Shown here piece after piece: positions 1 through 64,000 of a stretch of DNA of 64,000 bases (position 1 is its first letter; the number at the start of each line of letters is the position of its first letter). This DNA comes from Pseudomonas sp. PDM16. Lineage in GTDB: Bacteria > Pseudomonadota > Gammaproteobacteria > Pseudomonadales > Pseudomonadaceae. Where the stretch lies: positions 310,001-374,000 of the forward strand of contig NZ_JACVAM010000005.1 in NCBI RefSeq assembly GCF_014851865.1, written 5' to 3'. Below the pieces are notes generated by a model. The model was not told where the DNA came from. It saw nothing but the letters and a program-made list of their open reading frames with translations, and searched no databases. A program made the translations under genes and the position numbers.

Positions 1-1358
1 GGGCTGACGCTGAGGGTGAGTTGGTCGCTGCGCTTGGTCAGCTGGCTCAAGGCTCCGCCTTCCTCGAGCGTGCTGACCAGGCTAAGGTCGGCGTAATCCT
101 CGGTACGTTCGATGCGCTGCGCGGTAATGCCGAAGCGCCTGGAATAGTAGCTGTAGCCCAGGCTGTACTGCCTTCCGTTGCCGAGTCCCTGGCTTTGGCT
201 GACAGAGGTGGTGAGCGTGCCCAGCATGCCCAGGCCGAAGGTGCCGCCGATACCACCCAGCTGCAGGTCGTCGCCGATTTCCGCATGACCTTCCAGAGTG
301 AGCCGATCGGTTATGCCATAGCGCAGCGATCCACTACCGGCCAGGCTGCCGTAGGAGAAGTTCTCCATGCCGTACTCCCTGCGCAGCTTGCCGGCCGAGA
401 GCGAGTAGTCGAACAGCCCTTTGCGGAGCAGCGTGTCGGTTACGTAGAACGGTACGGTGGTGGTTACCTGGCGGCCCAGGGCGTCGGTAGTGACCAGTGT
501 CGCGGTGCCGGCACCGCTGATGTACGGGACGGTGTTTAGCGTGAAGGGTCCAGGGCGCAGTATCTCGCTGCCCACTCGTGAGTTATCGATGAACAGATCC
601 AGCGTGCTGGGGACTGTGGCGTCACCATCGAACTGGGGCAGGGGGTAGGTGATCAGGTCGGGGCGCAGAGCGAAGTTGCGTGCAATCTGCAGTCCGCCAA
701 TGCGCACGGCGCGGCTCCAGGTCAACGCATCCGTCACCAGGTCGCCTCCGCCGTAGCTGGTCAGCTCATCCTGGCGGTTGAAGCGCCAGCTGGTGTCATA
801 GCGAATGTAACCATCATGGTACGCGGTGTCGCCGAAGCTGTGCCGATACACCCCGGTGTTGGAGAAGACCCCGAAACCATCGAAAACCCGCTGCTCCAGC
901 CATGTATTGGCGTAGTGGGCTCCATTGTCGCTATCGCTGTAATACAGGTCGTAGTTGAACAGTGCACCGAGCGAGCTCTGTGCGGGCAGAGAGTCAATGG
1001 TACGGGACGTTCCGAACTGCTGGCGGGGAAGCCACTCGCTCGGCAGCGTGAGATGCAGTTGCTGGCTGTCCTGCCGGTACTCGTTGATCAACCCGGCGAT
1101 CGAGTCGAGCGCCACCCAAGGGTCTCCGCTGGCCTCCAGAGGCACGCCCACGGCTACCAGCTCGCCGCGCTCCATATATAGGTGCCCGCGCAGAGACTGC
1201 ACCTGCAGTACCTTGCCGCTCGGCAGCTCGTTCACCACCAGCTCCAGATAGAGCTGATCGGCTGCCTCCAGCTCTTCCTGGGACGCCGCCTGGAGTGGGA
1301 GCACGAACAGCGCTGCCCAGAGGACGAGGCAGTGCAGCCAGCTACTGGCGCGGAATAT
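1..1358 (-). CDS. csuD: Csu-type outer-membrane usher, 5' part (cut by window edge)
   Basis: Outer-membrane usher that would accept chaperone-bound pilins and thread the pilus through the membrane. About 450 N-terminal residues are visible and the frame stays open to base 1. A hydrophobic signal stretch (WLHCLVLWAALFVLPL) is followed by an N-terminal usher domain and the start of the beta-barrel, with alternating aromatic strands. It directly follows the chaperone gene, as in csuABCDE-type operons. No ATG, GTG or TTG sits where the signal peptide needs one. Reading back from the signal, the in-frame options are CTG codons or an ATA at 1358, inside the 3' end of the chaperone gene. The start is therefore uncertain. 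The usher assignment rests on operon position and overall composition. Confidence 0.8.
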   Translation of the reverse strand, partial: MFRASSWLHCLVLWAALFVLPLQAASQEELEAADQLYLELVVNELPSGKVLQVQSLRGHLYMERGELVAVGVPLEASGDPWVALDSIAGLINEYRQDSQQLHLTLPSEWLPRQQFGTSRTIDSLPAQSSLGALFNYDLYYSDSDNGAHYANTWLEQRVFDGFGVFSNTGVYRHSFGDTAYHDGYIRYDTSWRFNRQDELTSYGGGDLVTDALTWSRAVRIGGLQIARNFALRPDLITYPLPQFDGDATVPSTLDLFIDNSRVGSEILRPGPFTLNTVPYISGAGTATLVTTDALGRQVTTTVPFYVTDTLLRKGLFDYSLSAGKLRREYGMENFSYGSLAGSGSLRYGITDRLTLEGHAEIGDDLQLGGIGGTFGLGMLGTLTTSVSQSQGLGNGRQYSLGYSYYSRRFGITAQRIERTEDYADLSLVSTLEEGGALSQLTKRSDQLTLSVS

Positions 1359-2118
1359 CCTGCAGTTCTTGCCATTCGTTGATCCGTGCCTGCAGGCGAC
1401 CCTGCTCAGGTGCAGCGGGAGGGAGCTGCCAGCGCATCTCGGCACCGGGGAGCACGTAGCCGAGCAGACCCTGAGCGAGGCTGAATGTGTTGGCTCCATG
1501 GTGCAGGCTGACTTGCGACAGCCGTGCATGGGCCGGACCTCTGTTCTGGATAAGGAGAAAGCGCTGGCCGTTCTGTGCTTCGATCCGGTAACGCAGCTGG
1601 GGCGCGAGTCCTTGGCCCTTGTGCGACGCGTCATCGATGCCATCGTCCAGGTAGGCCCCATTGCCAAGGACGAAAAGCGGGACCGAATAACGCATCTGGA
1701 ACTGCACACCGAGCTGTGGGGGCCGTTCGGAAGGAGGCAGGACCTCGTCCACCAGTACCCGATAGCTCTGCGAGGCGCCCGGTGGCGGTGATTGCAGGTT
1801 GACCAGGCGTACCAGCTGCCGTTTGCCTGGTTGCAATGTGGTCATTGGCGGACTGCCAACCACCTGCTTCTGCGGAATCAGCTGGTCCTCGAAGCCCGTC
1901 TGTTGCCAGGCCAGCACGCGTATCTGCAGGTCCACCGGGGCTGCTCCGCGATTTTCCAGCCACAGCGCCACGGCTTTCTGATCGGCCTCGATCAGAGGGT
2001 TGATCGGCCAGATCAGAATCGAGCTGGCGGCCCCGCAAGTCTGTGCGGTCAGCCAGCTCGCCAGCAGCAACCAGCGCAGTCGAGTGGGGGTAGGGGGAGG
2101 TGAGCGAGTCATGGTCAT
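1342..2118 (-). CDS. csuC: Periplasmic pilus chaperone (PapD-like, CsuC type)
   Basis: Periplasmic chaperone expected to cap pilin subunits by donor-strand complementation and deliver them to the usher. The 258-residue protein has an N-terminal hydrophobic signal segment (about residues 14-30). The first immunoglobulin-like domain follows, starting with a short strand (SSILIWPINPLIEADQKAVA), and carries the QLVRLV-like edge strand typical of pili assembly chaperones. The second domain ends near the C-terminus. Its ATG abuts the stop of the upstream pilin-like gene, and its 3' end overlaps the 5' end of the usher frame, so translation is probably coupled. Family assignment is firm; the precise Csu name is inferred from the SCPU-domain neighbours. 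Confidence 0.9.
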   Translation of the reverse strand: MTMTRSPPPTPTRLRWLLLASWLTAQTCGAASSILIWPINPLIEADQKAVALWLENRGAAPVDLQIRVLAWQQTGFEDQLIPQKQVVGSPPMTTLQPGKRQLVRLVNLQSPPPGASQSYRVLVDEVLPPSERPPQLGVQFQMRYSVPLFVLGNGAYLDDGIDDASHKGQGLAPQLRYRIEAQNGQRFLLIQNRGPAHARLSQVSLHHGANTFSLAQGLLGYVLPGAEMRWQLPPAAPEQGRLQARINEWQELQDIPRQ

Positions 2119-2691
2119 TCAATAGGTCAGGGTCACTGTGACGGTATCCAGATAGAAACCTGCCGAGGGCATGGGGCTGACGGCGAACAGCCGGGCGTAA
2201 ACCGGATAGGTCTGGCTCGCCCCACTCGCGGGAAAGGCAGTGCTCAGGCTGATGCCGCCGTTGCTGCCGTTGCCCCAGATCACGCTGTAGCCGGCGTCCT
2301 GGTAGAGCTGATAACGCAGTCGCTCGCTGCCCCTCGCCAGGAAGCGGCCGGTACCGACGCTGGTGGCGTTGTTGCCTGCATTGAGTGACAGAGTCACTGG
2401 TGTGCCGGGTGAGCACTGCAGAGTGATCGAACCACTTCCCGGTGAGCTGACCGTATCCCGATTGCTGCCGAGGGTACTGACCTGGCCGAACGAGATTGTT
2501 CCAAACGTCGTGACGTCGCTTCCCCCGGTGCCCAGCAGGCAGCCGGGCACGATCTGCGCCCGTAGTTCGAAGCTGCGGCTGATGAGCTGGTCGTTGACGC
2601 CGGTGTCTGCCCGAGCAGGCGGCAGCCATGCGAGGGCGAGCCAGGGCCAGGCGATGAGCAGCACCCGCATGGTGGGCTGCCGGAGCCACAT
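2119..2691 (-). CDS. SCPU-domain pilin-like protein (CsuB type)
   Basis: Secreted pilin-like subunit of about 190 residues with a signal peptide ending near ARA-DTG. It carries a spore-coat-U (SCPU) domain: an N-terminal strand containing a Cys (QIVPGCLLG), a GTISFGQV block, ITLQCSPG with the second Cys, a YQLYQDAGYSVIWGNG motif and the C-terminal strand (LDTVTVTLTY). The two Cys probably form the usual disulfide. The ATG at 2691 overlaps the upstream stop by one base (TGATG); a GTG at 2694 is an alternative. In Csu systems the second and third SCPU genes encode minor subunits, which is the inferred role here. Confidence 0.87.
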   Translation of the reverse strand: MWLRQPTMRVLLIAWPWLALAWLPPARADTGVNDQLISRSFELRAQIVPGCLLGTGGSDVTTFGTISFGQVSTLGSNRDTVSSPGSGSITLQCSPGTPVTLSLNAGNNATSVGTGRFLARGSERLRYQLYQDAGYSVIWGNGSNGGISLSTAFPASGASQTYPVYARLFAVSPMPSAGFYLDTVTVTLTY

Positions 2692-3203
2692 CACCAGCCC
2701 ACCGTGACGGTCAGAACATCACTGTAATTACCTGCCTGGGGCACGGCCTGCGCCGGTATGCGGCCGTAGACGGGCAGCCATTGGTCCTGCCCGTTGCCGA
2801 TGCCGGTCACGCCAGTGCTGTTATCCCAGACGGTGGCATAGTCGGCGGCGGTATAGAGGTTGTAGGAGATCTGTGCGGCGCCGGGACCGAGCATCCGGCG
2901 ATTGCCAACCACGCCGCTCTGTCCGCCATTGATCAGCACTCGATAGGGAACATTCTGCTGGCAGTTGACCCGCACCGCGCCGGCATTGGGTTGGCCGGCC
3001 TTGCTGAGGGTGTTGTTGAGCGCGAAGTGAGTGCCGAAATCCAGAGCGCCGAAGCTGACGCCCCCACCGGTGACGGTACCTGCCTGACAGGCGGGAAGCA
3101 CCTCGACACTCAGGCCGATGGTAGCGGTCTTGTCGACTGCCGGCAGCTCGCTCGAGCCGAGCAAGAGCGCTGTTATGAGCCACGTAAGCGATGTGCGGCG
3201 CAT
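2691..3203 (-). CDS. SCPU-domain pilin-like protein (CsuA type)
   Basis: Second SCPU-domain subunit, 170 residues, with a signal peptide (TSLTWLITALLLGSSELPA) and the same block order as its neighbours. A Cys lies near residue 39 (LPACQAG), then VSFGALDFG, VRVNCQQNV, SYNLYTAADYATVWDN, and a C-terminal strand ending in VTVGW. It lies 30 bases downstream of the first pilin gene and overlaps the start of the next one. It is probably a minor or adaptor pilin of the same archaic chaperone-usher pilus. The three SCPU proteins share motifs but differ widely elsewhere, so the duplication is old. Confidence 0.87.
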   Translation of the reverse strand: MRRTSLTWLITALLLGSSELPAVDKTATIGLSVEVLPACQAGTVTGGGVSFGALDFGTHFALNNTLSKAGQPNAGAVRVNCQQNVPYRVLINGGQSGVVGNRRMLGPGAAQISYNLYTAADYATVWDNSTGVTGIGNGQDQWLPVYGRIPAQAVPQAGNYSDVLTVTVGW

Positions 3204-3233
3204 TTTTCATCCCTGAGCTGTTTTCCCGCCTTC

Positions 3234-3767
3234 CTACCAGGTCACGGTTACCTGGACCGTATCGTTGTAAGTGCCGGGCGCCGGTGTGGCCTGAGCCGGT
3301 ACTCGGCCATAGACGATCACCTCTTCGTCGGCACCGGTGCCGCTGCCGGTCAGCACTGTGCCAGTAGCACCTCCATCACCCCAGGGAACAGAGCGAGCAC
3401 TGTCCTGGTACAGGTTGTAGGAAACGAACTGCCCGCCGTTCTGCATGCGCCTCTGGCTGCCGTTGGGATTGGCGCCTCCACTGATGGCGATGCTGTAGTT
3501 GGTGCCGACGCTGCATTCCAATCCGAACGAGGCGCCGCCGGCGTTGCCAACGGAGCGGCCATCGATGGTGTTGTCCAGATTGGTGTAGTCACCGAAGGTC
3601 AGGGAGCCGAAGTTGTTGACGCCTCCCGTCTCGCTGCCATTGGTGACGGTACATCCGGTCCCCACCGTGATCTGCACGCTCATCTGGCCTTGAATTTCCC
3701 CGGCGGCCCAGGCCGAAGTCCCTGCGACACTCAATAGAATTGCCGAGATTCTTGCGAAGTGGCTCAT
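3234..3767 (-). CDS. SCPU-domain pilin, probable major subunit (CsuA/B type)
   Basis: First gene of the pilus operon. From the ATG at 3767 the product is 177 residues with a clear signal peptide (MSHFARISAILLSVAGTSAWA). The mature part shows the SCPU pattern: GTGCTV, a NNFGSLTFGDY block, SFGLECSVG, SYNLYQDSARSVPWGDG and a terminal VQVTVTW strand. An upstream in-frame start would place 11 polar residues before the signal, so 3767, preceded by a GAGGGATGG-like ribosome site, is preferred. Its promoter-proximal position and high Gly/Asn content fit a major pilin. A sigma-70-like promoter is visible about 45 bases upstream. Confidence 0.87.
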   Translation of the reverse strand: MSHFARISAILLSVAGTSAWAAGEIQGQMSVQITVGTGCTVTNGSETGGVNNFGSLTFGDYTNLDNTIDGRSVGNAGGASFGLECSVGTNYSIAISGGANPNGSQRRMQNGGQFVSYNLYQDSARSVPWGDGGATGTVLTGSGTGADEEVIVYGRVPAQATPAPGTYNDTVQVTVTW

Positions 3768-3809
3768 GGCTGATCCATCCCTCGAGGCGAAAAGCTCCAC
3801 TCAATTGGG

Positions 3810-3838
3810 ACCATAGTTCAGCGAGAGACGTGCCTCAA
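3810..3838 (-). promoter_or_regulatory. Sigma-70-like promoter of the pilus operon
   Basis: On the minus strand, TTGAGG (3838-3833) and TATGGT (3815-3810) are separated by 17 bases. They lie about 45 bases upstream of the first pilin ATG at 3767. The remaining 3' part of the intergenic region (about 3840-4100) shows no other clear gene or hairpin. The call is based on spacing and hexamer similarity only. Confidence 0.45.
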
Positions 3839-4100
3839 ATGTGACGGCATAGGGGGCTGTGGCTAGGTGTTAGATAACCTTTTGAGAGTCTTATGGTTTT
3901 TCTGAGTGATGGATTTTTGCTGGCGATCGCAGTCACCTATGGCTTACACGTCGATCAGCTATGACGTACGCGCGCATGGCTACGGACTTTGACTTTTCGA
4001 TCAGATTGATGCGGGAGAGGTGCTCTCGCGGTCGGTGAGATGACAGGAGTGACGGCGAGGAGAGCTGGTCAGGGCGATGCCCGTCGATTCGGAGGGGGCT
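3839..4100. other. Intergenic region, no gene recognised
   Basis: Together with the promoter above, this fills the gap between the pilus operon and apt. It contains short AT-richer stretches around 3870-3920 and several stop codons in every frame. I see no convincing small gene, tRNA or hairpin terminator. A distal regulatory site for the pilus operon could be here but cannot be pointed to. Confidence 0.5.
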
Positions 4101-4649
4101 TCAGCTTTCGCTGAGTTCGAAAGCCGTGAGTGTGAATACGGGAATGCCCATATCCTGCAGCTTTTGCGACCCGCCCAGCTCGGGTAGGTCGATGATCGCG
4201 GCTGCCTCGTGCACGGTAGCACCCAGACGGCGCACCAGGCGCGCGGCGGCCAGTAGCGTGCCGCCGGTGGCAATCAGGTCATCGAAGACCAGCACACGGT
4301 CGCCTTCACACAGGCTGTCGGCGTGCACTTCCAGCAGCGCTTCGCCGTATTCGGTCTGATAGCTCTCGGCGAGCACCTCCGCTGGCAGCTTACCCTGCTT
4401 GCGGAACAGGATCAGCGGCTTGTTCAGCTCGTAAGCCATGATTGAGCCGAACAGGAAGCCGCGGGCATCCATGGCAGCGATATGGCTGAACTCGGTTTCG
4501 ACGTAGCGCTGGATGAAGCTGTCCACCACCATGCGCAACGCACGCGGTGACTGGAACAGCGGAGTGATATCACGGAATACCACGCCGGGCTTGGGGAAGT
4601 CCGGTACCGGGCGAATCAGCGACTTGATGGCGAATTCGTCGAAGATCAT
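4101..4649 (-). CDS. apt: Adenine phosphoribosyltransferase
   Basis: Cytoplasmic purine-salvage enzyme that converts adenine and PRPP to AMP and pyrophosphate. The 182-residue product has the family pattern: [15 protein letters not shown] near residues 18-32, [10 protein letters not shown] near 60-69, and the PRPP-binding loop [14 protein letters not shown] near 119-132. The ATG at 4649 is preceded by AGGAG at a spacing of six bases. A longer frame continues upstream through the anr gene but its sequence there is non-family, so the internal start is used. Apt lies directly downstream of anr on the same strand, an order also found in P. aeruginosa. Confidence 0.97.
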
Positions 4650-4657
4650 CGGTGCTC

Positions 4658-5392
4658 CTAGTCGGGCATGTTGCCGCCAGCCAGGGCGCACAGCTCGATC
4701 GGATCGAGGATCTGTACTTCCTTGCCTTCGGCATTGATCAGGCCGTTCTGCTGGAAGCGGGTGAACACGCGGGACACGGTTTCCACGGCCAGCCCCAGGT
4801 AATTGCCGACCTCGTTGCGCGACATGGCCAGGCGGAACTGGTTGGCCGAGAAGCCACGGGCGCGGAAGCGGGCCGACAGGTTGACCAGGAATGTGGCGAT
4901 ACGCTCGTCCGCGGTTTTCTTCGAGAGCAGCAACATCATCTGCTGGTCGTCGCGAATCTCGCGGCTCATCACCCGCATCAGCTGGCGGCGCAGCTGTGGC
5001 AACTGCACCGACAGCTCGTCCAGCCGCTCGAAGGGAATCTCGCACACCGAGGTGGTTTCCAGGGCCTGGGACGAGACCGGATAGAACTCCGTATCGACAC
5101 CGGACAGGCCGACCAGCTCGCTGGGCAGATGGAAGCCGGTGATCTGTTCTTCGCCCGAGTCACTCAGGGTGAAGGTCTTGAGGGCGCCGGCTCGCACGGC
5201 GAAAACCGAGTCGAAAGCATCGCCCTGGCGGAACAGGAATTCGCCCTTCTTCAGCGGGCGCCCGCGCTTGACGATACGGTCCAGGGCATCCATGTCTTCC
5301 AGGTTCAGCGACAGCGGCAGGCAGAGAGGCGCCAGGCTGCAATCCTTGCAGTGGGCCTGGTGGGAGCTGTGAACCTTGATCGTTTCTGACAT
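4658..5392 (-). CDS. anr: Anr, oxygen-sensing Fnr/Crp-family regulator
   Basis: Global anaerobic regulator. The family binds an oxygen-labile [4Fe-4S] cluster and activates promoters with TTGAT-N4-ATCAA boxes. From the ATG at 5392 the protein is 244 residues. The cluster ligands are visible as C15, C18 and C24 ([11 protein letters not shown]) plus C117 (TSVCEIPF). The cyclic-nucleotide-like sensory domain spans about 30-130, a dimerisation helix follows, and the helix-turn-helix ([20 protein letters not shown]) lies near 190-210. Probable targets are in this window: a 9/10 box before hemN and a perfect box before the second ccoN. The upstream in-frame start would add eight unrelated residues and is less likely. 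Confidence 0.97.
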
Positions 5393-5556
5393 CGGAAATC
5401 CCTGACTGGAGATCACACACGAAGATAAAGGTTAACCCATGGGCCCGCGCCGGGGCCAGCACGACCATGGTTGATTGCAAAAATGGCTGACCGAAAGCTC
5501 AAGTTTCCTGTTCATCGCCCGATATTCTCGTAAGGAAACGCGTCGAGGGTAACTCC

Positions 5557-6006
5557 ATGCTGAAGGTGGATGTAGGCGGGCTGACCGAGCGGTTGGGCGT
5601 GGCGATTCAGCGCCACGCTGCTCGGGAGAGGGGCGAGGAGCCCAGTGAGCGTGAAGTGCAGGAAGGCCTGCGGGTCACCCTGTCCGAGCTGGGGAAGTCT
5701 CGGGCCGCGGAGAAGAATGATGATGTGGACGAGGCCGATCTGCCCGACAACATCAAGGAACTCGTCAAGCTCATCCGGGCGCTGCGTCAGCAGGTCGCTG
5801 AAAAACAAGCCGAGTTGCAGGCCCTGGCGGCGGATCGGGACATGGACCCGGACATCAAGCAGGCGCGGGCGGAGGCCCTTCGTGGGGAGTTGGCTTCACT
5901 GCAGAGTGCACTGACCGCCGCGCAGATGAACCTGGCCGATGCTCTCAAGGATGAGCGTCTCAGCGACGACCAGCGCATGCAAGCGGTCAAGCTGTCGATG
6001 TCCTGA
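5557..6006 (+). CDS. Small coiled-coil protein of unknown function
   Basis: 149-residue soluble protein with no signal peptide or membrane segment. It is strongly charged. Residues about 70-135 (KELVKLIRALRQQVAEKQ and following) read as a continuous amphipathic helix, probably a coiled coil, with a short linker at DRDMDPD. The pattern recalls FlxA-like proteins, but I would not assign that name. It is divergent from anr and convergent with hemN, and a gene in this place is also found in P. aeruginosa. A weak GC hairpin (about 6010-6030) follows the stop. Function unknown. Confidence 0.75.
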   Translation: MLKVDVGGLTERLGVAIQRHAARERGEEPSEREVQEGLRVTLSELGKSRAAEKNDDVDEADLPDNIKELVKLIRALRQQVAEKQAELQALAADRDMDPDIKQARAEALRGELASLQSALTAAQMNLADALKDERLSDDQRMQAVKLSMS

Positions 6007-6041
6007 TGGGCCGCCGCCGCTAGGGCGGCAACCCGTAGGCA

Positions 6042-7424
6042 TCAGATCACTCGCGAGAAGCGCTGCTGGTTCTGCTGCTCCAGGTAGTGGTCGAACAGCA
6101 TGCACAGTGAGCGCACCAGCAGGCGCCCGGCCGGGCGGACTTCGATGCCCTGGTCGTTCAGGTCGATAAGACCGTCGCGGGCCAACTGCTGCAGTTGCGG
6201 CCAGATGGCCGAGAAGTAGCTGCGGAAGTCGATGGCAAAGCGCTGCTCGATCTCGCGGAAACTCAACTGGAACTGGCAGATCAGTGCCTGGATTACGGCG
6301 CGGCGGATGCGGTCGTCTTCGACGCAAAGCAGGCCACGTTGGGTGGCCAGCTGGCCATTGCCGAGGCTCTGCTGGTAGTTGGACAGATCGCTGCTGTTCT
6401 GGCTATAGAGGTCGCCAACCTGGCTGATGGCAGAAACGCCCAGGCCGATCAGGTCGCAATGTCCGTGGGTGGTATAGCCCTGGAAATTGCGTTGCAGGGT
6501 GCCGTCTTCCTGGGCCATGGCCAGCTCGTCGTCGGGCAGGGCGAAGTGATCCATGCCGATGTAGCGATAACCGGCGGCTGTGAGCTGCTCGATGCTGCCC
6601 TGCAGCATGGCGAGCTTGTCCGCCGGAGCGGGTAACTCGTCGGCGTTGATCCGACGTTGTGGCATGAAGCGCTCCGGCAGGTGCGCGTAGTTGAACACCG
6701 AGAGTCGATCCGGTTGCAGCGCGATGACCTCGGCGACGGTTCGGGCAAAGCGCTCCGGAGTCTGCCGTGGCAGGCCGTAGATCAGGTCGATGTTCACGGA
6801 GCGGTATTGCAGCGCGTGGGCGGCATCGACGATGGCACGGGTCTGTTCCAGGGTCTGCAGGCGATTGATGGCGCGTTGTACGTCCGGGTCGAGATCCTGT
6901 ACGCCGATGCTGACGCGATTGAAACCAAGCTCGCGGAGCAGTCCCATGGTTGACCAGTCGGCTTCGCGCGGGTCGATCTCTATGCCGTAGTCGCCACTGT
7001 CGTCATCCAGCAAGTGGAAATGCTGGCGCAGGCTGCCCATCAGGCGGCGCAGCTCGTCGTGGCTGAGGAAGGTCGGGGTGCCGCCGCCGAAATGCAGTTG
7101 CTCGACTATCTGGTTCTTGTCCAGATGGCAGGCGACAAGGGCGATCTCCTGCTCCAGGTGTTCGAGGTAGGGCTGTGCACGCCCACGATCCTTGGTGATC
7201 ACCTTGTTGCAGGCACAGTAGTAGCAGATGTTGGCGCAGAACGGCACGTGTACGTACAGGGACAGCGGACGCTGTGCCTTGCGGCTGTCACGCAGGGCAT
7301 GCAGCAGGTCGAAGGAGCCGATATCGCCGAGGAACTGCACGGCGGTGGGGTAGGAGGTGTAGCGCGGGCCTGGCCGGTCGTAGCGACGGATCAGGTCTGC
7401 GTCCCAGCGGATGGCGTCGAGCAT
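6042..7424 (-). CDS. hemN: Oxygen-independent coproporphyrinogen III oxidase
   Basis: Radical-SAM enzyme that decarboxylates coproporphyrinogen III to protoporphyrinogen IX without oxygen, supplying haem under microaerobic or anaerobic conditions. The ATG at 7424 gives 460 residues, the usual length. The radical-SAM cysteines are C63, C67 and C70 (VPFCANICYYCACN), and the SAM-binding GGGTPT follows. The C-terminal HemN domain is intact. An extended upstream reading adds 15 unrelated residues and would run into the Anr box region. The Anr box and TAGACT -10 element upstream put it under Anr control, which fits the cbb3 oxidase genes nearby needing haem at low oxygen. Confidence 0.97.
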   Translation of the reverse strand: MLDAIRWDADLIRRYDRPGPRYTSYPTAVQFLGDIGSFDLLHALRDSRKAQRPLSLYVHVPFCANICYYCACNKVITKDRGRAQPYLEHLEQEIALVACHLDKNQIVEQLHFGGGTPTFLSHDELRRLMGSLRQHFHLLDDDSGDYGIEIDPREADWSTMGLLRELGFNRVSIGVQDLDPDVQRAINRLQTLEQTRAIVDAAHALQYRSVNIDLIYGLPRQTPERFARTVAEVIALQPDRLSVFNYAHLPERFMPQRRINADELPAPADKLAMLQGSIEQLTAAGYRYIGMDHFALPDDELAMAQEDGTLQRNFQGYTTHGHCDLIGLGVSAISQVGDLYSQNSSDLSNYQQSLGNGQLATQRGLLCVEDDRIRRAVIQALICQFQLSFREIEQRFAIDFRSYFSAIWPQLQQLARDGLIDLNDQGIEVRPAGRLLVRSLCMLFDHYLEQQNQQRFSRVI

Positions 7425-7453
7425 TGGATAATCCCTGGAGTGACAGTGTTGCC

Positions 7454-7494
7454 AGTCTAGGGGCTGCATCGGGCCGGCTCTTGATCTGAGTCAG
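7454..7494 (-). promoter_or_regulatory. Anr-dependent promoter of hemN
   Basis: TTGATCTGAGTCAG at 7481-7494 matches the Anr/Fnr consensus TTGAY-N4-RTCAA at nine of ten fixed positions. A TAGACT -10 element sits at 7459-7454 on the minus strand. This puts the box centre about 40-41 bases upstream of the predicted start site, the class II activator position. The hemN ATG is about 60 bases downstream of the box. Confidence 0.7.
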
Positions 7495-7600
7495 GCTGTC
7501 GCATGTTCAGCCAGCCCAGCAGCCAAGCGGGTGCCAGGCCGCTTCGCCGAGCAGAGATGCTCGAGATCAATCCCGCTTCTTGAGCGACGGTAGGGGGCTG

Positions 7601-8284
7601 TCAGTGGCCCATCAGCCAATGTTGGTGTGGGCCGGGCATCGTCCAGATGCCGAACAGAATCACCAACACGCCGCCCGCAACACGCACCCCGCGCTTGCGC
7701 AACAGGCTGGTCAGTCGTTCCGCCGCCATACCGGTGGCCAGCAATACCGGCCAGGTGCCCAGGCCGAAGGCCAGCATCAGCAGTGCGCTGTCGGTCGGCG
7801 AGCCTTGGCTGGAGGCCCATAGCAGGGTGCTGTAGACCAAACCGCATGGCAGCCAGCCCCAGACGGCGCCTAGCAGCAGCGCACGCGGCAGGCTGCTGAC
7901 CGGCATCAGGCGACTGGCGATAGGTTGCAGGTGGCGCCAGAGGTGGCGGCCGAGACCTTCGATGCGGGTCAGTCCGCTCCACCAGCCTGCCAGGTACAGA
8001 CCCATGGCGATCAGCAGCAGCGCGGCGATCACGCGCAGAACCATAGCAGCCGGACTGCTGGCCACGGCCCAGCCCGCGAGTCCAATCAACAGGCCGGCAC
8101 TGGTATAGCTGAGGATGCGGCCAAGGTTGTAGGCCAGCAGCAGGCGAAAGCGGTGGGCGCGTTGTTCGGGGGGAATGGCCAGGGTCAGTGCGCCCATCAG
8201 GCCACCGCACATGCCCAGGCAGTGGCCGCCGCCGAGCAGGCCGAGGATCATGGCCGACATCAGCAGCGGGGCCAGCTCAGGCAC
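7601..8284 (-). CDS. SafE/TauE-like (DsbD_2-type) membrane protein linked to cbb3 assembly
   Basis: 227-residue integral membrane protein with about six helices. It has the signature GGGHCLGMCGG near residues 18-28 in the first helix and a symmetric WLPCGLVYS in a later helix. Paired Cys/His or Cys in these places recall the DsbD/CcdA transmembrane fold and suggest metal or thiol handling. Its start overlaps the end of ccoS by eight bases, so it is the last gene of the ccoGHIS accessory operon. Genes of this type follow ccoS in many pseudomonads. A role in copper delivery or redox maturation of the oxidase is inference from position. Confidence 0.8.
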   Translation of the reverse strand: MPELAPLLMSAMILGLLGGGHCLGMCGGLMGALTLAIPPEQRAHRFRLLLAYNLGRILSYTSAGLLIGLAGWAVASSPAAMVLRVIAALLLIAMGLYLAGWWSGLTRIEGLGRHLWRHLQPIASRLMPVSSLPRALLLGAVWGWLPCGLVYSTLLWASSQGSPTDSALLMLAFGLGTWPVLLATGMAAERLTSLLRKRGVRVAGGVLVILFGIWTMPGPHQHWLMGH

Positions 8285-8486
8285 GCGGCTCTTCCTGGGT
8301 GGTTTCGTCCTTGTCGGCCTCGGCGATACCAGCCTTGTGCTGCGGGTCTTCGTCGTCGAACAGGATGCTGTGGGCCGGGCTGTCCAGGTCGTCGTACTGG
8401 CCGTTGTCCACGGCCCAGACGAACAGCCAGATGGCGAAGCCTACCAGGGCCACGGCAATCGGGATCAGGATGTAGATGGCAGACAT
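8277..8486 (-). CDS. ccoS: CcoS, cbb3 oxidase maturation protein
   Basis: Small membrane protein (69 residues) with one N-terminal transmembrane helix (IYILIPIAVALVGFAIWLFVW) followed by an acidic cytoplasmic tail. It contains the family signature GQYDDLDSPAHSILFDD, residues 29-45. CcoS is needed for cofactor insertion into cbb3-type oxidases. It lies between the copper ATPase gene ccoI and a SafE-like gene. A 90-base spacer holding two hairpins separates it from ccoI. Confidence 0.95.
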   Translation of the reverse strand: MSAIYILIPIAVALVGFAIWLFVWAVDNGQYDDLDSPAHSILFDDEDPQHKAGIAEADKDETTQEEPRA

Positions 8487-8512
8487 GGAGTCTCCGGATA
8501 CGTACCAGGCTT

Positions 8513-8582
8513 GGGGTGGATATCGCTGTTTACATCCACCATTGCAGCGTTGTGGTGGATCGATGAAACGCGATCCACCCTA
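8513..8582. repeat. Two tandem imperfect palindromes (REP-like GGTGGAT/ATCCACC element)
   Basis: Two inverted repeats lie side by side. The first is GGTGGAT (8515-8521) with ATCCACC (8534-8540). The second is GGTGGATCG (8554-8562) with CGATCCACC (8571-8579). Read on the minus strand the element begins GTAGGGTGGATCGCG, resembling dispersed intergenic repeats common in Pseudomonas. The stop codon of ccoI lies in its edge. It separates ccoI from ccoS and may stabilise or attenuate the message. Confidence 0.7.
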
Positions 8583-10979
8583 CAGACGGGCCAGGCGCAG
8601 GGCGTTGAGCACCACCAGCAGCGAGCTGACCGACATGCCGAGCGCGGCCCAGAGCGGGGTGACCCAGCCGAGGGCGGCGAACGGCAGCACCAGGCCATTG
8701 TACAGAGTCGCCCAAGACAGGTTCTCGATGATGATGCGGCGTGTGCGGCGGGCGAGGGCGAAGGCTTGCACAAGGCTGCCGAGACGGTTGGACAGCAGCA
8801 CGGCGTCGGCGCTGGTCTTGGCCAGGTCGGTGGCGCTGCCCATGGCCACGCTGATGTCGGCGCCGGCCAGCACCGGTACGTCGTTGACTCCGTCTCCGAG
8901 CATCAGGACTCGCCGGCCACGTTCATGCAGGTCCTTGAGTACGGCGAGTTTGGCATCTGGCGTCAGTCCGCCCCGGGCGTCGTCGATGCCCAGCTGGCGC
9001 GCCACTTCACCGACCATGGGCGAGGTGTCACCTGACAGCAGGATGATCTGCCAGCCTTGGGCGCGGCAGGCGGCGAGTAACTCGGGCGCGTCCTCGCGCA
9101 GGCGATCACCAAGGACGAACCAGGCCAGTGGTCCGTGTTCGTCACCAAGCAGCAGCCACTGCCCATGCTCGCCGGGAATGCTCGGTGCGCCATGGCCGGC
9201 CAGTGCGGCGACATAGGTCGGCTGGCCGATGCGCAGGCGGCGGCCGTCAAGTACACCTTCCAGACCTTGACCTGGCTCGCTGACCAACTGTTCGGCGGTA
9301 CGCGCGCTGTGGCCGAAAGCACGGGCGATGGGATGTTCCGAGCCCTGTTCGAGCGCCGCCGCCAGAGCCAGGCAGGTGTCGGCGTCCAGCTCACGCAGGG
9401 GCTCGATGTGCTCCAGGGTCAGGCGCCCCTCGCTGAGGGTGCCGGTCTTGTCGAAGATCACCGTGTCGATGTGCTTCAGGCCTTCCAGCACGTGGCCGCG
9501 GGTCAGCAGCAGGCCAAGCTTGTGCAGGCTGCCGGTGGCGGTGGTGAGGGCCGTGGGCGTGGCCAGCGACAACGCACAGGGGCAGGTGGCGACGAGCAAC
9601 GACAGCACGATCCAGAAAGCCCGCTCACTATCGATCTGCCACCAGACCAGGCCGACCACGGCTGCCAGGCCGAGCACGATGATCAGGAACCACTGGGCCA
9701 CACGGTCGGCCATCTCGGCCATCGGCGGCTTGTCCGCCTGGGCGCGTTCGAGCAGGCGGACGATGGCGGACAGGCGGGTATCGTTGCCCAGGGCTTCGAC
9801 CTGCACGGTCAGCGGGCCTTCGACATTCAGCGTGCCGGCGGTGACGGCGTCGCCTTCGCTACGGGCCAGCGGCAGGTATTCTCCGGTGAGCAGTGATTCG
9901 TCGACGCTGGACTGGCCGGCAACGATGCGCCCGTCCGCCGGCAGCTGGGCGCCGGGCGGTACGAGCACGCGGTCGCCGACCGCCAGCTCGCGCAGCAGGA
10001 TGCGTTGGCTCTGGCCGCTGTCGTCCAGGCGCAGGCACGAGGGCGGCAGCAGGCTGACCAGCTGCGCGGTGGCCGCGGCCGTGCGCTCGCGGGCGCGTCG
10101 TTCCAGGTAGCGGCCAGCGAGGAGGAACAGGGCGAACATGCCCACCGCGTCGAAATACAGCTCGCCGACGCCGGTGACGGTCGACCAGATGCCGGCCACG
10201 TAGGCGCCGCCGATGGCCAGCGACACCGACACGTCCATGGTCAGGTGACGCGTGCGCAGGTCGCGCAGGGCGCCTCGGAAGAACTGGCCGCAGCAATAGA
10301 AGACGATGGGGGTGGTGAGAAACAGGCTGGTCCAGCGCAGGATCTTGTCCAGCTCCGGCGAGAGGTCCACGTTGAATTCCGGCCAGGTGGCCATGGTCGC
10401 CATCATTACCTGCATCCACAGCAGGCCGGCGATGCCGATCTGGCGCAGTGACTTGCGATTTTCGGCAGCCAGGCGCTCGCTGGCTTCGTCCGCCTGCCAG
10501 GGATGGCCCGCATAGCCGATGCGACGCAGTTCGGCGAGCAACTGGCTGAGGGGCAGTTGGCTGTCGGACCAGCGTACCTGTAGTCGCTGATTGGAGAGGT
10601 TGAGATTGGCCTCGGCGATGCCGGGCAGCGTGCGCAGGTGTTTCTCGATCAGCCAGCCGCAGGCGGCGCAGCTGATGCCTTCGATGAGCAGGCTGGTCTC
10701 GCTGAGCTCGCCCTCGTGCTGGACGAAGCCCTGCTGCACCTCGTCGCGGTCATACAGCGCCAACTCTTCCGGCAGGGCCTTGGGCAGGCTCTGCGGATTG
10801 ACCGCGTTGTCGCTGCGATGCTGGTAGTAGTTCTCCAGCCCGCCGGCGACGATCGCTTCGGCCACGGCCTGGCAGCCCGGGCAGCAGAAGGCCCGCGGCT
10901 GATCCAGGACGCGGGCCTCGAAACGGCTGCCGGCAGGAACCGGCAGGCCACAGTGGTAGCAGGGAAGGGGGGCGCTCAT
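8580..10979 (-). CDS. ccoI: CcoI, Cu-exporting P1B-type ATPase for cbb3 oxidase
   Basis: Inner-membrane P-type ATPase (799 residues) that exports copper to the periplasm for the oxidase binuclear centre. In order it shows an N-terminal Cys-rich metal-binding extension (C7/C10 and FCCPGC at 31-36), a heavy-metal-associated domain with CAAC at 104-107, and membrane helices with the CPC transport motif (TCPCALSLATPTAL). These are followed by the phosphorylation site DKTGTLSEG and the hinge GDGVNDVPVLAGAD. The N-terminal Cys cluster and the position between ccoH and ccoS mark it as the FixI/CcoI type rather than the copper-detoxifying CopA. It lies 12 bases downstream of ccoH. Confidence 0.96.
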   Translation of the reverse strand: MSAPLPCYHCGLPVPAGSRFEARVLDQPRAFCCPGCQAVAEAIVAGGLENYYQHRSDNAVNPQSLPKALPEELALYDRDEVQQGFVQHEGELSETSLLIEGISCAACGWLIEKHLRTLPGIAEANLNLSNQRLQVRWSDSQLPLSQLLAELRRIGYAGHPWQADEASERLAAENRKSLRQIGIAGLLWMQVMMATMATWPEFNVDLSPELDKILRWTSLFLTTPIVFYCCGQFFRGALRDLRTRHLTMDVSVSLAIGGAYVAGIWSTVTGVGELYFDAVGMFALFLLAGRYLERRARERTAAATAQLVSLLPPSCLRLDDSGQSQRILLRELAVGDRVLVPPGAQLPADGRIVAGQSSVDESLLTGEYLPLARSEGDAVTAGTLNVEGPLTVQVEALGNDTRLSAIVRLLERAQADKPPMAEMADRVAQWFLIIVLGLAAVVGLVWWQIDSERAFWIVLSLLVATCPCALSLATPTALTTATGSLHKLGLLLTRGHVLEGLKHIDTVIFDKTGTLSEGRLTLEHIEPLRELDADTCLALAAALEQGSEHPIARAFGHSARTAEQLVSEPGQGLEGVLDGRRLRIGQPTYVAALAGHGAPSIPGEHGQWLLLGDEHGPLAWFVLGDRLREDAPELLAACRAQGWQIILLSGDTSPMVGEVARQLGIDDARGGLTPDAKLAVLKDLHERGRRVLMLGDGVNDVPVLAGADISVAMGSATDLAKTSADAVLLSNRLGSLVQAFALARRTRRIIIENLSWATLYNGLVLPFAALGWVTPLWAALGMSVSSLLVVLNALRLARL

Positions 10980-10991
10980 GCTGGGCTGGAA

Positions 10992-11495
10992 TTACTCGCC
11001 GAGCTGGATGCGCTGGCCGCTGGCCACTTGCTCTTCCTCAAACAGACGCCAGTCCTTGCCGCCCTCCTGGCCGATCAATTCGACGAAGCGGCGGCCCTCG
11101 ATGGCGTCCAGCAGGTTGCCGGTGTAGCTGCCGTCGCCCTGGGGCTGCAGCACCACGCGACGATCGCGGTCCGGTTGGGTCGGCGAAATCAGGTTGAGCA
11201 GCAGTTGCGGCGGATTGCTGTAGCCCTGCAGGTGAAGGGTGGCGGTGCCTTGCTCGTTGTCCATTACCAGATCGGCCTTGAGCTTGAGGCGCTGGGCCAG
11301 CTCTTCACGCTCGAGCGAGGTGTTGATGCCCTTGCCCACGTCGTAATAGTTGTCCGACAGCAGCCCCGGAGGGTTCTTGGTGGCGATCACCAGCATGCTG
11401 GTACCGAGGACCACGGACATGCCGAGGATACCGAGGATGAGCCAGACCCAGGTGACTTTGTACCAGGGGATGACCGGATCTTGTTGCGACGACAT
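10992..11495 (-). CDS. ccoH: CcoH/FixH, cbb3 oxidase assembly protein
   Basis: 167-residue membrane protein. A single transmembrane helix near residues 13-36 (VWLILGILGMSVVLGTSMLV) follows a short cytoplasmic N-terminus. The periplasmic FixH domain has the conserved LLSDNYYDVGKGIN segment. The family associates with CcoP and CcoQ during cbb3 assembly. The ATG at 11495 has a purine-rich ribosome site; a TTG further upstream is less plausible. It lies 14 bases after ccoG. Confidence 0.93.
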   Translation of the reverse strand: MSSQQDPVIPWYKVTWVWLILGILGMSVVLGTSMLVIATKNPPGLLSDNYYDVGKGINTSLEREELAQRLKLKADLVMDNEQGTATLHLQGYSNPPQLLLNLISPTQPDRDRRVVLQPQGDGSYTGNLLDAIEGRRFVELIGQEGGKDWRLFEEEQVASGQRIQLGE

Positions 11496-11509
11496 GCGGA
11501 GACCTATGT

Positions 11510-12925
11510 TCAACGTATGCTGGGGCCGATGAAGCGGCTGTCAGCGTCGTTCTCGATGGACGAATCTTCCAAGGCGTGGACCTTGAACAGTATTTCATTG
11601 GCGCTGGAAGGCAGCTTCTCCGGGGGAATGGAAAGCTCCACCGGAATCGACAGTACCTCGCCAGCAGCGGCCTTGACCTCGCTCTTGCCTTCGTACTCGA
11701 TGCCGTCGATGCCTTCGACGGAGATCACGTAGGTCAGGTCGCGCTGGGCCTTGTTCATCAGCTTCACGGTGTAGACGTTCTCGATGTGGCCTTCCTCGTT
11801 CTCGCGATACAGCACGCGGTCCTTGAGGACATCGACTTCCACCAGCGAGCGGCTGGCCACGGCCCAGGCGAACAGGCCGATCATAGCTACCAGTGCGGTG
11901 GCGTAGCCTATCAGGCGCGGGCGCACCAAGTGCGTCTTCTGGCCGGAAAGATTGTGTTCGGTTGTGTAGCTGATCAGGCCGCGTGGGTAGTTCATCTTGT
12001 CCATGATTGCGTCGCAGGCGTCGATGCAGGCGGCACAGCCGATGCACTCGACCTGCAGGCCGTCACGGATGTCGATGCCGGTCGGGCAGACCTGGACGCA
12101 CATGGTGCAGTCGATGCAATCACCCAGACCTTCGGCCTTGTAGTCGGCAGTCTTCTTGCGCGGGCCACGGTGTTCGCCACGGCGTGGGTCGTAGGAGACG
12201 ATCAGGGTGTCCTTGTCGAACATCACGCTCTGGAAGCGGGCATAGGGGCACATGTAGATGCACACCTGCTCTCGCAGCCAGCCAGCGTTGCCGTAGGTGG
12301 CCAGGGTGAAGAAACCGACCCAGAAGTAGGCCCAGCCATCGGCCTCACCGCTGAGCAGGCTGGGCATCAGGTCGCGGATCGGCGAGAAGTAGCCGACGAA
12401 GGTCAGGCCGGTGACCAGGCCGATGAGGATCCACAGGCTGTGCTTGGCAGCCTTGCGAGCAAACTTGTTGGCGCTCATCGGCGCCTTGTCCAGCTTCATG
12501 CGCTGGTTACGGTCGCCCTCGGTGATCTTCTCGCACCACATGAAGACCCAGGTCCATACGCTCTGCGGGCAGGTGTAGCCGCACCAGACGCGACCGGCGA
12601 ATACGGTGATGAAGAACAGGCCGAAGGCACAGATGATCAGCAACCAGGACAGCAGGGCGAAGTCCTGCGGCCAGAAGGTGGCGCCGAAGATGAAGAATTT
12701 GCGCTCCGGCAGGTTCCACCAGACGGCTTGACGCTCGTTCCAGTTTAACCAGACGGTGCCGAAGTAGAGCAGGAACAGGAAGGCTCCGCCGCCCAGCCGC
12801 AGGTTGCGGAACATGCCGGTGAAGGCACGGGTGTAGATTTTTTCGCGACTGGCGTAGAGGTCGACGGATTCGCCGCTCTTGGCCGGGGGAGGGGTGATGT
12901 TTCGGACGGGGATCTGTTCGCTCAT
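11510..12925 (-). CDS. ccoG: CcoG, cbb3 assembly ferredoxin-like membrane protein
   Basis: Membrane-anchored iron-sulfur protein of 471 residues thought to reduce copper for cbb3 oxidase assembly. It has several transmembrane helices in the N-terminal half, conserved RVWCGYTCPQSVW and CIYMCPYARFQ cysteine motifs, and two ferredoxin-type cluster motifs (CIDCTMCVQVCP and CIGCAACIDACD). A C-terminal periplasmic IG-like domain follows the last helix. The ATG at 12925 is chosen; a GTG 15 bases upstream is possible. Gene order ccoG-ccoH-ccoI-ccoS is standard. Confidence 0.96.
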   Translation of the reverse strand: MSEQIPVRNITPPPAKSGESVDLYASREKIYTRAFTGMFRNLRLGGGAFLFLLYFGTVWLNWNERQAVWWNLPERKFFIFGATFWPQDFALLSWLLIICAFGLFFITVFAGRVWCGYTCPQSVWTWVFMWCEKITEGDRNQRMKLDKAPMSANKFARKAAKHSLWILIGLVTGLTFVGYFSPIRDLMPSLLSGEADGWAYFWVGFFTLATYGNAGWLREQVCIYMCPYARFQSVMFDKDTLIVSYDPRRGEHRGPRKKTADYKAEGLGDCIDCTMCVQVCPTGIDIRDGLQVECIGCAACIDACDAIMDKMNYPRGLISYTTEHNLSGQKTHLVRPRLIGYATALVAMIGLFAWAVASRSLVEVDVLKDRVLYRENEEGHIENVYTVKLMNKAQRDLTYVISVEGIDGIEYEGKSEVKAAAGEVLSIPVELSIPPEKLPSSANEILFKVHALEDSSIENDADSRFIGPSIR

Positions 12926-13019
12926 CAGGAGTCGTACCACGGCTTGGGTGAGTGCTCTTCCGATACTTGCCGGAGGAGTCAGAATTTCACGTCACTATGG
13001 TACGCCTGATCGAGCGTTA

Positions 13020-13049
13020 CCCGGGTGCGACCAGCGGTCGCGTCCCGGG
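13020..13049 (-). terminator. Hairpin between ccoP-1 and ccoG
   Basis: CCCGGG (13020-13025) pairs with CCCGGG (13044-13049), and inside it GCGACC pairs with GGTCGC around a three-base loop. It lies just downstream of the first ccoP stop. There is no T-run after it, so it may attenuate or stabilise rather than terminate. It separates the oxidase operon from ccoGHIS. Confidence 0.45.
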
Positions 13050-13060
13050 CGGGTGGAGCC

Positions 13061-14038
13061 TTATTTCTCGACAGCTGCGTCGGTCTTGCCGTGCGACAGG
13101 CTGTAAACGTAAGCGGCCAGCAGGTGCACCTTGTCTTCGCTGCCCACGTACTGCAGCTGCGCCGGCATGTTGCCGCTGCGGCCATAGCGGATGGTCTGCT
13201 GCAGTTGAGCGTAGCTGCTGCCGTAGATGAACGCGCTCGGGTTGGTCAGGTTCGGTGCGCCCATGGCCGGGGTGCCGGTGCCTTCCTTGGTGTGACAGGC
13301 GAAGCAGACGCTTTCGAACACTTGCTTACCAGCGGCCACATCGGCGGTGACGCCTTCCGGCAGCTTGCGGCCGGCCAGCTCGGTCAGCACGTAGGCGGCG
13401 ACGTTGCGCACGCCTTCTTCACCAATGGTCGGTGCCTGGGCAGGCATCATGCCGTGGCGGCCACCGATGATGGTCTGTTTGATGGTTTCCGGTTCGCCAC
13501 CCCAGCGCCATTCGCTGTCGGTGAGGTTGGGGAAGCCATAGGCGCCCTTGGCGTCGGAGCCGTGACAGACCGAGCAGTTGGAGGCGAACAGGCGGCCACC
13601 CATTTTCAGGGCTTGCTCGTCCTTGGCCACTTCCTCGATCGGCATGTTGGCGTACTTGGCGTAGATCGGTGCGTACTGCTTGTCGGCGCGAACCATCTCG
13701 CGCTCCCACTCGTGCACACCGGTCCAGCCGCTCTCGCCGCTGCTGAACGGTTTGCCATCGCCGGCTTCGTTGTAGCCCGGCAGCATGCCTTTCCAAGTGC
13801 CCAGGCCAGGGTACAGGGCCAGGTAGCCGAGGGCGAAGATGATGGTGCCGATGAACAGCAGGAACCACCATTTCGGCAGCGGATTGTCGAACTCCTCGAT
13901 ACCATCGAAGGAGTGGCCGACGGTTTCTTCGGTGGTGTCGGCACGCTGGCCCTTACGGACACCGAAGATCAGCGCGGTGAGTGCGGCAATGGTGCCGAGG
14001 CTCAGTACGCTGATATAGATGCTCCAGAACAAAGTCAT
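13061..14038 (-). CDS. ccoP: CcoP, diheme cytochrome c subunit of cbb3 oxidase (set 1)
   Basis: 325-residue diheme cytochrome c that passes electrons into the oxidase. Two N-terminal transmembrane helices (about 7-27 and 58-77) flank the conserved [17 protein letters not shown]. The periplasmic part has heme motifs CSVCH (C155-H159) and CFACH (C245-H249), and MPAQ/MPA segments supply axial Met ligands. Its start overlaps the end of ccoQ by four bases. The paralogue at 16617-17567 is similar in length and layout but differs in the linker between the second helix and the first heme domain. Confidence 0.97.
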
Positions 14039-14220
14039 TCTTTATTGCTCCCAGAATCTTGCTCGTCACGCTTCTTGGCTGGGACGTCATCGGCGAACGG
14101 CAGGTTGGCCGCCTCGTCGAAGCTGCTCTTGCGCTTGCTGTTGTAGGCCCAGAGCACCACGCCAACGAAGGCGATGAAGACTACTGCGGTGCCGATGCCG
14201 CGAATCATCCCGATATCCAT
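14035..14220 (-). CDS. ccoQ: CcoQ/FixQ-like small subunit of cbb3 oxidase
   Basis: 61-residue protein with one transmembrane helix near residues 8-26 ([19 protein letters not shown]), then a basic stretch and a polar tail. It sits between ccoO and ccoP, overlapping ccoP by four bases, as in standard ccoNOQP operons. The family stabilises the oxidase complex. There is no counterpart in the second oxidase set. Confidence 0.93.
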
Positions 14221-14226
14221 AGCGCG

Positions 14227-14843
14227 TTACCGTTTGTTCTTGATCGAGGTACCCAGGCCTTGCAGGAAGGCGACCAGGGCGTCCATCTCGGTTTTGCCTT
14301 TGACGGCATCACGAGCGCCAGCGATATCCTCGTCGGTGTACGGCACGCCCAGGGTGCGTAGAGCTTTCATCTTGGCGGCAGTGTCCTTGCCGTCGAGCTT
14401 GTTCTCTACCAGCCACGGGTAGGCCGGCATCTTCGATTCCGGAACCACGTTGCGCGGGTTGTACAGGTGGGCGCGGTGCCAGTCGTCCGAGTAGCGGCCG
14501 CCGACGCGGGCCAGGTCCGGACCGGTACGCTTGGAGCCCCACAGGAACGGGTGGTCCCAGACGCTTTCGCCGGCGACGGAGTAGTGGCCGTAGCGCTCGG
14601 TTTCTGCACGGAACGGACGGATCATCTGGGAGTGGCAGCCAACGCAGCCTTCCTTGATGTAGATGTCGCGGCCTTCCAGTTCCAGAGCGGTGCGCGGCTT
14701 CATGCCTTCCACCGGGGTATTGGTGACGTCCTGGAAGAACAGCGGCACGATCTGGGTCAGACCACCGATGCTCACGGCCAAAACCATGCCGATGGCCAGC
14801 AGGCCGATGTTCTTCTCGAAAATCTCGTGTTTGCTACCGGCCA

Positions 14844-14844
<1 letters not shown>
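14227..14844 (-). CDS. ccoO: CcoO, monoheme cytochrome c subunit of cbb3 oxidase (set 1)
   Basis: 205-residue membrane-anchored cytochrome c. The N-terminal helix (about 12-35) is followed by a periplasmic domain with the heme motif CVGCH (C67-H71) and the conserved [18 protein letters not shown]. The ATG overlaps the ccoN stop by one base (TGATG). Its middle is nearly identical at DNA level to the set 2 gene (14408-14655 against 17755-18002, two differences as I read it). Both ends are clearly diverged, which suggests gene conversion. Confidence 0.97.
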
Positions 14845-16338
<1,494 letters not shown>

Positions 16339-16616
16339 GTATGGAGAAACGGGGTATCCATTGCAACGCCGGATGCCTGTGCGATCAGGGCCTTAGCGGC
16401 TTCTGATGCGCCCTTAAAACATTCCTGTTTCGGTCTTCGTGGCCCGGTCAGGCAGATGCCAAAGAGGGGCATAGCCTAGGAATTGTTGCCGGGTGCGACT
16501 GATTTGGCAGCTTAGACCAAGTCGTACGGGGCGGTGTGCAATCGGTCAGTGAGGTGCGACATCGGGTCGCATTAGCGGAGGAGTACGGGCGCCGAGTGGC
16601 GCCCGCGGAGGGTGGA
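16339..16616. other. Intergenic region between the two oxidase operons
   Basis: This region contains the upstream part of the ccoN-1 control region and, at 16586-16605, a perfect hairpin (CGGGCGCC, four-base loop, GGCGCCCG) just downstream of the second ccoP stop. The hairpin has no T-run. No gene, tRNA or Anr box was found in the rest. Confidence 0.55.
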
Positions 16617-17567
16617 TCATTCGCTAGCCAGTTTCTCCTCGGCCGGCTGGGTCTTCTGCGACAGGCTGTAGACGTAGGCGGCGAGCAGGTGAACCTTGTC
16701 TTCGCTACCGACGTACTGCAGCTGAGCCGGCATATGGCCGGTACGGCCGTAGCGGATGGTCTGCTGCAGTTGCGCGAAGCTGCTGCCGTAGATGAACGCG
16801 CTCGGGTTGGTCAGGTTCGGTGCGCCCATGGCTGCCGTACCTTTACCGTCCGCGCCATGGCAGGCGAAGCAGTTGCTGGCGAAGATCTTCTGACCCGCAC
16901 CGACGTCGGCGGTTTCGCCTTCCGGCAGTTTGCGGCCAGCCAGTTCGGTCAGCACGTAGGCGGCGACGTTTACGACGCCTTCTTCGCCGATCATCGCGGC
17001 TTGCGGCGGCATCATGCCGGTACGGCCGCTGGTGATGGTCTGCTTGATCGAGTCCGGGGTACCGCCCCAGCGCCACTCGTTGTCGGTCAGGTTGGGGAAG
17101 CCATGGTTACCCTTGGCATCGGCACCGTGACAGACCGAGCAGTTGGAGGCGAACAGGCGACCGCCCATCTTCAGCGCGCGCTCGTCTTGAGCGACTGCTT
17201 CCACCGGCATCTTGGCGTAGCCGGCGAAGATCGGACCGTATTCCTTGTCGGCTTTGTCCATTTCGCGTTCCCACTGCTTGACCTGGGTCCAGCCTTCGGA
17301 ATAGCCCGGCAGGATGCCGGAGAACTTGCCGAGGCCCGGATACAGCAGCAGATAGAGGCCTGCGAAGATCAGGGTGCCGAGGAACAGCATGAACCACCAC
17401 TTGGGCAGCGGGTTGTCATATTCCTCGATGCCGTCGAAGGAGTGACCCATGGTCTGTTCGGATTGGCCGGGGCGTTCGCCGCTGCGGGTGGCGAAGAGCA
17501 GCCACACCAGGGCGATCAGGCTGCCCAGGGTGAGCACGGTGATGTACCAGCTCCAGAAAGTGGTCAT
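16617..17567 (-). CDS. ccoP: CcoP, diheme cytochrome c subunit of cbb3 oxidase (set 2)
   Basis: 316-residue paralogue of the set 1 CcoP. Two N-terminal helices flank [17 protein letters not shown]. The heme motifs are CSVCH (C143-H147) and CFACH in [13 protein letters not shown]. It is shorter than set 1 in the linker following the second helix and has a slightly longer C-terminal tail ([10 protein letters not shown]). It follows ccoO after only six bases, leaving no room for a ccoQ. Confidence 0.97.
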
Positions 17568-17573
17568 GTCCGA

Positions 17574-18188
17574 TTACCTCTTGTTCTTCAGACTGGTGCC
17601 GAGGACCTGCAGGTAGGCGACCAGCGCCTCCATTTCGCTCTTGCCCTTGACCGATTCCTGGGCGCCGGCGATGTCCTCGTCGGTGTAGGGCACGCCGAGG
17701 GTGCGCAGACCACTCATCTTGGCCGCGGTGTCTTTGCCGTCGAGGGTGTTCTCGACCAGCCACGGGTAGGCCGGCATCTTCGATTCCGGAACCACGTTGC
17801 GCGGGTTGTACAGGTGGGCGCGGTGCCAGTCGTCCGAGTAGCGGCCGCCGACGCGGGCCAGGTCCGGACCGGTACGCTTGGAACCCCACAGGAACGGGTG
17901 GTCCCAGACGCTTTCGCCGGCGACGGAGTAGTGGCCGTAGCGCTCGGTTTCGGCACGGAACGGACGGATCATCTGGGAGTGGCAGCCAACGCAGCCTTCC
18001 TTAATGTAGATGTCACGACCTTCCAGTTGCAGAGCGGTGTAGGGCTTCATGCCCTTGACCGGCTCGTTGACCACGTCCTGGAAGAACAGTGGAACGATCT
18101 GGGTCAGACCGCCGATGCTCACTGCGAAGATCATCATGAGGGCCAGCAGGCCGACGTTCTTCTCGAGTATTTCGTGCTTACTGCTCAT
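17574..18188 (-). CDS. ccoO: CcoO, monoheme cytochrome c subunit of cbb3 oxidase (set 2)
   Basis: 204-residue paralogue with the same layout as set 1: N-terminal helix, then CVGCH and [18 protein letters not shown]. The block from the heme motif to PAYPWLVEN is identical in protein sequence between the two sets, while the N-terminal helix and the C-terminal 45 residues differ. It overlaps ccoN by one base (TAATG). Confidence 0.97.
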
Positions 18189-19627
18189 TAGTGGGCGACC
18201 TCTGCAGGAATCAGGGCTTCAGAGTCGTATTCGGCCGGCTTGGCGGCGCGTACGGTCAGCCAGGTGTTCCAGGCCATCAGGAGCATGCCAAGGAAGAAGA
18301 TGGCACCGCCCAGAACTCGGACTACGAAGCCGATGTGGCTGGCTTCCAGGGCTTCGACGAAGGAGTAGGTGAGGGTGCCGTCGTCGTTCACTGCACGCCA
18401 CATCAGGCCTTGAGTGATGCCGTTGACCCACATGGAGGCGATGTACAGCACGGTACCGATGGTGGCGAGCCAGAAGTGCGAGTTGATCAGCGCCAGGCTG
18501 TGCATCTGCTCACGACCGAACACCTTCGGGATCAGGTGATACAGCGAGCCGATGGAGATCATCGCTACCCAGCCGAGGGCGCCGGCGTGTACGTGGCCGA
18601 TGGTCCAGTCGGTGTAGTGGGAGAGGGCGTTGACGGTCTTGATGGCCATCATCGGGCCTTCGAAGGTGGACATGCCGTAGAAGGCAAGCGATACCACTAG
18701 GAAGCGCAGGATGGGGTCGGAGCGCAGCTTATGCCAGGCGCCGGACAGGGTCATCATGCCGTTGATCATGCCACCCCAGCTCGGAGCCAGCAGAACCAGA
18801 GACATCACCATGCCGAGGGACTGGGCCCAGTCCGGCAGGGCGGTGTAGTGCAGGTGGTGCGGACCGGCCCAGATGTACAGGGTGATCAGCGCCCAGAAGT
18901 GCACGATGGACAGGCGATAGGAGTAAACCGGGCGCCCGGCCTGCTTCGGCACGAAGTAGTACATCATCCCCAGGAAGCCGGCGGTCAGGAAGAAGCCCAC
19001 GGCGTTGTGACCGTACCACCACTGCACCATGGCGTCGGTTGCACCGGCGTATAGGGAGTAGGACTTGGTCAGGGTGATCGGCAGTTCCAGGTTGTTGACG
19101 ATGTGCAGGATCGCCACGGTCAGGATGAAGCCGCCGAAGAACCAGTTGCCCACATAGATGTGCTTGGTCTTGCGCTTCAGCAGGGTGCCGAAGAAGACCA
19201 GCGCGTATGCTACCCAGACGATGGTGATGAGGATGTCGATCGGCCATTCCAGTTCGGCGTATTCCTTGGAGCTGGTCCAGCCCAGTGGCAGGCTGATGGC
19301 CGCCAGGACGATAACCAGCTGCCAACCCCAGAAGGTGAAGGCGGCGAGCTTGTCGGAGATCAGACGGGTCTGACAGGTGCGTTGCAGCGAGTAGTAGCTG
19401 GTGGCGAACAGAGCGCAGCCACCGAAGGCGAAGATCACCGCATTGGTATGCAGTGGCCGAAGCCGGCCGAAGCTGGTCCACGGCAGGTTTAAGTTCAGTT
19501 CAGGCCAGGCCAGCTGGGCGGCGATGAACACGCCGAGCCCCATCCCGACTATGCCCCAAACCACCGTCATAATGGCGAACTGGCGGACAACTTTATAGTT
19601 GTAGGCCGCAGTGCTGGTTGTGTTCAT
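18188..19627 (-). CDS. ccoN: CcoN, catalytic subunit of cbb3 oxidase (set 2)
   Basis: Second C-family heme-copper oxidase subunit I, 479 residues from the ATG at 19627, which has GGAAG eight bases upstream. An ATG at 19642 has no good ribosome site. All metal-ligand segments seen in set 1 are present. Differences from set 1 cluster in the N-terminus, the helix after HIVNNLELP and the C-terminus. A perfect Anr box lies upstream, so this copy is expected to be induced at low oxygen, as known for ccoN-2 of P. aeruginosa. Confidence 0.97.
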
Positions 19628-19668
19628 GTGTTGGGCTTCCATCCACGGTTATGAAAAGCAGGGCAAGC

Positions 19669-20343
19669 ATGAGTAATGGCAAGATGATGGTTATTGACGG
19701 GGATCAATGCCGAGCTCGGGGATGGCTGTGGAACGGGGCGGACACGATGTCGCAGGGGGTGTTGATCCTCGCCCACGGTGCCGGTGCGCCAATGGACAGC
19801 GCGTTCATGCAACGCATGGCTGAACTGCTGGCGGAGCGTGGGGTGAGCGTCCTGCGTTTCGAGTTTCCCTACATGGCAGAGAGGCGGCTGAATGGCGGCA
19901 AGCGCCCGCCAAATCCGCAGGCGCAACTGCTGGACAGCTGGCGCGCGGTGTGGCGCGAGGTTCGCGAGCAGGTGACAGGACCGGTGGCCATTGGCGGCAA
20001 GTCCATGGGCGGGCGCATGGCCAGCCTGTTGGCGGACGAGCTGGGCGCAGATGCGCTGGTTTGCCTGGGCTACCCCTTCTATGCGGCGGGCAAGCCGGAG
20101 AAGCCCCGCGTGGCGCATCTGGCGCAGCTGCAGACACGCACGCTGATCGTGCAGGGTGAGCGCGATGCCTTGGGCAATCGGGAAACCGTGAGTAGCTATG
20201 AGCTGGCGCCGAGCATCGTTTTGCACTGGCTGGCGGCTGCCGACCATGACCTGAAGCCGCTCAAGTCATCGGGCTTCGACCATGAGCAGCATCTGCGGAG
20301 TGCCGCGGAGGCAGTGGTGCAGTTTCTGGGATGGCGCCGCTAG
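19669..20343 (+). CDS. Alpha/beta hydrolase of the TEX30/KANL3-like type
   Basis: 224-residue cytoplasmic alpha/beta hydrolase, divergent from ccoN-2. It shows LILAHGAGAPMDS (oxyanion region), the nucleophile elbow GKSMGG, a GERDALG acid segment and the catalytic His in AADHDLKP. The start at 19669 follows a GCAGGGCAAGC ribosome-site-like stretch. If it is right, the Anr box of ccoN-2 lies within codons 9-13. An ATG at 19747 would leave the box non-coding, but the earlier start is in frame with plausible sequence. The substrate is unknown. A gene of this type sits beside ccoN in P. aeruginosa too. Confidence 0.85.
   Translation: MSNGKMMVIDGDQCRARGWLWNGADTMSQGVLILAHGAGAPMDSAFMQRMAELLAERGVSVLRFEFPYMAERRLNGGKRPPNPQAQLLDSWRAVWREVREQVTGPVAIGGKSMGGRMASLLADELGADALVCLGYPFYAAGKPEKPRVAHLAQLQTRTLIVQGERDALGNRETVSSYELAPSIVLHWLAAADHDLKPLKSSGFDHEQHLRSAAEAVVQFLGWRR
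19694..19707 (-). promoter_or_regulatory. Perfect Anr/Fnr box upstream of ccoN-2
   Basis: TTGACGGGGATCAA matches TTGAY-N4-RTCAA at every fixed position. Its centre is about 74 bases upstream of the ccoN-2 ATG. It lies inside the predicted coding sequence of the divergent hydrolase gene, where it encodes Ile-Asp-Gly-Asp-Gln. Established knowledge: Anr induces the second cbb3 operon in pseudomonads. Confidence 0.85.
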
Positions 20344-20404
20344 CCGTTGCCAGTGCTGTCACGAAAGAGGTGTCACGCGGACCGGCAAGTGCGGCCGGCA
20401 CGTA

Positions 20405-21451
20405 TCACGGTACGTTTCTGTTCACCTCGGCCTCCCGGCTCTGGGCCAGTTGTTCGGCTGCTTCCAGTCGCAGCATCTCACGCTGGTCGAAGCGCTCTTT
20501 CGCCATTCTGCTGATGCTGGCTTGCTTGTCCTCATCGCTGAGCCCGCTGTTCTCGATATGGGCTTTCTCGCGACGATAATCGTCAATGCGCTGCTGCCAC
20601 TGCTGGCGCTTCTGGTCCAGCACCTCCAGGCGCGCGGTGGCTTCGGCACCGACCAGCTGCAGACGCAGCTGCTGGATCTGCGCCGGGTCGGCACCCTGGG
20701 CTTGTAATGCCGCGGTCTGCTGGCGTAGTTCGGCTTGCAGCTGAGGCACTACCATCTCCTGCATCTCCTCCGGCAGGCCATCGCGCAGGCGATCCATTGC
20801 CTGCGCTTTCTGTTGATCGTCCAGCGACTGGTCGTGACGGATCGCCAGGCGCTGCAGGGTGAACAGGTTGTAGGCCTCCTCCTGGGCGAAGAAGGCCTGG
20901 TGCGCCTCGCTGCTGAAGATGCTGGCGCGCAGGTTCTGCACGGCCTGCTCGCGCTGTCGCATGGCGTCCAGGCTGGCCATCTGTGGCAGGTCCTTCTCCA
21001 GCTGGATCAGTTGGCGCTTGTAGTCCAGGTACTGCTCCAGTAGGGCCAGCGCCTGGCTCTCGGCCGGCTCGTCGAGTTGACTGCGGATGTAGGCCTGCAG
21101 GCGTTCGATGCTGGTCCCGATGGTCTCCTCGCCATAGGCGCTGAGGAAGTAATCGAAGATGCGCCGGATATCCATGCTGATCAGCAGGTTGCCGGCTTCG
21201 TCGAGACGGAACTGGCCGTCCACCTGGGTTCCGGCAAAGGATGGCGGCAGCGGGGTGATGCCCGCAGTCAGCGCCGGTGGCTCTTGCGCGTTGGTTTCGG
21301 GCTGGGGGGGCGCCATGCGCGCCGGTGGCTCGGTGGGCGCTTGTTGCGGCGCAGAGGGCGAGCCCTGCGGTTCGAGGGGGTTGAAGTAGAGAGTGGTGGC
21401 AACGCCCACCCCGATGAGCAGGGGCACGGCCAATAGCAATGGCTTGTTCAC
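20405..21451 (-). CDS. lifO: Lipase-specific foldase (lipase chaperone)
   Basis: Inner-membrane-anchored steric chaperone that folds the secreted lipase in the periplasm. The 348-residue protein has an N-terminal transmembrane anchor (about residues 5-23), then a Pro/Ala-rich linker to about residue 70. The diagnostic foldase motif [13 protein letters not shown] is at residues 96-108, followed by a long helical alpha-solenoid rich in Gln and Glu. The start codon is GTG at 21451. It lies directly downstream of the lipase gene, separated by a strong GC hairpin that should lower its expression relative to the lipase. Confidence 0.95.
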
Positions 21452-21474
21452 GGCGAGACTCGGCAGGAGAAAAC

Positions 21475-21498
21475 ATCGGGGCCCGTACGGGCCCCGAT
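21475..21498 (-). terminator. Perfect 24-bp palindrome between lipase and foldase genes
   Basis: The stem ATCGGGGCCCGT is followed directly by its exact complement. In the minus direction the hairpin is followed by GTTTTC, so it looks like a rho-independent terminator or attenuator. It lies between the lipase stop (21506) and the foldase GTG (21451). Partial read-through would give less foldase than lipase. Confidence 0.75.
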
Positions 21499-21505
21499 TC
21501 TTGGC

Positions 21506-22579
<1,074 letters not shown>

Positions 22580-22715
22580 CTAAACGGGCGTTTGCGGTGA
22601 AGACCGCATGGTTATTGGCTTCCCGCTTCGCCTGTGGGTTGTTACCGAGGGAAACAGGCGTTCCCCCTCTTCGGGAGGGTGACTGCGTTTCCGGAAGCTG
22701 ATTGGCGGGTTCGGG

Positions 22716-23213
22716 TCAGGCCAGAGGCCACCGCTTCAAGGGGTGATATAGGCACTTTTCGGACTGGTAAAGCACGAACTCATCGACGTTCCATGCATAG
22801 GCTGGTGCAGCCACTCGTTCCGGCAAATGGCTCTCTCTTGCCAACGTCAGGTGTGGTTTGTAGTCGCGGTTCTCGATCGGCATGCCGGCCTCGGCAAGGA
22901 GCTGTTGAAGGCCATCGGCCAATGCCAGGAGTTGCTCGGGTGGTTGGCTAGGCGCCAGATGCAGCAGACCGCCGTGCCAGCAGTCGAGGCGATCCAGCCG
23001 CAGTTCGAAGGCGAGTTCGGCCAGCGGCAGCCGAGCCGGCAACTGCTCCAGCAGTGCCAGCCGGCTCTCTGGCAGATGGCCCAGGAATGCCAAAGTCAGG
23101 TGCAGGTTGCCGGCGGGGACGGGCTGGCCGGCGAATTGCTGGCCCTGGCGCCACGTGTCGACTCGCGTGGCGATGTGGGCGGGGCAAGGCAGGGCGTAAA
23201 AGAGTCGCAGCAT
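22716..23213 (-). CDS. thpR: RNA 2',3'-cyclic phosphodiesterase (2'-5' RNA ligase family)
   Basis: 165-residue two-histidine phosphoesterase that opens 2',3'-cyclic phosphates or seals 2'-5' linkages in RNA. The two HxT motifs are HLTLAFLG and PHLTLAR, one in each half, and the N-terminal LRLFYALP is typical. The ATG at 23213 has AAGG eight bases upstream; an ATG at 23219 is close by. It is minus strand and monocistronic, ending near a small CCCTC/GAGGG hairpin at about 22665-22680. Confidence 0.92.
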   Translation of the reverse strand: MLRLFYALPCPAHIATRVDTWRQGQQFAGQPVPAGNLHLTLAFLGHLPESRLALLEQLPARLPLAELAFELRLDRLDCWHGGLLHLAPSQPPEQLLALADGLQQLLAEAGMPIENRDYKPHLTLARESHLPERVAAPAYAWNVDEFVLYQSEKCLYHPLKRWPLA

Positions 23214-23379
23214 AGGCATACCTTGACAGTGGTGGGCGGCATTCCTAGGATCGCACCCCATAGCGCCGATTTAAGAGCAACTTGCGGGGCGCTGCCCGGT
23301 TGGGCGAATACCGCTAAAGCGCTGGCCGGTGTCGCCTCCCACCGCAGTCCGGCGGGACTATGAGGCTGAGACTGCATCC

Positions 23380-23691
23380 ATGAGCTGCCCTCGCACGCAT
23401 TTGCATTTTTCCCCTTTGCCGCGCACTGCGGTCAATCGCCATCCCCATGTGCTGCTTGTCGGCAGCCATCAGCCCCGCCTGCTCAAGAGTCTCGAGGGCT
23501 GGCCCAAACAGTGGTCGGGGGCACGCAATTTCCTGATCCGTTTCTCGGGCGCTGACGCGCGGGAACTCTCCCGCTTGCCGGCCAATGCCTTCGACCTGGT
23601 GGTGGTCGGTGTGGAGGCGCAGCCGATGGGCGATGAACTGATCGAGCAGTTGGTGCGGGTCGCGCGCCAGGGTTTGATCAGCCTGCGCTGA
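23380..23691 (+). CDS. Small protein of unknown function, receiver-like fold possible
   Basis: About 103 residues from the ATG at 23380 (a GTG at 23329 would give 120). After a polar N-terminus comes [17 protein letters not shown], and near the end [21 protein letters not shown]. The alternating strand and helix pattern resembles a response-regulator receiver domain, but no phosphoacceptor Asp triad is evident. Its 3' end overlaps the convergent greB gene by 14 bases. No function is assigned. Coding potential is supported by hydrophobic-strand periodicity only. Confidence 0.55.
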
Positions 23692-24190
23692 GCGTCGGGT
23701 AGTCGATGGCGGTGATGTAGAACTCCTGCTCGCCACCAGGCGCCTGCACTCGTACCTCGGCGTCCAGCGCTTTGCCCACCAGGGCGCGGGCCAGGGGTGA
23801 GTCGATGCTGATCAATCCGAGCTTGAGATCCAGTTCGTCGGGACCGACGATGCGGTAGCGCGACTCGGCGCCATCTTCGTCCTCCAGGGTCACCCAGGCG
23901 CCGAAGTAGACCTTGTTCGGGTCGGCCGGCGGGGCATCCACCACCTTGAGATTCTCCAGGCGTTTGGTGAGAAAGCGCACGCGACTGTCTATTTCGCGGA
24001 GCATCTTCTTGCCGTAGATGTACTCGGCGTTTTCCGAACGATCGCCGAGGGCGGCAGCCTCGCTGACTGCCTGGGTCACTTGAGGGCGGCGCACGTGCCA
24101 GAGCTCGTGCAGTTCTTCGCGCAGGCGGGCCTCGCCCTCAGGCGTGATCAGTGGAGTACCAGCGGTACGGGGCGGACGGTAACGGCTCAT
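23678..24190 (-). CDS. greB: Transcription elongation factor GreB
   Basis: 170-residue RNA polymerase cleavage factor that rescues backtracked complexes. The N-terminal coiled coil (about 15-85) contains the conserved [20 protein letters not shown] with the acidic tip, and the C-terminal FKBP-like domain holds [16 protein letters not shown]. The YIYGKK wording and length mark GreB rather than GreA. It overlaps the small unknown gene at its 3' end. Confidence 0.95.
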
Positions 24191-24389
24191 GGTGCTCGCG
24201 AGATATGAAGGTCGGGCGATTCTAGGTTCTGTAAGAAAGCTCGTCGAGCGAAGGTCAGTCAGGCTAAGCGCTGCCGAAAAGGCTTGTAGAGGCAGCAGAC
24301 GGGACGTGAAAGCGAGTCACTCGCTATTAATGAGCATGACTCGCTACGCTCGCCCTTCTGTGCCAGATCATCGTGTGACTAGAGGCGGC

Positions 24390-24416
24390 CTGCTTCACCG
24401 AGCTTCGGTGAAGCAG
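24390..24416 (-). terminator. Strong hairpin downstream of ybbP
   Basis: CTGCTTCACCGA pairs perfectly with TCGGTGAAGCAG across a three-base loop. It lies between greB and the permease gene, downstream of the permease stop at 24459. There is no T-run. The rest of the 270-base gap holds no recognisable gene. Confidence 0.55.
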
Positions 24417-24458
24417 GGGGCGAGCGCAGGTAGATCCTGTGCAGGCTCAGGCTGAAGC

Positions 24459-26951
24459 TCAGACTTCTCGCAGCACGGTCAGCGGTGATGCGTTCAACGC
24501 CTTGCGTGTGCCCCACACACCGGCCCCGCCTACCAGTAGAGCGCCGATAAGTGGCAACAGCAGCAGCCAGGGGTGGGGTTGCCACTGTAGCTCCATGGCA
24601 TAGCGATAGAGCAGGAAGCTGACCAGCTCGCAGCCGACGGCGGCCAGTAGACCGCTGCCGGCACCGAGCAGGCCGAACTCGGCGCGGCGGGCTCTCAGCA
24701 GCAGGCGCCGCTCGGCACCAAGGGCGCGCAGCAGCGCACCTTGGCGCAGGCGTTCGTCGAGGGTCGACTGTAGGCCGGCGAACAGTACTGCCAGGCCAGC
24801 GGCCAGGACGAACAGCAGCACATACTCAACCGCCAGGCTGACCTGGGCCATGATGCTGCGCAGCTGCTCCAGCAATGCCTCGACCTGTAGCAGGGTGACG
24901 GCCGGGAACTCGCGCGACAGCTCGACCAGTTGCTTTTCGCTGCGTGGCGGCAGGTAGAAGCTGGTCAGGTAGGTGGCGGGCAGATCCTGCAACGTATCCG
25001 GTTCGAAGATCATGTAGAAGTTCGGCTGGAAGCTATCCCACTCGACCTGGCGCAGGCTGGTGACCCGGGCCTGCTTCTCCATGCCGCCGACACTGAAGGT
25101 GAGTGCATCTCCCAGCTTCAGGCCCAGGCTTTCGGCCAGTTCGGACTCCACCGAAACGCCGGGCTGCTCTCCCGGTTGCTGGGGCTGCCACCAGTGTCCG
25201 TCGAGCAATACGTTGCCCTCGGGAAGCTCGGCGGCCCAGGTCAGACTGAGATCGCGCTGGATGGCTCGCTCGCCCTGACTGTCCTTGCTGACGATGCCTT
25301 TTACCGGCTCGCCATTGATCATGGTCAGTCGCCCGGCGACTATCGGGTACAGCGGGGCTGGATGGGGCGACAGCTGTTCGAGGCGCGCGGCGAACGCAGC
25401 ACGCTCGTCCGGCAGCACATTGAGGGCGAAGTGGTTGGGAGCTTCTGGCGGCAACTGATCCTGCCAGGTGTCGAGCAGCTCGCCACGTAGCAGGGCGATC
25501 AGGCTCATGGCCAGCAGGATCAGGCCGAAGGCCAGCGACTGTCCCGCCGCAGCCAGCGGGTGGCGCAGCAGCTGCCCCAGGCCCAGTCGCCACGGCAGGG
25601 AGGCACGTGCCAGCAGGCGGCGCAGGGCGTTCAGCCCCAGCAGCAAGATGCCGCCCAGCAGCAGGGTGGCGAGCAGGCCGCCACCGAGCAGGCCCAGAGT
25701 CAGCTTCAGGTCCAGGCTCAGTCGCCACATGATCAGCCCCAGTGCGAGCAGGGCCGCCCCGTAGACCAGCCAGGAACTGGGCGGAATCGGAAGCAGGTCG
25801 CGGCGCAATACTCGTAGTGGCGGCACGCGACCCAGAGCGGCCAACGGCGGCAGCGCGAAGCCGGCCAGGGCAACCAGTCCGGTGGCGATACCGGCCAATG
25901 CCGGTAATAGTCCGCCCGGGGGAACCCCGGGTGGTAGCAGCCCCTGCAGCAGTTTGAACAGCACCAGTTGGCCAATCCAGCCGAGCAAGGCGCCTGCTAG
26001 GCTGGCGAGCAGGCCGAGCATGGCCAGCTGTAGGCCGAACAGGCTCAGGGCTTCGCGGCGTGACAGGCCCAGGCAGCGCAGCAGGGCACTGGTGTCGAAA
26101 CGGCGCGCGGCAAAGCGTGCGGCCGATAGGGCAACAGCGACGCCGGCCAGCAGCACGGCGGCCAGGCTGGCGAGATTCAGATAACGCTCGGCACGGCCGA
26201 GCGCGCCGCCGATCTGCCGGTTGCCATCGCGGGCATCTTCCAGGCGCTGGTGGGCGGCAAGGCCTTTCTCGGTGGCCTCGCGATAACGTGCCAGGATATC
26301 GGCCTCACCGCGCCAGAGGTCGCGATAGCGTACTCGGCTACCCGGCTGTACCACTCCGGTGGAGGCGAGATCGTCCATATGTATCAGCACGCGTGGCGTG
26401 AGGCTGTAGAAATCACCGGCCCGATCGGGCTCGTGGGTCAGTACGCGGGTCAGGCGCAACTGCCGATTACCAACTTCGATGTCCTGGCCGACCTTCAGGT
26501 CCAGCGCGGCGAACAGGCGGGCTTCGGCCCAGGCCTCGCCCGGCTTGGGGCCGCCACCGGGTTGTTCCGGAGCATAGGGTTCGGCGGCGCTCTTCAATTC
26601 TCCGCGTAGCGGATAACTGCCGTCGGCGGCCTTGATGCTGGCGAGCTGGATACCCTGTACGCCGGCGATGACGCTGGCGAATTCGACCACCTGTGCATGT
26701 TCGAGCCCCAGTTTGCGGCCGACCTCAATCTGCTCGGGGGTGGCAGGCGCGCTACCGTTCAGGACCAGATCGGCACCGAGAAACTCGGTGGCACGCAGCA
26801 ACATGGCGCCGTTGAGGCGAGCGCCGAAGTAGCCGATGGCGGTGCTGGCGGCGACAGCCACCAGCAGGGCGAAGAACAACACGCGCAACTCGCCAGCGCG
26901 TGCGTCGCGCAGCAGTTGACGCCAGGCGAGGGCAAGCAGGCGAGCGGCCAT
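24459..26951 (-). CDS. ybbP: ABC transporter permease, FtsX-like (YbbP family)
   Basis: 830-residue permease with the duplicated FtsX/MacB layout. There is an N-terminal helix (about 22-45), a large periplasmic domain (to about 250), three helices, a long central segment, more helices, a second periplasmic domain and three C-terminal helices. Its ATG overlaps the stop of the ATPase gene. The pairing with ybbA and divergent tesA is the same as in E. coli and P. aeruginosa. The substrate is not established; lipoprotein or envelope-stress roles are typical for the superfamily. Confidence 0.92.
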   Translation of the reverse strand: MAARLLALAWRQLLRDARAGELRVLFFALLVAVAASTAIGYFGARLNGAMLLRATEFLGADLVLNGSAPATPEQIEVGRKLGLEHAQVVEFASVIAGVQGIQLASIKAADGSYPLRGELKSAAEPYAPEQPGGGPKPGEAWAEARLFAALDLKVGQDIEVGNRQLRLTRVLTHEPDRAGDFYSLTPRVLIHMDDLASTGVVQPGSRVRYRDLWRGEADILARYREATEKGLAAHQRLEDARDGNRQIGGALGRAERYLNLASLAAVLLAGVAVALSAARFAARRFDTSALLRCLGLSRREALSLFGLQLAMLGLLASLAGALLGWIGQLVLFKLLQGLLPPGVPPGGLLPALAGIATGLVALAGFALPPLAALGRVPPLRVLRRDLLPIPPSSWLVYGAALLALGLIMWRLSLDLKLTLGLLGGGLLATLLLGGILLLGLNALRRLLARASLPWRLGLGQLLRHPLAAAGQSLAFGLILLAMSLIALLRGELLDTWQDQLPPEAPNHFALNVLPDERAAFAARLEQLSPHPAPLYPIVAGRLTMINGEPVKGIVSKDSQGERAIQRDLSLTWAAELPEGNVLLDGHWWQPQQPGEQPGVSVESELAESLGLKLGDALTFSVGGMEKQARVTSLRQVEWDSFQPNFYMIFEPDTLQDLPATYLTSFYLPPRSEKQLVELSREFPAVTLLQVEALLEQLRSIMAQVSLAVEYVLLFVLAAGLAVLFAGLQSTLDERLRQGALLRALGAERRLLLRARRAEFGLLGAGSGLLAAVGCELVSFLLYRYAMELQWQPHPWLLLLPLIGALLVGGAGVWGTRKALNASPLTVLREV

Positions 26952-27634
26952 CAGGGTTCCACGCTGTCGACGAGATGCCCGGCTTCCAGGCGGATCAGGC
27001 GGTGGCAGCGATGGGCCAGGCGCTCGTCGTGGGTGACCAGGACCAGGGTGGTGCCGCGTTCCTTGTTCAGTTCGAAGAGCAGGTCGCTGATGCGCTCGCC
27101 GGTGTGGCTGTCGAGGTTGCCGGTGGGTTCGTCGGCGAACAGGATCGCCGGCTCGGCGGCAAATGCCCGGGCAATGGCTACACGTTGCTGCTCACCACCG
27201 GACAGCTGGCGCGGGTAGTGGCCGAAGCGTTGTCCCAGGCCTACTCGCTCCAAGAGCGAGGCAGCGCGCTGGCGGGCATCGCCGCGGCCTTCCAGCTCCA
27301 GCGGCAACATGACGTTTTCCAGGGCATTGAGGTTGTCCAGCAGTTGGAAGGACTGGAATACGAAGCCGACATGTTCGGCGCGTACGCGTGCGCGGCGATC
27401 CTCATCGAGTGATTGCAGTGCATGACCTGCCAGCTCCACCTCGCCAGCGCTGGGCAGGTCGAGCCCGGCGAGCAGGCCGAGGAGGGTAGACTTGCCGGAG
27501 CCGGAGCTACCGACGATGGCCAGGCTGTCGCCGCTGGCCAGCTCGAGGGAGAGGTCGTGGAGGATGGCCAGTTCGCCTTCCGTGCTGGGTACCACTTTGC
27601 TAAGGTGCCGCGCAGTAAGAATGCTTGCGCTCAT
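26951..27634 (-). CDS. ybbA: ABC transporter ATP-binding protein (YbbA family)
   Basis: 227-residue LolD/MacB-type ATPase. It has a Walker A GSSGSGKST near residues 41-49, a Q-loop (FVFQSFQLL), the signature LSGGEQQRVAIARA, Walker B ILFADEP and an H-loop (LVTHD). The ATG at 27634 is preferred, because longer reading into the divergent tesA leader adds no family sequence. It is coupled to the permease by overlapping codons. Its start and that of tesA are only ten bases apart. Confidence 0.95.
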   Translation of the reverse strand: MSASILTARHLSKVVPSTEGELAILHDLSLELASGDSLAIVGSSGSGKSTLLGLLAGLDLPSAGEVELAGHALQSLDEDRRARVRAEHVGFVFQSFQLLDNLNALENVMLPLELEGRGDARQRAASLLERVGLGQRFGHYPRQLSGGEQQRVAIARAFAAEPAILFADEPTGNLDSHTGERISDLLFELNKERGTTLVLVTHDERLAHRCHRLIRLEAGHLVDSVEP

Positions 27635-27644
27635 GGAGAGTCCG

Positions 27645-28250
27645 ATGCGTGCATTGTGGATGAGCGGTGCGCTGACACTGTTGCTGTGGGCACAGGGCGC
27701 ACTGGCCGGCACCGTCCTGGTCGTCGGCGATAGTATCAGCGCCGGTTTGGGACTGGATACCCGACAGGGTTGGGTTGCATTGCTGCAGAATCGCCTGGAA
27801 GAGGGTGGTTTCGAGCATCAGGTGGTGAACGCCTCGATCAGTGGCGACACCAGTTCGGGTGGCTTGGCGCGCCTGCCGGCGCTGCTTTCACAGCATCAGC
27901 CGCAGTTGGTGATTATCGAGCTGGGTGGCAATGATGGTCTTCGGGGGCAGCCTCCTGCGCAATTGCAACAGAATCTTGCCCGTATGGTGGATGCCTCCAA
28001 GGCTTCGGGTGCTGGCGTGCTGTTGCTGGGCATGCGTCTGCCGCCGAACTATGGCCAGCGTTATATTCAGTCCTTTGCTCAGGTGTTTGCGGATGTTGCC
28101 GCGGACAAACAGGTACCGTTGGTGCCGTTCCTGCTGGAAGGAGTGGGTGGTGTGCCGGGCATGATGCAGGCGGATGGCATTCACCCGGCGGTGGCTGGTC
28201 AGCCGAAGATGCTGGAGAACGTCTGGCCGACGCTGGAACCGTTGCTCTGA
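27645..28250 (+). CDS. tesA: Periplasmic GDSL esterase/thioesterase I
   Basis: 201-residue SGNH hydrolase with thioesterase, lysophospholipase and arylesterase activity in the family. A signal peptide (MRALWMSGALTLLLWAQGALA) is followed by block I VVGDSISAG (nucleophile Ser30), the Gly block NASISGDTSSGG, block III GGNDGLRG, and block V DGIHP with the catalytic Asp and His. The ATG at 27645 has GGAGAG just upstream. Its promoter must lie inside ybbA. Confidence 0.95.
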   Translation: MRALWMSGALTLLLWAQGALAGTVLVVGDSISAGLGLDTRQGWVALLQNRLEEGGFEHQVVNASISGDTSSGGLARLPALLSQHQPQLVIIELGGNDGLRGQPPAQLQQNLARMVDASKASGAGVLLLGMRLPPNYGQRYIQSFAQVFADVAADKQVPLVPFLLEGVGGVPGMMQADGIHPAVAGQPKMLENVWPTLEPLL

Positions 28251-28306
28251 GCCTTCCCCGTCTGCTGGCTTTCGGCTATCGTGGCGACCCCGCTCCGGAG
28301 CCCTGA

Positions 28307-28588
28307 ATGCCGCGTCCCGCCTGGTCCCTGTATGCCTATCAGTTGATCGTGCCAGATGAACAGCTCGACCTGTTTGCCTGCCGCGAGGCGAAGGTGCATC
28401 TGGTGGCCAGACAGCTGGAGCTGGGCGGTTTTGCAGACCGTACATTGTGTGGCGGATTGTTGCCGGCGCTGCCCGTCATGCGCTCGGTGACCAAGGCAGG
28501 CCTGCGTGACAGACGCCTTTGCCCCGTTTGCCGTGATGCCCTGGATGCGCAGCGGCGCGGTGAGCGGCTTCCCTGGTCCGGTGCCTGA
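28307..28588 (+). CDS. Unknown 93-residue protein with a C-terminal CPxC
   Basis: Small soluble protein between tesA and the L,D-transpeptidase gene. The N-terminal half (WSLYAYQLIVPDEQLDLF) looks like folded protein, and a C-terminal RRLCPVCRDALDAQRRG holds a CxxC that could bind metal or form a thiol pair. A third and fourth Cys lie at about residues 25 and 48. There is no signal peptide. I do not recognise the family. Confidence 0.55.
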   Translation: MPRPAWSLYAYQLIVPDEQLDLFACREAKVHLVARQLELGGFADRTLCGGLLPALPVMRSVTKAGLRDRRLCPVCRDALDAQRRGERLPWSGA

Positions 28589-28663
28589 TGGCTCCCGGCC
28601 GCGTGACGGCCCGTGTACAATTCCCGACCTCACTCATCAGCCATTCACCCCAAGGATTAAAGG

Positions 28664-29614
28664 ATGTTGTCGCTTGCTCGCTCGCTGAGCCTTGCCAGCC
28701 TGGCAGTCGTCGGCCCCGCCGCTGCGCTTGAATTGCCTCTGCCGCCTCCTGGCGAGGATATTGTTGGCCAGGTCCAGGTGATCAAGGCCAGGTACGAGGA
28801 CACCTTCGCCGATATCGCCACTGCCAGCGATCTGGGCTATCTGGAAATGGTTGCCGCCAATCCGGGTGTGGATCCTTGGCTTCCGGGTGAGGGTAGCGAG
28901 ATCATTCTGCCAACTCGCTACATCCTGCCGCCGGGGCCTCGCGAGGGCATCGTGATCAATCTGGCCGAATACCGCATGTACTACTTTCCGAAAGGGCAGA
29001 ACGTCGTGCACACGTTCCCGCTGGGAATCGGTCGTGAAGGCTGGGGCTCTCCTATCGCCCACACGACGGTGACGGCGAAGACGCCGAATCCGGGTTGGAC
29101 TCCGCCGGCATCCATTCGCGCAGAACATGCTGCCGATGGCGACCCGTTGCCAGCCTATGTGCCGCCCGGCCCGGATAATCCGCTGGGACCTTTCAAGTTC
29201 ACGCTGGGTACTCCTGGCTACCTCATCCATGGCTCGAACAAGAAGTTCGGCATCGGGATGCGCGTCAGCCATGGCTGCTTCCGCATGTTGAACAACAACG
29301 TGCTCGAGCTGGCGAAGATGGCGCCTGTGGGTACCTCGGTTCGAATCATCAACGAGCCTTACAAGTTCGGCTTCAGTGGCGGCAAGGTGTACCTCGAGGC
29401 ACATGCGCCGCTTACGGATGAGGGTGAGCCGTCGGTGGTGGACAAGCATACTGCAGTGATCAATGCGCTACTGAAGAACGAAGCGATGGGCGGCAGCATG
29501 CGTCTGGACTGGGAGATGGTCCGAGAGGTGGTGGCTTCGGAAGATGGAATTCCAATCGAGATCGCCACTCCTGACGAGGCGATTGCAAATCACGGTGAAG
29601 CGCTAACTTTCTAA
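28664..29614 (+). CDS. L,D-transpeptidase (YkuD domain) with LysM-like N-terminus
   Basis: 316-residue periplasmic enzyme expected to cross-link peptidoglycan or attach lipoproteins to it. A signal peptide ends near residue 22. A LysM-like segment spans about 38-85 (KARYEDTFADIATASDLGY). The YkuD domain runs from about 95 to 230 with His189 in LIHGSNK and the catalytic Cys205 in VSHGCFRM. A C-terminal extension of about 80 residues follows. The next gene is oprI, the peptidoglycan-associated lipoprotein, so a role in anchoring OprI is a reasonable guess. Confidence 0.92.
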   Translation: MLSLARSLSLASLAVVGPAAALELPLPPPGEDIVGQVQVIKARYEDTFADIATASDLGYLEMVAANPGVDPWLPGEGSEIILPTRYILPPGPREGIVINLAEYRMYYFPKGQNVVHTFPLGIGREGWGSPIAHTTVTAKTPNPGWTPPASIRAEHAADGDPLPAYVPPGPDNPLGPFKFTLGTPGYLIHGSNKKFGIGMRVSHGCFRMLNNNVLELAKMAPVGTSVRIINEPYKFGFSGGKVYLEAHAPLTDEGEPSVVDKHTAVINALLKNEAMGGSMRLDWEMVREVVASEDGIPIEIATPDEAIANHGEALTF

Positions 29615-29671
29615 TCGAGTACAAAGGTCTGTTGAGAAGTTACAACGGATCTTTGCTTGAGGGTGGTCAAT

Positions 29672-29706
29672 AAAAAAGCCGACCCGGTAACCCGGATCGG
29701 CTTTTT
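29672..29706. terminator. Bidirectional terminator between the L,D-transpeptidase gene and oprI
   Basis: AAAAAGCCGA pairs with TCGGCTTTTT around a GC-rich loop. It has an A-run before and a T-run after the stem, so it can terminate both convergent genes. Confidence 0.9.
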
Positions 29707-29723
29707 CAAAGCCTTCGCAAGAA

Positions 29724-29975
29724 TTACTTGCGGCTGGCTTTTTCCAGCATGCGCAGAGCGCGCTCGTTGGCTTCGTCAGCAGTTTGCTGAGCCTTCTGAG
29801 CAGCGGCCAGAGCTTCGTCGGCTTTGCGGTAGGCTTCGTCAGCACGAGCCTGAGCGCGAGCAGCGGCGTCTTCGGTAGCGGTCAGACGGGCTTCGGTTTC
29901 TTTGGATACGCTGCTGCAACCGGTAGCCAGAACGGCGGCCAGGGCCAGAGCAGAGAATTTCAGAACGTTGTTCAT
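29724..29975 (-). CDS. oprI: Major outer-membrane lipoprotein OprI (Lpp homologue)
   Basis: 83-residue lipoprotein. The signal peptide ends in a lipobox, LATG-Cys20, and the mature part is a long Ala-rich helix ([20 protein letters not shown] and following) that trimerises as a coiled coil. The C-terminus EKASRK ends with the Lys used for covalent attachment to peptidoglycan. It is an abundant structural protein. A sigma-70-like promoter is visible upstream. Confidence 0.96.
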
Positions 29976-30043
29976 CGTGTTCCCCTTAAGGTGGACTTTC
30001 CATGAAAAGCAATTCCCCGAGCTTGGGAAATTAGCCGAGCCAC

Positions 30044-30071
30044 ATACTACCCGTTACTCTGTGTAAGTAAA
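30044..30071 (-). promoter_or_regulatory. Candidate promoter of oprI
   Basis: On the minus strand TTTACT (30071-30066) and TAGTAT (30049-30044) are 16 bases apart. They lie about 70 bases upstream of the oprI ATG at 29975. Hexamer similarity is moderate. Confidence 0.45.
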
Positions 30072-30475
30072 ACGAGTGGCGCTAGCTATGGAGAAAAAAA
30101 TCGTTGCCACCCGCGTTTTTTGTTTAAAAAACATACAGTTTCATCGTTTCTGCAGCATCTTTAGCCTATCGCCAGAAGCTATTTGTGAAACAGGTATATT
30201 CAGGCAACTTCGATGTGCTGTTCTTGTCGTAGTTTCTCTGGCTGCCCCCCCCATTGTTTCGGTTTTTTATGATCAACTATGAGTCGATGCATTGACTCAA
30301 TAGGCAGTCGGTTGCGGAGCGTTGCTGATCAGTGCGCTTCAATCGGTTAGGCGTGTGCAGGCGAAGCATGTTCTACCGCGTGTTCTGGAGGGGTAGGTTG
30401 CAGAGATAGGTATTTCTCCAACCGTAAAAGATCGGATAAGGTAAAGGTTGTTACAACGTCTACTGGGGAGATGAA
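30072..30475. other. AT-rich intergenic region upstream of oprI and a GNAT gene
   Basis: About 400 bases, noticeably more AT-rich than the rest of the window. It contains A and T tracts near 30100-30135 (TTTTTTGTTTAAAAAACA) and an inverted repeat GAGTC-N8-GACTC near 30281-30298. A short plus-strand reading frame (30076-30282) has no ribosome site or recognisable protein pattern. The AT tracts may be upstream activating DNA for the highly expressed oprI. Confidence 0.5.
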
Positions 30476-30757
30476 ATGAGCGAAGGGTTGTCCATCCACC
30501 ATGACCAGGCGGGTCATCAATTCGAGGCTGTAATCGACGGCCACCGCGCCTATCTGGCCTATATGGATCTGGGCAAGCAGACGCTCGACATCTACCGTAC
30601 CTTCGTTCCAAACGCTCTGCGTGGTCGCGGTATTGCTGCTGCGTTGACTGAAGAGGCGCTGGTGTTCGCCGAGTCCATGGGCTACACGGTGATTCCTTCC
30701 TGTTCCTACGTCGAGCGCTATCTGGAGCGGCGCCAGCGCCAGCAGCTCAAGCACTGA
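30476..30757 (+). CDS. Small GNAT-family N-acetyltransferase (YjdJ type)
   Basis: 93-residue protein covering the minimal GNAT core. FEAVIDGHRAYLAYMDLG is followed by TFVPNALRGRGIAAALTEEA, the acetyl-CoA pyrophosphate-binding loop with RGRGIA, then PSCSYVERYLERR. Members of this short group acetylate small molecules or protein N-termini with unknown substrates. A good ribosome site (GGGGAGATGAA) precedes the ATG. A bidirectional terminator follows. Confidence 0.88.
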   Translation: MSEGLSIHHDQAGHQFEAVIDGHRAYLAYMDLGKQTLDIYRTFVPNALRGRGIAAALTEEALVFAESMGYTVIPSCSYVERYLERRQRQQLKH

Positions 30758-30766
30758 GTTTTCCGA

Positions 30767-30803
30767 AATAAAAACGCCGGGCATTGCCCGGCGTTTTTAT
30801 TTC
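30767..30803. terminator. Bidirectional terminator between the GNAT gene and DAHP synthase
   Basis: AAAACGCCGGGCA and TGCCCGGCGTTTT form a long GC stem with A-run and T-run flanks (AAATAAAAA and TTTTTATTT). It lies between the two convergent stops. Confidence 0.92.
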
Positions 30804-30811
30804 TACCGTGA

Positions 30812-31891
30812 TCAGCTGCTGCGCTGACGTTTCGGCAGTACGTCCTTGAGCTTGGCGTGCATGCTGAGCAGGGTCTTCTCGGTAGTGTCCCAGTCGATGC
30901 AAGCATCGGTAATTGAAACACCGTACTTGAGATCGCACAGGTTCTTCGGGATCGACTGGCTGCCCCAGCCCAAGTGGCTCTCCACCATCAGGCCCACAAT
31001 GGAGTTGTTGCCTTCGAGAATCTGGTTGGCCACGTTCTCCATGACCAGCGGCTGCAGAGCAGGGTCCTTGTTGGAGTTGGCGTGGCTGCAGTCGACCATG
31101 ATGTTCGGGCTGATCTTGGCTTTGGCCAGTTCCTGTTCGCAGATGGCGACGCTGACCGAGTCATAGTTGGGTTTACCGTTGCCACCGCGCAACACCACAT
31201 GACCGTAAGCGTTGCCTTTGGTGGTGACGATCGATACGCCGCCTTCCTGGTTGATGCCGAGGAAACGGTGCGGGCTGGAGACCGACTGCAGGGCGTTGAT
31301 CGCTACGGTCAGACCGCCGTCAGTGCCGTTCTTGAAGCCCACTGCCGAGGACAGGCCCGAGGCCATTTCACGGTGGGTCTGGGATTCAGTGGTGCGGGCG
31401 CCGATGGCCGACCAGCTGATCAGGTCCTGCAGGTACTGCGGGGAAATCGGGTCGAGCGCCTCGGTGGCGGTCGGCAGGCCCATCTCGGCCAGGTCGCGCA
31501 GGAGCTGGCGGCCGATGTGCAGGCCATCTTGGATCTTGAACGAGTCATCCAGGTATGGGTCGTTGATCAGGCCTTTCCAGCCGACCGTGGTGCGCGGCTT
31601 CTCGAAATACACGCGCATGACCAGGAACAGGCTGTCGGAAACCTCGGCGGCCAATACCTTGAGGCGCTCGGCATATTCGTGGGCGGCCTTGATATCGTGG
31701 ATGGAGCAGGGGCCGACCACCACGAACAGGCGATGATCCTTGCCATCGAGAATGTCGCGAACGACCTGGCGGCCGTTGGCAACGGTACGCTGGGCGGCTT
31801 CGGTGAGGGGGATTTCGCGCTTGAGCTGCGCCGGGGTGATCAGGGTTTCATTGGATGAAACGTTAAGATCGTCAATCGGTAAATCAGCCAT
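30812..31891 (-). CDS. 3-deoxy-7-phosphoheptulonate (DAHP) synthase, type I
   Basis: First enzyme of the shikimate pathway, condensing PEP and erythrose-4-phosphate. From the ATG at 31891 it has 359 residues. Conserved blocks are FVVVGPCSIHD (metal and PEP site), IGARTTESQTHREMASGLS, GFKNGTDGG, and MVDCSHANSNKD. The N-terminal extension before VVGPC corresponds to the feedback-regulation segment of AroF/G/H enzymes. Which amino acid inhibits it cannot be told from sequence by eye. It is monocistronic with a strong terminator. Confidence 0.95.
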   Translation of the reverse strand: MADLPIDDLNVSSNETLITPAQLKREIPLTEAAQRTVANGRQVVRDILDGKDHRLFVVVGPCSIHDIKAAHEYAERLKVLAAEVSDSLFLVMRVYFEKPRTTVGWKGLINDPYLDDSFKIQDGLHIGRQLLRDLAEMGLPTATEALDPISPQYLQDLISWSAIGARTTESQTHREMASGLSSAVGFKNGTDGGLTVAINALQSVSSPHRFLGINQEGGVSIVTTKGNAYGHVVLRGGNGKPNYDSVSVAICEQELAKAKISPNIMVDCSHANSNKDPALQPLVMENVANQILEGNNSIVGLMVESHLGWGSQSIPKNLCDLKYGVSITDACIDWDTTEKTLLSMHAKLKDVLPKRQRSS

Positions 31892-32012
31892 CGTGGTACT
31901 CGTCAGGTCACGGGAGCCGAGCGCCTCTTCAGGCGGAATCATGGGGCGCAGCGGGGGACAGGCACCTTAACGCGTTCGAGGCCGGCTAGACAATGGGCGC
32001 AAGCGGCCGGAG

Positions 32013-32432
32013 TCAGTGGATTTGCGTGCTGGGGAACTCGGCAGCATGCATTGCGATCCACTCGCGAGCGACAGCTTCCACCTCCAGCACCGTGCCCAAC
32101 TCCTGCTCGCGCTGGTGGCGATAATGCTCTATCTGGCATACCTGCTCGACCATGCGTGCGCGAAATAGGGTGTCTTCGTCGATGAAGGCAATGCCGACCA
32201 GATAGTGCTCCGCCTGCTTGCGGCACCAGGCCACAACACCGGGATAGCGGGCCTGCTCGCCGAGAACCGGGATGCGTAGCTCCACTGCTGTGCCTTTGCG
32301 GAAGCCTTTGGTGGAATTGCAGGCCACCCCGCCTAGGCTGATATTGTTCAGCCGTTGCCGTGGCAGGAAGGCGTGCTTGCGTTGAACGAGTTCAACCGGC
32401 ATGTCGCTAGGGTGACGTAAAAAACGACGCAT
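32013..32432 (-). CDS. PilZ-domain protein (c-di-GMP binding)
   Basis: 139-residue cytoplasmic protein. The PilZ signature begins at the N-terminus with RRFLRHPSD (RxxxR type) and continues with LNNISLGGVAC, the D/N-x-S-x-x-G motif. Both c-di-GMP-contacting motifs are present, so binding is likely. The ATG at 32432 has GGAG eight bases upstream. It starts back to back with the thioredoxin-like gene, one base apart if that gene begins at its GTG. The output is unknown. Confidence 0.87.
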   Translation of the reverse strand: MRRFLRHPSDMPVELVQRKHAFLPRQRLNNISLGGVACNSTKGFRKGTAVELRIPVLGEQARYPGVVAWCRKQAEHYLVGIAFIDEDTLFRARMVEQVCQIEHYRHQREQELGTVLEVEAVAREWIAMHAAEFPSTQIH

Positions 32433-32433
32433 T

Positions 32434-32817
32434 GTGACTACTCCGGATGCCATCCTTTTGCCATCAGTCGAAAACAGTATAGTGCCTAGCCTGGAGCTGA
32501 CGGATCTGGACGCCGACCGCCGGTTACTGGAGCTGCCAGGCACCTCCTTGTTGATATTCACCAGCACAGGTTGTGCCAGTTGTCGTTGGACTCGTCGCAA
32601 ATTGCCTGTAATGAATCTTTCCATAGACCGGTTGTGCTGGGTGGATGCAGGCACCAATGGCGGCCTGGTGCAGCGTTATGAGGTTTTTCACCTGCCTAGC
32701 CTGTTTCTGGTCCGTGACGGCCATTTCCTTGGCAGTTTGCAATGCCCGCTTGATCGATCCGGGCTTTCTGCAGGGCTTCAGCAGGCAATAGATCGTTCCC
32801 CCGAGGAGTTACCTTGA
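32434..32817 (+). CDS. Thioredoxin-like protein with CASC active site
   Basis: Up to 127 residues with a thioredoxin-fold core. SLLIFTSTGCASCRWTRRKLP holds the redox CxxC (C-A-S-C), followed by the strand CWVDAGTNGG and the cis-Pro strand FHLPSLFLVRDG. No signal peptide is evident, so it is probably cytoplasmic. The start is unclear: GTG at 32434 abuts the divergent PilZ gene, GTG at 32482 is nearer to where the fold begins, and neither has a good ribosome site. Its stop overlaps the next ATG by one base. Confidence 0.8.
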   Translation: MTTPDAILLPSVENSIVPSLELTDLDADRRLLELPGTSLLIFTSTGCASCRWTRRKLPVMNLSIDRLCWVDAGTNGGLVQRYEVFHLPSLFLVRDGHFLGSLQCPLDRSGLSAGLQQAIDRSPEELP

Positions 32818-33755
32818 TGCGTCAACGTATTGGCATAATCGGAACCGGTGCTATTGGCGGCTTCTACGGTCTGATGCTGGCCAGGGCTGGCCATGATGTG
32901 CATTTTCTTCTGCGTAGCGAATACTCGGTAGTGGCGCAGCGCGGACTTAGTCTGAACAGTGCGGTGTATGGTGAATTGTATGTCCATCCCGTGCAGGCCT
33001 GGAACAGAGCCGAGGACATGCCTTCCTGCGAGTGGCTGCTGGTGGGGGCCAAGACGACCAGCAACGCCGAACTGGCCCCGATCATTGCCCGGGTGGGTGC
33101 GCCGGGTGCCAGGGTGGTTCTGCTGCAAAATGGCCTTGCCGTCGAGGACCAGTTGCGGCCGCTGCTACCGGACTCGCTGCATCTGCTGGGTGGACTCTGC
33201 TTTATTTGTACACATCGGGCAGCGCCGGGCGTGATTGAGCACCAGGCGTTGGGCGCCGTGAATCTGGGTTATCACTCCGGGCCGGTTTCGACTGCCGACG
33301 AGCGTCGGGCGGTGGTCGAGGAGGGGGCTTCGCTGTTTCGTTCCGCAGGGCTCGAGTCGACCGCCATGGCAGACCTCCAGCAGGCTCGCTGGCAGAAGCT
33401 GGTATGGAATGTACCGTACAACGGTCTCTCGGTTCTGTTGGATGCGGGCACTACACGACTTATGGCCAGTGCCGACAGCCGTGCGCTGATTCTGGCGCTG
33501 ATGCAGGAAGTAGTGCATGGAGCGGCATCCTGCGGGTATCACCTGCCTGATGGGTACGCAGAAAAGTTGTTGGCCGTGACCGAGCAGATGCCGGATTACC
33601 TGCCCAGCATGCATCACGACTTCAAGCATCGCCGGCCTCTGGAGCTGGATGCCATCTATGCTGCTCCGCTTGCGGCTGCCGATTTGGCTGGCTGTGAATT
33701 GCCGAGGATGCGCATGCTCTATCAGACCCTGCGTTTCCTCAGCTCATCGGAGTGA
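32817..33755 (+). CDS. Putative 2-dehydropantoate 2-reductase (PanE/ApbA family)
   Basis: 312-residue NADPH-dependent ketopantoate reductase family member. The N-terminal Rossmann motif is GIIGTGAIGGFYGLMLARAG. The catalytic Lys is in RWQKLVWNVPYNGL, and the C-terminal helical domain contains PSMHHDFKHRRPLELDAI. The ATG at 32817 has GAGGAG ten bases upstream and overlaps the thioredoxin-like stop, so the two are co-transcribed. Pseudomonads often carry several PanE-like genes, so a pantothenate role is not certain. Confidence 0.9.
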   Translation: MRQRIGIIGTGAIGGFYGLMLARAGHDVHFLLRSEYSVVAQRGLSLNSAVYGELYVHPVQAWNRAEDMPSCEWLLVGAKTTSNAELAPIIARVGAPGARVVLLQNGLAVEDQLRPLLPDSLHLLGGLCFICTHRAAPGVIEHQALGAVNLGYHSGPVSTADERRAVVEEGASLFRSAGLESTAMADLQQARWQKLVWNVPYNGLSVLLDAGTTRLMASADSRALILALMQEVVHGAASCGYHLPDGYAEKLLAVTEQMPDYLPSMHHDFKHRRPLELDAIYAAPLAAADLAGCELPRMRMLYQTLRFLSSSE

Positions 33756-33844
33756 CGGTTTCGTCGGCGTGATGTCGCTTGAGTCAGTCGTCTATTGGCG
33801 CTGCTAAGCTCAGATTGGCCCTAGCAGGAAGTCAGGGAGGCCGC

Positions 33845-34330
33845 ATGATTCGCTCCATTCTCTACGCCACCGACCTAGGGCTCTATGCGCCCTATGTGCT
33901 TCAGCACGCCTTGTCATTGGCCAAGGCGTTTCAGGCCGAGTTGCATGTGGTGCACGCCGTCGAGCCGCTGGGCTTGTTCGCCGAATCGGTGCTTAACACC
34001 TATCTGGATGAAAAGACCCTGCAGGAGTTGCGTAGCAAGGGTCTTACCACTGTGATGGCCAGCATCGAGCAGCGCGTGCTCGAAGGCTTTCGCGATGAAA
34101 TGGGCGAGACCCAGCAGGATATGCAGATCGTCCGCAGCGTGCGGGTGGCACAGGGGGACCCGGCTCAGGTGATTCTCGACGAGGCCCGGAAACTCGGGGT
34201 CGATCTGTTGGTCGTAGGCAGTCACAGCCATGGCGCAGCGCAGGATATTCCTCTGGGCAGGACAGCTGCGCGACTGCTGCAATTGGCTGAAACGCCTGTC
34301 TATCTGGTGCCGATGCTGCAGCACCGTTAG
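33845..34330 (+). CDS. Universal stress protein (UspA family)
   Basis: 161-residue single-domain Usp. It starts MIRSILYATDLG, and near the C-terminus has the ATP-binding pattern VVGSHSHGAAQDIPLGRTAARLL (G-x2-G-x9-G-S/T type, slightly altered), then PVYLVP. The ATG at 33845 is preceded by GGGAGG. It is probably a nucleotide-binding stress protein of the anaerobic-survival type. No Anr box was found directly upstream. Confidence 0.88.
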   Translation: MIRSILYATDLGLYAPYVLQHALSLAKAFQAELHVVHAVEPLGLFAESVLNTYLDEKTLQELRSKGLTTVMASIEQRVLEGFRDEMGETQQDMQIVRSVRVAQGDPAQVILDEARKLGVDLLVVGSHSHGAAQDIPLGRTAARLLQLAETPVYLVPMLQHR

Positions 34331-34458
34331 CGGTCCTTATCGCTAACCGTTAGACGAACGGCATGCAAGACTCAAAAAATCGTCTAGTTTTAATCTCTAA
34401 ACCGTTAATATGGTTATATCGCTGCGTTGGCAATTCGGGCGGCGTCTATCTGCTTTGA

Positions 34459-35442
<984 letters not shown>

Positions 35443-35451
35443 TTCTTGTAG

Positions 35452-35489
35452 GAATGAAAAAGGGCGCCTTCGGGCGCCCTTTTTCATTC
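35452..35489. terminator. Bidirectional terminator between cysB and the cysH-like gene
   Basis: A 17-base arm beginning GAATGAAAAAGGGCGCC is matched by its complement across a three-base loop. A- and T-runs flank the GC core on both sides. Confidence 0.93.
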
Positions 35490-35496
35490 TGCGAGA

Positions 35497-36117
35497 TCAA
35501 TGGCTGATGTGCAGGCCGCACTCGCGATTATCTTCGCCCTTGGTTGGGTCGAAGTAATCGAAGTTGTTCGGCAAGTTGTGCTTCACCAGATATTCGTACA
35601 GCTCCTTGGAGCTCCAGTGCAGCAGCGGAGCGACTTTGATCAGGCCGTCTGGGTTGACGCTCACCGGGTCCATCTGTGCACGCACGGCGGTATCGCTGGC
35701 ACGCAGTGCAGTGAACCAGACTTCTGGTGCCGCTTCGCGCAGGGCTCGGGCGAAAGGCTCCAGTTTGACCTCCTCGGTGAAGGCGGCGTGGCGTGGATCG
35801 TCCAGGCCCGGTACTGGGCCGTCGATGGCCTCGCGGTGGGCGCGCGAGCGCAGCGGCAGGTAGGTCTTGAGGTTGAGGTTGAGCTGCTTGCTCACTTCAT
35901 CGGCGAATTTGTAGGTCGCTTCGGTGTTATAGCCGTTATCCATCCAGATCACCTGGATATCTGGTTTGACGCGCGTGACCATGTGCAGGATGACCGCCTC
36001 GAAGGGGCGGAAGTTGGTGGTGCAGATCGCCGTCTTGCCCAGGCCCAGGGCCCATTCCACGAGTTTTTCGGCGTCTTTTCCGAGTTCGGTGTTGATAGCG
36101 GCCAGATCGAACGTCAT
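35497..36117 (-). CDS. cysH: PAPS-reductase-family protein, divergent CysH type
   Basis: 206-residue protein of the adenine-nucleotide alpha-hydrolase-like PAPS reductase superfamily. Family features seen are TTNFRPFEAV (nucleotide loop), WMDNGYNTEATYKFAD (the usual LDTGY-PETY), WFTALRASDTAVR where reductases have a GLRRxQS motif, LLHWSSKELYEYLVKH, and the C-terminal ECGLH with the catalytic Cys. Only two Cys are present, so it cannot hold the [4Fe-4S] cluster of bacterial APS reductases. The start at 36117 is chosen over an upstream one with a non-family leader. It lies beside cysB, supporting sulfate assimilation, but the altered arginine motif leaves substrate use open. Confidence 0.8.
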   Translation of the reverse strand: MTFDLAAINTELGKDAEKLVEWALGLGKTAICTTNFRPFEAVILHMVTRVKPDIQVIWMDNGYNTEATYKFADEVSKQLNLNLKTYLPLRSRAHREAIDGPVPGLDDPRHAAFTEEVKLEPFARALREAAPEVWFTALRASDTAVRAQMDPVSVNPDGLIKVAPLLHWSSKELYEYLVKHNLPNNFDYFDPTKGEDNRECGLHISH

Positions 36118-36265
36118 CTGAGCGGTCCTGTGGGCAGTGAATTCAGGGGCGAGGATGTTACCAGTCTGAGACCACCTCAACCACCGGCGCGGCCCGGTTT
36201 ACCGGCGCCCGGCCATGCTGCTAGAGTGCCGGCCCTCGACAGCCCATCGCATTTAGGAGACGCCC

Positions 36266-36883
36266 GTGGAAATCGCCTGCCTCGACCTCGAAGGTGTACT
36301 GGTTCCAGAAATCTGGATCGCCTTCGCCGAAAAAACCGGTATCGACGCGCTCAAGGCCACCACCCGCGATATTCCCGACTACGACGTGCTGATGAAGCAG
36401 CGCCTGCGCATCCTCGATGAGCACGGCCTGAAGCTGAAAGATATTCAGGAAGTGATCGCTACTCTCAAGCCGCTGGAAGGTGCTGTGGAGTTTGTCGACT
36501 GGCTGCGCGAGCGCTTCCAGGTTGTGATCCTGTCCGACACTTTCTACGAGTTCTCCCAGCCGCTGATGCGCCAACTGGGCTTCCCGGCTCTGCTGTGCCA
36601 CAAGCTGATCACCGACGAGACTGATCGAGTGGTGAGCTATCAGCTGCGCCAGAAGGACCCCAAGCGCCAGTCGGTGATCGCCTTCAAGAGCCTCTACTAC
36701 CGCGTTATCGCTGCTGGCGACTCGTACAACGACACCACCATGCTCAGCGAGGCACACGCGGGCATCCTGTTCCATGCGCCGGAAAACGTGATTCGCGAAT
36801 TCCCGCAGTTCCCGGCTGTACATACCTACGAAGACCTCAAGCGCGAGTTCCTCAAAGCGTCCAATCGCGAACTGAGCCTCTAG
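36266..36883 (+). CDS. thrH: ThrH, phosphoserine phosphatase/homoserine kinase-type HAD protein
   Basis: 205-residue HAD-superfamily enzyme. In P. aeruginosa ThrH dephosphorylates phosphoserine and can pass the phosphate to homoserine. Motif I is CLDLEGVLVPEIW (Asp7 nucleophile, with Glu9 in place of the second Asp), motif II ILSDTF, a Lys in the DPKRQSV region, and motif III GDSYNDTTM. The start is a GTG at 36266 with AGGAG upstream. A rho-independent terminator follows. Confidence 0.94.
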   Translation: MEIACLDLEGVLVPEIWIAFAEKTGIDALKATTRDIPDYDVLMKQRLRILDEHGLKLKDIQEVIATLKPLEGAVEFVDWLRERFQVVILSDTFYEFSQPLMRQLGFPALLCHKLITDETDRVVSYQLRQKDPKRQSVIAFKSLYYRVIAAGDSYNDTTMLSEAHAGILFHAPENVIREFPQFPAVHTYEDLKREFLKASNRELSL

Positions 36884-36974
36884 TTCTAATACTGGCATTT
36901 GCCATAGGCCCAGCTAGACTCAGTATTACTAGCGCCAGTGCGCTTGCCCCAAGGCTCGGGGCGTTTACAGGTCA

Positions 36975-36998
36975 GGCCCAGCTTCGCTGGGCCTTTTC
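36975..36998 (+). terminator. Terminator downstream of thrH
   Basis: GGCCCAGC, a three-base loop and GCTGGGCC are followed by TTTT on the plus strand, about 90 bases after the thrH stop. Confidence 0.88.
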
Positions 36999-37525
36999 GT
37001 TGATGGTCTCCGACTGTTCGGCGGCGATTTCTAGCACCCTGACCAGGCTGGTTGCGGCTTGGCTGGTACCGTCAATCAATTTTCAATTGTGTCATTTCCG
37101 ATATCTCTCCCGAACTCCTGCGGCCTCGGTGGGTCAATGTTTGCGGTCGTTACCGCTCGCGCAGGTCCTTTTCGGGTGGGCCAGCACGCTCCCCTAGAGC
37201 ACGAAAAGGAGTTGCGCGGTGCGGTGGACGATTCCGCGGTGCCGCTAAGGATGGCGGCGCATCGGTCGACGAGAGCCGCCTGCAGCAATCATCCCTCAGT
37301 GCCTCATCTTTGCCAGCCGATGGGCTGCGTTCCCCGGCCAGTTGGCATCGATCGCTCGTACGTCATTGATATGCGTCGGTTTGTTCCGCTCTTGGAGCCT
37401 TGCCCGGCTGGTGCTGGATGTATATAGTCCTGCCCTCGCTACACGGCCCCGATTACGGGCCTCTCTAGCAGCTCGGTGTCAGCGTGCACCGGGTGTGATG
37501 TATGTCGCTCCAGTCTGATCCAGAC
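36999..37525. other. Intergenic region before the tRNA-Leu gene
   Basis: About 530 bases without a convincing protein gene. Short plus-strand frames (e.g. 37059-37427) have no ribosome site or family pattern. The only clear signal is the sigma-70-like promoter at 37400-37428, which gives the tRNA a leader of roughly 90 bases. Confidence 0.5.
37400..37428 (+). promoter_or_regulatory. Promoter of the intron-containing tRNA-Leu gene
   Basis: TTGCCC (37400-37405) and TATAGT (37423-37428) are exactly 17 bases apart. The match and spacing are good for a sigma-70 promoter. Transcription would begin near 37435. Confidence 0.65.
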
Positions 37526-37841
37526 GCCCGAGTGGTGAAATCGGTAGACACAGGGGACTTGAAAGCAATTTGAGCCCTCAGAGGGAAACCTCCGAGGTGA
37601 CGCCCGTCAAATTCGGCGAACGCCCTGGATGCCCTGGCATTCGAGCCAACGCCGAGCCAAGCCCGGACTCGACGAGCCCGGGAAGGTGTAGAGAGCAGAC
37701 GGCGGGCACCTAAGGCTTCCGGGCTAAGGTGAAGGCGTGCTCCAGACCACGAACAGTCCTTGGCTGGCGGCGAAAGTCGAAGTGGTAAGAAAATCCCCCG
37801 ACTTAACCGTCGTGCCGGTTCGACCCCGGCCTCGGGCACCA
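37526..37841 (+). tRNA. tRNA-Leu(UAA) gene interrupted by a group I intron
   Basis: Exon 1 is 37526-37560 and exon 2 is 37790-37841; joined they give an 87-nt tRNA with an encoded CCA. The acceptor stem is GCCCGAG with CTCGGGC. The anticodon stem is GGGGA with TCCCC around the loop CTTAAAA, giving anticodon UAA. The variable arm (CGAC/GTCG) is long, as in class II tRNA-Leu. The T arm is GCCGG-TTCGACC-CCGGC. Exon 1 ends with the first anticodon base (U34) and exon 2 starts with A35. Without removal of the intron the anticodon loop is destroyed, so splicing is needed for function. Confidence 0.95.
37561..37789 (+). ncRNA. Self-splicing group I intron in the tRNA-Leu anticodon
   Basis: 229-nt intron without an open reading frame for a homing endonuclease. 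P1 forms between CUU|GAA (37558-37563) and UUUGAG (37569-37574), putting the 5' splice site at a U-G wobble (U37560 with G37572). The conserved core is visible: GAGCCAAGCC at 37654-37663 (P/Q-like) and AAGGTGTAGAGAGCAGACGG at 37683-37702 (R/S-like, bulged nucleotide and P7 region). The intron ends in G37789, the expected omega-G. The core wording closely resembles cyanobacterial tRNA-Leu introns (IC3 subgroup). Fold beyond P1 was not computed. Confidence 0.93.
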
Positions 37842-37886
37842 ATCCGTGGAGTCATGGCCTTTCTGGCCGGGCGCCCGAAAAAGAAT

Positions 37887-37913
37887 AGCCGGCCTTCGTG
37901 GCCGGCTTTTTTG
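37887..37913 (+). terminator. Terminator of the tRNA-Leu gene
   Basis: AGCCGGCC and GGCCGGCT enclose a five-base loop, followed by a T-run (TTTTTT). It lies 45 bases after the tRNA CCA end. Confidence 0.92.
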
Positions 37914-37982
37914 TACCCCGAGCAATGGCAGCGAGTGACATCGGCATTTGCGCCTTTGCCACTTGCTTCTGCCGATGGCGGT

Positions 37983-40193
37983 TCAGAACGCTAGGGTGAA
38001 GCCTGCGTAAAGGGTCCGGCTCTGTTCTATGTAGTCGCTGTCGCGCGCGGCCGAATCACGCTTGGCGTCGCCAAGATTCTTCATCCCGCCGTTGAGGCTC
38101 AGTTGTGGGGTCAACTGGTACTGGGTGCCCAGGTTGACCAGGTGATAGGCGCCGCTGTCTACATCCCTGTTGCTGATGGTGTTGCGCAGCAGCTGGCTGC
38201 CGATGTATTGATAGCCCAACTGAGCCTGCCAGCGTGGGGAGGCCTGCCAGCTCAGGTCGATATTGCCTGTATGTCGTGGTACCTGGCGCAGGTCGCCGCC
38301 GGTGTCTCGATCCTCTGCCTCGGTCAGGGTGTAGTTGACGGACAGCCCCAGGCCATCTGCCAGTTGGGTCTTGGAGAACAGCTCGACGCCGCGGGTACGG
38401 GCGCTACTGATGTTGTAGTAGGTCAGTACGGACGGCATGTGCCCGGCCCGCCAGCCGTCGGCCAGAATCATGTCTTCGATATCGTTGTAGAACAGGTTGG
38501 CACCGAGTTCGAGGTGTTCTCCCTGGTACAGGGTACCTATTTCATAGGACGTCGCCGTTTCCGGCTTCAGGTCCGGGTTGCCGGCGACCACGCAGCGACC
38601 CCGGCAGGCGGCGATGGCGTAGCTTGGATCAGACTGGCTGATGCTCGGGGCCTTGAATGCCTTGCCCACTCCGCCCTTGATCACCCACTCGTCGGTCAGC
38701 GAATAGACGGCGTAGGCGCGTGGGCTGAACTCGGAGCCGAATGACTTGTGGTCGTCCAGGCGGCTGCCGAGGGTCAGGCGCAGGTCGCCCAGGCCGATTT
38801 CATCTTGCACGTAGAGTGCGCGCTGGAAGTCCGTGGCCTCCTCGCCGTTGAGGTTCTGATTGTGTTCGAGCAAGGTGTGGCGGTACTCGGCCCCCGCGGT
38901 GAGCAGGTGGTTTCCGAGATCGCCGCTGATCTGGCCATCCAGCGTCTGGTTGCGCTGCCGGACGTCACCGACCATGCCGCGCAACGTAGTAGTCAGTTGC
39001 GAGTCGTCGTCCAGGTTCACTTGCTCGTGGTAGTAGCGCAGGCGGGTGCTGGCATTCTGTAGTTGTGCGTTATGCGTCAGACCGAAGGTGTAGCGTTCCA
39101 TTTCCTGCTGGTTGCGCGGGAAGCTGACGTTGGAGTTGTTCCACACGCCGTCGCGCTGATCGTTGCGGGCGCTGAAGTCCAGTTCCAGCTCTTGGGTGTC
39201 GTTGAGCAGCCATGTGAGGTTGGACATGAGCGCCCAGTTCTGCCGTTGCTCCCGGGCATGGGCGCGGTCGTTGGTGGTCATGCTGGATTTCCAGGCGGCC
39301 TGGTCGCTGCCGTTGAGCACCAGGTTGCCGAGCAGGCGATCTTCGATTAACGGCCCGCTGGCGTACATCGAGCTGCTATGAATGTCGCCGCCTTCGCCCG
39401 ACGGCGTGTGCTGGTAGCTGTAGCTAATCGTTCCTTCGGCCCGATTGCCGGGGCGGAGCAGAATCACGTTGATCACACCGCCCATCGCATCGGCACCGTA
39501 CAGGGAGGACATCGGGCCCCGGATGACTTCGATCCGTTCTACTGCGCTCAGGGGAATGGCCGAAAGATCGAAATCGTTGGCATAGGCGCTGGTCAGGGCA
39601 TCGCGTGAGTTGATGCGGCGACCGTTGACCAACAGAAGGGTGTAGTCGGAGTCGAGGCCGCGCATCTTGATCTTGTGGCGGCCGTAGGTGGAGGAGGCGG
39701 TGACATTGACCCCAGGTACCTTGGCTACCGCCTCGCCGAGATCCAGGGCCTGCATCTGTTGCAGCTGCTCGTGGCCGATCACGCTGACGCTGGCGGGGGC
39801 AGTGAGTTCATTGTGATGAGTCTGGCTGGCGGTGATGACCATGTTCTCCAGATTGAACGTGGCATTCTTGATCGGTTCCAGAGCCCAGATGCGTTCGTCG
39901 ATTTGTCGGGCTTTCAGTCCGCTGTCCTGCAGCAGGCGATCCAGAGCCTGCCTGACGTTGTATTCGCCATTCAGAGTGGGGGCCTGCTTGCCTGCGAGCA
40001 GTGCCGGATCCAGTGGCAGGGTGATGCCTGCCTGCTGGGCGAGTCGGCTCAGGGACTCTTCCAGAGTCGACCTCGGCAGGTCATAGGCGATGACTGCGGG
40101 CTCGGCCCAGGCGCTCATGGCGGGTAGGCCCAGGCCACTCCCTGCGAGGGCGGCTTGCAGGGCGAGCGCGAGGTGATGTTTGCGGTGATGCAT
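37983..40193 (-). CDS. TonB-dependent siderophore receptor with STN signalling domain (module 1)
   Basis: 736-residue outer-membrane receptor. A signal peptide (to about residue 30, AWAEP) is followed by a secretin/TonB short N-terminal domain (about 35-105: YDLPRSTLEESLSRLAQQAG). The plug domain has VRGPMSSLYGADAMGGVINVI-like wording (about 130-245), then a 22-strand barrel ends in the terminal aromatic strand (YAGFTLAF). The STN domain shows it signals to a FecR/FecI pair, found directly upstream on the same strand. Cys in ACRGRCV may form an extracellular disulfide. The ligand is not deducible. The ATG at 40193 has AAGGAGC upstream. Confidence 0.93.
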   Translation of the reverse strand: MHHRKHHLALALQAALAGSGLGLPAMSAWAEPAVIAYDLPRSTLEESLSRLAQQAGITLPLDPALLAGKQAPTLNGEYNVRQALDRLLQDSGLKARQIDERIWALEPIKNATFNLENMVITASQTHHNELTAPASVSVIGHEQLQQMQALDLGEAVAKVPGVNVTASSTYGRHKIKMRGLDSDYTLLLVNGRRINSRDALTSAYANDFDLSAIPLSAVERIEVIRGPMSSLYGADAMGGVINVILLRPGNRAEGTISYSYQHTPSGEGGDIHSSSMYASGPLIEDRLLGNLVLNGSDQAAWKSSMTTNDRAHAREQRQNWALMSNLTWLLNDTQELELDFSARNDQRDGVWNNSNVSFPRNQQEMERYTFGLTHNAQLQNASTRLRYYHEQVNLDDDSQLTTTLRGMVGDVRQRNQTLDGQISGDLGNHLLTAGAEYRHTLLEHNQNLNGEEATDFQRALYVQDEIGLGDLRLTLGSRLDDHKSFGSEFSPRAYAVYSLTDEWVIKGGVGKAFKAPSISQSDPSYAIAACRGRCVVAGNPDLKPETATSYEIGTLYQGEHLELGANLFYNDIEDMILADGWRAGHMPSVLTYYNISSARTRGVELFSKTQLADGLGLSVNYTLTEAEDRDTGGDLRQVPRHTGNIDLSWQASPRWQAQLGYQYIGSQLLRNTISNRDVDSGAYHLVNLGTQYQLTPQLSLNGGMKNLGDAKRDSAARDSDYIEQSRTLYAGFTLAF

Positions 40194-40277
40194 GGACAAG
40201 AAGCTCCTTCGACGAGACAGTGGTTTTCTCTAATGTCGAAGAGCTGAGCGAAACCCGTAATGGAGTGACGGAAGTTT

Positions 40278-41225
40278 TCAGGCAGGTACGATGCGCGTCC
40301 ATAGACTGGACAGGCGCTGGGTCTTTACCGGCAGGGAGGCGCTCAGGGCATCAAGTGACCGTTCGATATCGTCCAGCTGGAAAACGCCGGAGACCGGCAG
40401 CTCGGCGACGTCGCCCGAGCACAGCAACCAGCCGTTACGGTAGCGCGCCAGTTCGGCAACCAGCTGGGCTAGCGGGATGCGTTTGACGACCAGTTGCCCC
40501 TGAACCCAGGTGCCGGGTATCAGCACGCCATCCGACACGGGATGGAGACCGCTGGTGCTGATCTGCCATTCCTGCCCTACCGTAAGGCGGGACATGGGCT
40601 GGTGGGCTGTCCGCACTTCGACCGTACCGTCCAGAATGGCCAGACGATGGAGCTTGCCCTGTTGGTGCAGGTCGAAGCGTGCGCTGCGCGTTTCCAGCAG
40701 CAACTCTCCGCTGCGCACCTGCAGCGCGGGAAGTGTCGGAGCATGATGAGCCACCTGGATCTGACCACGCTGCAGCAGGATACGGGGAGGCTGCGAATCC
40801 ACCTGCCGGTCTGCCGAGCTGTCCGTGTTCAGCCAGAGGTGGGTATGTTCGGCCAGCGAAAAGCTGCTTCGTTGGCCGACGGTTGTGGCGAATTCGCTTG
40901 TTCCTGTCGGCGTGCCCAGTGCCAGCCAGCCGGCCCCTGCGCTTGCACCGACCAGGCCCAGGAGCTTGAGGGTCTGGCGCCTGGAGATCTTGCTGCGAGT
41001 GCGGTCCTGCAGGGCCAGTTGTGCGATCCGGGCCTGTGGCGGGGCTAGCTCGAACAACTCCTCGCTGGCCAGCAGAGCCTGCCAGGCCGCTTCGTGAGCG
41101 GGGCTGGCGGTTCGCCAGCTGGTGCACTCCTGCCAGGTCTCGTCGGGGGCTTCTCCGGAGCGCAAGCGGACCAGCCAGGTGATGGCCTGTTCCAGTTCGT
41201 CGTCACTCCAGTGCGCCGTGCTCAT
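40278..41225 (-). CDS. FecR-family anti-sigma/transmembrane regulator (module 1)
   Basis: 315-residue inner-membrane regulator. An N-terminal cytoplasmic DUF4880-type segment (WLVRLRSGEAPDETWQECTS) binds the sigma factor. A transmembrane helix follows near residues 85-105 (LKLLGLVGASAGAGWLAL), then the periplasmic FecR domain (GQRSSFSLAEHTHLWLNTDS). The C-terminal STN-interacting part (GVFQLDDIERSLDALSASL) would contact the receptor. The ATG overlaps the fecI stop (ATGA). Confidence 0.93.
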   Translation of the reverse strand: MSTAHWSDDELEQAITWLVRLRSGEAPDETWQECTSWRTASPAHEAAWQALLASEELFELAPPQARIAQLALQDRTRSKISRRQTLKLLGLVGASAGAGWLALGTPTGTSEFATTVGQRSSFSLAEHTHLWLNTDSSADRQVDSQPPRILLQRGQIQVAHHAPTLPALQVRSGELLLETRSARFDLHQQGKLHRLAILDGTVEVRTAHQPMSRLTVGQEWQISTSGLHPVSDGVLIPGTWVQGQLVVKRIPLAQLVAELARYRNGWLLCSGDVAELPVSGVFQLDDIERSLDALSASLPVKTQRLSSLWTRIVPA

Positions 41226-41737
41226 GACCAGCGGGCCTGGTAGCAGTGGCGCATGGCGGTGGCCATGTACTTTTCGACCGAACTCAGGCTCGTCCCCAGC
41301 CGGGTGGCGATGTCGCGGTAGGGCATGCCTTCCAGACGCGAGAGCAGGTAGGCGTTGCGTACCTTCGATGGCAGACCATCGAGCAGGGCATCGATACGTA
41401 TCAGTGTTTCGAGCAGTAGCAGGCGATCTTCGGGGGATACCTCGGTTGCCTCAGGCTGGCTCGCCAGCGCTTCGAGGTAGGCCCGCTCAAGGCGTTGCCG
41501 GCGTACGCGATCGACCATCAGTCCCTTGGCCACGGTCGTCAGCCAGGCTCTGGGCTGCCTCAGCTCACTGATGACAGGAGGGCGGCCGATCAGTTGGAGG
41601 AATGTGTCCTGCATCAGGTCTGCGGCTGTCTCGCGATGCTGCAGGCGCTGGTGTAGCCAGTTCAGCAGCCAGGCGTGATGATCGACGTAGAGCTCGTGCA
41701 GTTCCTGGCGACGCGGAGAGGGAAGGGCGTGAGGCAC
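41222..41737 (-). CDS. FecI-family ECF sigma factor (module 1)
   Basis: 171-residue extracytoplasmic-function sigma factor. Region 2 contains ETAADLMQDTFLQLIGRP, and region 4 has EGMPYRDIATRLGTSLSSVEKY, a typical HTH. The start is GTG at 41737 with AAGGAG six bases upstream. A Fur-box-like sequence lies 28 bases further upstream. It heads a fecI-fecR-receptor module and should direct transcription of the receptor when the ligand is bound. Confidence 0.94.
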   Translation of the reverse strand: MPHALPSPRRQELHELYVDHHAWLLNWLHQRLQHRETAADLMQDTFLQLIGRPPVISELRQPRAWLTTVAKGLMVDRVRRQRLERAYLEALASQPEATEVSPEDRLLLLETLIRIDALLDGLPSKVRNAYLLSRLEGMPYRDIATRLGTSLSSVEKYMATAMRHCYQARWS

Positions 41738-42110
41738 CGATACTCCTTGGTGCTACGTGTTATTGAAAATAAATCTCATTATGCGTTTTGCCGACGATAC
41801 CAGCAACCCGGCCTCTGCGAGGGTGCCAACCGGTTCAGGGTGTTTGTAGAGGGAGAGGGCAACTGCCACGTGCAGGCGAAGTGCATGGTCGCCTGGACGA
41901 TGCCCGCTGGCACTGGCCGTCATGATCCGAGCATGTGCGCGTCGGTGGCGAGCGCCTGTGATGCATGCAGGGTCGGCGCTGGGCGAGTGGCGGGTAGTGT
42001 TCGATTACTACGGTTCGTGCGGCCTGATCGGCTTTCATCTGGAGTGGTTTGGCGGCCCGCTATTGCTGGCGCGGGTTGGCTGATGGCCGTTCGCCACGTT
42101 TATCGATTGA
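41738..42110. promoter_or_regulatory. Control region of iron module 1 with Fur-box-like site
   Basis: GAAAATAAATCTCATTATG at 41765-41783 matches the 19-base Fur consensus at about 13 positions and sits just upstream of the fecI GTG. This suggests iron repression of the sigma gene. The rest of the roughly 370 bases to smrA has no gene I can support, only short overlapping frames. Confidence 0.55.
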
Positions 42111-42671
42111 TCAGAATTCGTCTCTGCCCTCGAGCATAGTGCGCTTGAGCAGTACATATACGGCGCCAGTGCCACCGTGCCGGGGCAGGCAGGAGGTGAA
42201 GCCTAGCACCTGCGGGTGCTGGCGCAGCCAGGTATTGACGTGGCTCTTGATCATGGGGCGCTTGCCATCGGTACGTACCGCTTTACCGTGGGTCACGCGT
42301 GCGCAGCGTACTTCCATGCGGGCGGCTTCGTCGAAGAAGCTCCAGAGGGTTTCGCGTGCTTTTTCAACGGTCATTCCGTGCAGGTCGAGGCTCCCTTCGA
42401 AGGGCACCTGGCCCGCCTTGAGCTTGCGCATCTGACCATCCTGTACGCCGTCTCGTGCCCAATACAGCTCGTCCTCTGCGCCCACATCAATGACGAACTG
42501 ATCGGAAAGGCCGTCCACCCTGGTTGCTTCGGCCTTGACCGTTGCGGCCTGGCGCAGCGTGTTGATGCGTTGGCGGTCGGCCTTGGGCTTGCCGGTATCC
42601 GCACGATCATGGTTGATCGGCTTGACGCCACGCACGGCGGACTGAAACAGGGAAAAATCGTCGTCTTGCAT
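42111..42671 (-). CDS. smrA: Smr-domain protein (DNA endonuclease SmrA type)
   Basis: 186-residue soluble protein. The C-terminal Smr domain has LDLHGMTVEKA (the LDxH motif), RVTHGKAVRT and the final GGTGAVYVLLK. The N-terminal half is charged and probably disordered. Short Smr proteins of this kind nick DNA or RNA in vitro. It is transcribed alone, with the ATG at 42671. Confidence 0.92.
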   Translation of the reverse strand: MQDDDFSLFQSAVRGVKPINHDRADTGKPKADRQRINTLRQAATVKAEATRVDGLSDQFVIDVGAEDELYWARDGVQDGQMRKLKAGQVPFEGSLDLHGMTVEKARETLWSFFDEAARMEVRCARVTHGKAVRTDGKRPMIKSHVNTWLRQHPQVLGFTSCLPRHGGTGAVYVLLKRTMLEGRDEF

Positions 42672-42706
42672 TAAGGGCCTCCACGGGAGAGGCGATTTTA
42701 GCGGCT

Positions 42707-43036
42707 TCAGTCGTGCTTTTTCAGCAAATGCGGGGACATACTCAGGTCATCGCTATAGCGCCGCCGCAGACGCCGACGGCAGCGACGCCAGACATACACG
42801 CCGCCCCACAGTAGAAACAGGCCGAACAACACCAGAGCAATAGCCGAGCCGATGCTGTCGTTCATTGGCCCCATCGCCGAAGGGCGACCAAGCAAGGTGG
42901 CTGCGCCAGCCATGCTGAGCATTACCCCAAACGCTGCGCAAAGCGCCGCCAGGGCTCCCAGGCAGCGCCATCGCCATCCGCCGGCGCCGCGAGGCCGCAG
43001 GCGGCGTGCATCAAAACCATCGTCGGACAACTTCAT
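42707..43036 (-). CDS. Small membrane protein of unknown function
   Basis: 109 residues with two predicted transmembrane helices (about 25-49, LGALAALCAAFGVMLSMAGAA, and 62-84, IGSAIALVLFGLFLLWGGVYV) followed by a very basic RRCRRRLRRR stretch. The loop between the helices is short. No family recognised. It lies between smrA and an isochorismatase-like gene on the same strand. Confidence 0.6.
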   Translation of the reverse strand: MKLSDDGFDARRLRPRGAGGWRWRCLGALAALCAAFGVMLSMAGAATLLGRPSAMGPMNDSIGSAIALVLFGLFLLWGGVYVWRRCRRRLRRRYSDDLSMSPHLLKKHD

Positions 43037-43108
43037 CCCGATTCTTCCTCCTGAGCTATCGGCGCTATGACCGGCGCTGTCCTTGTGGGGTTCCAGTCGA
43101 GTCTTCGG

Positions 43109-43702
43109 CTAGATCAGTGCCCGAGCCTGCGGTACTACCATCGCGTAGTTGTCGGCAAGCGCCGCCAGGGTCATGCGGTGCAGCGCGCGAGCCGGAATCA
43201 GCTCGCCGTCGTAGGGCAGGTCGCGGGTAGCGCAAGCGGCGTCCACCAGGGTGCAGCGATATCCATAATCCTTGGCCGCGCGCACGGTGGTGCTCACGCT
43301 GGAATGGGTCATGAAACCGCAGATGATCAGATCCAGATGGCCGAGCTGCTGCAAGCGCTCATGCAGATCGGTGCCAGCGAAGGCGTTCGGCAGGCGCTTC
43401 TCCACCACAGGTTCGCCGGGCAGGGGCGACAGACCTTCGATGAAGTAGCCGCGGGGGCCTTGCGGGTCGAGCAGACCGCCGGGAATGCCCAGGTGGCGAA
43501 CATGTGCCACCGGTGCGCCTAGATTGCGTGCGGCATTCATCAGTGTGGCGATCTCGGCGATAGCCGCTTCGATATCGGGAAGCTGGAGTGCACCACTGCG
43601 GTATTCCTCCTGCGCATCGATGACCAGCAGGGTAGCCTTGCCGAGAGTGGCAGGGGCATAACCGCGTCCGAGCAGTTGGAACAGGGTTTTCGGATCGGAC
43701 AT
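43109..43702 (-). CDS. Isochorismatase-like hydrolase lacking the catalytic Cys
   Basis: 197-residue member of the isochorismatase/nicotinamidase fold. The Asp is in LLVIDAQ (Asp29) and the Lys in EKRLPNAF (Lys102). Where the family has G-x2-T-x2-C-V, this protein reads GFMTHSSVSTT, placing Ser135 at the nucleophile. It is therefore not a canonical cysteine hydrolase; PhzD-like members without the Cys act by acid-base hydration of isochorismate. The ATG at 43702 has GAGGAG upstream, whereas an ATG further upstream lies inside that ribosome site. Function unknown. Confidence 0.85.
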   Translation of the reverse strand: MSDPKTLFQLLGRGYAPATLGKATLLVIDAQEEYRSGALQLPDIEAAIAEIATLMNAARNLGAPVAHVRHLGIPGGLLDPQGPRGYFIEGLSPLPGEPVVEKRLPNAFAGTDLHERLQQLGHLDLIICGFMTHSSVSTTVRAAKDYGYRCTLVDAACATRDLPYDGELIPARALHRMTLAALADNYAMVVPQARALI

Positions 43703-43907
43703 GGGAGGGCTCCTCATAACAGCGATGCGTCTATTCTCTGCTCGCCAGCGCGATCTGTGAACCTTTTGTGCCGATTCGCTTGCTGGGCGAAGCCTCGGAG
43801 CGGGTGATTATTCGTGCGACCGCGCCATGGGCGCTTACCTGCGAGGAGGGCTAGTCACCACGGTGGCAGCGGTGGCCTGTTAGAATCGCGCATCGTTTTT
43901 TGAGGTA

Positions 43908-44828
43908 ATGACCGTGTCTCCATCCCGCCTGCGCACCGTGCGCGACCATATCCGCTGGGCTGTCAGCCGTTTCCACGCAGCCGACCTGTTCTTCGGCCAC
44001 GGCACCGACAATGCCTGGGATGATGCCCGCCAACTGGTATTGGGGGCTTTGCATCTGCCGTTCGAGACGGCCGACAGCTACTTGGACTGTCGTTTGGAGG
44101 AGGATGAGCAGCAGCATGTACTGGAGCTGATTCGTCGACGCGTCGAGGAACGCGTGCCGACAGCTTACCTGCTGGGGGAGGCCTGGTTCTGCGGGCTGCC
44201 CTTCATGGTCGACGAGCGTGTCCTGGTGCCGCGCTCTCCGATCGCCGAGTTGATCGGCGCGGGATTCGAGCCCTGGCTGCCGGCAGAGCCCATGCGCATC
44301 CTCGACCTGTGCACCGGCTCAGGGTGCATCGGCATCGCCTGCGCCTATGCCTTCCCCGAGTCCGAGGTGGTGTTGGGCGATCTGTCTTTCGATGCCCTGG
44401 AGGTGGCGAACCAGAACATCGAGCGCCATAGCCTGGAGGAACGGGTCTACACCGTGCAGGGCGATGGCTTCGAGGGCCTGCCAGGGCAGCGCTTCGACCT
44501 GATTGTCTCCAATCCACCGTATGTGGATGCCGAAGACTTCGCCGAAATGCCGGCCGAGTACCAGCATGAGCCGGAGCTGGGCCTGGCCTGTGGCGATGAT
44601 GGTCTTGATCTGGTCCGGCGCATGCTGGCGGAGGCCGCCGATCACCTGACCGAGAAAGGTGTGCTGATCGTCGAGGTAGGCAACAGCCAGGTGCATGTCG
44701 AGGCGCTGTACCCGGAGGTGGATTTCACCTGGCTGGAGTTCGAGCAGGGTGGCCACGGCGTGTTCCTGCTGGCAGCGGCTCAATGCCGTGAATACCAACG
44801 GCTGTTCCGCTCGCGCCTCAACGGCTGA
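43908..44828 (+). CDS. prmB: Ribosomal protein L3 N5-glutamine methyltransferase
   Basis: 306-residue SAM-dependent methyltransferase. The N-terminal helical domain (about 1-110) precedes the SAM-binding [19 protein letters not shown] (about 130-148), and the glutamine-binding NPPYVD follows near residue 202. This NPPY motif and the overall length match PrmB (L3) rather than PrmC (release factors), whose C-terminal neighbourhood differs. The ATG at 43908 has GAGGT upstream. Confidence 0.93.
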
Positions 44829-45031
44829 TCCGAATCCCAGGATCGTCGATCTCGCGAACCGGGGGGCAGGGCGCAACAGCTCAGTGGGAGTAACAGCCGA
44901 AGGCTGGCCCACAGGGAAGTGCAGGCGAGCCAGCGGAGCGCGGATGCGGAGTTAACGGTTGCACATGAGCAGCCCGGAGGGTCGCGCCGCTGGCCCGTTT
45001 CGGCGCCGCGAACGACGCGCAGCAGATCGAG

Positions 45032-45814
45032 TCAGCGCGTGGCGATCCAGATCAGTAGGCCGGCCTGGAACAGCGCCAGTGCTACCAGGCAGGCGATGGT
45101 GAAACGCAGGCCGCTGTCCTCACGCTTGAGTACGTCGACGCGGCGTTCCAGCTTGGTGATCTTGACCTGTTGTTCGTGCAGGTTCTGGTCGGCCTGTTGC
45201 AGCATCGCGCCGCAGTCGAGCAGATCGATGACCTGGACTTTTTCCTTGTCCCACTCCGGGTTGAGTACGCTGACCCTGCTGGCGGCATAGCTGGCCTTGA
45301 CCTGTGCCAGATCCTGATAGGTGACCTCGAAACCCTGGATGCGCAGGAAGTGATCGCGACGCAGACGTGCGTCTTCGCTGAGCACATCCTTCACCGACAG
45401 CGAGCCGCTTTCGACCGTGTAGCTGCCCCAGCGCTGACGAGCCCAGGCGATGCCCTGGGCGAGCAGAAAACGACCCAGGCCACGGTTTATCGGGTCGATC
45501 TGCAGCCCTTTCTCGGAGCCGAAGCGTACTTCGCGGCTGCGATGGTCTGCCCAGACCTCAAGCAGATTCTGCTCGCGACGCCGGCGCTGGCCGGGAACAT
45601 CGACTGTCAACCGCAGCAGGCTCTGCTCATTGCTGTGCCGCTCAACGCGCCCCAGACGAACGAAGCGTAGTGGGCGCACGCCGGTATCGCGGTCGGTCGG
45701 CAGTGGCGCCAGGCGCAGCAATTGCCAGTGCTCCGCATCCAGCCCTTCCCAGGGGTGGGGCTGTGCTGGCTGTTCGGTCTGTTCTTCGGGTTGTTGGGCG
45801 TCGGCTTCGCTCAT
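45032..45814 (-). CDS. Uncharacterised protein with C-terminal membrane anchor
   Basis: 260-residue protein from the ATG at 45814 (AAGGA nearby). The N-terminal part is acidic and Gln-rich (EADAQQPEEQTEQPAQP). The middle is a mixed globular region (ERHSNEQSLLRLTVD, LGRFLLAQGIAWARQRWG). A coiled coil (about 205-235, LHEQQVKITKLERRVDVLKR) leads to one transmembrane helix at the C-terminus (FTIACLVALALFQAGLLIWI). It is divergent from aroC; a gene with this layout accompanies aroC in other pseudomonads. Function unknown. Confidence 0.75.
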   Translation of the reverse strand: MSEADAQQPEEQTEQPAQPHPWEGLDAEHWQLLRLAPLPTDRDTGVRPLRFVRLGRVERHSNEQSLLRLTVDVPGQRRRREQNLLEVWADHRSREVRFGSEKGLQIDPINRGLGRFLLAQGIAWARQRWGSYTVESGSLSVKDVLSEDARLRRDHFLRIQGFEVTYQDLAQVKASYAASRVSVLNPEWDKEKVQVIDLLDCGAMLQQADQNLHEQQVKITKLERRVDVLKREDSGLRFTIACLVALALFQAGLLIWIATR

Positions 45815-45983
45815 CTCGGCGTCCTTGGGCGTGCATACAGGCATTATCGGCAAGTTTCGGCGCAACTGCAGGCTGGCTAACTGCCATTTGCCCGTATCTG
45901 CATTCCTTCGCAGGTGAACTGGCCGGGCACCGGCGGTATACTCGCCGACCTTTGTTCGAGGCAGATTTCGCGGAGCGCCCTGC

Positions 45984-47075
45984 ATGTCCGGCAACACCTA
46001 CGGCAAGCTGTTCACCGTCACCACCGCTGGCGAGAGCCATGGCCCGGCCCTGGTCGCCATCGTCGACGGTTGCCCGCCGGGCATCGAGCTGTCCCTGGAA
46101 GACCTGCAGCGCGACCTCGACCGCCGTAAGCCGGGCACCAGCCGCCATACTACCCAGCGCCAGGAAGACGACGAAGTCGAAATCCTCTCCGGGGTATTCG
46201 AGGGCAAGACCACTGGCTGCCCGATCGGCCTGCTGATCCGCAATACAGATCAGAAGTCCAAGGACTACTCGGCGATCAAGGATCTGTTCCGCCCGGCCCA
46301 CGCCGACTACACCTACCACCACAAGTACGGCATCCGCGACTACCGTGGCGGCGGCCGCAGCTCGGCCCGCGAGACCGCCATGCGTGTCGCCGCCGGCGCT
46401 GTGGCGAAGAAGGTGCTGGCCGGTCTGGGCATCCAGGTGCGTGGCTACATGAGCCAGCTGGGCCCGATCGAGATTCCGTTCAAGACCTGGGACAGTGTCG
46501 AGCAGAACGCCTTCTTCAGCCCCGACCCGGACAAGGTGCCGGAGCTGGAGGCCTACATGGACCAGTTGCGCCGTGACCAGGATTCCGTCGGTGCGAAGAT
46601 CACCGTGGTCGCCGAAGGCGTGATGCCGGGCCTGGGCGAGCCGATCTTCGACCGCCTGGACGCCGATCTGGCCCACGCGCTGATGAGCATCAACGCGGTT
46701 AAGGGTGTGGAAATCGGCGCCGGTTTCGCCTCGGTGGCCCAGCGCGGCACCGAGCACCGCGACGAGCTGACCCCAGAAGGTTTCCTTAGCAACAACGCCG
46801 GCGGCATCCTCGGTGGCATCTCCAGCGGCCAGCCGATCGTCGCCCACCTGGCGCTCAAACCAACCTCCAGCATCACCACGCCGGGCCGCTCCATCGACGT
46901 CGACGGCAACCCGGTGGACGTGATCACCAAGGGTCGCCACGACCCCTGCGTCGGCATCCGCGCCACGCCGATCGCCGAGGCGATGATGGCCATCGTGCTG
47001 CTCGACCACCTGCTGCGCCACCGCGCACAGAACGCCGACGTGCGGGTCAACACCCCGGTACTGCCGCAGCTGTGA
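45984..47075 (+). CDS. aroC: Chorismate synthase
   Basis: FMN-dependent enzyme of 363 residues that turns 5-enolpyruvylshikimate-3-phosphate into chorismate. It starts [20 protein letters not shown]. Further signatures are [29 protein letters not shown] and the C-terminal [15 protein letters not shown]. It is the first gene of a five-gene run (aroC, MFS, mtnB, mtnD, mtnC) with tight spacing. Codon use is very GC-biased compared with the neighbours at 30-36 kb. Confidence 0.97.
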
Positions 47076-48226
47076 CCGGCCAGCCGCTGCCGTACTGGCG
47101 GCTGTCCGCGTTCTACTTCTTCTACTTCGCCATGCTGGGCGCCACCGCGCCCTTCCTGCCGCTGTATTTCCAGCACCTGGGCTTCTCGCCGGCACGCATC
47201 GGCGAGCTGGTGGCCATTCCCATGCTGATGCGCTGCCTGGCGCCCAACCTGTGGGGCTGGCTGGGTGACCGCAGCGGCCAGCGCCTGCGCATCGTGCGCT
47301 TCGGCGCGCTGTGCACGCTGCTCAGCTTCGCCCTGATCTTCGTCGACCAGAGCTACGCCTGGCTGGCCCTGGTGATGGCGCTGCACGCGTTCTTCTGGCA
47401 CGCGGTGCTGCCGCAGTTCGAGGTGATCACCCTGGCGCATCTGCAGGAGCAGACTGCGCGCTACTCGCAGATCCGCCTGTGGGGCTCGATCGGCTTTATC
47501 GTCGCGGTGATCGGTCTGGGCGCGCTGTTCCAGCGCTTCAGTCCGGGGCTGTTCCCGGTCATGGTGGTGCTGATCCTCGCCGGCATTCTGGTCGGCACCC
47601 TGTGGGTGCCCAACGCCGTGCCGCAGGCGCGGGCCGGGCAGGGCGGCGAGGGTGGTTTCCTCGCCCAGCTGCTGCGCCCTGGTGTGCCGGCCTTCTTCCT
47701 CTGCGTGTGCCTGATGCAGCTGTCGCATGGCCCGTACTACACCTTCCTCACCTTGCACCTGGAACAACTCGGCTATGAGCGCGGCTTCATCGGTCAGATG
47801 TGGGCGCTGGGCGTGGTGGCGGAGATCGTGCTGTTCCTGTTCATGGCGCGCATCCTCACACGCTTCTCGGTGCGCTGGGTGCTGGCGGCCAGCTTCCTGC
47901 TGGCGGCGCTGCGCTGGTTGCTGCTGGGCAACCTGGCCGATCACCTGGGCGTGCTGCTGTTCGCCCAATTGCTGCACGCCGCCACCTTCGGCAGCTTCCA
48001 TGCGGCGGCCATCCATTTCGTCCAGCGCAGCTTCGGGCCCAACCAGCAGGGCCAGGGCCAGGCGCTGTACGCGGCGCTGGCCGGCACCGGCGGCGCCCTG
48101 GGCGCGCTGTACGCCGGCTACAGCTGGGTCGACCTGGGCCCGAGCTGGACCTTCGCCATCGCCAGCTTGGTCGCCCTGGCTGCGGCCTTTATCATTGCCA
48201 TCCGTTTGCATGAGGAGCGGGCATGA
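47072..48226 (+). CDS. MFS transporter (HcaT/MFS_1-like)
   Basis: 384-residue major-facilitator protein with 12 predicted helices. The inter-domain segment is short (near [13 protein letters not shown]), and a D/R-type motif [13 protein letters not shown] follows helix 2. The start is GTG at 47072, overlapping the aroC stop (GTGA). It lies between aroC and mtnB, an order conserved in Pseudomonas. The substrate is unknown; a methylthio-compound or amino-acid precursor would suit the context but is a guess. Confidence 0.88.
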
Positions 48227-48834
48227 ACCGTGAACAACTGACCCGCCAGATCATCGAGGCCGGGCGCTTCCTGTATGGCCGAGGCTGGTCGCCGGCCACC
48301 AGTAGCAACTACTCGGCGCGCCTGGCGGCCGACCAGGCGCTGCTGACCGTCTCCGGTAAGCACAAGGGCGAGCTGGGCGAGGACGATGTGCTGGCCACCG
48401 ACCTCGACGGCAACAGCCTGGAGCCAGGCAAGAAGCCCTCGGCCGAGACCCTGCTGCACACCCAGCTGTACCGCTGGAAGCCTGCGATCGGCGCCGTGCT
48501 GCACACCCATTCGGTCAACGCCACCGTACTGTCGCGCCTGACCCTGGCCGACTCCCTGGTGTTCGCCGACTATGAGCTGCAGAAGGCCTTCGCCGGCATT
48601 GATACCCACGAGAGCCAGGTGCTGGTGCCCATCTTCGACAATGATCAGGACATCGCCCGCCTGGCCGCCAAGGTGCAGCCTTGGCTGGACGAGCGCTCCG
48701 ATTGCGTCGGCTATCTGATCCGTGGCCACGGCCTGTACACCTGGGGCGCGACCATCGCCGACTGCCTGCGCCAGGTCGAGGCCTTCGAATTCCTGTTCGA
48801 GTGCGAACTGAAAGTACGCGCCCTGCAGCGCTGA
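48223..48834 (+). CDS. mtnB: Methylthioribulose-1-phosphate dehydratase
   Basis: 203-residue class II aldolase-fold zinc enzyme of the methionine salvage pathway. The substrate-handling SGKHKGEL lies near residue 43, the zinc ligands are in VLHTHSVNATVLSRL, and RGHGLYTWG supplies the third His region. It overlaps the MFS stop by four bases (ATGA). The next genes act downstream in the same pathway. Confidence 0.95.
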   Translation: MNREQLTRQIIEAGRFLYGRGWSPATSSNYSARLAADQALLTVSGKHKGELGEDDVLATDLDGNSLEPGKKPSAETLLHTQLYRWKPAIGAVLHTHSVNATVLSRLTLADSLVFADYELQKAFAGIDTHESQVLVPIFDNDQDIARLAAKVQPWLDERSDCVGYLIRGHGLYTWGATIADCLRQVEAFEFLFECELKVRALQR

Positions 48835-48855
48835 GAATCCCGTAGAGGAAATGCA

Positions 48856-49401
48856 ATGAGCAGCCTGACCGTTTACCATCAGTCCAGCCCTGACGTGCCG
48901 AACAAGGTGCTGACCCATGCCGAGGACATCGCCGCCACTATGGGCGAGGTCGGCGTGCGCTTCGAGCGCTGGCAGGCCGCGGCACCGATCCAACCGGGTG
49001 CCAGCCAGGACGAGGTGATCGCCGCCTACCGTGCGCAGATCGACCAGCTCAAGGCAGAGCGTGGCTACGTCACCGTCGACGTGATCAGCCTGGACCGCAA
49101 GCATCCGCAGAAGGACGAGCTGCGCGCCAAGTTCCTCGACGAGCACCAGCATGGCGAGGACGAGGTGCGCTTCTTCGTCGCCGGCCGTGGCCTGTTCACC
49201 CTGCACATCGATGACTACGTGTACGCCGTGCTGTGCGAGAAGAACGACCTGATCTCGGTGCCGGCCGGCACCCGCCACTGGTTCGACATGGGCGAGTTCC
49301 CGCACTTCGTGGCCATTCGCCTGTTCAACAATCCCGAGGGCTGGGTCGCCAGCTTCACCGGCGACGACATCGCCAGCCGCTTCCCGCGCCTGGAAGACTG
49401 A
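48856..49401 (+). CDS. mtnD: Acireductone dioxygenase
   Basis: 181-residue cupin. Metal ligands are His97, His99 and Glu103 ([13 protein letters not shown]) with a further His in [12 protein letters not shown]. It oxidises acireductone to the methionine keto-acid (Fe form) or to an off-pathway product (Ni form). The residues alone cannot tell which metal is used. A ribosome site (TAGAGGAAATGCA) precedes the ATG. Confidence 0.95.
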
Positions 49402-49406
49402 AGTCC

Positions 49407-50090
49407 ATGCCGATCAGGGCCATCCTCACCGACATCGAAGGCACCACCAGCGCGGTGAGCTTCGTCTTCGACGTGCTGTTCCCCTATGCCTTCGAGCATC
49501 TGCCGCAGTTCGTCCTCGAGCATGCGCAGGAACCGGCCGTGGCCGCGCAGCTGGATGCGGTGCGCGCCGAGAGCGGCGAGGCGGGGGCGGACCTGATCCA
49601 GGTCATCGAAATACTGCTGCAGTGGATCGTCGAAGATCGCAAGGCAACGCCACTCAAGACCCTGCAGGGCATGGTCTGGAAGCAGGGCTACGAGGCAGGC
49701 CAGCTCAAGGGCCACGTCTACCCGGACGCAGTGGAGGCGCTCAGGCGCTGGCACGAGGAAGGCTATGCCCTGTACGTGTACTCCTCCGGCTCGGTGCAGG
49801 CCCAGCAGCTGCTCTTCGGCTGCTCCGTTGCCGGCGACCTGAGTTCGTTGTTCGACGGCTATTTCGACACCGCCAGCGGCCCCAAGCGTGAGGCCCGCTC
49901 CTACCTCAACATCGCCGAGGCCATCGGCGTGCCGGGCGACGAGATCCTGTTCCTTTCCGATGTCGTCGAGGAGCTGGACGCAGCCCAGCAAGCGGGGATG
50001 CAGACCATCGGTCTGGCCCGTGAAGGAGGGTACCTGGTGGGGCACGACACGGTGGCCAGCTTCGCGGTGATTGATCTGACGCGTTTCTGA
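49407..50090 (+). CDS. mtnC: Enolase-phosphatase E1 (acireductone synthase)
   Basis: 227-residue HAD-superfamily enzyme converting the diketo sugar phosphate into acireductone. Motif I is [20 protein letters not shown] near residues 5-24, the Ser motif is [11 protein letters not shown], the Lys is in [13 protein letters not shown], and motif III is [12 protein letters not shown]. The ATG at 49407 is five bases after mtnD. An earlier in-frame start would lie inside mtnD. A hairpin follows the stop. Confidence 0.95.
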
Positions 50091-50098
50091 TGGGTGGC

Positions 50099-50123
50099 CG
50101 GTCGCCACAGGCTGCGGCGACCG
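50099..50123. terminator. Hairpin between mtnC and the siderophore receptor
   Basis: CGGTCGCC (50099-50106) pairs with GGCGACCG (50116-50123) across a nine-base loop, between two convergent genes. The plus-strand tail (ACTTCTTT) is weakly T-rich. Confidence 0.6.
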
Positions 50124-50130
50124 ACTTCTT

Positions 50131-52596
50131 TCAGTATTCCCAGCGCAGGGTGGCGCTCAGGCTGCGCGGCTCGCCATACAGGTCGCTGTAGACGCTGGTA
50201 CTGGCGTAGTACTCCTTGTCGAACAGGTTGTTGACGTTGACCGTGCCGGTGAAGTGCTCGTCGAAGCGGTAGCGTGCCAGCAGGTCGACGATGGCGTAGC
50301 TGCCCTGCGTGGCTTCCAGCGTGGTGCCGGGGATGACCTCGGTGTTGCCATAGCTGGTTTCGCTCTCCCAGCGCACACCGCCGCCCAGGGTCAGGCGGTT
50401 CAGCTCGCCCTGCAGGTTGTAGGTGGTGAACAGCTTGATGCTGTTGCGCGGGAAGCCCACGTTGACGTCAACGCCTTGCGGGTAATAGGTGTTCACGTGG
50501 CTGTAGCCAGCCTGCACCTGCCAGCCTGGCAGCAACTCGCCGCCGACCTCCAGCTCCACGCCGCGTACCTTGAGGTCGGCGGCCTGTACTGCTTCCTCGC
50601 CATTGTCGAAGTAAATGCCGGTGCCAACCGGGTAGTTGCTGACCTTGGACTCGAACAGCGCGCCGGTGATGTTGAGGCGGCCGTCGTAGTACTCGCCCTT
50701 GGCCCCGACTTCATAGCTGTCGCCTTCGGTCGGATCGAGGAACGAGCCTTCCGGAGTCTTGCTCGACTGCGGCTTGAAGATGCTGGTGTAGCTGGCATAG
50801 ACCGAGTGGTGCTGGTCCAGGTCGTAGACCAGGCCGGCATAGGGCGTGACCTCGCCGTTCTCCTGCTTCTTGCCGTCGCCGGGGGCATAATCGGTGGGGT
50901 CGCCGTAATAGATCTGCGACTGCTCGACCTTGTAGTAGCTGACCCGCGCGCCGAGGATCAGCGACAGATCGTCGGTCGGCTTGAAGCGGGCGGAGGTGTA
51001 GCCGGCGTACTGGCGCTGGGCGTATTCGATATCGCCCTGGCGATCCAGTGGCGGCTTCTCGATGTCGCCGTGCCAGTCGTGGACGTTGGGGATCGCCGGG
51101 GCCCAGCCGCTGCCGCTGTAGTCGTACCACAGCGGGTAGGCCCCGGTGTTGCTACGGTACTTGCTGGCGCTGACGCCGACCACCAGTTCGTGCTCGCGAC
51201 CGAACAGGCTGAAGGGGCCGGTCGCATAGGCATCGACCGAGTTCTGCTCCGGCCTGCTCGGCCATTTGGCCATGAACAGGTTGCTGCCTGCGCCGGTCTG
51301 CTCGTCCGGGTAGCCGTAGCTGCTGAACCAGCCGTACTCGACATCGTTGTCGTCGCGCATGTTGGTGTAGGCCACTTTGGCCAGCCAGTCGTTGTCGAAA
51401 CGGTGCTCGTAGGTGGCGAAGATCGAGGTGCGTTGGCGGTCGGCGTAGCTCCAGTCGGCCGCGGAGTTGAACGAGCGCTTGAAGTCAGTGCGCTCGCCAT
51501 TGCTGTAGAACGCCGGGAAGCCGAAATAGGCGCAGGCGTCACAGTTGCGCACCTGGTAGTCGATGCCGAGGCTGACGGTGTCGCGTTCGGTCAGGTCCGC
51601 CTCGATGATCCCGTAGGCGACCTGGCGTTCGGTGCTCAGGCGGTCGATGAACGAGTTGGCGGTCTGGTAGGCGCCAACCAGGCGGCCACGCACGTTGCCG
51701 GTTTCGGTCATGGGGCCGGAGACATCGAACTCGGTGCGGTAGTTGTCCCACGAGCCGACGGTGCCCTGGATCGACGCCTGCGCCTCGCGAGTCGGGCGTT
51801 TGCGCACCATGTTGATGGTGGCCGAGGGGTTACCGGTACCGCTGAGCAGGCCGGTGGAGCCGCGCACGATCTCGACCCTGTCGTAGACGGCCATGTCGTT
51901 GGACTGGTTGCTCATCGACGGTTCGAAGATGGTCGGGATACCGTCGACCTGGAAGGTTTCGATCTTCATGCCGCGGGAAAAGATGCCGACCTCTTCGTCG
52001 GAGGAGGTGCTCTTCTTCTTGTAGAGAACGCCTGGCGCCTCGGCCAGCACGTCTTCGAGACTGTTCATGTCCTGGTCGCGGATGCGTTGGCTGGTGATCA
52101 CACTGACCGATTGCGGGGTCTCGCGGATCGACAGCGGCAGCTTGGTCGCGGTTGCCGTGGCACCAGTGGTGTAGGAGCCGGTGCCCTCGGTAGTCGCACC
52201 CAGGACCAGCCCGGTTACGCTGGTCGGCGCCAGCTCCAGCGAGCTGGCGCCTGCCGGCACGACCTTTAGCACGTAGCCGCTGCCACTGCGCTGGGCGGCG
52301 AAGCCGCTGCCTTGCAGCAGGCGGGCGAAGCCTTCATCGATGCCGTAGCTACCCTGCAGTCCCTGGCTGCCGAGGCCGCTGACGTTTTGCTCCTGGAACA
52401 CCAGGGCGACTCCTGCCTGTTGGGCGAAACGGTTGAGGGCTGCGCCCAGCGGGCCGGCAGGAATGTCATAGTGACGGTTGGCTGCCTCCTGGGCCATGGC
52501 CGGTATGACGGGCAGGACACAGGCGATGCTGGCGCAGGCCAGCTGGAGGGCCAGGGCGACTGGTGCCCGGTTGAGGCGCGAGGACTTCATGGTCAT
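50131..52596 (-). CDS. TonB-dependent siderophore receptor with STN signalling domain (module 2)
   Basis: 821-residue outer-membrane receptor of the ferric-hydroxamate/pyoverdine type (FpvA/FoxA-like). A signal peptide ends near IPAMAQ. The STN domain (about 40-115: YDIPAGPLGAALNRFAQQAG) precedes the plug with IRETPQSVSVIT and EIVRGSTGLLSGTGNPSATI, and the barrel ends in LSATLRWEY. Cys in RNCDACAYFG lie in an extracellular loop. The ATG at 52596 (MTMKSS) is preferred over a longer, non-signal leader. The FecR and FecI genes directly upstream complete the signalling system. Confidence 0.94.
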   Translation of the reverse strand: MTMKSSRLNRAPVALALQLACASIACVLPVIPAMAQEAANRHYDIPAGPLGAALNRFAQQAGVALVFQEQNVSGLGSQGLQGSYGIDEGFARLLQGSGFAAQRSGSGYVLKVVPAGASSLELAPTSVTGLVLGATTEGTGSYTTGATATATKLPLSIRETPQSVSVITSQRIRDQDMNSLEDVLAEAPGVLYKKKSTSSDEEVGIFSRGMKIETFQVDGIPTIFEPSMSNQSNDMAVYDRVEIVRGSTGLLSGTGNPSATINMVRKRPTREAQASIQGTVGSWDNYRTEFDVSGPMTETGNVRGRLVGAYQTANSFIDRLSTERQVAYGIIEADLTERDTVSLGIDYQVRNCDACAYFGFPAFYSNGERTDFKRSFNSAADWSYADRQRTSIFATYEHRFDNDWLAKVAYTNMRDDNDVEYGWFSSYGYPDEQTGAGSNLFMAKWPSRPEQNSVDAYATGPFSLFGREHELVVGVSASKYRSNTGAYPLWYDYSGSGWAPAIPNVHDWHGDIEKPPLDRQGDIEYAQRQYAGYTSARFKPTDDLSLILGARVSYYKVEQSQIYYGDPTDYAPGDGKKQENGEVTPYAGLVYDLDQHHSVYASYTSIFKPQSSKTPEGSFLDPTEGDSYEVGAKGEYYDGRLNITGALFESKVSNYPVGTGIYFDNGEEAVQAADLKVRGVELEVGGELLPGWQVQAGYSHVNTYYPQGVDVNVGFPRNSIKLFTTYNLQGELNRLTLGGGVRWESETSYGNTEVIPGTTLEATQGSYAIVDLLARYRFDEHFTGTVNVNNLFDKEYYASTSVYSDLYGEPRSLSATLRWEY

Positions 52597-52675
52597 GTCG
52601 AAGGAGCTTCCTGTTTTCGTATTGGCTCCTTCCTTGACGGACCACTCGGGCAATGCGGAACCACCCGAAGGTTTT

Positions 52676-53632
52676 TCAGTGGCGCTCGACCAGCAGTAGC
52701 CAGGGCGTGACCTGTCGAACCTGGATCGGCAGCGCCTCGCCGATCAGCTGCAGAGCACGCTCGCTGTCATCGAGCGGTAGCACGGCAGAGATACGCAGGT
52801 CCGCCAGTTCCTCGGCGTCATAGTGCAGGTAGCCTTGGCGCTGGCGTGCCAACTCGTCGAGCACCAGGGCCAGCGGCTGGTCCTGTATCACCAGTTGGCG
52901 GTTGCGCCAGGCATCCTCGACCATGGCATTGTCGATGCCAGGCAGAGGCTCGACGCCATCCAGCAGAATGCGCGCCTGCTGTCCCGCCTGGATCTGGGTA
53001 ATGGCGGGATTGCGGCTGCCGTGGGCGGCCACTCGCGATTCGAGCATCAGCAGCAGGGTGGAGTCGCCCTCGTTACGGACCACGAAGCGAGTACCGAGGG
53101 CGCGAATCTCGCCTTGTTCGGTGGCGACGATGAATGGGCGGGCGGCGTCATGAGCCACCTCTACCAGCACCTCGCCACGCAGCAGGTTAATGCGCCGCTG
53201 CTCTGTGTCGAAACGCACATCCAGGGCGCTATTGCCGCCCAGGGTGATGTGTGACTGGTCGCTGAGCACCTGGCTGCGCCACTGTCCGGGTGCGGTGTCG
53301 AGATCCGCCATCAGGTGGCCGGTCTCCAGGCCGCGCCACGCCAGGGCCGCGGGCAGGAATAACGCCAGTGCCAGCAGCAAGGCGCTGGCGCCGCGTTTTC
53401 CCCGCGGCAGGCGGCGACTGGCGAAGGCCGCGTTCAGGGCGGCATGGGCCGGGGCACGTTGATCGCGCAGGCCCTGCAGCTGGCCGACGAATCCACGCAT
53501 GCGCTCCACGGCTTCGGCGTGGCGTGGATCGGCCTTGCACCAGGCCTCGAAGCGGGCGTGCTCCGTATCGCTGGGCTGGTCTTCGTCGAGGCGCAGCAGC
53601 CAATCGGCGGCCTGTTCGTGGATGGAGCTCAT
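52676..53632 (-). CDS. FecR-family anti-sigma/transmembrane regulator (module 2)
   Basis: 318-residue regulator. The N-terminal cytoplasmic segment (ADWLLRLDEDQPSDTEHARFEAW) is the DUF4880-type sigma-binding part. A transmembrane helix lies near 82-99 (ASALLLALALFLPAALAW). The periplasmic FecR domain (GQWRSQVLSDQSHITLGGNS) is followed by the receptor-contacting C-terminus. A longer in-frame reading upstream runs antiparallel through the sigma gene in another frame and is not used. The ATG at 53632 is two bases from the fecI stop. Confidence 0.93.
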   Translation of the reverse strand: MSSIHEQAADWLLRLDEDQPSDTEHARFEAWCKADPRHAEAVERMRGFVGQLQGLRDQRAPAHAALNAAFASRRLPRGKRGASALLLALALFLPAALAWRGLETGHLMADLDTAPGQWRSQVLSDQSHITLGGNSALDVRFDTEQRRINLLRGEVLVEVAHDAARPFIVATEQGEIRALGTRFVVRNEGDSTLLLMLESRVAAHGSRNPAITQIQAGQQARILLDGVEPLPGIDNAMVEDAWRNRQLVIQDQPLALVLDELARQRQGYLHYDAEELADLRISAVLPLDDSERALQLIGEALPIQVRQVTPWLLLVERH

Positions 53633-53634
53633 CT

Positions 53635-54159
53635 TCAGACGTCCAGTGCCTGGCTGCAGTGAGCCAGGGCCTGGGTCAGGTACTTGCGCACCATGCGCTC
53701 GGAAATTCCCTGGCGGCGGGCAATTTCGGCCTGGTTGCAGTCCTCCAGGAAGTACATGAGGAATATCTGGTGAGCCTTTTCGCTCAGGCCCTCGAGCACG
53801 AAGGCGATCTGCTCCAGTGCTTCGAGGGTCTCGTGAATCTGCGCCGGTGAGCGGAATCCTGCCTCGGCCAGCACTGCGGCGGTCAGTGTCAATTCGTGCA
53901 GGTAGGCTTCTTCCAGCTGGCGCCTGCGGCTGCGGTCGATGATCAGGCGTTTGGCGGTGGTCGCCAGATAGGCTCTCGGCTCGCGCATGGCGGCGAGTGC
54001 ATCGCGCGAGGCAATAATGCGCACGAAGGTGTCCTGCGCCAGGTCCGCTGCGTTGTGCGCACAACCCAGCTTGCGCCGCAGCCAGATGAACAGCCAGCCG
54101 TGGTGATCGCTGTACAGCCTGTGGAGTGCCTGCTGGAGCGGAGGAGCGTCTGCGGACAT
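53635..54159 (-). CDS. FecI-family ECF sigma factor (module 2)
   Basis: 174-residue ECF sigma factor. Region 2 reads HNAADLAQDTFVRIIASRDA, and region 4 has EDCNQAEIARRQGISERMVRKY. It is the first gene of the second iron-signalling module. A weak Fur-like sequence lies near 54195-54213 (about 11 of 19 positions), too poor to call. The related module at 38-42 kb has the same gene order. Confidence 0.94.
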   Translation of the reverse strand: MSADAPPLQQALHRLYSDHHGWLFIWLRRKLGCAHNAADLAQDTFVRIIASRDALAAMREPRAYLATTAKRLIIDRSRRRQLEEAYLHELTLTAAVLAEAGFRSPAQIHETLEALEQIAFVLEGLSEKAHQIFLMYFLEDCNQAEIARRQGISERMVRKYLTQALAHCSQALDV

Positions 54160-54303
54160 CGACGACTATCCCTGGTGGCGCAGATCGCGCAGTCTCAGAT
54201 AAGAATCATTCGCATGTTATCCGTCCGCGTCGGGCCTCTGCAAGTCGAGAGAAGGGAACCTGATGCGCGAAAACCTCTTCCTAGAGAGAAATAGACTGGG
54301 AGA

Positions 54304-54522
54304 GTGACCGTGGCTGCAATGGTGATGGATCTGCCGGACTGGCTGTTCTACGGCGCGCCTGCGCTGCTTTACCTGCTCCTGACTGCTTGGGCGCTGTGGC
54401 ATGTGCAGGGCAGCGCCAGCCGGCGCCCGCAGAAGATGCTCTGGGTGGCGCTGCTGGTGCTGTTTCCGTTGCTCGGGTTGTTCAACTGGCTGGTCATGGG
54501 GCCGCGCCGAGCGCGCGGATAA
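54304..54522 (+). CDS. Small PLDc_N-like membrane protein
   Basis: 72 residues, GTG start at 54304 with GGGAGA upstream. There are two helices (WLFYGAPALLYLLLTAWALW and KMLWVALLVLFPLLGLFNWL) and a basic tail. The second helix followed by a short charged tail recalls the N-terminal membrane domain of cardiolipin-synthase-type proteins, without a catalytic domain. Function unknown. Confidence 0.7.
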   Translation: MTVAAMVMDLPDWLFYGAPALLYLLLTAWALWHVQGSASRRPQKMLWVALLVLFPLLGLFNWLVMGPRRARG

Positions 54523-54600
54523 TGTTTCGGGGCTGCGGTCGGTGCAGGCGCCATGCGCCTGCTAGGCTAGGCCTGTCTTCGGCCACAACGAGGGCCCACG

Positions 54601-54990
54601 GTGCCCATTGCTCGCCATCTGTTATGGATCGACTCCGCCGCTGCGGCCAGCGCTGGCTTCTTCGTACTGCTGCTCGCCAGCTGGCTGAGCGAGCTGTACC
54701 GCCTGCCACACGGGCTGCTGCTGTTCATCGGCGCGGTCAATCTGCTCTACGCCGGCTATGCGGGTTCGCTGGCCATACGCCGAAAGCGGCCGAGAGCACT
54801 GCTATATGTCCTGATCATCGGCAACACCCTGTGGATGGGCATGTGTCTAGCGCTGGCCCTGCGCTTCGCCGGACATGCTGCGCCATTGGCCCTGGCTCAC
54901 CTGATCGGCGAGGCTCTGTTCGTGGGGGCGTTGGCCGTCTGCGAGTGGCGCTGGCGAGCACAGATCTGCGGGTTGCCCGAGGCCGCCTGA
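54601..54990 (+). CDS. Four-helix membrane protein of unknown function
   Basis: 129 residues with four predicted transmembrane helices (about 15-35, 40-60, 67-85, 93-113) and a C-terminal CEWRWRAQICG. The start is GTG at 54601. It is transcribed in the same direction as the preceding small membrane gene. No family recognised. A bidirectional hairpin follows. Confidence 0.7.
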   Translation: MPIARHLLWIDSAAAASAGFFVLLLASWLSELYRLPHGLLLFIGAVNLLYAGYAGSLAIRRKRPRALLYVLIIGNTLWMGMCLALALRFAGHAAPLALAHLIGEALFVGALAVCEWRWRAQICGLPEAA

Positions 54991-55012
54991 TCTCATCGCC
55001 TGCCATAAAGAA

Positions 55013-55036
55013 CAAGGCCGCCAGAGGGCGGCCTTG
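55013..55036. terminator. Bidirectional hairpin between two convergent genes
   Basis: CAAGGCCGCC pairs with GGCGGCCTTG around a four-base loop, between the four-helix membrane gene and the catalase-like gene. There are short A- and T-flanks. Confidence 0.8.
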
Positions 55037-55041
55037 GCGTT

Positions 55042-56187
55042 TCAGTGCGCCTGCTGGGCGTCGTTGCGCTGGTGGCGGTAGACGCTGACGGCTTCGTACA
55101 CCGCCTTGCGCAGGCGGTTGATGCCACCGATGGGGCGATGTTCCGGCAGGGCGTGCCAGGGGTTGAAGGAGAGGTTGTCGCAGGTCAGGTTCTGCTCGCG
55201 ACTGTCGAAATCCTGAGCCGGTACATGGATGGTCGCCACCGTCTCGAACGGCGAGATGTCCTCGCTCCACTGCACGCTGGTGTCTTCGATGGGCATGTAG
55301 TAGTTCGGGTCTTGCCGCTGCACCTGCAGGGCGAAGCAGGCTGGGGCTCGGTCAAGCGACAGCTGCTGGTACAGGGCGTTGCGCAGGAAGTTGGGCAGGG
55401 CAGTGTTCTGCTCCGGCAGCTCGTAGGGCGGGCAACTCTGCGGATCGGGGATCACCCGGTACTTGATGTTGTGTGGGCCGAGCTTGAAGGGTGCGATGGA
55501 GTTGTAGGTGGCGGCCACCGGGCTCTCCGGGGCTGGAGCCAATGTCTTCAGGGCGATGATCAGGTGGCGGATTTCCCAGGTGCGCGGGTCCAGGCTGGGG
55601 AAGAAGGCCTGCACCTTCTGGCCGCTGGCCTGCGCGGCGAAGTTCTGCTTGTACTCGGCGACGTCGCGTACGAAGAACACTGGATGGTTGAACATCACGA
55701 AGTCCTGGTTGGCGGCGGTGGCCTTGCTGCTGAGCAGTTTTTCTCCAGGGACGTCGAGCAGCTTGACCGCCATGCCACGGGCATCGCGGGCGCTGTCGAA
55801 CTGCGGGTAGGCGTTGCCGTTGGACAGGCGCATCCAGGCCTGCCAGGTCTTGCCCGGTTCGGCCAGTACGCCGTGGCGCAGTTCAGGCGTCAGATTCTGC
55901 AGCACCGTCAGTTCTGCCTTCACGCAGCCATGGGCTTTGGCATGGGCGTCACGCAGCACACGGGTGTTGTCGCGGTGCTGTTCGACGATGCGGATGGCGT
56001 CCTCGATGATGCCCTGGGTCAGGGCTGCCTCATCCTTGGGGATTTCTTCTTCGGCCGACACGGGGCCGGAGAACTTCCAGGCGTAGTAAGCCGCGCCGAA
56101 ACCCCAGCCGAGACCACCCACGACGAGGAGAGCGAGCAGCAGCTTGCCGATCAGGCGGCCGAGCCAGAGCCAGAAGCGTTTGAGCAT
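55042..56187 (-). CDS. Membrane-anchored catalase-family haem protein
   Basis: 381-residue haemoprotein of the catalase superfamily (SrpA-like). An N-terminal transmembrane segment (about 10-38) would place the domain in the periplasm. The distal His is H82 in VLRDAHAKAHGC, the distal Asn is in FVMFNHPVFFVRD, and the proximal Tyr lies in NRLRKAVYEAV near residue 363. All three catalytic positions are kept, though the domain is shorter than classical catalase (about 480). It sits 12 bases downstream of a diheme cytochrome gene, suggesting peroxide or organic hydroperoxide made by that protein as substrate. This coupling is inference. Confidence 0.85.
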   Translation of the reverse strand: MLKRFWLWLGRLIGKLLLALLVVGGLGWGFGAAYYAWKFSGPVSAEEEIPKDEAALTQGIIEDAIRIVEQHRDNTRVLRDAHAKAHGCVKAELTVLQNLTPELRHGVLAEPGKTWQAWMRLSNGNAYPQFDSARDARGMAVKLLDVPGEKLLSSKATAANQDFVMFNHPVFFVRDVAEYKQNFAAQASGQKVQAFFPSLDPRTWEIRHLIIALKTLAPAPESPVAATYNSIAPFKLGPHNIKYRVIPDPQSCPPYELPEQNTALPNFLRNALYQQLSLDRAPACFALQVQRQDPNYYMPIEDTSVQWSEDISPFETVATIHVPAQDFDSREQNLTCDNLSFNPWHALPEHRPIGGINRLRKAVYEAVSVYRHQRNDAQQAH

Positions 56188-56199
56188 GGTGGCGGTTCC

Positions 56200-58080
56200 T
56201 TAATTGTTGTTCTGGCAGTTGGGACCGGGTGTCCACGGCCGGCTTTCGGTCGGCGTGAGCTGGCTTTCCAGGCGTTCGTCGCCCATCACCTTGAGGTATT
56301 CGATCAGCGCATAGCGCTCCTCCGGCTCCAGGTAGCGGCCGATCACCCCCTCGTTACGGCAGCCGTCGCGGAATTCATGGCCACGGTTGCCGTTGCCGGC
56401 GACGCTGGTATCGAACAGGAATCCTCCCTTGAATTCGCCAGTGAGGAAGCCGGCGCGTTGCGGGTCGTACTCGAAGTTGCCAACCCAGAACTGGCGATCA
56501 CGCTCGACCACGGGTGACAGTAGCTGGAACAGGTTGGGCACCGAGCCGTTGTGCAGGAAGGGTGGAGTGGCCCAGATGCCGTGCAGCGGTCGTGCTTTGT
56601 AGCCGCGCTTTTCCTGCACGCCGATGGCCAGGCCATAGCCGTCCATGCGCCAGCGCTCGCGCGGCTGAATGCCAGCGTCGCGGTAGGCACGGTCTTCCAC
56701 GTACGCGGTGACATAGGCCAGGCCTTTGGCGCTGGAGATGCTGGCAAAATCCACTTCTTCCAGGCTGGAGCCGAACAGCTTCACGTCCAGCTTGGCCAGT
56801 TCTTCTTTCTGCCAGCCCAGCTTGCGGATGTCGAAGCGATGGTCGGCGATGTTGTCGGCGGTGGTCGAGTCGGTGCCGATGATGCGGGTCGGCACGATAC
56901 GCAGGTGCCATTCCGGATCGCGTGCCGGTGCCAGGCGCTGATCACGCGGCACATCGACAGGGGCGTGGCAGTAAGCGCAGTTCTCGGCGAACAGGGCGCG
57001 GCCCTGGCTGGCGAGCTTCAGATCGACCTTGCCGAAGATGTCTTCCGGCCAGGTCGGCGGTTTCAGTTGCTTGAGGGTTTCCTCCAGGGTGTACAGGTCG
57101 TGCAGGCGCACGCTGGACGGGTAACGTTCGCCCTCCGGCATCTCGCCGCCGTTCTCGTCGAACAGATGCAGGGTGGCGCCGACACCGAGTGCCTCGCCGA
57201 TGTTGCGCGCCATGGGCTGCATGGCCGAGCCGTTCCACTGCACCCAGTCGAACTTCCAGATATCCCACACCTGTGGGTAGCTCACCGGGGCATTGGCCAC
57301 CCGATAGTTGCTCTCGTCGATGGCGTCGCCAAACACGCTGTTGGCGATGCGACCGAAGGCGTCGGTACGGCCGAAGCCCTCCTCGGTCGGGTAGAGGCCA
57401 CGGTGCCAGTCGTTATAGGCGGTGCCGAGCAGGCGGTCGAGCACGGCCTTGAAGTCCTCGCGCAGCTGGCTCTTGCCCTGCTCGTAGTTGTCGCCCAGCA
57501 CGGTCTTGGCGAAGCGATTGAACTTGATCGGGTTGTAGTAGGTGAGCGCCATGCTCATGCCCAGGGCCTGGCCGAAGCTGCCGCCCTTGAGCGTGGGCAC
57601 GGTGGAGGCCAGCGAATGCAGGGCCGCGCCGCCGTCGATGCGCACGGCCTGGCCTTTGTAGCGCAGCTCGCCGGTGTGGCAGGCCGCGCAGCTGATATCG
57701 AGGTACTGGATGCCGGTTTCTTCGTCCGGATGGCGAGCGAAGCCTACCGGCAGGTTGCCGGGGTTCAGCTCGCTGGGTTTCTGCTGCGGGTCGGTGAGGA
57801 AGCCGAAGCGAGCCAGATAATCCGGGTTGGCGAACTTGTCCTTGGAGAAGGGCAGCTCTAGGGCGGTGAACCAGTCGTAGTGCAGACCTTTCACCGTGGT
57901 GCCCTGGGGCGTGTAGTAGTAGGTCTGGCGGGATTTCTCGTCCCATTGGCCGAGGTAGTTCACCTGTTGCGGCTTGTCGAACACCGGAAGGTTGGGGCGG
58001 GCGATGTAGTAGAGGGCAACCGCGAGGACTGCGAGAACCAGCAACAGCAGGACGATCAGGGCACGGCGTATGAGGCGCAT
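56200..58080 (-). CDS. Periplasmic diheme protein, RoxA/fatty-acid-dioxygenase-like
   Basis: 626-residue membrane-anchored or exported diheme c-type protein. An N-terminal hydrophobic segment (about 8-26) is followed by two heme motifs, CAACH (C131-H135) and CAYCH (near residue 370), and long segments such as YYYTPQGTTVKGLHYDW. The length and wide heme spacing do not fit bacterial diheme peroxidases (about 320) but resemble the family with RoxA rubber oxygenase and the P. aeruginosa oleate 10S-dioxygenase/diol synthase (PA2077/PA2078). This assignment is inference from layout. The catalase-like gene follows in the same operon. Confidence 0.72.
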   Translation of the reverse strand: MRLIRRALIVLLLLVLAVLAVALYYIARPNLPVFDKPQQVNYLGQWDEKSRQTYYYTPQGTTVKGLHYDWFTALELPFSKDKFANPDYLARFGFLTDPQQKPSELNPGNLPVGFARHPDEETGIQYLDISCAACHTGELRYKGQAVRIDGGAALHSLASTVPTLKGGSFGQALGMSMALTYYNPIKFNRFAKTVLGDNYEQGKSQLREDFKAVLDRLLGTAYNDWHRGLYPTEEGFGRTDAFGRIANSVFGDAIDESNYRVANAPVSYPQVWDIWKFDWVQWNGSAMQPMARNIGEALGVGATLHLFDENGGEMPEGERYPSSVRLHDLYTLEETLKQLKPPTWPEDIFGKVDLKLASQGRALFAENCAYCHAPVDVPRDQRLAPARDPEWHLRIVPTRIIGTDSTTADNIADHRFDIRKLGWQKEELAKLDVKLFGSSLEEVDFASISSAKGLAYVTAYVEDRAYRDAGIQPRERWRMDGYGLAIGVQEKRGYKARPLHGIWATPPFLHNGSVPNLFQLLSPVVERDRQFWVGNFEYDPQRAGFLTGEFKGGFLFDTSVAGNGNRGHEFRDGCRNEGVIGRYLEPEERYALIEYLKVMGDERLESQLTPTESRPWTPGPNCQNNN

Positions 58081-58219
58081 AACATCAACATCCCTGTGGT
58101 TATTTTTTATTGGGTACGTTTATGCCAATCCACGGCTGCGCTGGCAAGCCGGCTCGCTTGGAAAGCTGAAGGAGAATGTCAGTGTCGGCGGAGTAAGGCC
58201 AGGGCAGGGTCGCTGGCGA

Positions 58220-58834
58220 TCAGCAACCGAGCTCTCCAGCCTGGCGATAGAGCATCAGCAGCTTGCGGGTGATGGTCTGCTGGATGTCGTCACGTTCGAA
58301 CGATGACAGCAGGGTGAGCTTATGCACCTGCAGGCGATGCAGGTGGATGTAGGGCATCTTCTGGTCGAACTCGCGCAGGTCGCCCTTCATCAGGATCGGC
58401 AGGAACACATCGTTGATCTTCTTCTGATTGCTGATGATCTGTGCCAGGGCCTGCTTGAATGGCATGGTCCTTGGTGCCGGGCCACCTTCCGTCGTCTGTG
58501 TCGTCAGCAACAGGCCCGGTTTGCCCAGTACTGCTCCCGGCAAGACGCAGAGGCCAGTCTTGCGCACGGCGATCGGATCGATGCCGTGCAGGGTGTCGTG
58601 AAAGGCGTAGGGGTTGGGCAGGACCACCATCTTGCGCCCGTAGTCGGTGGGGAAGTGCAGGTTGTAGTTGGTGTACAGCTGGCGGGTCGACTCCGAGTAG
58701 ACGCACAGGCGATTCTCGAACAACTTGATGAAGCGTTCGGCCAGCTCGCGGCGAGCGATGCTGTCCAGGTCCCAGATCAGGTCCTGGTTCTGCTGCTGGC
58801 CGAGGTTGACCTCCTGATGCTCCATGCTGCTCAT
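58220..58834 (-). CDS. Uncharacterised 204-residue protein beside a chemoreceptor
   Basis: Soluble protein without signal or membrane segment. It is rich in charged helices, with ELAERFIKLFENRLCVYSES, a central VVLPNPYAFHDTLHGIDPI, and PGLLLTTQTTEGGPAP. The C-terminal half is helical (HRLQVHKLTLLSSFERDDIQ). It ends 140 bases after the diheme gene region and starts seven bases after the chemoreceptor stop, so it is probably co-transcribed with it. I do not recognise the family. Confidence 0.65.
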   Translation of the reverse strand: MSSMEHQEVNLGQQQNQDLIWDLDSIARRELAERFIKLFENRLCVYSESTRQLYTNYNLHFPTDYGRKMVVLPNPYAFHDTLHGIDPIAVRKTGLCVLPGAVLGKPGLLLTTQTTEGGPAPRTMPFKQALAQIISNQKKINDVFLPILMKGDLREFDQKMPYIHLHRLQVHKLTLLSSFERDDIQQTITRKLLMLYRQAGELGC

Positions 58835-58841
58835 TCACACC

Positions 58842-60473
58842 TCATACACGGAATTGGCCCAATAGACGGTTCAGCTGTCCGGCGAGCTGGCCGAGATGCT
58901 GGCTGGCCTCGCTCGAGTGGTCGGCCGCCAGGGCGTTCTCATGCGCCAGCGTAGCCGCCTGGGTGACATTGTGATTGATATCGTCCACCACATGCGACTG
59001 CTGCAGGGTTGCGCTGGCGATCGAGGCATTGAGTCCCGTCAGGTTACGTAGGGAACTGGCAATCTGGCTGAGGCTTTCGCCAGCCTGGCGAGCCAGGTCG
59101 ACGGTCTGCTGCGAGGCCTGGCTGCTGGCATTGATCACCTTGACCGCGGCTTCCGAGTTGCTCTGCAGGCGCTCGATCATGCTATGGATCTCTGCCGTGG
59201 ATTGCTGGGTTCGCTGGGCCAGCATGCGCACCTCGTCGGCGACCACGGCAAAGCCACGGCCCTGCTCGCCGGCGCGTGCCGCCTCGATGGCCGCGTTCAG
59301 TGCCAGCAGGTTGGTCTGCTCGGCGATGGAGCGGATGACTTCCAGCACGGTGCCGATCTGGGTGCTCTCCTGCGCCAGGTTCTGAATCACCTGGACGGCC
59401 TTGTCGATGGTCTCGGACAGGTGGTCGATCTGACGCAGGCTGTTGTCGATGTTCTGCTGGCCCTGCGAGGCCTGCTCTTCGGCCTGGCGCACCTCGTTGG
59501 AGGCATGCTCGGCGTTCTTCGCCACGTCCTGTACGGCGTAGGAGACCTCGTTGATGGCGGTGGCGACCAATTCCATCTGCTGCGATTGCTGCTGGCTGTG
59601 CTGCTGGGCGTTGCCGGCGGTTTCCCCCAGGGACTGAGACGCATCGTTAAGGCTGCCAGCCGCCTGCAGTGATTCGCCGATCACGCCACGCAGCTTGCCG
59701 GTGAAGGCGTTGAAGTGCTCACTGAGGGCGCTCAGTTCGTCACGGCCCTGGCTGTCCAGGCGTCGGGTCAGATCCGCCTCGCCGCTGGCGATGTTGGCCA
59801 TGGCGCTGACCGCCTCGTCGAGCGGGCGGGCAATACTGCGGGTGATAAGGATGACCAGGGCCGCCAGCAGCAGGGCGATGACGGTGAGGATGGCGAGCAC
59901 TTGCATGGCCTGGGCGCGGAACTCCGCCTGCACGTCATCGACGTAGATGCCTGAGCCGAGTATCCAGCCCCAGGGCTGGAACAGCTCGATATAGGAGATT
60001 TTCGGTACGGGATCTTCCGAGCCCGGTTTCGGCCAGCGATAGTCGACCTGCCCCGAGCTGTTCTTCTTTGCCAGGGCGACCATGTCGTTGAACAGGAATT
60101 TGCCGTCCGGGTCCTTCAGGCCGGACAGATTCTGGCCCTCCAGCTTGGGGTTGGTCGGGTGCATGACCATCACTGGGGTCATGTCGTTGATCCAGAAGTA
60201 GTCGTCCTTGTCGTAGCGCAAGCCACGAATTACCTCCATGGCCTGCTTCTGCGCCTCTTCCCGGGAAAGGCCAGCGACTTCCAGGGCATGGAAGTGCTTG
60301 ATCACGCCCATGGTGCTTTCCACGACGTGCTGGGTTTTCAGGGCCTTGGCCTGGTACAGGTCGGTGTGTGTCTGGCGAAGCATGAGGCCTGCCAGGACCA
60401 GTAGCATGACGATGGAGGAAAGCAGGATCAGCCACAGGCGGCGGCTGATGGGGAGGGTTCGCAGACTGCTCAT
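58842..60473 (-). CDS. Methyl-accepting chemotaxis protein with single Cache domain
   Basis: 543-residue chemoreceptor. A first transmembrane helix (about 13-33) precedes a periplasmic sCache_2 domain (about 34-190) with [19 protein letters not shown] and [15 protein letters not shown], typical of small organic-acid sensors. A second helix (about 191-212), a HAMP domain and the signalling domain with the hairpin tip [20 protein letters not shown] follow. The C-terminus [10 protein letters not shown] lacks the CheR-tethering pentapeptide. The ligand is unknown. Confidence 0.95.
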
Positions 60474-60666
60474 GGGGGCGACTCCGGGTTCTTGTTATGG
60501 ATTGCCGTGTACTAGCTAACTGCCATTTTAGGCGTTGCGCCATCAGCCGTTGGCAAGGAAGCATGGCCGGGGGCTATCTGGTAGCATGCCCGCCGTTTTC
60601 CGTCTGTGATCAGGCGTCAATCCGGTTATCGGCCGATTCGGCGAAAAGGCCAGTTCGAGGTGTTTC

Positions 60667-61497
60667 ATGGATTTGTGGACAGCCCTGCAGGTACTGATTC
60701 TGGGCATCGTGGAGGGCCTGACAGAGTTTCTGCCAGTTTCCAGTACCGGTCACCAGATTATCGTTGCCGACCTGCTCGGTTTCGGTGGCGAGCGGGCGAT
60801 GGCCTTCAACATCATCATTCAGCTCGGCGCCATCCTGGCGGTGGTGTGGGAGTATCGCCGCAAGATACTCATCACCGTATTCAACGTGCCGCGCCAGCGC
60901 CAGGCTCAACGGTTCACGGCCAACCTGCTGATTGCGTTCCTGCCGGCCGTGGTGATCGGCGTGGCGTTCGCCGACCTGATCCATGAGTACCTGTTCAACC
61001 CGATCACGGTGGCAGCTGCGCTGGTGGTCGGTGGTGTGGTGATGCTCTGGGCCGAGCAGCGCAAGCACGAGATCACTGTCGAGGAAGTGGACGACATGAC
61101 ATGGAAGGAGGCGCTGAAGATTGGTTTCGCCCAGTGTCTGGCCATGATTCCCGGCACCTCGCGTTCGGCCTCTACCATCATCGGCGGCCTGCTGTTCGGC
61201 CTATCTCGCCGGGCGGCTACCGAGTTCTCGTTCTTCCTGGCCATGCCGACGATGGTTGGTGCCGCGGTGTATTCCGGCTACAAGTACCGCGACCTGTTCC
61301 AGCCTGGCGATCTGCCAGTGTTTGCCCTGGGCTTCGTGATTTCCTTCATTTTCGCCATGATCGCCGTACGTGGCCTGCTGAAGTTCATCGCCAACCATAG
61401 CTACGCGGTGTTTGCCTGGTATCGCATCGCTTTCGGCCTGCTGATCCTGGCGACCTGGCAGTTCCACCTGATCGACTGGAGCAGCGCTCAGGGCTGA
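60667..61497 (+). CDS. uppP: Undecaprenyl-diphosphatase (BacA/UppP family)
   Basis: 276-residue integral membrane enzyme that recycles the undecaprenyl carrier for cell-wall synthesis and gives bacitracin resistance in the family. It has the two signatures [17 protein letters not shown] near residues 13-29 and [22 protein letters not shown] near 159-180, with eight predicted helices. The ATG at 60667 is chosen. It lies one base before the cold-shock fusion gene. Confidence 0.95.
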
Positions 61498-61498
61498 C

Positions 61499-62194
61499 AT
61501 GGAGAAGCGCGGCGTCCTGAAGAAATGGAACGACGGCAAGGGATTTGGCCTCATCCAGCCGGACGGCGGTGGCGAGCCGCTATTCGTGCATATCTCTTCC
61601 GTGCGCGGTCAGGAGCGCCCGAAGGCTGGTGATGTGGTGATCTATGTCGCCGGCAGCGATGCCCAGGGCAGGCCTCGTGCCCAGCACATGCGTCATGTAG
61701 GGGCCGCTGCGGGCCGTCCGGGGATTCGCTACAAGGCGACCACTACCATCAGGCCGGTCGACATGGGCAGGTCGCGCCAGGCAGGGCGAGCCGGCCGCAC
61801 TGAATCAGGCACTGGGGCTCTACCGATCAAGCTGCTGGTACTGTTGGTGCTCTGTGTGCTGCCGGCCTGGGGTAGCCTGACGCTGCTCGGGCAGGGTGTG
61901 TTCTGGGTGCTGCTGGCCTATCCGCTGGTCAGCCTGTTCAGTTTCTGCCAGTACTGGCTGGACAAGCGATCCGCGCAGAATGGCCGTTGGCGAACGCCGG
62001 AGAACAGCTTGCACATTGCCGAGCTGGTGGGCGGCTGGCCTGGCGCGCTGGTGGCGCAGCAGATGTTCCGCCACAAGACGCGCAAGGCCTCCTTCCAGCT
62101 GGTGTTCTGGGCCATCGTTGCGCTGCACCAGGCATTCTGGATCGACCAGTTGGCGCTGGGCGGACGTTATCTTGGTCATCTGTTGCCGCTCTAG
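61499..62194 (+). CDS. Cold-shock domain fused to DUF1294 membrane domain
   Basis: 231-residue fusion. Residues 1-65 form a cold-shock OB fold with the RNP-1-like KGFGLIQPDGG and RNP-2-like LFVHISSV motifs, which bind single-stranded nucleic acid. After a basic linker, the C-terminal part is a DUF1294 membrane domain of about three helices with DKRSAQNGRWRTPENSLHI and GALVAQQMFRHKTRK. The fusion is known in proteobacteria but its role is unclear. Confidence 0.92.
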   Translation: MEKRGVLKKWNDGKGFGLIQPDGGGEPLFVHISSVRGQERPKAGDVVIYVAGSDAQGRPRAQHMRHVGAAAGRPGIRYKATTTIRPVDMGRSRQAGRAGRTESGTGALPIKLLVLLVLCVLPAWGSLTLLGQGVFWVLLAYPLVSLFSFCQYWLDKRSAQNGRWRTPENSLHIAELVGGWPGALVAQQMFRHKTRKASFQLVFWAIVALHQAFWIDQLALGGRYLGHLLPL

Positions 62195-62538
62195 TCGAGC
62201 AGCAATCCCACCTGACGAATCTTCGGCAGCTTGCGTACCACCAACTGATGCGAGCACTTCAGCAGTTCACGTAGTTCCGCCTCTCCGAGGGGGAGGGGTG
62301 GTGCCATGCTGATCCAGTGCGCGCGCGCCAGATACGGGGCGGGGTGGATACCCGGGCGATCGACATAGCCAAGAAACAACTCGGGCTCGACCTTGAAGGC
62401 CAGCCGCTGGCCCATGAAGTCGAGGATGGCGAACATTTTATTGCCCGCTATTGAGAACACCCGGTTGCTGCCCCATTTGAGATCCTCGCGGGCGCCGGGC
62501 AGGCTCAGGCAATACGCGGCGATCTGTTCATTGGTCAT
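62191..62538 (-). CDS. MmcQ/YjbR-family protein
   Basis: 115-residue protein of the YjbR/MmcQ family (DNA-binding-like fold). It has CLSLPGAREDLKWGSNRVFSI and KMFAILDFMGQRLAFKVEP, then the C-terminal HQLVVRKLPK. It overlaps the convergent cold-shock fusion gene by four bases. The ATG at 62538 has a purine-rich upstream stretch. Confidence 0.9.
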   Translation of the reverse strand: MTNEQIAAYCLSLPGAREDLKWGSNRVFSIAGNKMFAILDFMGQRLAFKVEPELFLGYVDRPGIHPAPYLARAHWISMAPPLPLGEAELRELLKCSHQLVVRKLPKIRQVGLLLD

Positions 62539-62612
62539 CTGGTTTCATCTCTCCGGCAGGACCGCGGCTACCCTAGCAGAGTCGTGCTGCCTCTTCTTCC
62601 AAGGAGTTCCCG

Positions 62613-63119
62613 ATGTCGCTTTCCCTCTACCAGGCCTCGGTGCCTCAGTTCGTACGCATGTTCGGTAACCTGTCAGCCATCCTCGACAAGGCCGCTGCCT
62701 ACGCCGATGCCAGAAAGATCGACCAAGGTGTGCTGTTGAACGCGCGACTGGCGCCGGACATGCATCCTCTGACCCGCCAGGTGCAGATCGCCAGCGATGC
62801 AGCCAAGGGCTGCGTCGCACGCCTGGCTGGTGTGGACGTGCCGAGCTTTGCGGATACCGAAAGCAGCTTCGCCGAGTTGCAGGCGCGCATTACCAAGACC
62901 CTGGATTTCATCAAGACCCTGACGCCCGAACAGGTCGCCAGCGGGGAGGGGCGTGAGATCACCCTCAAGGTGCCGGGTAGCGAGCTGAAATTCAGTGGCC
63001 AGGACTACCTGCTGCACTTCGTGTTACCCAACTTCTATTTTCACATCACCACGGCCTACGCCATCCTGCGCCACAACGGCCTGGAGGTGGGAAAAATGGA
63101 TTTCCTTGGCCGCGCCTAG
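62613..63119 (+). CDS. DUF1993-family protein (DinB-like)
   Basis: 168-residue protein of the DUF1993 family, helical and probably a DinB/YfiT-type four-helix bundle. Typical segments are SLYQASVPQFVRMFGNLSAI, MHPLTRQVQIASDAAKGCVAR and LPNFYFHITTAYAILRHNGLE. The His in DMHPL and FHITTAY may be metal ligands as in related bundles. An ATG with AAGGAG upstream starts it. Confidence 0.9.
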   Translation: MSLSLYQASVPQFVRMFGNLSAILDKAAAYADARKIDQGVLLNARLAPDMHPLTRQVQIASDAAKGCVARLAGVDVPSFADTESSFAELQARITKTLDFIKTLTPEQVASGEGREITLKVPGSELKFSGQDYLLHFVLPNFYFHITTAYAILRHNGLEVGKMDFLGRA

Positions 63120-63177
63120 CGATACACCAGATCAACGCCACCGGCCTCACGTGAGGCTGGTGGCAGCAATCGAGTGA

Positions 63178-64000
63178 TCAGCGGTTGAAGCGTTCAACCA
63201 GGGAATACTGATCCTGAGCAGTGGAGGTGAGCTGCTCGCTGAGCAGGGCGGTATCCTGGGCCTCGCTCGAGGTCTGGTCGGCCAACTGGGCAATGGTGGT
63301 GATGTTCTGGTTGATCTCGTCCGCCACGGCGCTCTGCTGCTCGGCGGCGGCGGCGATCTGATTGGCCATGTCCGCTATGTTGCCCACTGCCTCGCTGATG
63401 CCTTGCAATGCCTGGTCGGCCTGCAGCACATGCTCAACCCCTTCGTCGGCCTGCTTGCGGCCTATCTCCATGGTCATCACGGCTTCTTCGGCAGTACGCT
63501 GCAGCTTGGCGATCAATGAATGGATCTGCTCCGTGGATTCGGCGGTGCGCTGAGCCAACGAGCGCACTTCGTCCGCTACCACGGCGAAGCCTCGTCCCAT
63601 TTCGCCGGCTCGGGCGGCCTCGATGGCCGCGTTGAGAGCGAGCAGGTTGGTCTGGTCGGCGATCCCCTTGATCACATCGACCACGCCGCCTATTTCGTTG
63701 CTGTCCTGGGCCAGGCGCGAAACGGTTTCGCCTGTCTCGCCCACCGAAACGGAGAGGCGCTGGATGGCCTCGCGGGTTTCCGAGGTGACCTGGCGACCTT
63801 CTCCGGTCAGGCGGTTGGCCTCCTGGGTGGCGATTGCTGTGCGGGCGACGTTGTTGGCCACCTCCAGTGTCGTGGCGGCCATCTCGTTGATGGCAGTTAC
63901 CACCTGCTCCGTCTCCACTCTCTGGCGCTCCAGGCCTGCGGAGCTGCTATGGGCCAGATGATCGGCGTGCTTCGCCTGGCTGGCCAGGCGTTCGGCTGTG
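63178..64000 (-). CDS. Methyl-accepting chemotaxis protein, 3' part (cut by window edge)
   Basis: C-terminal signalling half of a chemoreceptor, reading in from beyond base 64000. It includes [20 protein letters not shown] and the conserved tip [20 protein letters not shown] (near 63600-63660). A bundle extends to the C-terminus LVERFNR, with no CheR-binding pentapeptide. The sensory part lies outside the window, so the ligand class cannot be stated. Confidence 0.95.

Follow-up and report, generated by a model that had tools for sequence, protein, structure and literature searches.

A split tRNA-Leu(UAA) gene in Pseudomonas sp. PDM16 as a probable relic of integrative conjugative elements that replace the tRNA gene they disrupt

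The only tRNA-Leu(UAA) gene found in Pseudomonas sp. PDM16 is split by an intron of predicted self-splicing type and belongs to a lineage of genes carried by integrative elements, a link that the initial annotation of this DNA did not contain. The stretch analyzed, hereafter the window, comprises 64,000 nucleotides of contig NZ_JACVAM010000005.1. We consider, with a probability of about three in four, that its intron-bearing gene is a domesticated replacement tRNA, a relic of an integrative conjugative element (ICE) lineage. The window itself is not an ICE: it contains no attL or attR remnant, and neither an integrase at E ≤ 1e-100 nor a half tRNA was found in the PDM16 genome (G000). Its ICE past is therefore deduced from its relatives, in which tRNA-Leu(UAA) intron genes are tied to ICEs that split and replace the resident tRNA. 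This tie is what is new here; the att core of these elements was already known from ICEKKS102Tn4677. The features of the gene and its surroundings are as follows.

37396 to 37440, + strand: promoter-like region of resident type, by its match to the region 5' of the intronless tRNA-Leu(UAA) of relatives
37526 to 37841, + strand: tRNA-Leu(UAA) with intron (exons of 35 and 52 nt, intron of 229 nt), ARAGORN with introns
37526 to 37560, + strand: 5' exon of tRNA-Leu(UAA), last base U34, ARAGORN with introns
37558 to 37574, + strand: P1 hairpin, 37558-37563 with 37569-37574, U.G at the 5' splice site, read from the sequence
37561 to 37789, + strand: group I-type intron, 229 nt, from ARAGORN, Rfam RF00028, alignment and covariance model
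37603 to 37608, + strand: 5' strand of P3, partner 37701-37706, from RNAalifold columns 77-82/189-194
37693 to 37697, + strand: 5' strand of P7 (GAGCA), partner 37738-37742 (TGCTC), read from the sequence
37790 to 37841, + strand: 3' exon of tRNA-Leu(UAA) including CCA, ARAGORN with introns
37887 to 37912, + strand: likely intrinsic terminator, hairpin and T-run, read from the sequence

When run without introns, ARAGORN reported zero tRNAs in the whole window. With introns allowed, a single one was obtained, tRNA-Leu(taa) at 37526-37841, whose intron lies at tRNA position 36; joining of the exons gave an 87-nt tRNA-Leu(UAA) with a cloverleaf, a UAA anticodon and a CCA end. The initial annotation had placed a 229-nt insert in a tRNA-Leu(UAA) at these same coordinates, between U34 and A35, and the exon ends of ARAGORN agree with it. 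It had also described a P1 with a U-G wobble at the 5' splice site and an intron ending in G, which correspond to the pair U37560.G37572 and to G37789; across 59 aligned introns the splice-site pair was U-G in 55 and C-G in 4. Four introns found in C34 genes (tRNA-Leu(CAA) type; L110, L159, L166 and L169) have this C-G pair in place of U.G.

The proposed assignment to group I holds in the form of a group I-type intron with a P3-P7 core. RNAalifold predicted 55 pairs for the 59 introns, and in 36 of them one or more sequences carry changes on both strands that preserve the pairing; in P3 such changes were seen in 6/6 pairs. P7, recognized by eye in the alignment and located outside the nested structure of RNAalifold, reads GACTA/TAGTC in many other rows. 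Comparison with the Rfam group I model RF00028, a check suggested along with the annotation, gave a divided answer: positions 37551-37745 matched with an E value of 1.6e-7 in a 551-base search, but the 35.8 bits lie under the gathering score of 50, which is the curators' cut-off and not a biochemical definition. At gathering score, Rfam gave 0 matches in the whole window and the family search gave 0 in the PDM16 genome, the same search being positive in 4 of 14 control genomes. Six of ten related loci scanned with RF00028 matched at 36.8-38.9 bits, and the other four (L032, L033, L073 and L074) had no match at E ≤ 0.001. A core covariance model, trained on 20 sequences including the window intron, scored this intron at E=1.1e-28 in its own genome. 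Standard annotation misses split tRNA genes of this kind, as both ARAGORN without introns and Rfam at gathering score were blank here. Weak sub-gathering Rfam matches near the gene (SorX, suhB, anti-hemB and NrsZ) overlap the terminator and were taken as chance.

The PDM16 assembly (5.09 Mb, 44 contigs) is 100% complete by markers. All ten places of long (class II size) tRNAs were read; the other leucine tRNAs are CAG (two), GAG, UAG and CAA, and no other UAA-reading leucine tRNA was found in the whole assembly, nor any intact or half tRNA match to CTYAAAATC...GGTTCRA. The search for a second intact UAA tRNA that had been advised thus returned none, and UUA decoding would rest on the intron gene. 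It had been suggested that the reading of both UUA and UUG depends on a ribozyme. This stands for UUA, but not for UUG, which should be readable without the intron gene since an intact tRNA-Leu(CAA) exists in the genome. One could suppose from the RF00028 score below the gathering threshold that the gene has decayed, or that the intron stays unspliced and UUA is read by other means; this is very hard to believe, as the cloverleaf is intact, the CCA is present, the core covaries and no other UAA tRNA was found in the assembly.

Sporadic occurrence, another early suggestion, was borne out: by BLAST, the full-length intron gene was present in 6 of the 398 genomes of the genus (G000, G053, G148, G193, G092 and G302), at 81-100% identity. 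The intron of G053 is identical to one on contig 43 of Pseudomonas sp. MRCP1333. In G053 a Smr-like gene directly follows the intron tRNA gene; in the window, the tRNA gene is separated from a Smr-like gene by TonB-type receptor, FecR-like and sigma-factor-like genes (37983-42671, named by eye). In a wider search with a pattern for the 3' splice region, genome contigs contained at least 119 matches and viral contigs 31, the matches listed spanning alpha-, beta- and gammaproteobacteria, Acidobacteria and others. Several of the viral-contig matches (L195-L225) lie in tRNA-Leu genes without an encoded CCA. The core covariance model detected 48 places in 41 of 398 Pseudomonadota genomes, and 47 of these were intron-bearing tRNAs by ARAGORN, whose isotype labels in this sample are partly wrong (Phe, His and Ser on Leu/CAU exons) and were not counted.

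The arrangement in the relatives can be followed in G148, a complete Pseudomonas chromosome, in which the break in the resident tRNA-Leu(UAA) falls within the anticodon loop and attL and attR lie 46 kb apart. The resident 5' half ends with GGGACTTAAAATC at C1:4616774 (attL), the resident 3' half starts with CTTAAAATCCCT at C1:4570712 (attR), and the two halves joined form a proper tRNA. On the attL side an arm of ~165 nt is followed by a complete intron-bearing tRNA-Leu(UAA). A 399-aa tyrosine integrase (Pfam PF00589) is encoded 176 nt from attR, and arm-like repeats (GGGGCCAGCTAGGCGCCAG; GGGGCCGGCTAGGAGCCAG) are found close to both element ends. Ten proteins were scanned with Pfam, which recognized TrbI, CagX/TrbG, TrbE, T2SSE/TrbB, a VirD4-type coupling protein, DUF3363 and ParB. 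In this one element, G148, the hallmarks of the Tn4371 family of ICEs (tyrosine integrase at one end, trb/tra genes, relaxase and par) are thus present.

The same layout was sought from the introns. Of 159 pattern loci, 150 were used and nine were dropped (eight without a recognized exon 1, one with a score of 5). Among the matches listed, a truncated tRNA-Leu 5' half lies upstream in 22 of the 150 intron loci, and its wobble base is that of the intron gene in 22/22 (19 U34 and 3 C34, L092 being doubtful). No truncated half was found within 800 nt in the 128 others among the matches listed, which suggests that many copies have long been fixed or have another origin. The missing 3' half, sought in 26 genomes or records, gave 17 matches: 15 were lone halves preceded by other DNA and two were intact genes, in genomes whose element lies in tRNA-Leu(CAA). 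Together with G148, the lone halves make 16 attL/attR pairs among the matches listed, from alpha-, beta- and gammaproteobacteria, in all of which the element occupies the anticodon loop of the resident tRNA-Leu(UAA) and holds a complete intron-bearing copy ~165 nt inside its left end. In pairs whose two ends share a contig, the distance between them is 14-109 kb. The two resident halves form a 7/7 acceptor stem in 15 of the 16 pairs (6/7 in the remaining one); the resident 5' half combined with the 3' half of the intron gene reaches 7/7 in only 4/16. The core CTTAAAATC is found in attR of 16/16 pairs and in attL of 13/16, the attL of L079, L100 and L137 sharing only CTTAAAA. Three sister elements show the same arrangement in tRNA-Leu(CAA), and all 18 attR regions read (15 UAA, 3 CAA) contain one integrase family at 66-100% identity, one copy being broken. 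In G399 and G412 attL is present and attR was not found; in G422 and G427, the right end duplicates the tRNA 3' half and an intact tRNA copy lies next to it.

In an intron tree from which the viral contigs, the dropped rows and introns above 250 nt (such as L129) were left out, the window intron falls in a clade of 41 (support 89/92) that holds 18 of the 21 attL rows of the tree. Its closest grouping, with G053, is weakly supported, as are many forks. The horizontal acquisition proposed in the initial annotation is supported, the lineage of the gene being one that is found on integrative elements.

These loci suggest the following course of events, whose first two steps are visible in the relatives. 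A Tn4371-type ICE integrates in the anticodon loop of the host tRNA-Leu(UAA), so that the 5' half is left at attL and the 3' half at attR, and brings, near attL, a complete tRNA-Leu(UAA) with a group I-type intron. Splicing of the ICE copy would keep UUA readable, so that the host would survive the loss of its own gene and then depend on the foreign one. As the whole gene is brought and the host half needs no match, the element might be able to use a short target in very different hosts. The intron would travel between species inside the replacement tRNA, with no need of a homing endonuclease, and its dispersal by replacement elements is well supported. In the case of the window, this Pseudomonas lineage would at some time have received such an element, or its tRNA gene; later losses would have removed both the element and the resident gene, the intron gene staying behind a resident-type promoter region as sole tRNA-Leu(UAA). 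The route by which group I introns of bacterial tRNA genes, lacking an endonuclease, pass between distant species is an old question, and conjugative elements that destroy a host tRNA gene and bring an intron-bearing one would be a concrete vehicle for them.

The surroundings of the window gene bear on this history. In L037 and L046, an intronless tRNA-Leu(UAA) directly follows a Gly-Cys cluster; in PDM16 this cluster has no following Leu and lies ~90 kb from the intron gene on the same contig. Positions 37396-37440 are 88.9% identical over 45 nt (E=3e-10) to the region 5' of the intronless gene of G377, and 95-100% identical over 15-22 nt to that of three further intronless relatives. The window gene thus looks to be placed behind a putative promoter region of resident type, which, like the missing Leu, we count in favor of the ICE relic; the 85 nt separating this region from the tRNA gene and the distance to the Gly-Cys cluster weigh against it. 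A resident-looking promoter region and a window without ICE remains are what one would expect had the intron entered the resident tRNA-Leu(UAA) of this Pseudomonas on its own, through reverse splicing or homing, with no ICE involved here. We find such a move unlikely. Among the BLAST matches listed, the exons of the query are 87-90% (5' part) and 81-89% (3' part) identical to intronless relatives, and the acceptor stem and D-arm are of element type: the 5' exon reads GCCCGAG TGGTG ... ACACA, the resident type being GCCCGAA TGGCG ... GACGCA (L037, L039 and L046). Insertion into a resident gene is also at odds with the truncated resident halves of the related loci. The domesticated replacement tRNA is the reading that we retain.

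The association between element and intron was also approached from the integrase. In the genus, 21 of 398 genomes had an integrase at E ≤ 1e-100. Four of these integrases (85-100% identical) came from exactly the four genomes with attL, attR and the intron gene. The other 17 genomes have sister integrases (64-70% identical) at 22 loci, of which 21 end at a T-tract (L300 was without a call), and no tRNA T-arm was found within 420 nt of the start in these 22 loci. By BLAST, none of the 17 carries the intron gene, that is 4/4 for the tRNA-targeting against 0/17 for the sister integrases (Fisher p=1.7e-4, kinship ignored). In the family of Ottowia (G409), 40 of 354 genomes had the integrase at E ≤ 1e-160, and 32 of the 40 were searched for introns. 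Eleven integrases were 92-97% identical, with an attR in tRNA-Leu(UAA) in 10/11; nine of these ten genomes have the intron gene and an adjacent truncated resident half, and in G1299, which has integrase and attR on a contig that ends inside the element, no intron gene was found. Of the 64-70% group, 21 genomes were covered. Three have an attR in tRNA-Leu(CAA), and in all three a truncated CAA half accompanies a Leu(CAA) intron gene. The other 18 are of terminator type, with a T-tract end read in 16 (all but G1273 and G1282), some of these genomes having further integrase copies beyond the ends read; two of them (G1469 and G1490) have a Leu(UAA) intron gene with no remnant, and in G1300, G1337 and G1451 tRNA-CAU-like genes match the core weakly and in part (39-46 bits). 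One match from these last three genomes, L426, is an intron gene of tRNA-CAU-like type, preceded by a truncated CAU 5' half (27/27 bases). The intron gene is therefore present in 12/13 tRNA-targeting against 2/18 sister genomes (Fisher p=7.6e-6, kinship ignored), a count outside which G1489 was kept, its contig ending at the integrase.

Other tRNAs are affected as well. In six of the 47 intron tRNAs (L316, L321, L327, L343, L351 and L356), a second copy of exon 1 lies upstream, agreeing at 21-27 of 27 bases; downstream, no such copy was found in the 47, the best reaching 17/27 bases. L321/L343 and L413/L428 are not independent, since G1151 and G1290 have identical coordinates and are probably one genome, and likewise G538 and G1282. 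The cut lies in the anticodon loop in L351 (tRNA-CAU; G931), in the T-loop in L316 (tRNA-Arg(UCU)) and L352 (tRNA-CAU, 18/27 bases), and near the D-arm in L356. The right ends of the L351, L316, L352 and L356 elements were found about 33, 15, 9 and 33 kb away, respectively. No integrase of the Leu-element family was found beside the attR of G931, G167, G1124 and G853, so that these elements would use other recombinases. It seems, then, that split tRNAs are replaced by intron-bearing copies with different crossover positions and different recombinases.

What the intron does in these elements is a separate matter. It could be a mere passenger on the replacement tRNA genes, an addition to the ICE reading to which we give slightly less than an even chance. 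A replacement tRNA would be a good vehicle in which introns spread, because the host cannot lose it once its own gene is split. Replacements with an intron involve several isoacceptors and crossovers at three or more positions (in the anticodon loop, in the T-loop and near the D-arm), and thus no single crossover explains the intron. A passenger should, however, often be missing, yet the integrase-first searches showed the intron in 4/4 and 12/13 tRNA-targeting genomes; the T-loop and D-arm elements were found via their introns, a route by which intronless elements would escape.

The other addition, which we advance tentatively, is that the intron serves to hide the att core from the integrase of the element. 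An intronless replacement tRNA-Leu(UAA) would contain CTTAAAATC and be a target for that same integrase. Because of the intron, the core is discontinuous in the DNA, at U34|A35 (C34|A35 in tRNA-Leu(CAA)), so that the replacement has no intact core and may be hidden; splicing would restore the core in the RNA. In all 16 pairs the core (CTTAAAA in L079, L100 and L137) spans the intron insertion site, and in the three Leu(CAA) elements with attR read the core CTCAAAA goes with an intron at C34|A35. The crossover of the tRNA-CAU element (G931) is likewise in the anticodon loop, and the sister integrases that target T-tracts or terminators are mostly without an intron gene. G1463 adds one case: besides its element in tRNA-Leu(UAA), it has a second integrase copy, of which only the right end was read, located at a non-tRNA CTTAAAATC, as expected if the tRNA target is spent. 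This integrase (L435; G1463:C1:3137000-3141500) is 93% identical to that of G148 and ends at CTTAAAATCCATAAATTCCC, beside a LysR-like frame. However, L316 and L352 (T-loop) and L356 (near the D-arm) carry intron-bearing replacements with an uninterrupted core, so hiding is not universal, and these loci rule out that the intron always hides the core as a general rule. Moreover, U34|A35 is the insertion site of the cyanobacterial and plastid tRNA-Leu(UAA) group I introns too, and core and site could coincide by chance. Camouflage by the intron is thus possible. The reading that joins the parts (tRNA-splitting elements carry intron-bearing replacements, the intron is DNA-level camouflage in the anticodon-loop class, and the window is a fossil of such an event) is one that we regard as less likely than not. 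If true, the host would have been left with neither the target of the element nor the element.

A group I intron was reportedly described by Vepritskiy et al. in 2002 in the tRNA-Leu(UAA) of a subsurface gammaproteobacterium. This intron and those of cyanobacteria and plastids share with the window intron the isoacceptor, the site after U34 and a size near 230 nt. The window gene differs from all of these in that its lineage is found on ICEs splitting the resident tRNA; the work of Vepritskiy et al. is not known to have made a link to ICEs.

The nearest described elements are those whose published 9-bp att is GATTTTAAG, ICEKKS102Tn4677 and ICEbphKF708, according to the consulted portions of three papers (PMC9960961, PMC6563109, PMC11448139). 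That att, in ICEKKS102Tn4677, is the reverse complement of CTTAAAATC, the core of the elements presented here. As far as these published descriptions go, both also resemble our elements in having trb/tra-type genes, a tyrosine integrase and a broad proteobacterial host range. One account puts such an element upstream of a Gly-tRNA gene and describes its transfer to alpha-, beta- and gammaproteobacteria (PMC11448139); in another, the sites of the family are the 3' ends of tRNA-Leu genes (PMC9960961). Tn4371 proper and its close sisters are given att TTTTTCAT in an excerpt of PMC2789088, and the Tn4371-sister integrases of the genus (64-70% identical) have right ends located at T-tracts rather than in tRNA genes. 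Nowhere in the main texts of PMC9960961, PMC6563109, PMC11448139 and PMC2789088 does the word "intron" occur. Classical tRNA-targeting islands and prophages (PMC4383910) likewise use a site-specific tyrosine integrase in a tRNA gene, but they restore the target by a gene fragment, whereas in the present elements the tRNA gene is left broken and its replacement is a complete gene with an intron. The group I introns of tRNA-Ile2 and tRNA-fMet are also found in bacterial tRNA anticodon loops, including those of Acidovorax and Burkholderia; unlike for the elements here, no mobile element is mentioned in the sections of PMC8450103 at hand. By title or abstract, no paper was found that links introns with Tn4371, ICEs, genomic islands or attachment sites, in a search that had most subscription journals outside its reach.

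Some related genes were seen away from complete elements. Seven Achromobacter genomes (L118, L139, L141, L161, L179, L193 and L095) have a related tRNA-Leu(UAA) intron gene and no element remnant, as if the gene were fixed in the genus. On two Cupriavidus megaplasmids (L073:3001-3153 and L074:3001-3149), the arm, the first exon and a 5' part of the intron are followed by other sequence, i.e., these are broken copies. Two plasmid records with a fragment next to aac(3)-IId were opened, and both resistance plasmids (L072:3722-4189 and L071:1111-1410) carry the arm and a complete intron-bearing tRNA-Leu(UAA) beside this gene. The fragment is of the alphaproteobacterial element type, with 92% identity to L100 over 354 nt. 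It is annotated as "hypothetical protein" in E. coli among the 12 matches listed, and 645 of the 5426 complete E. coli genomes contain it, at 681 places in all, of which 596 are on plasmids.
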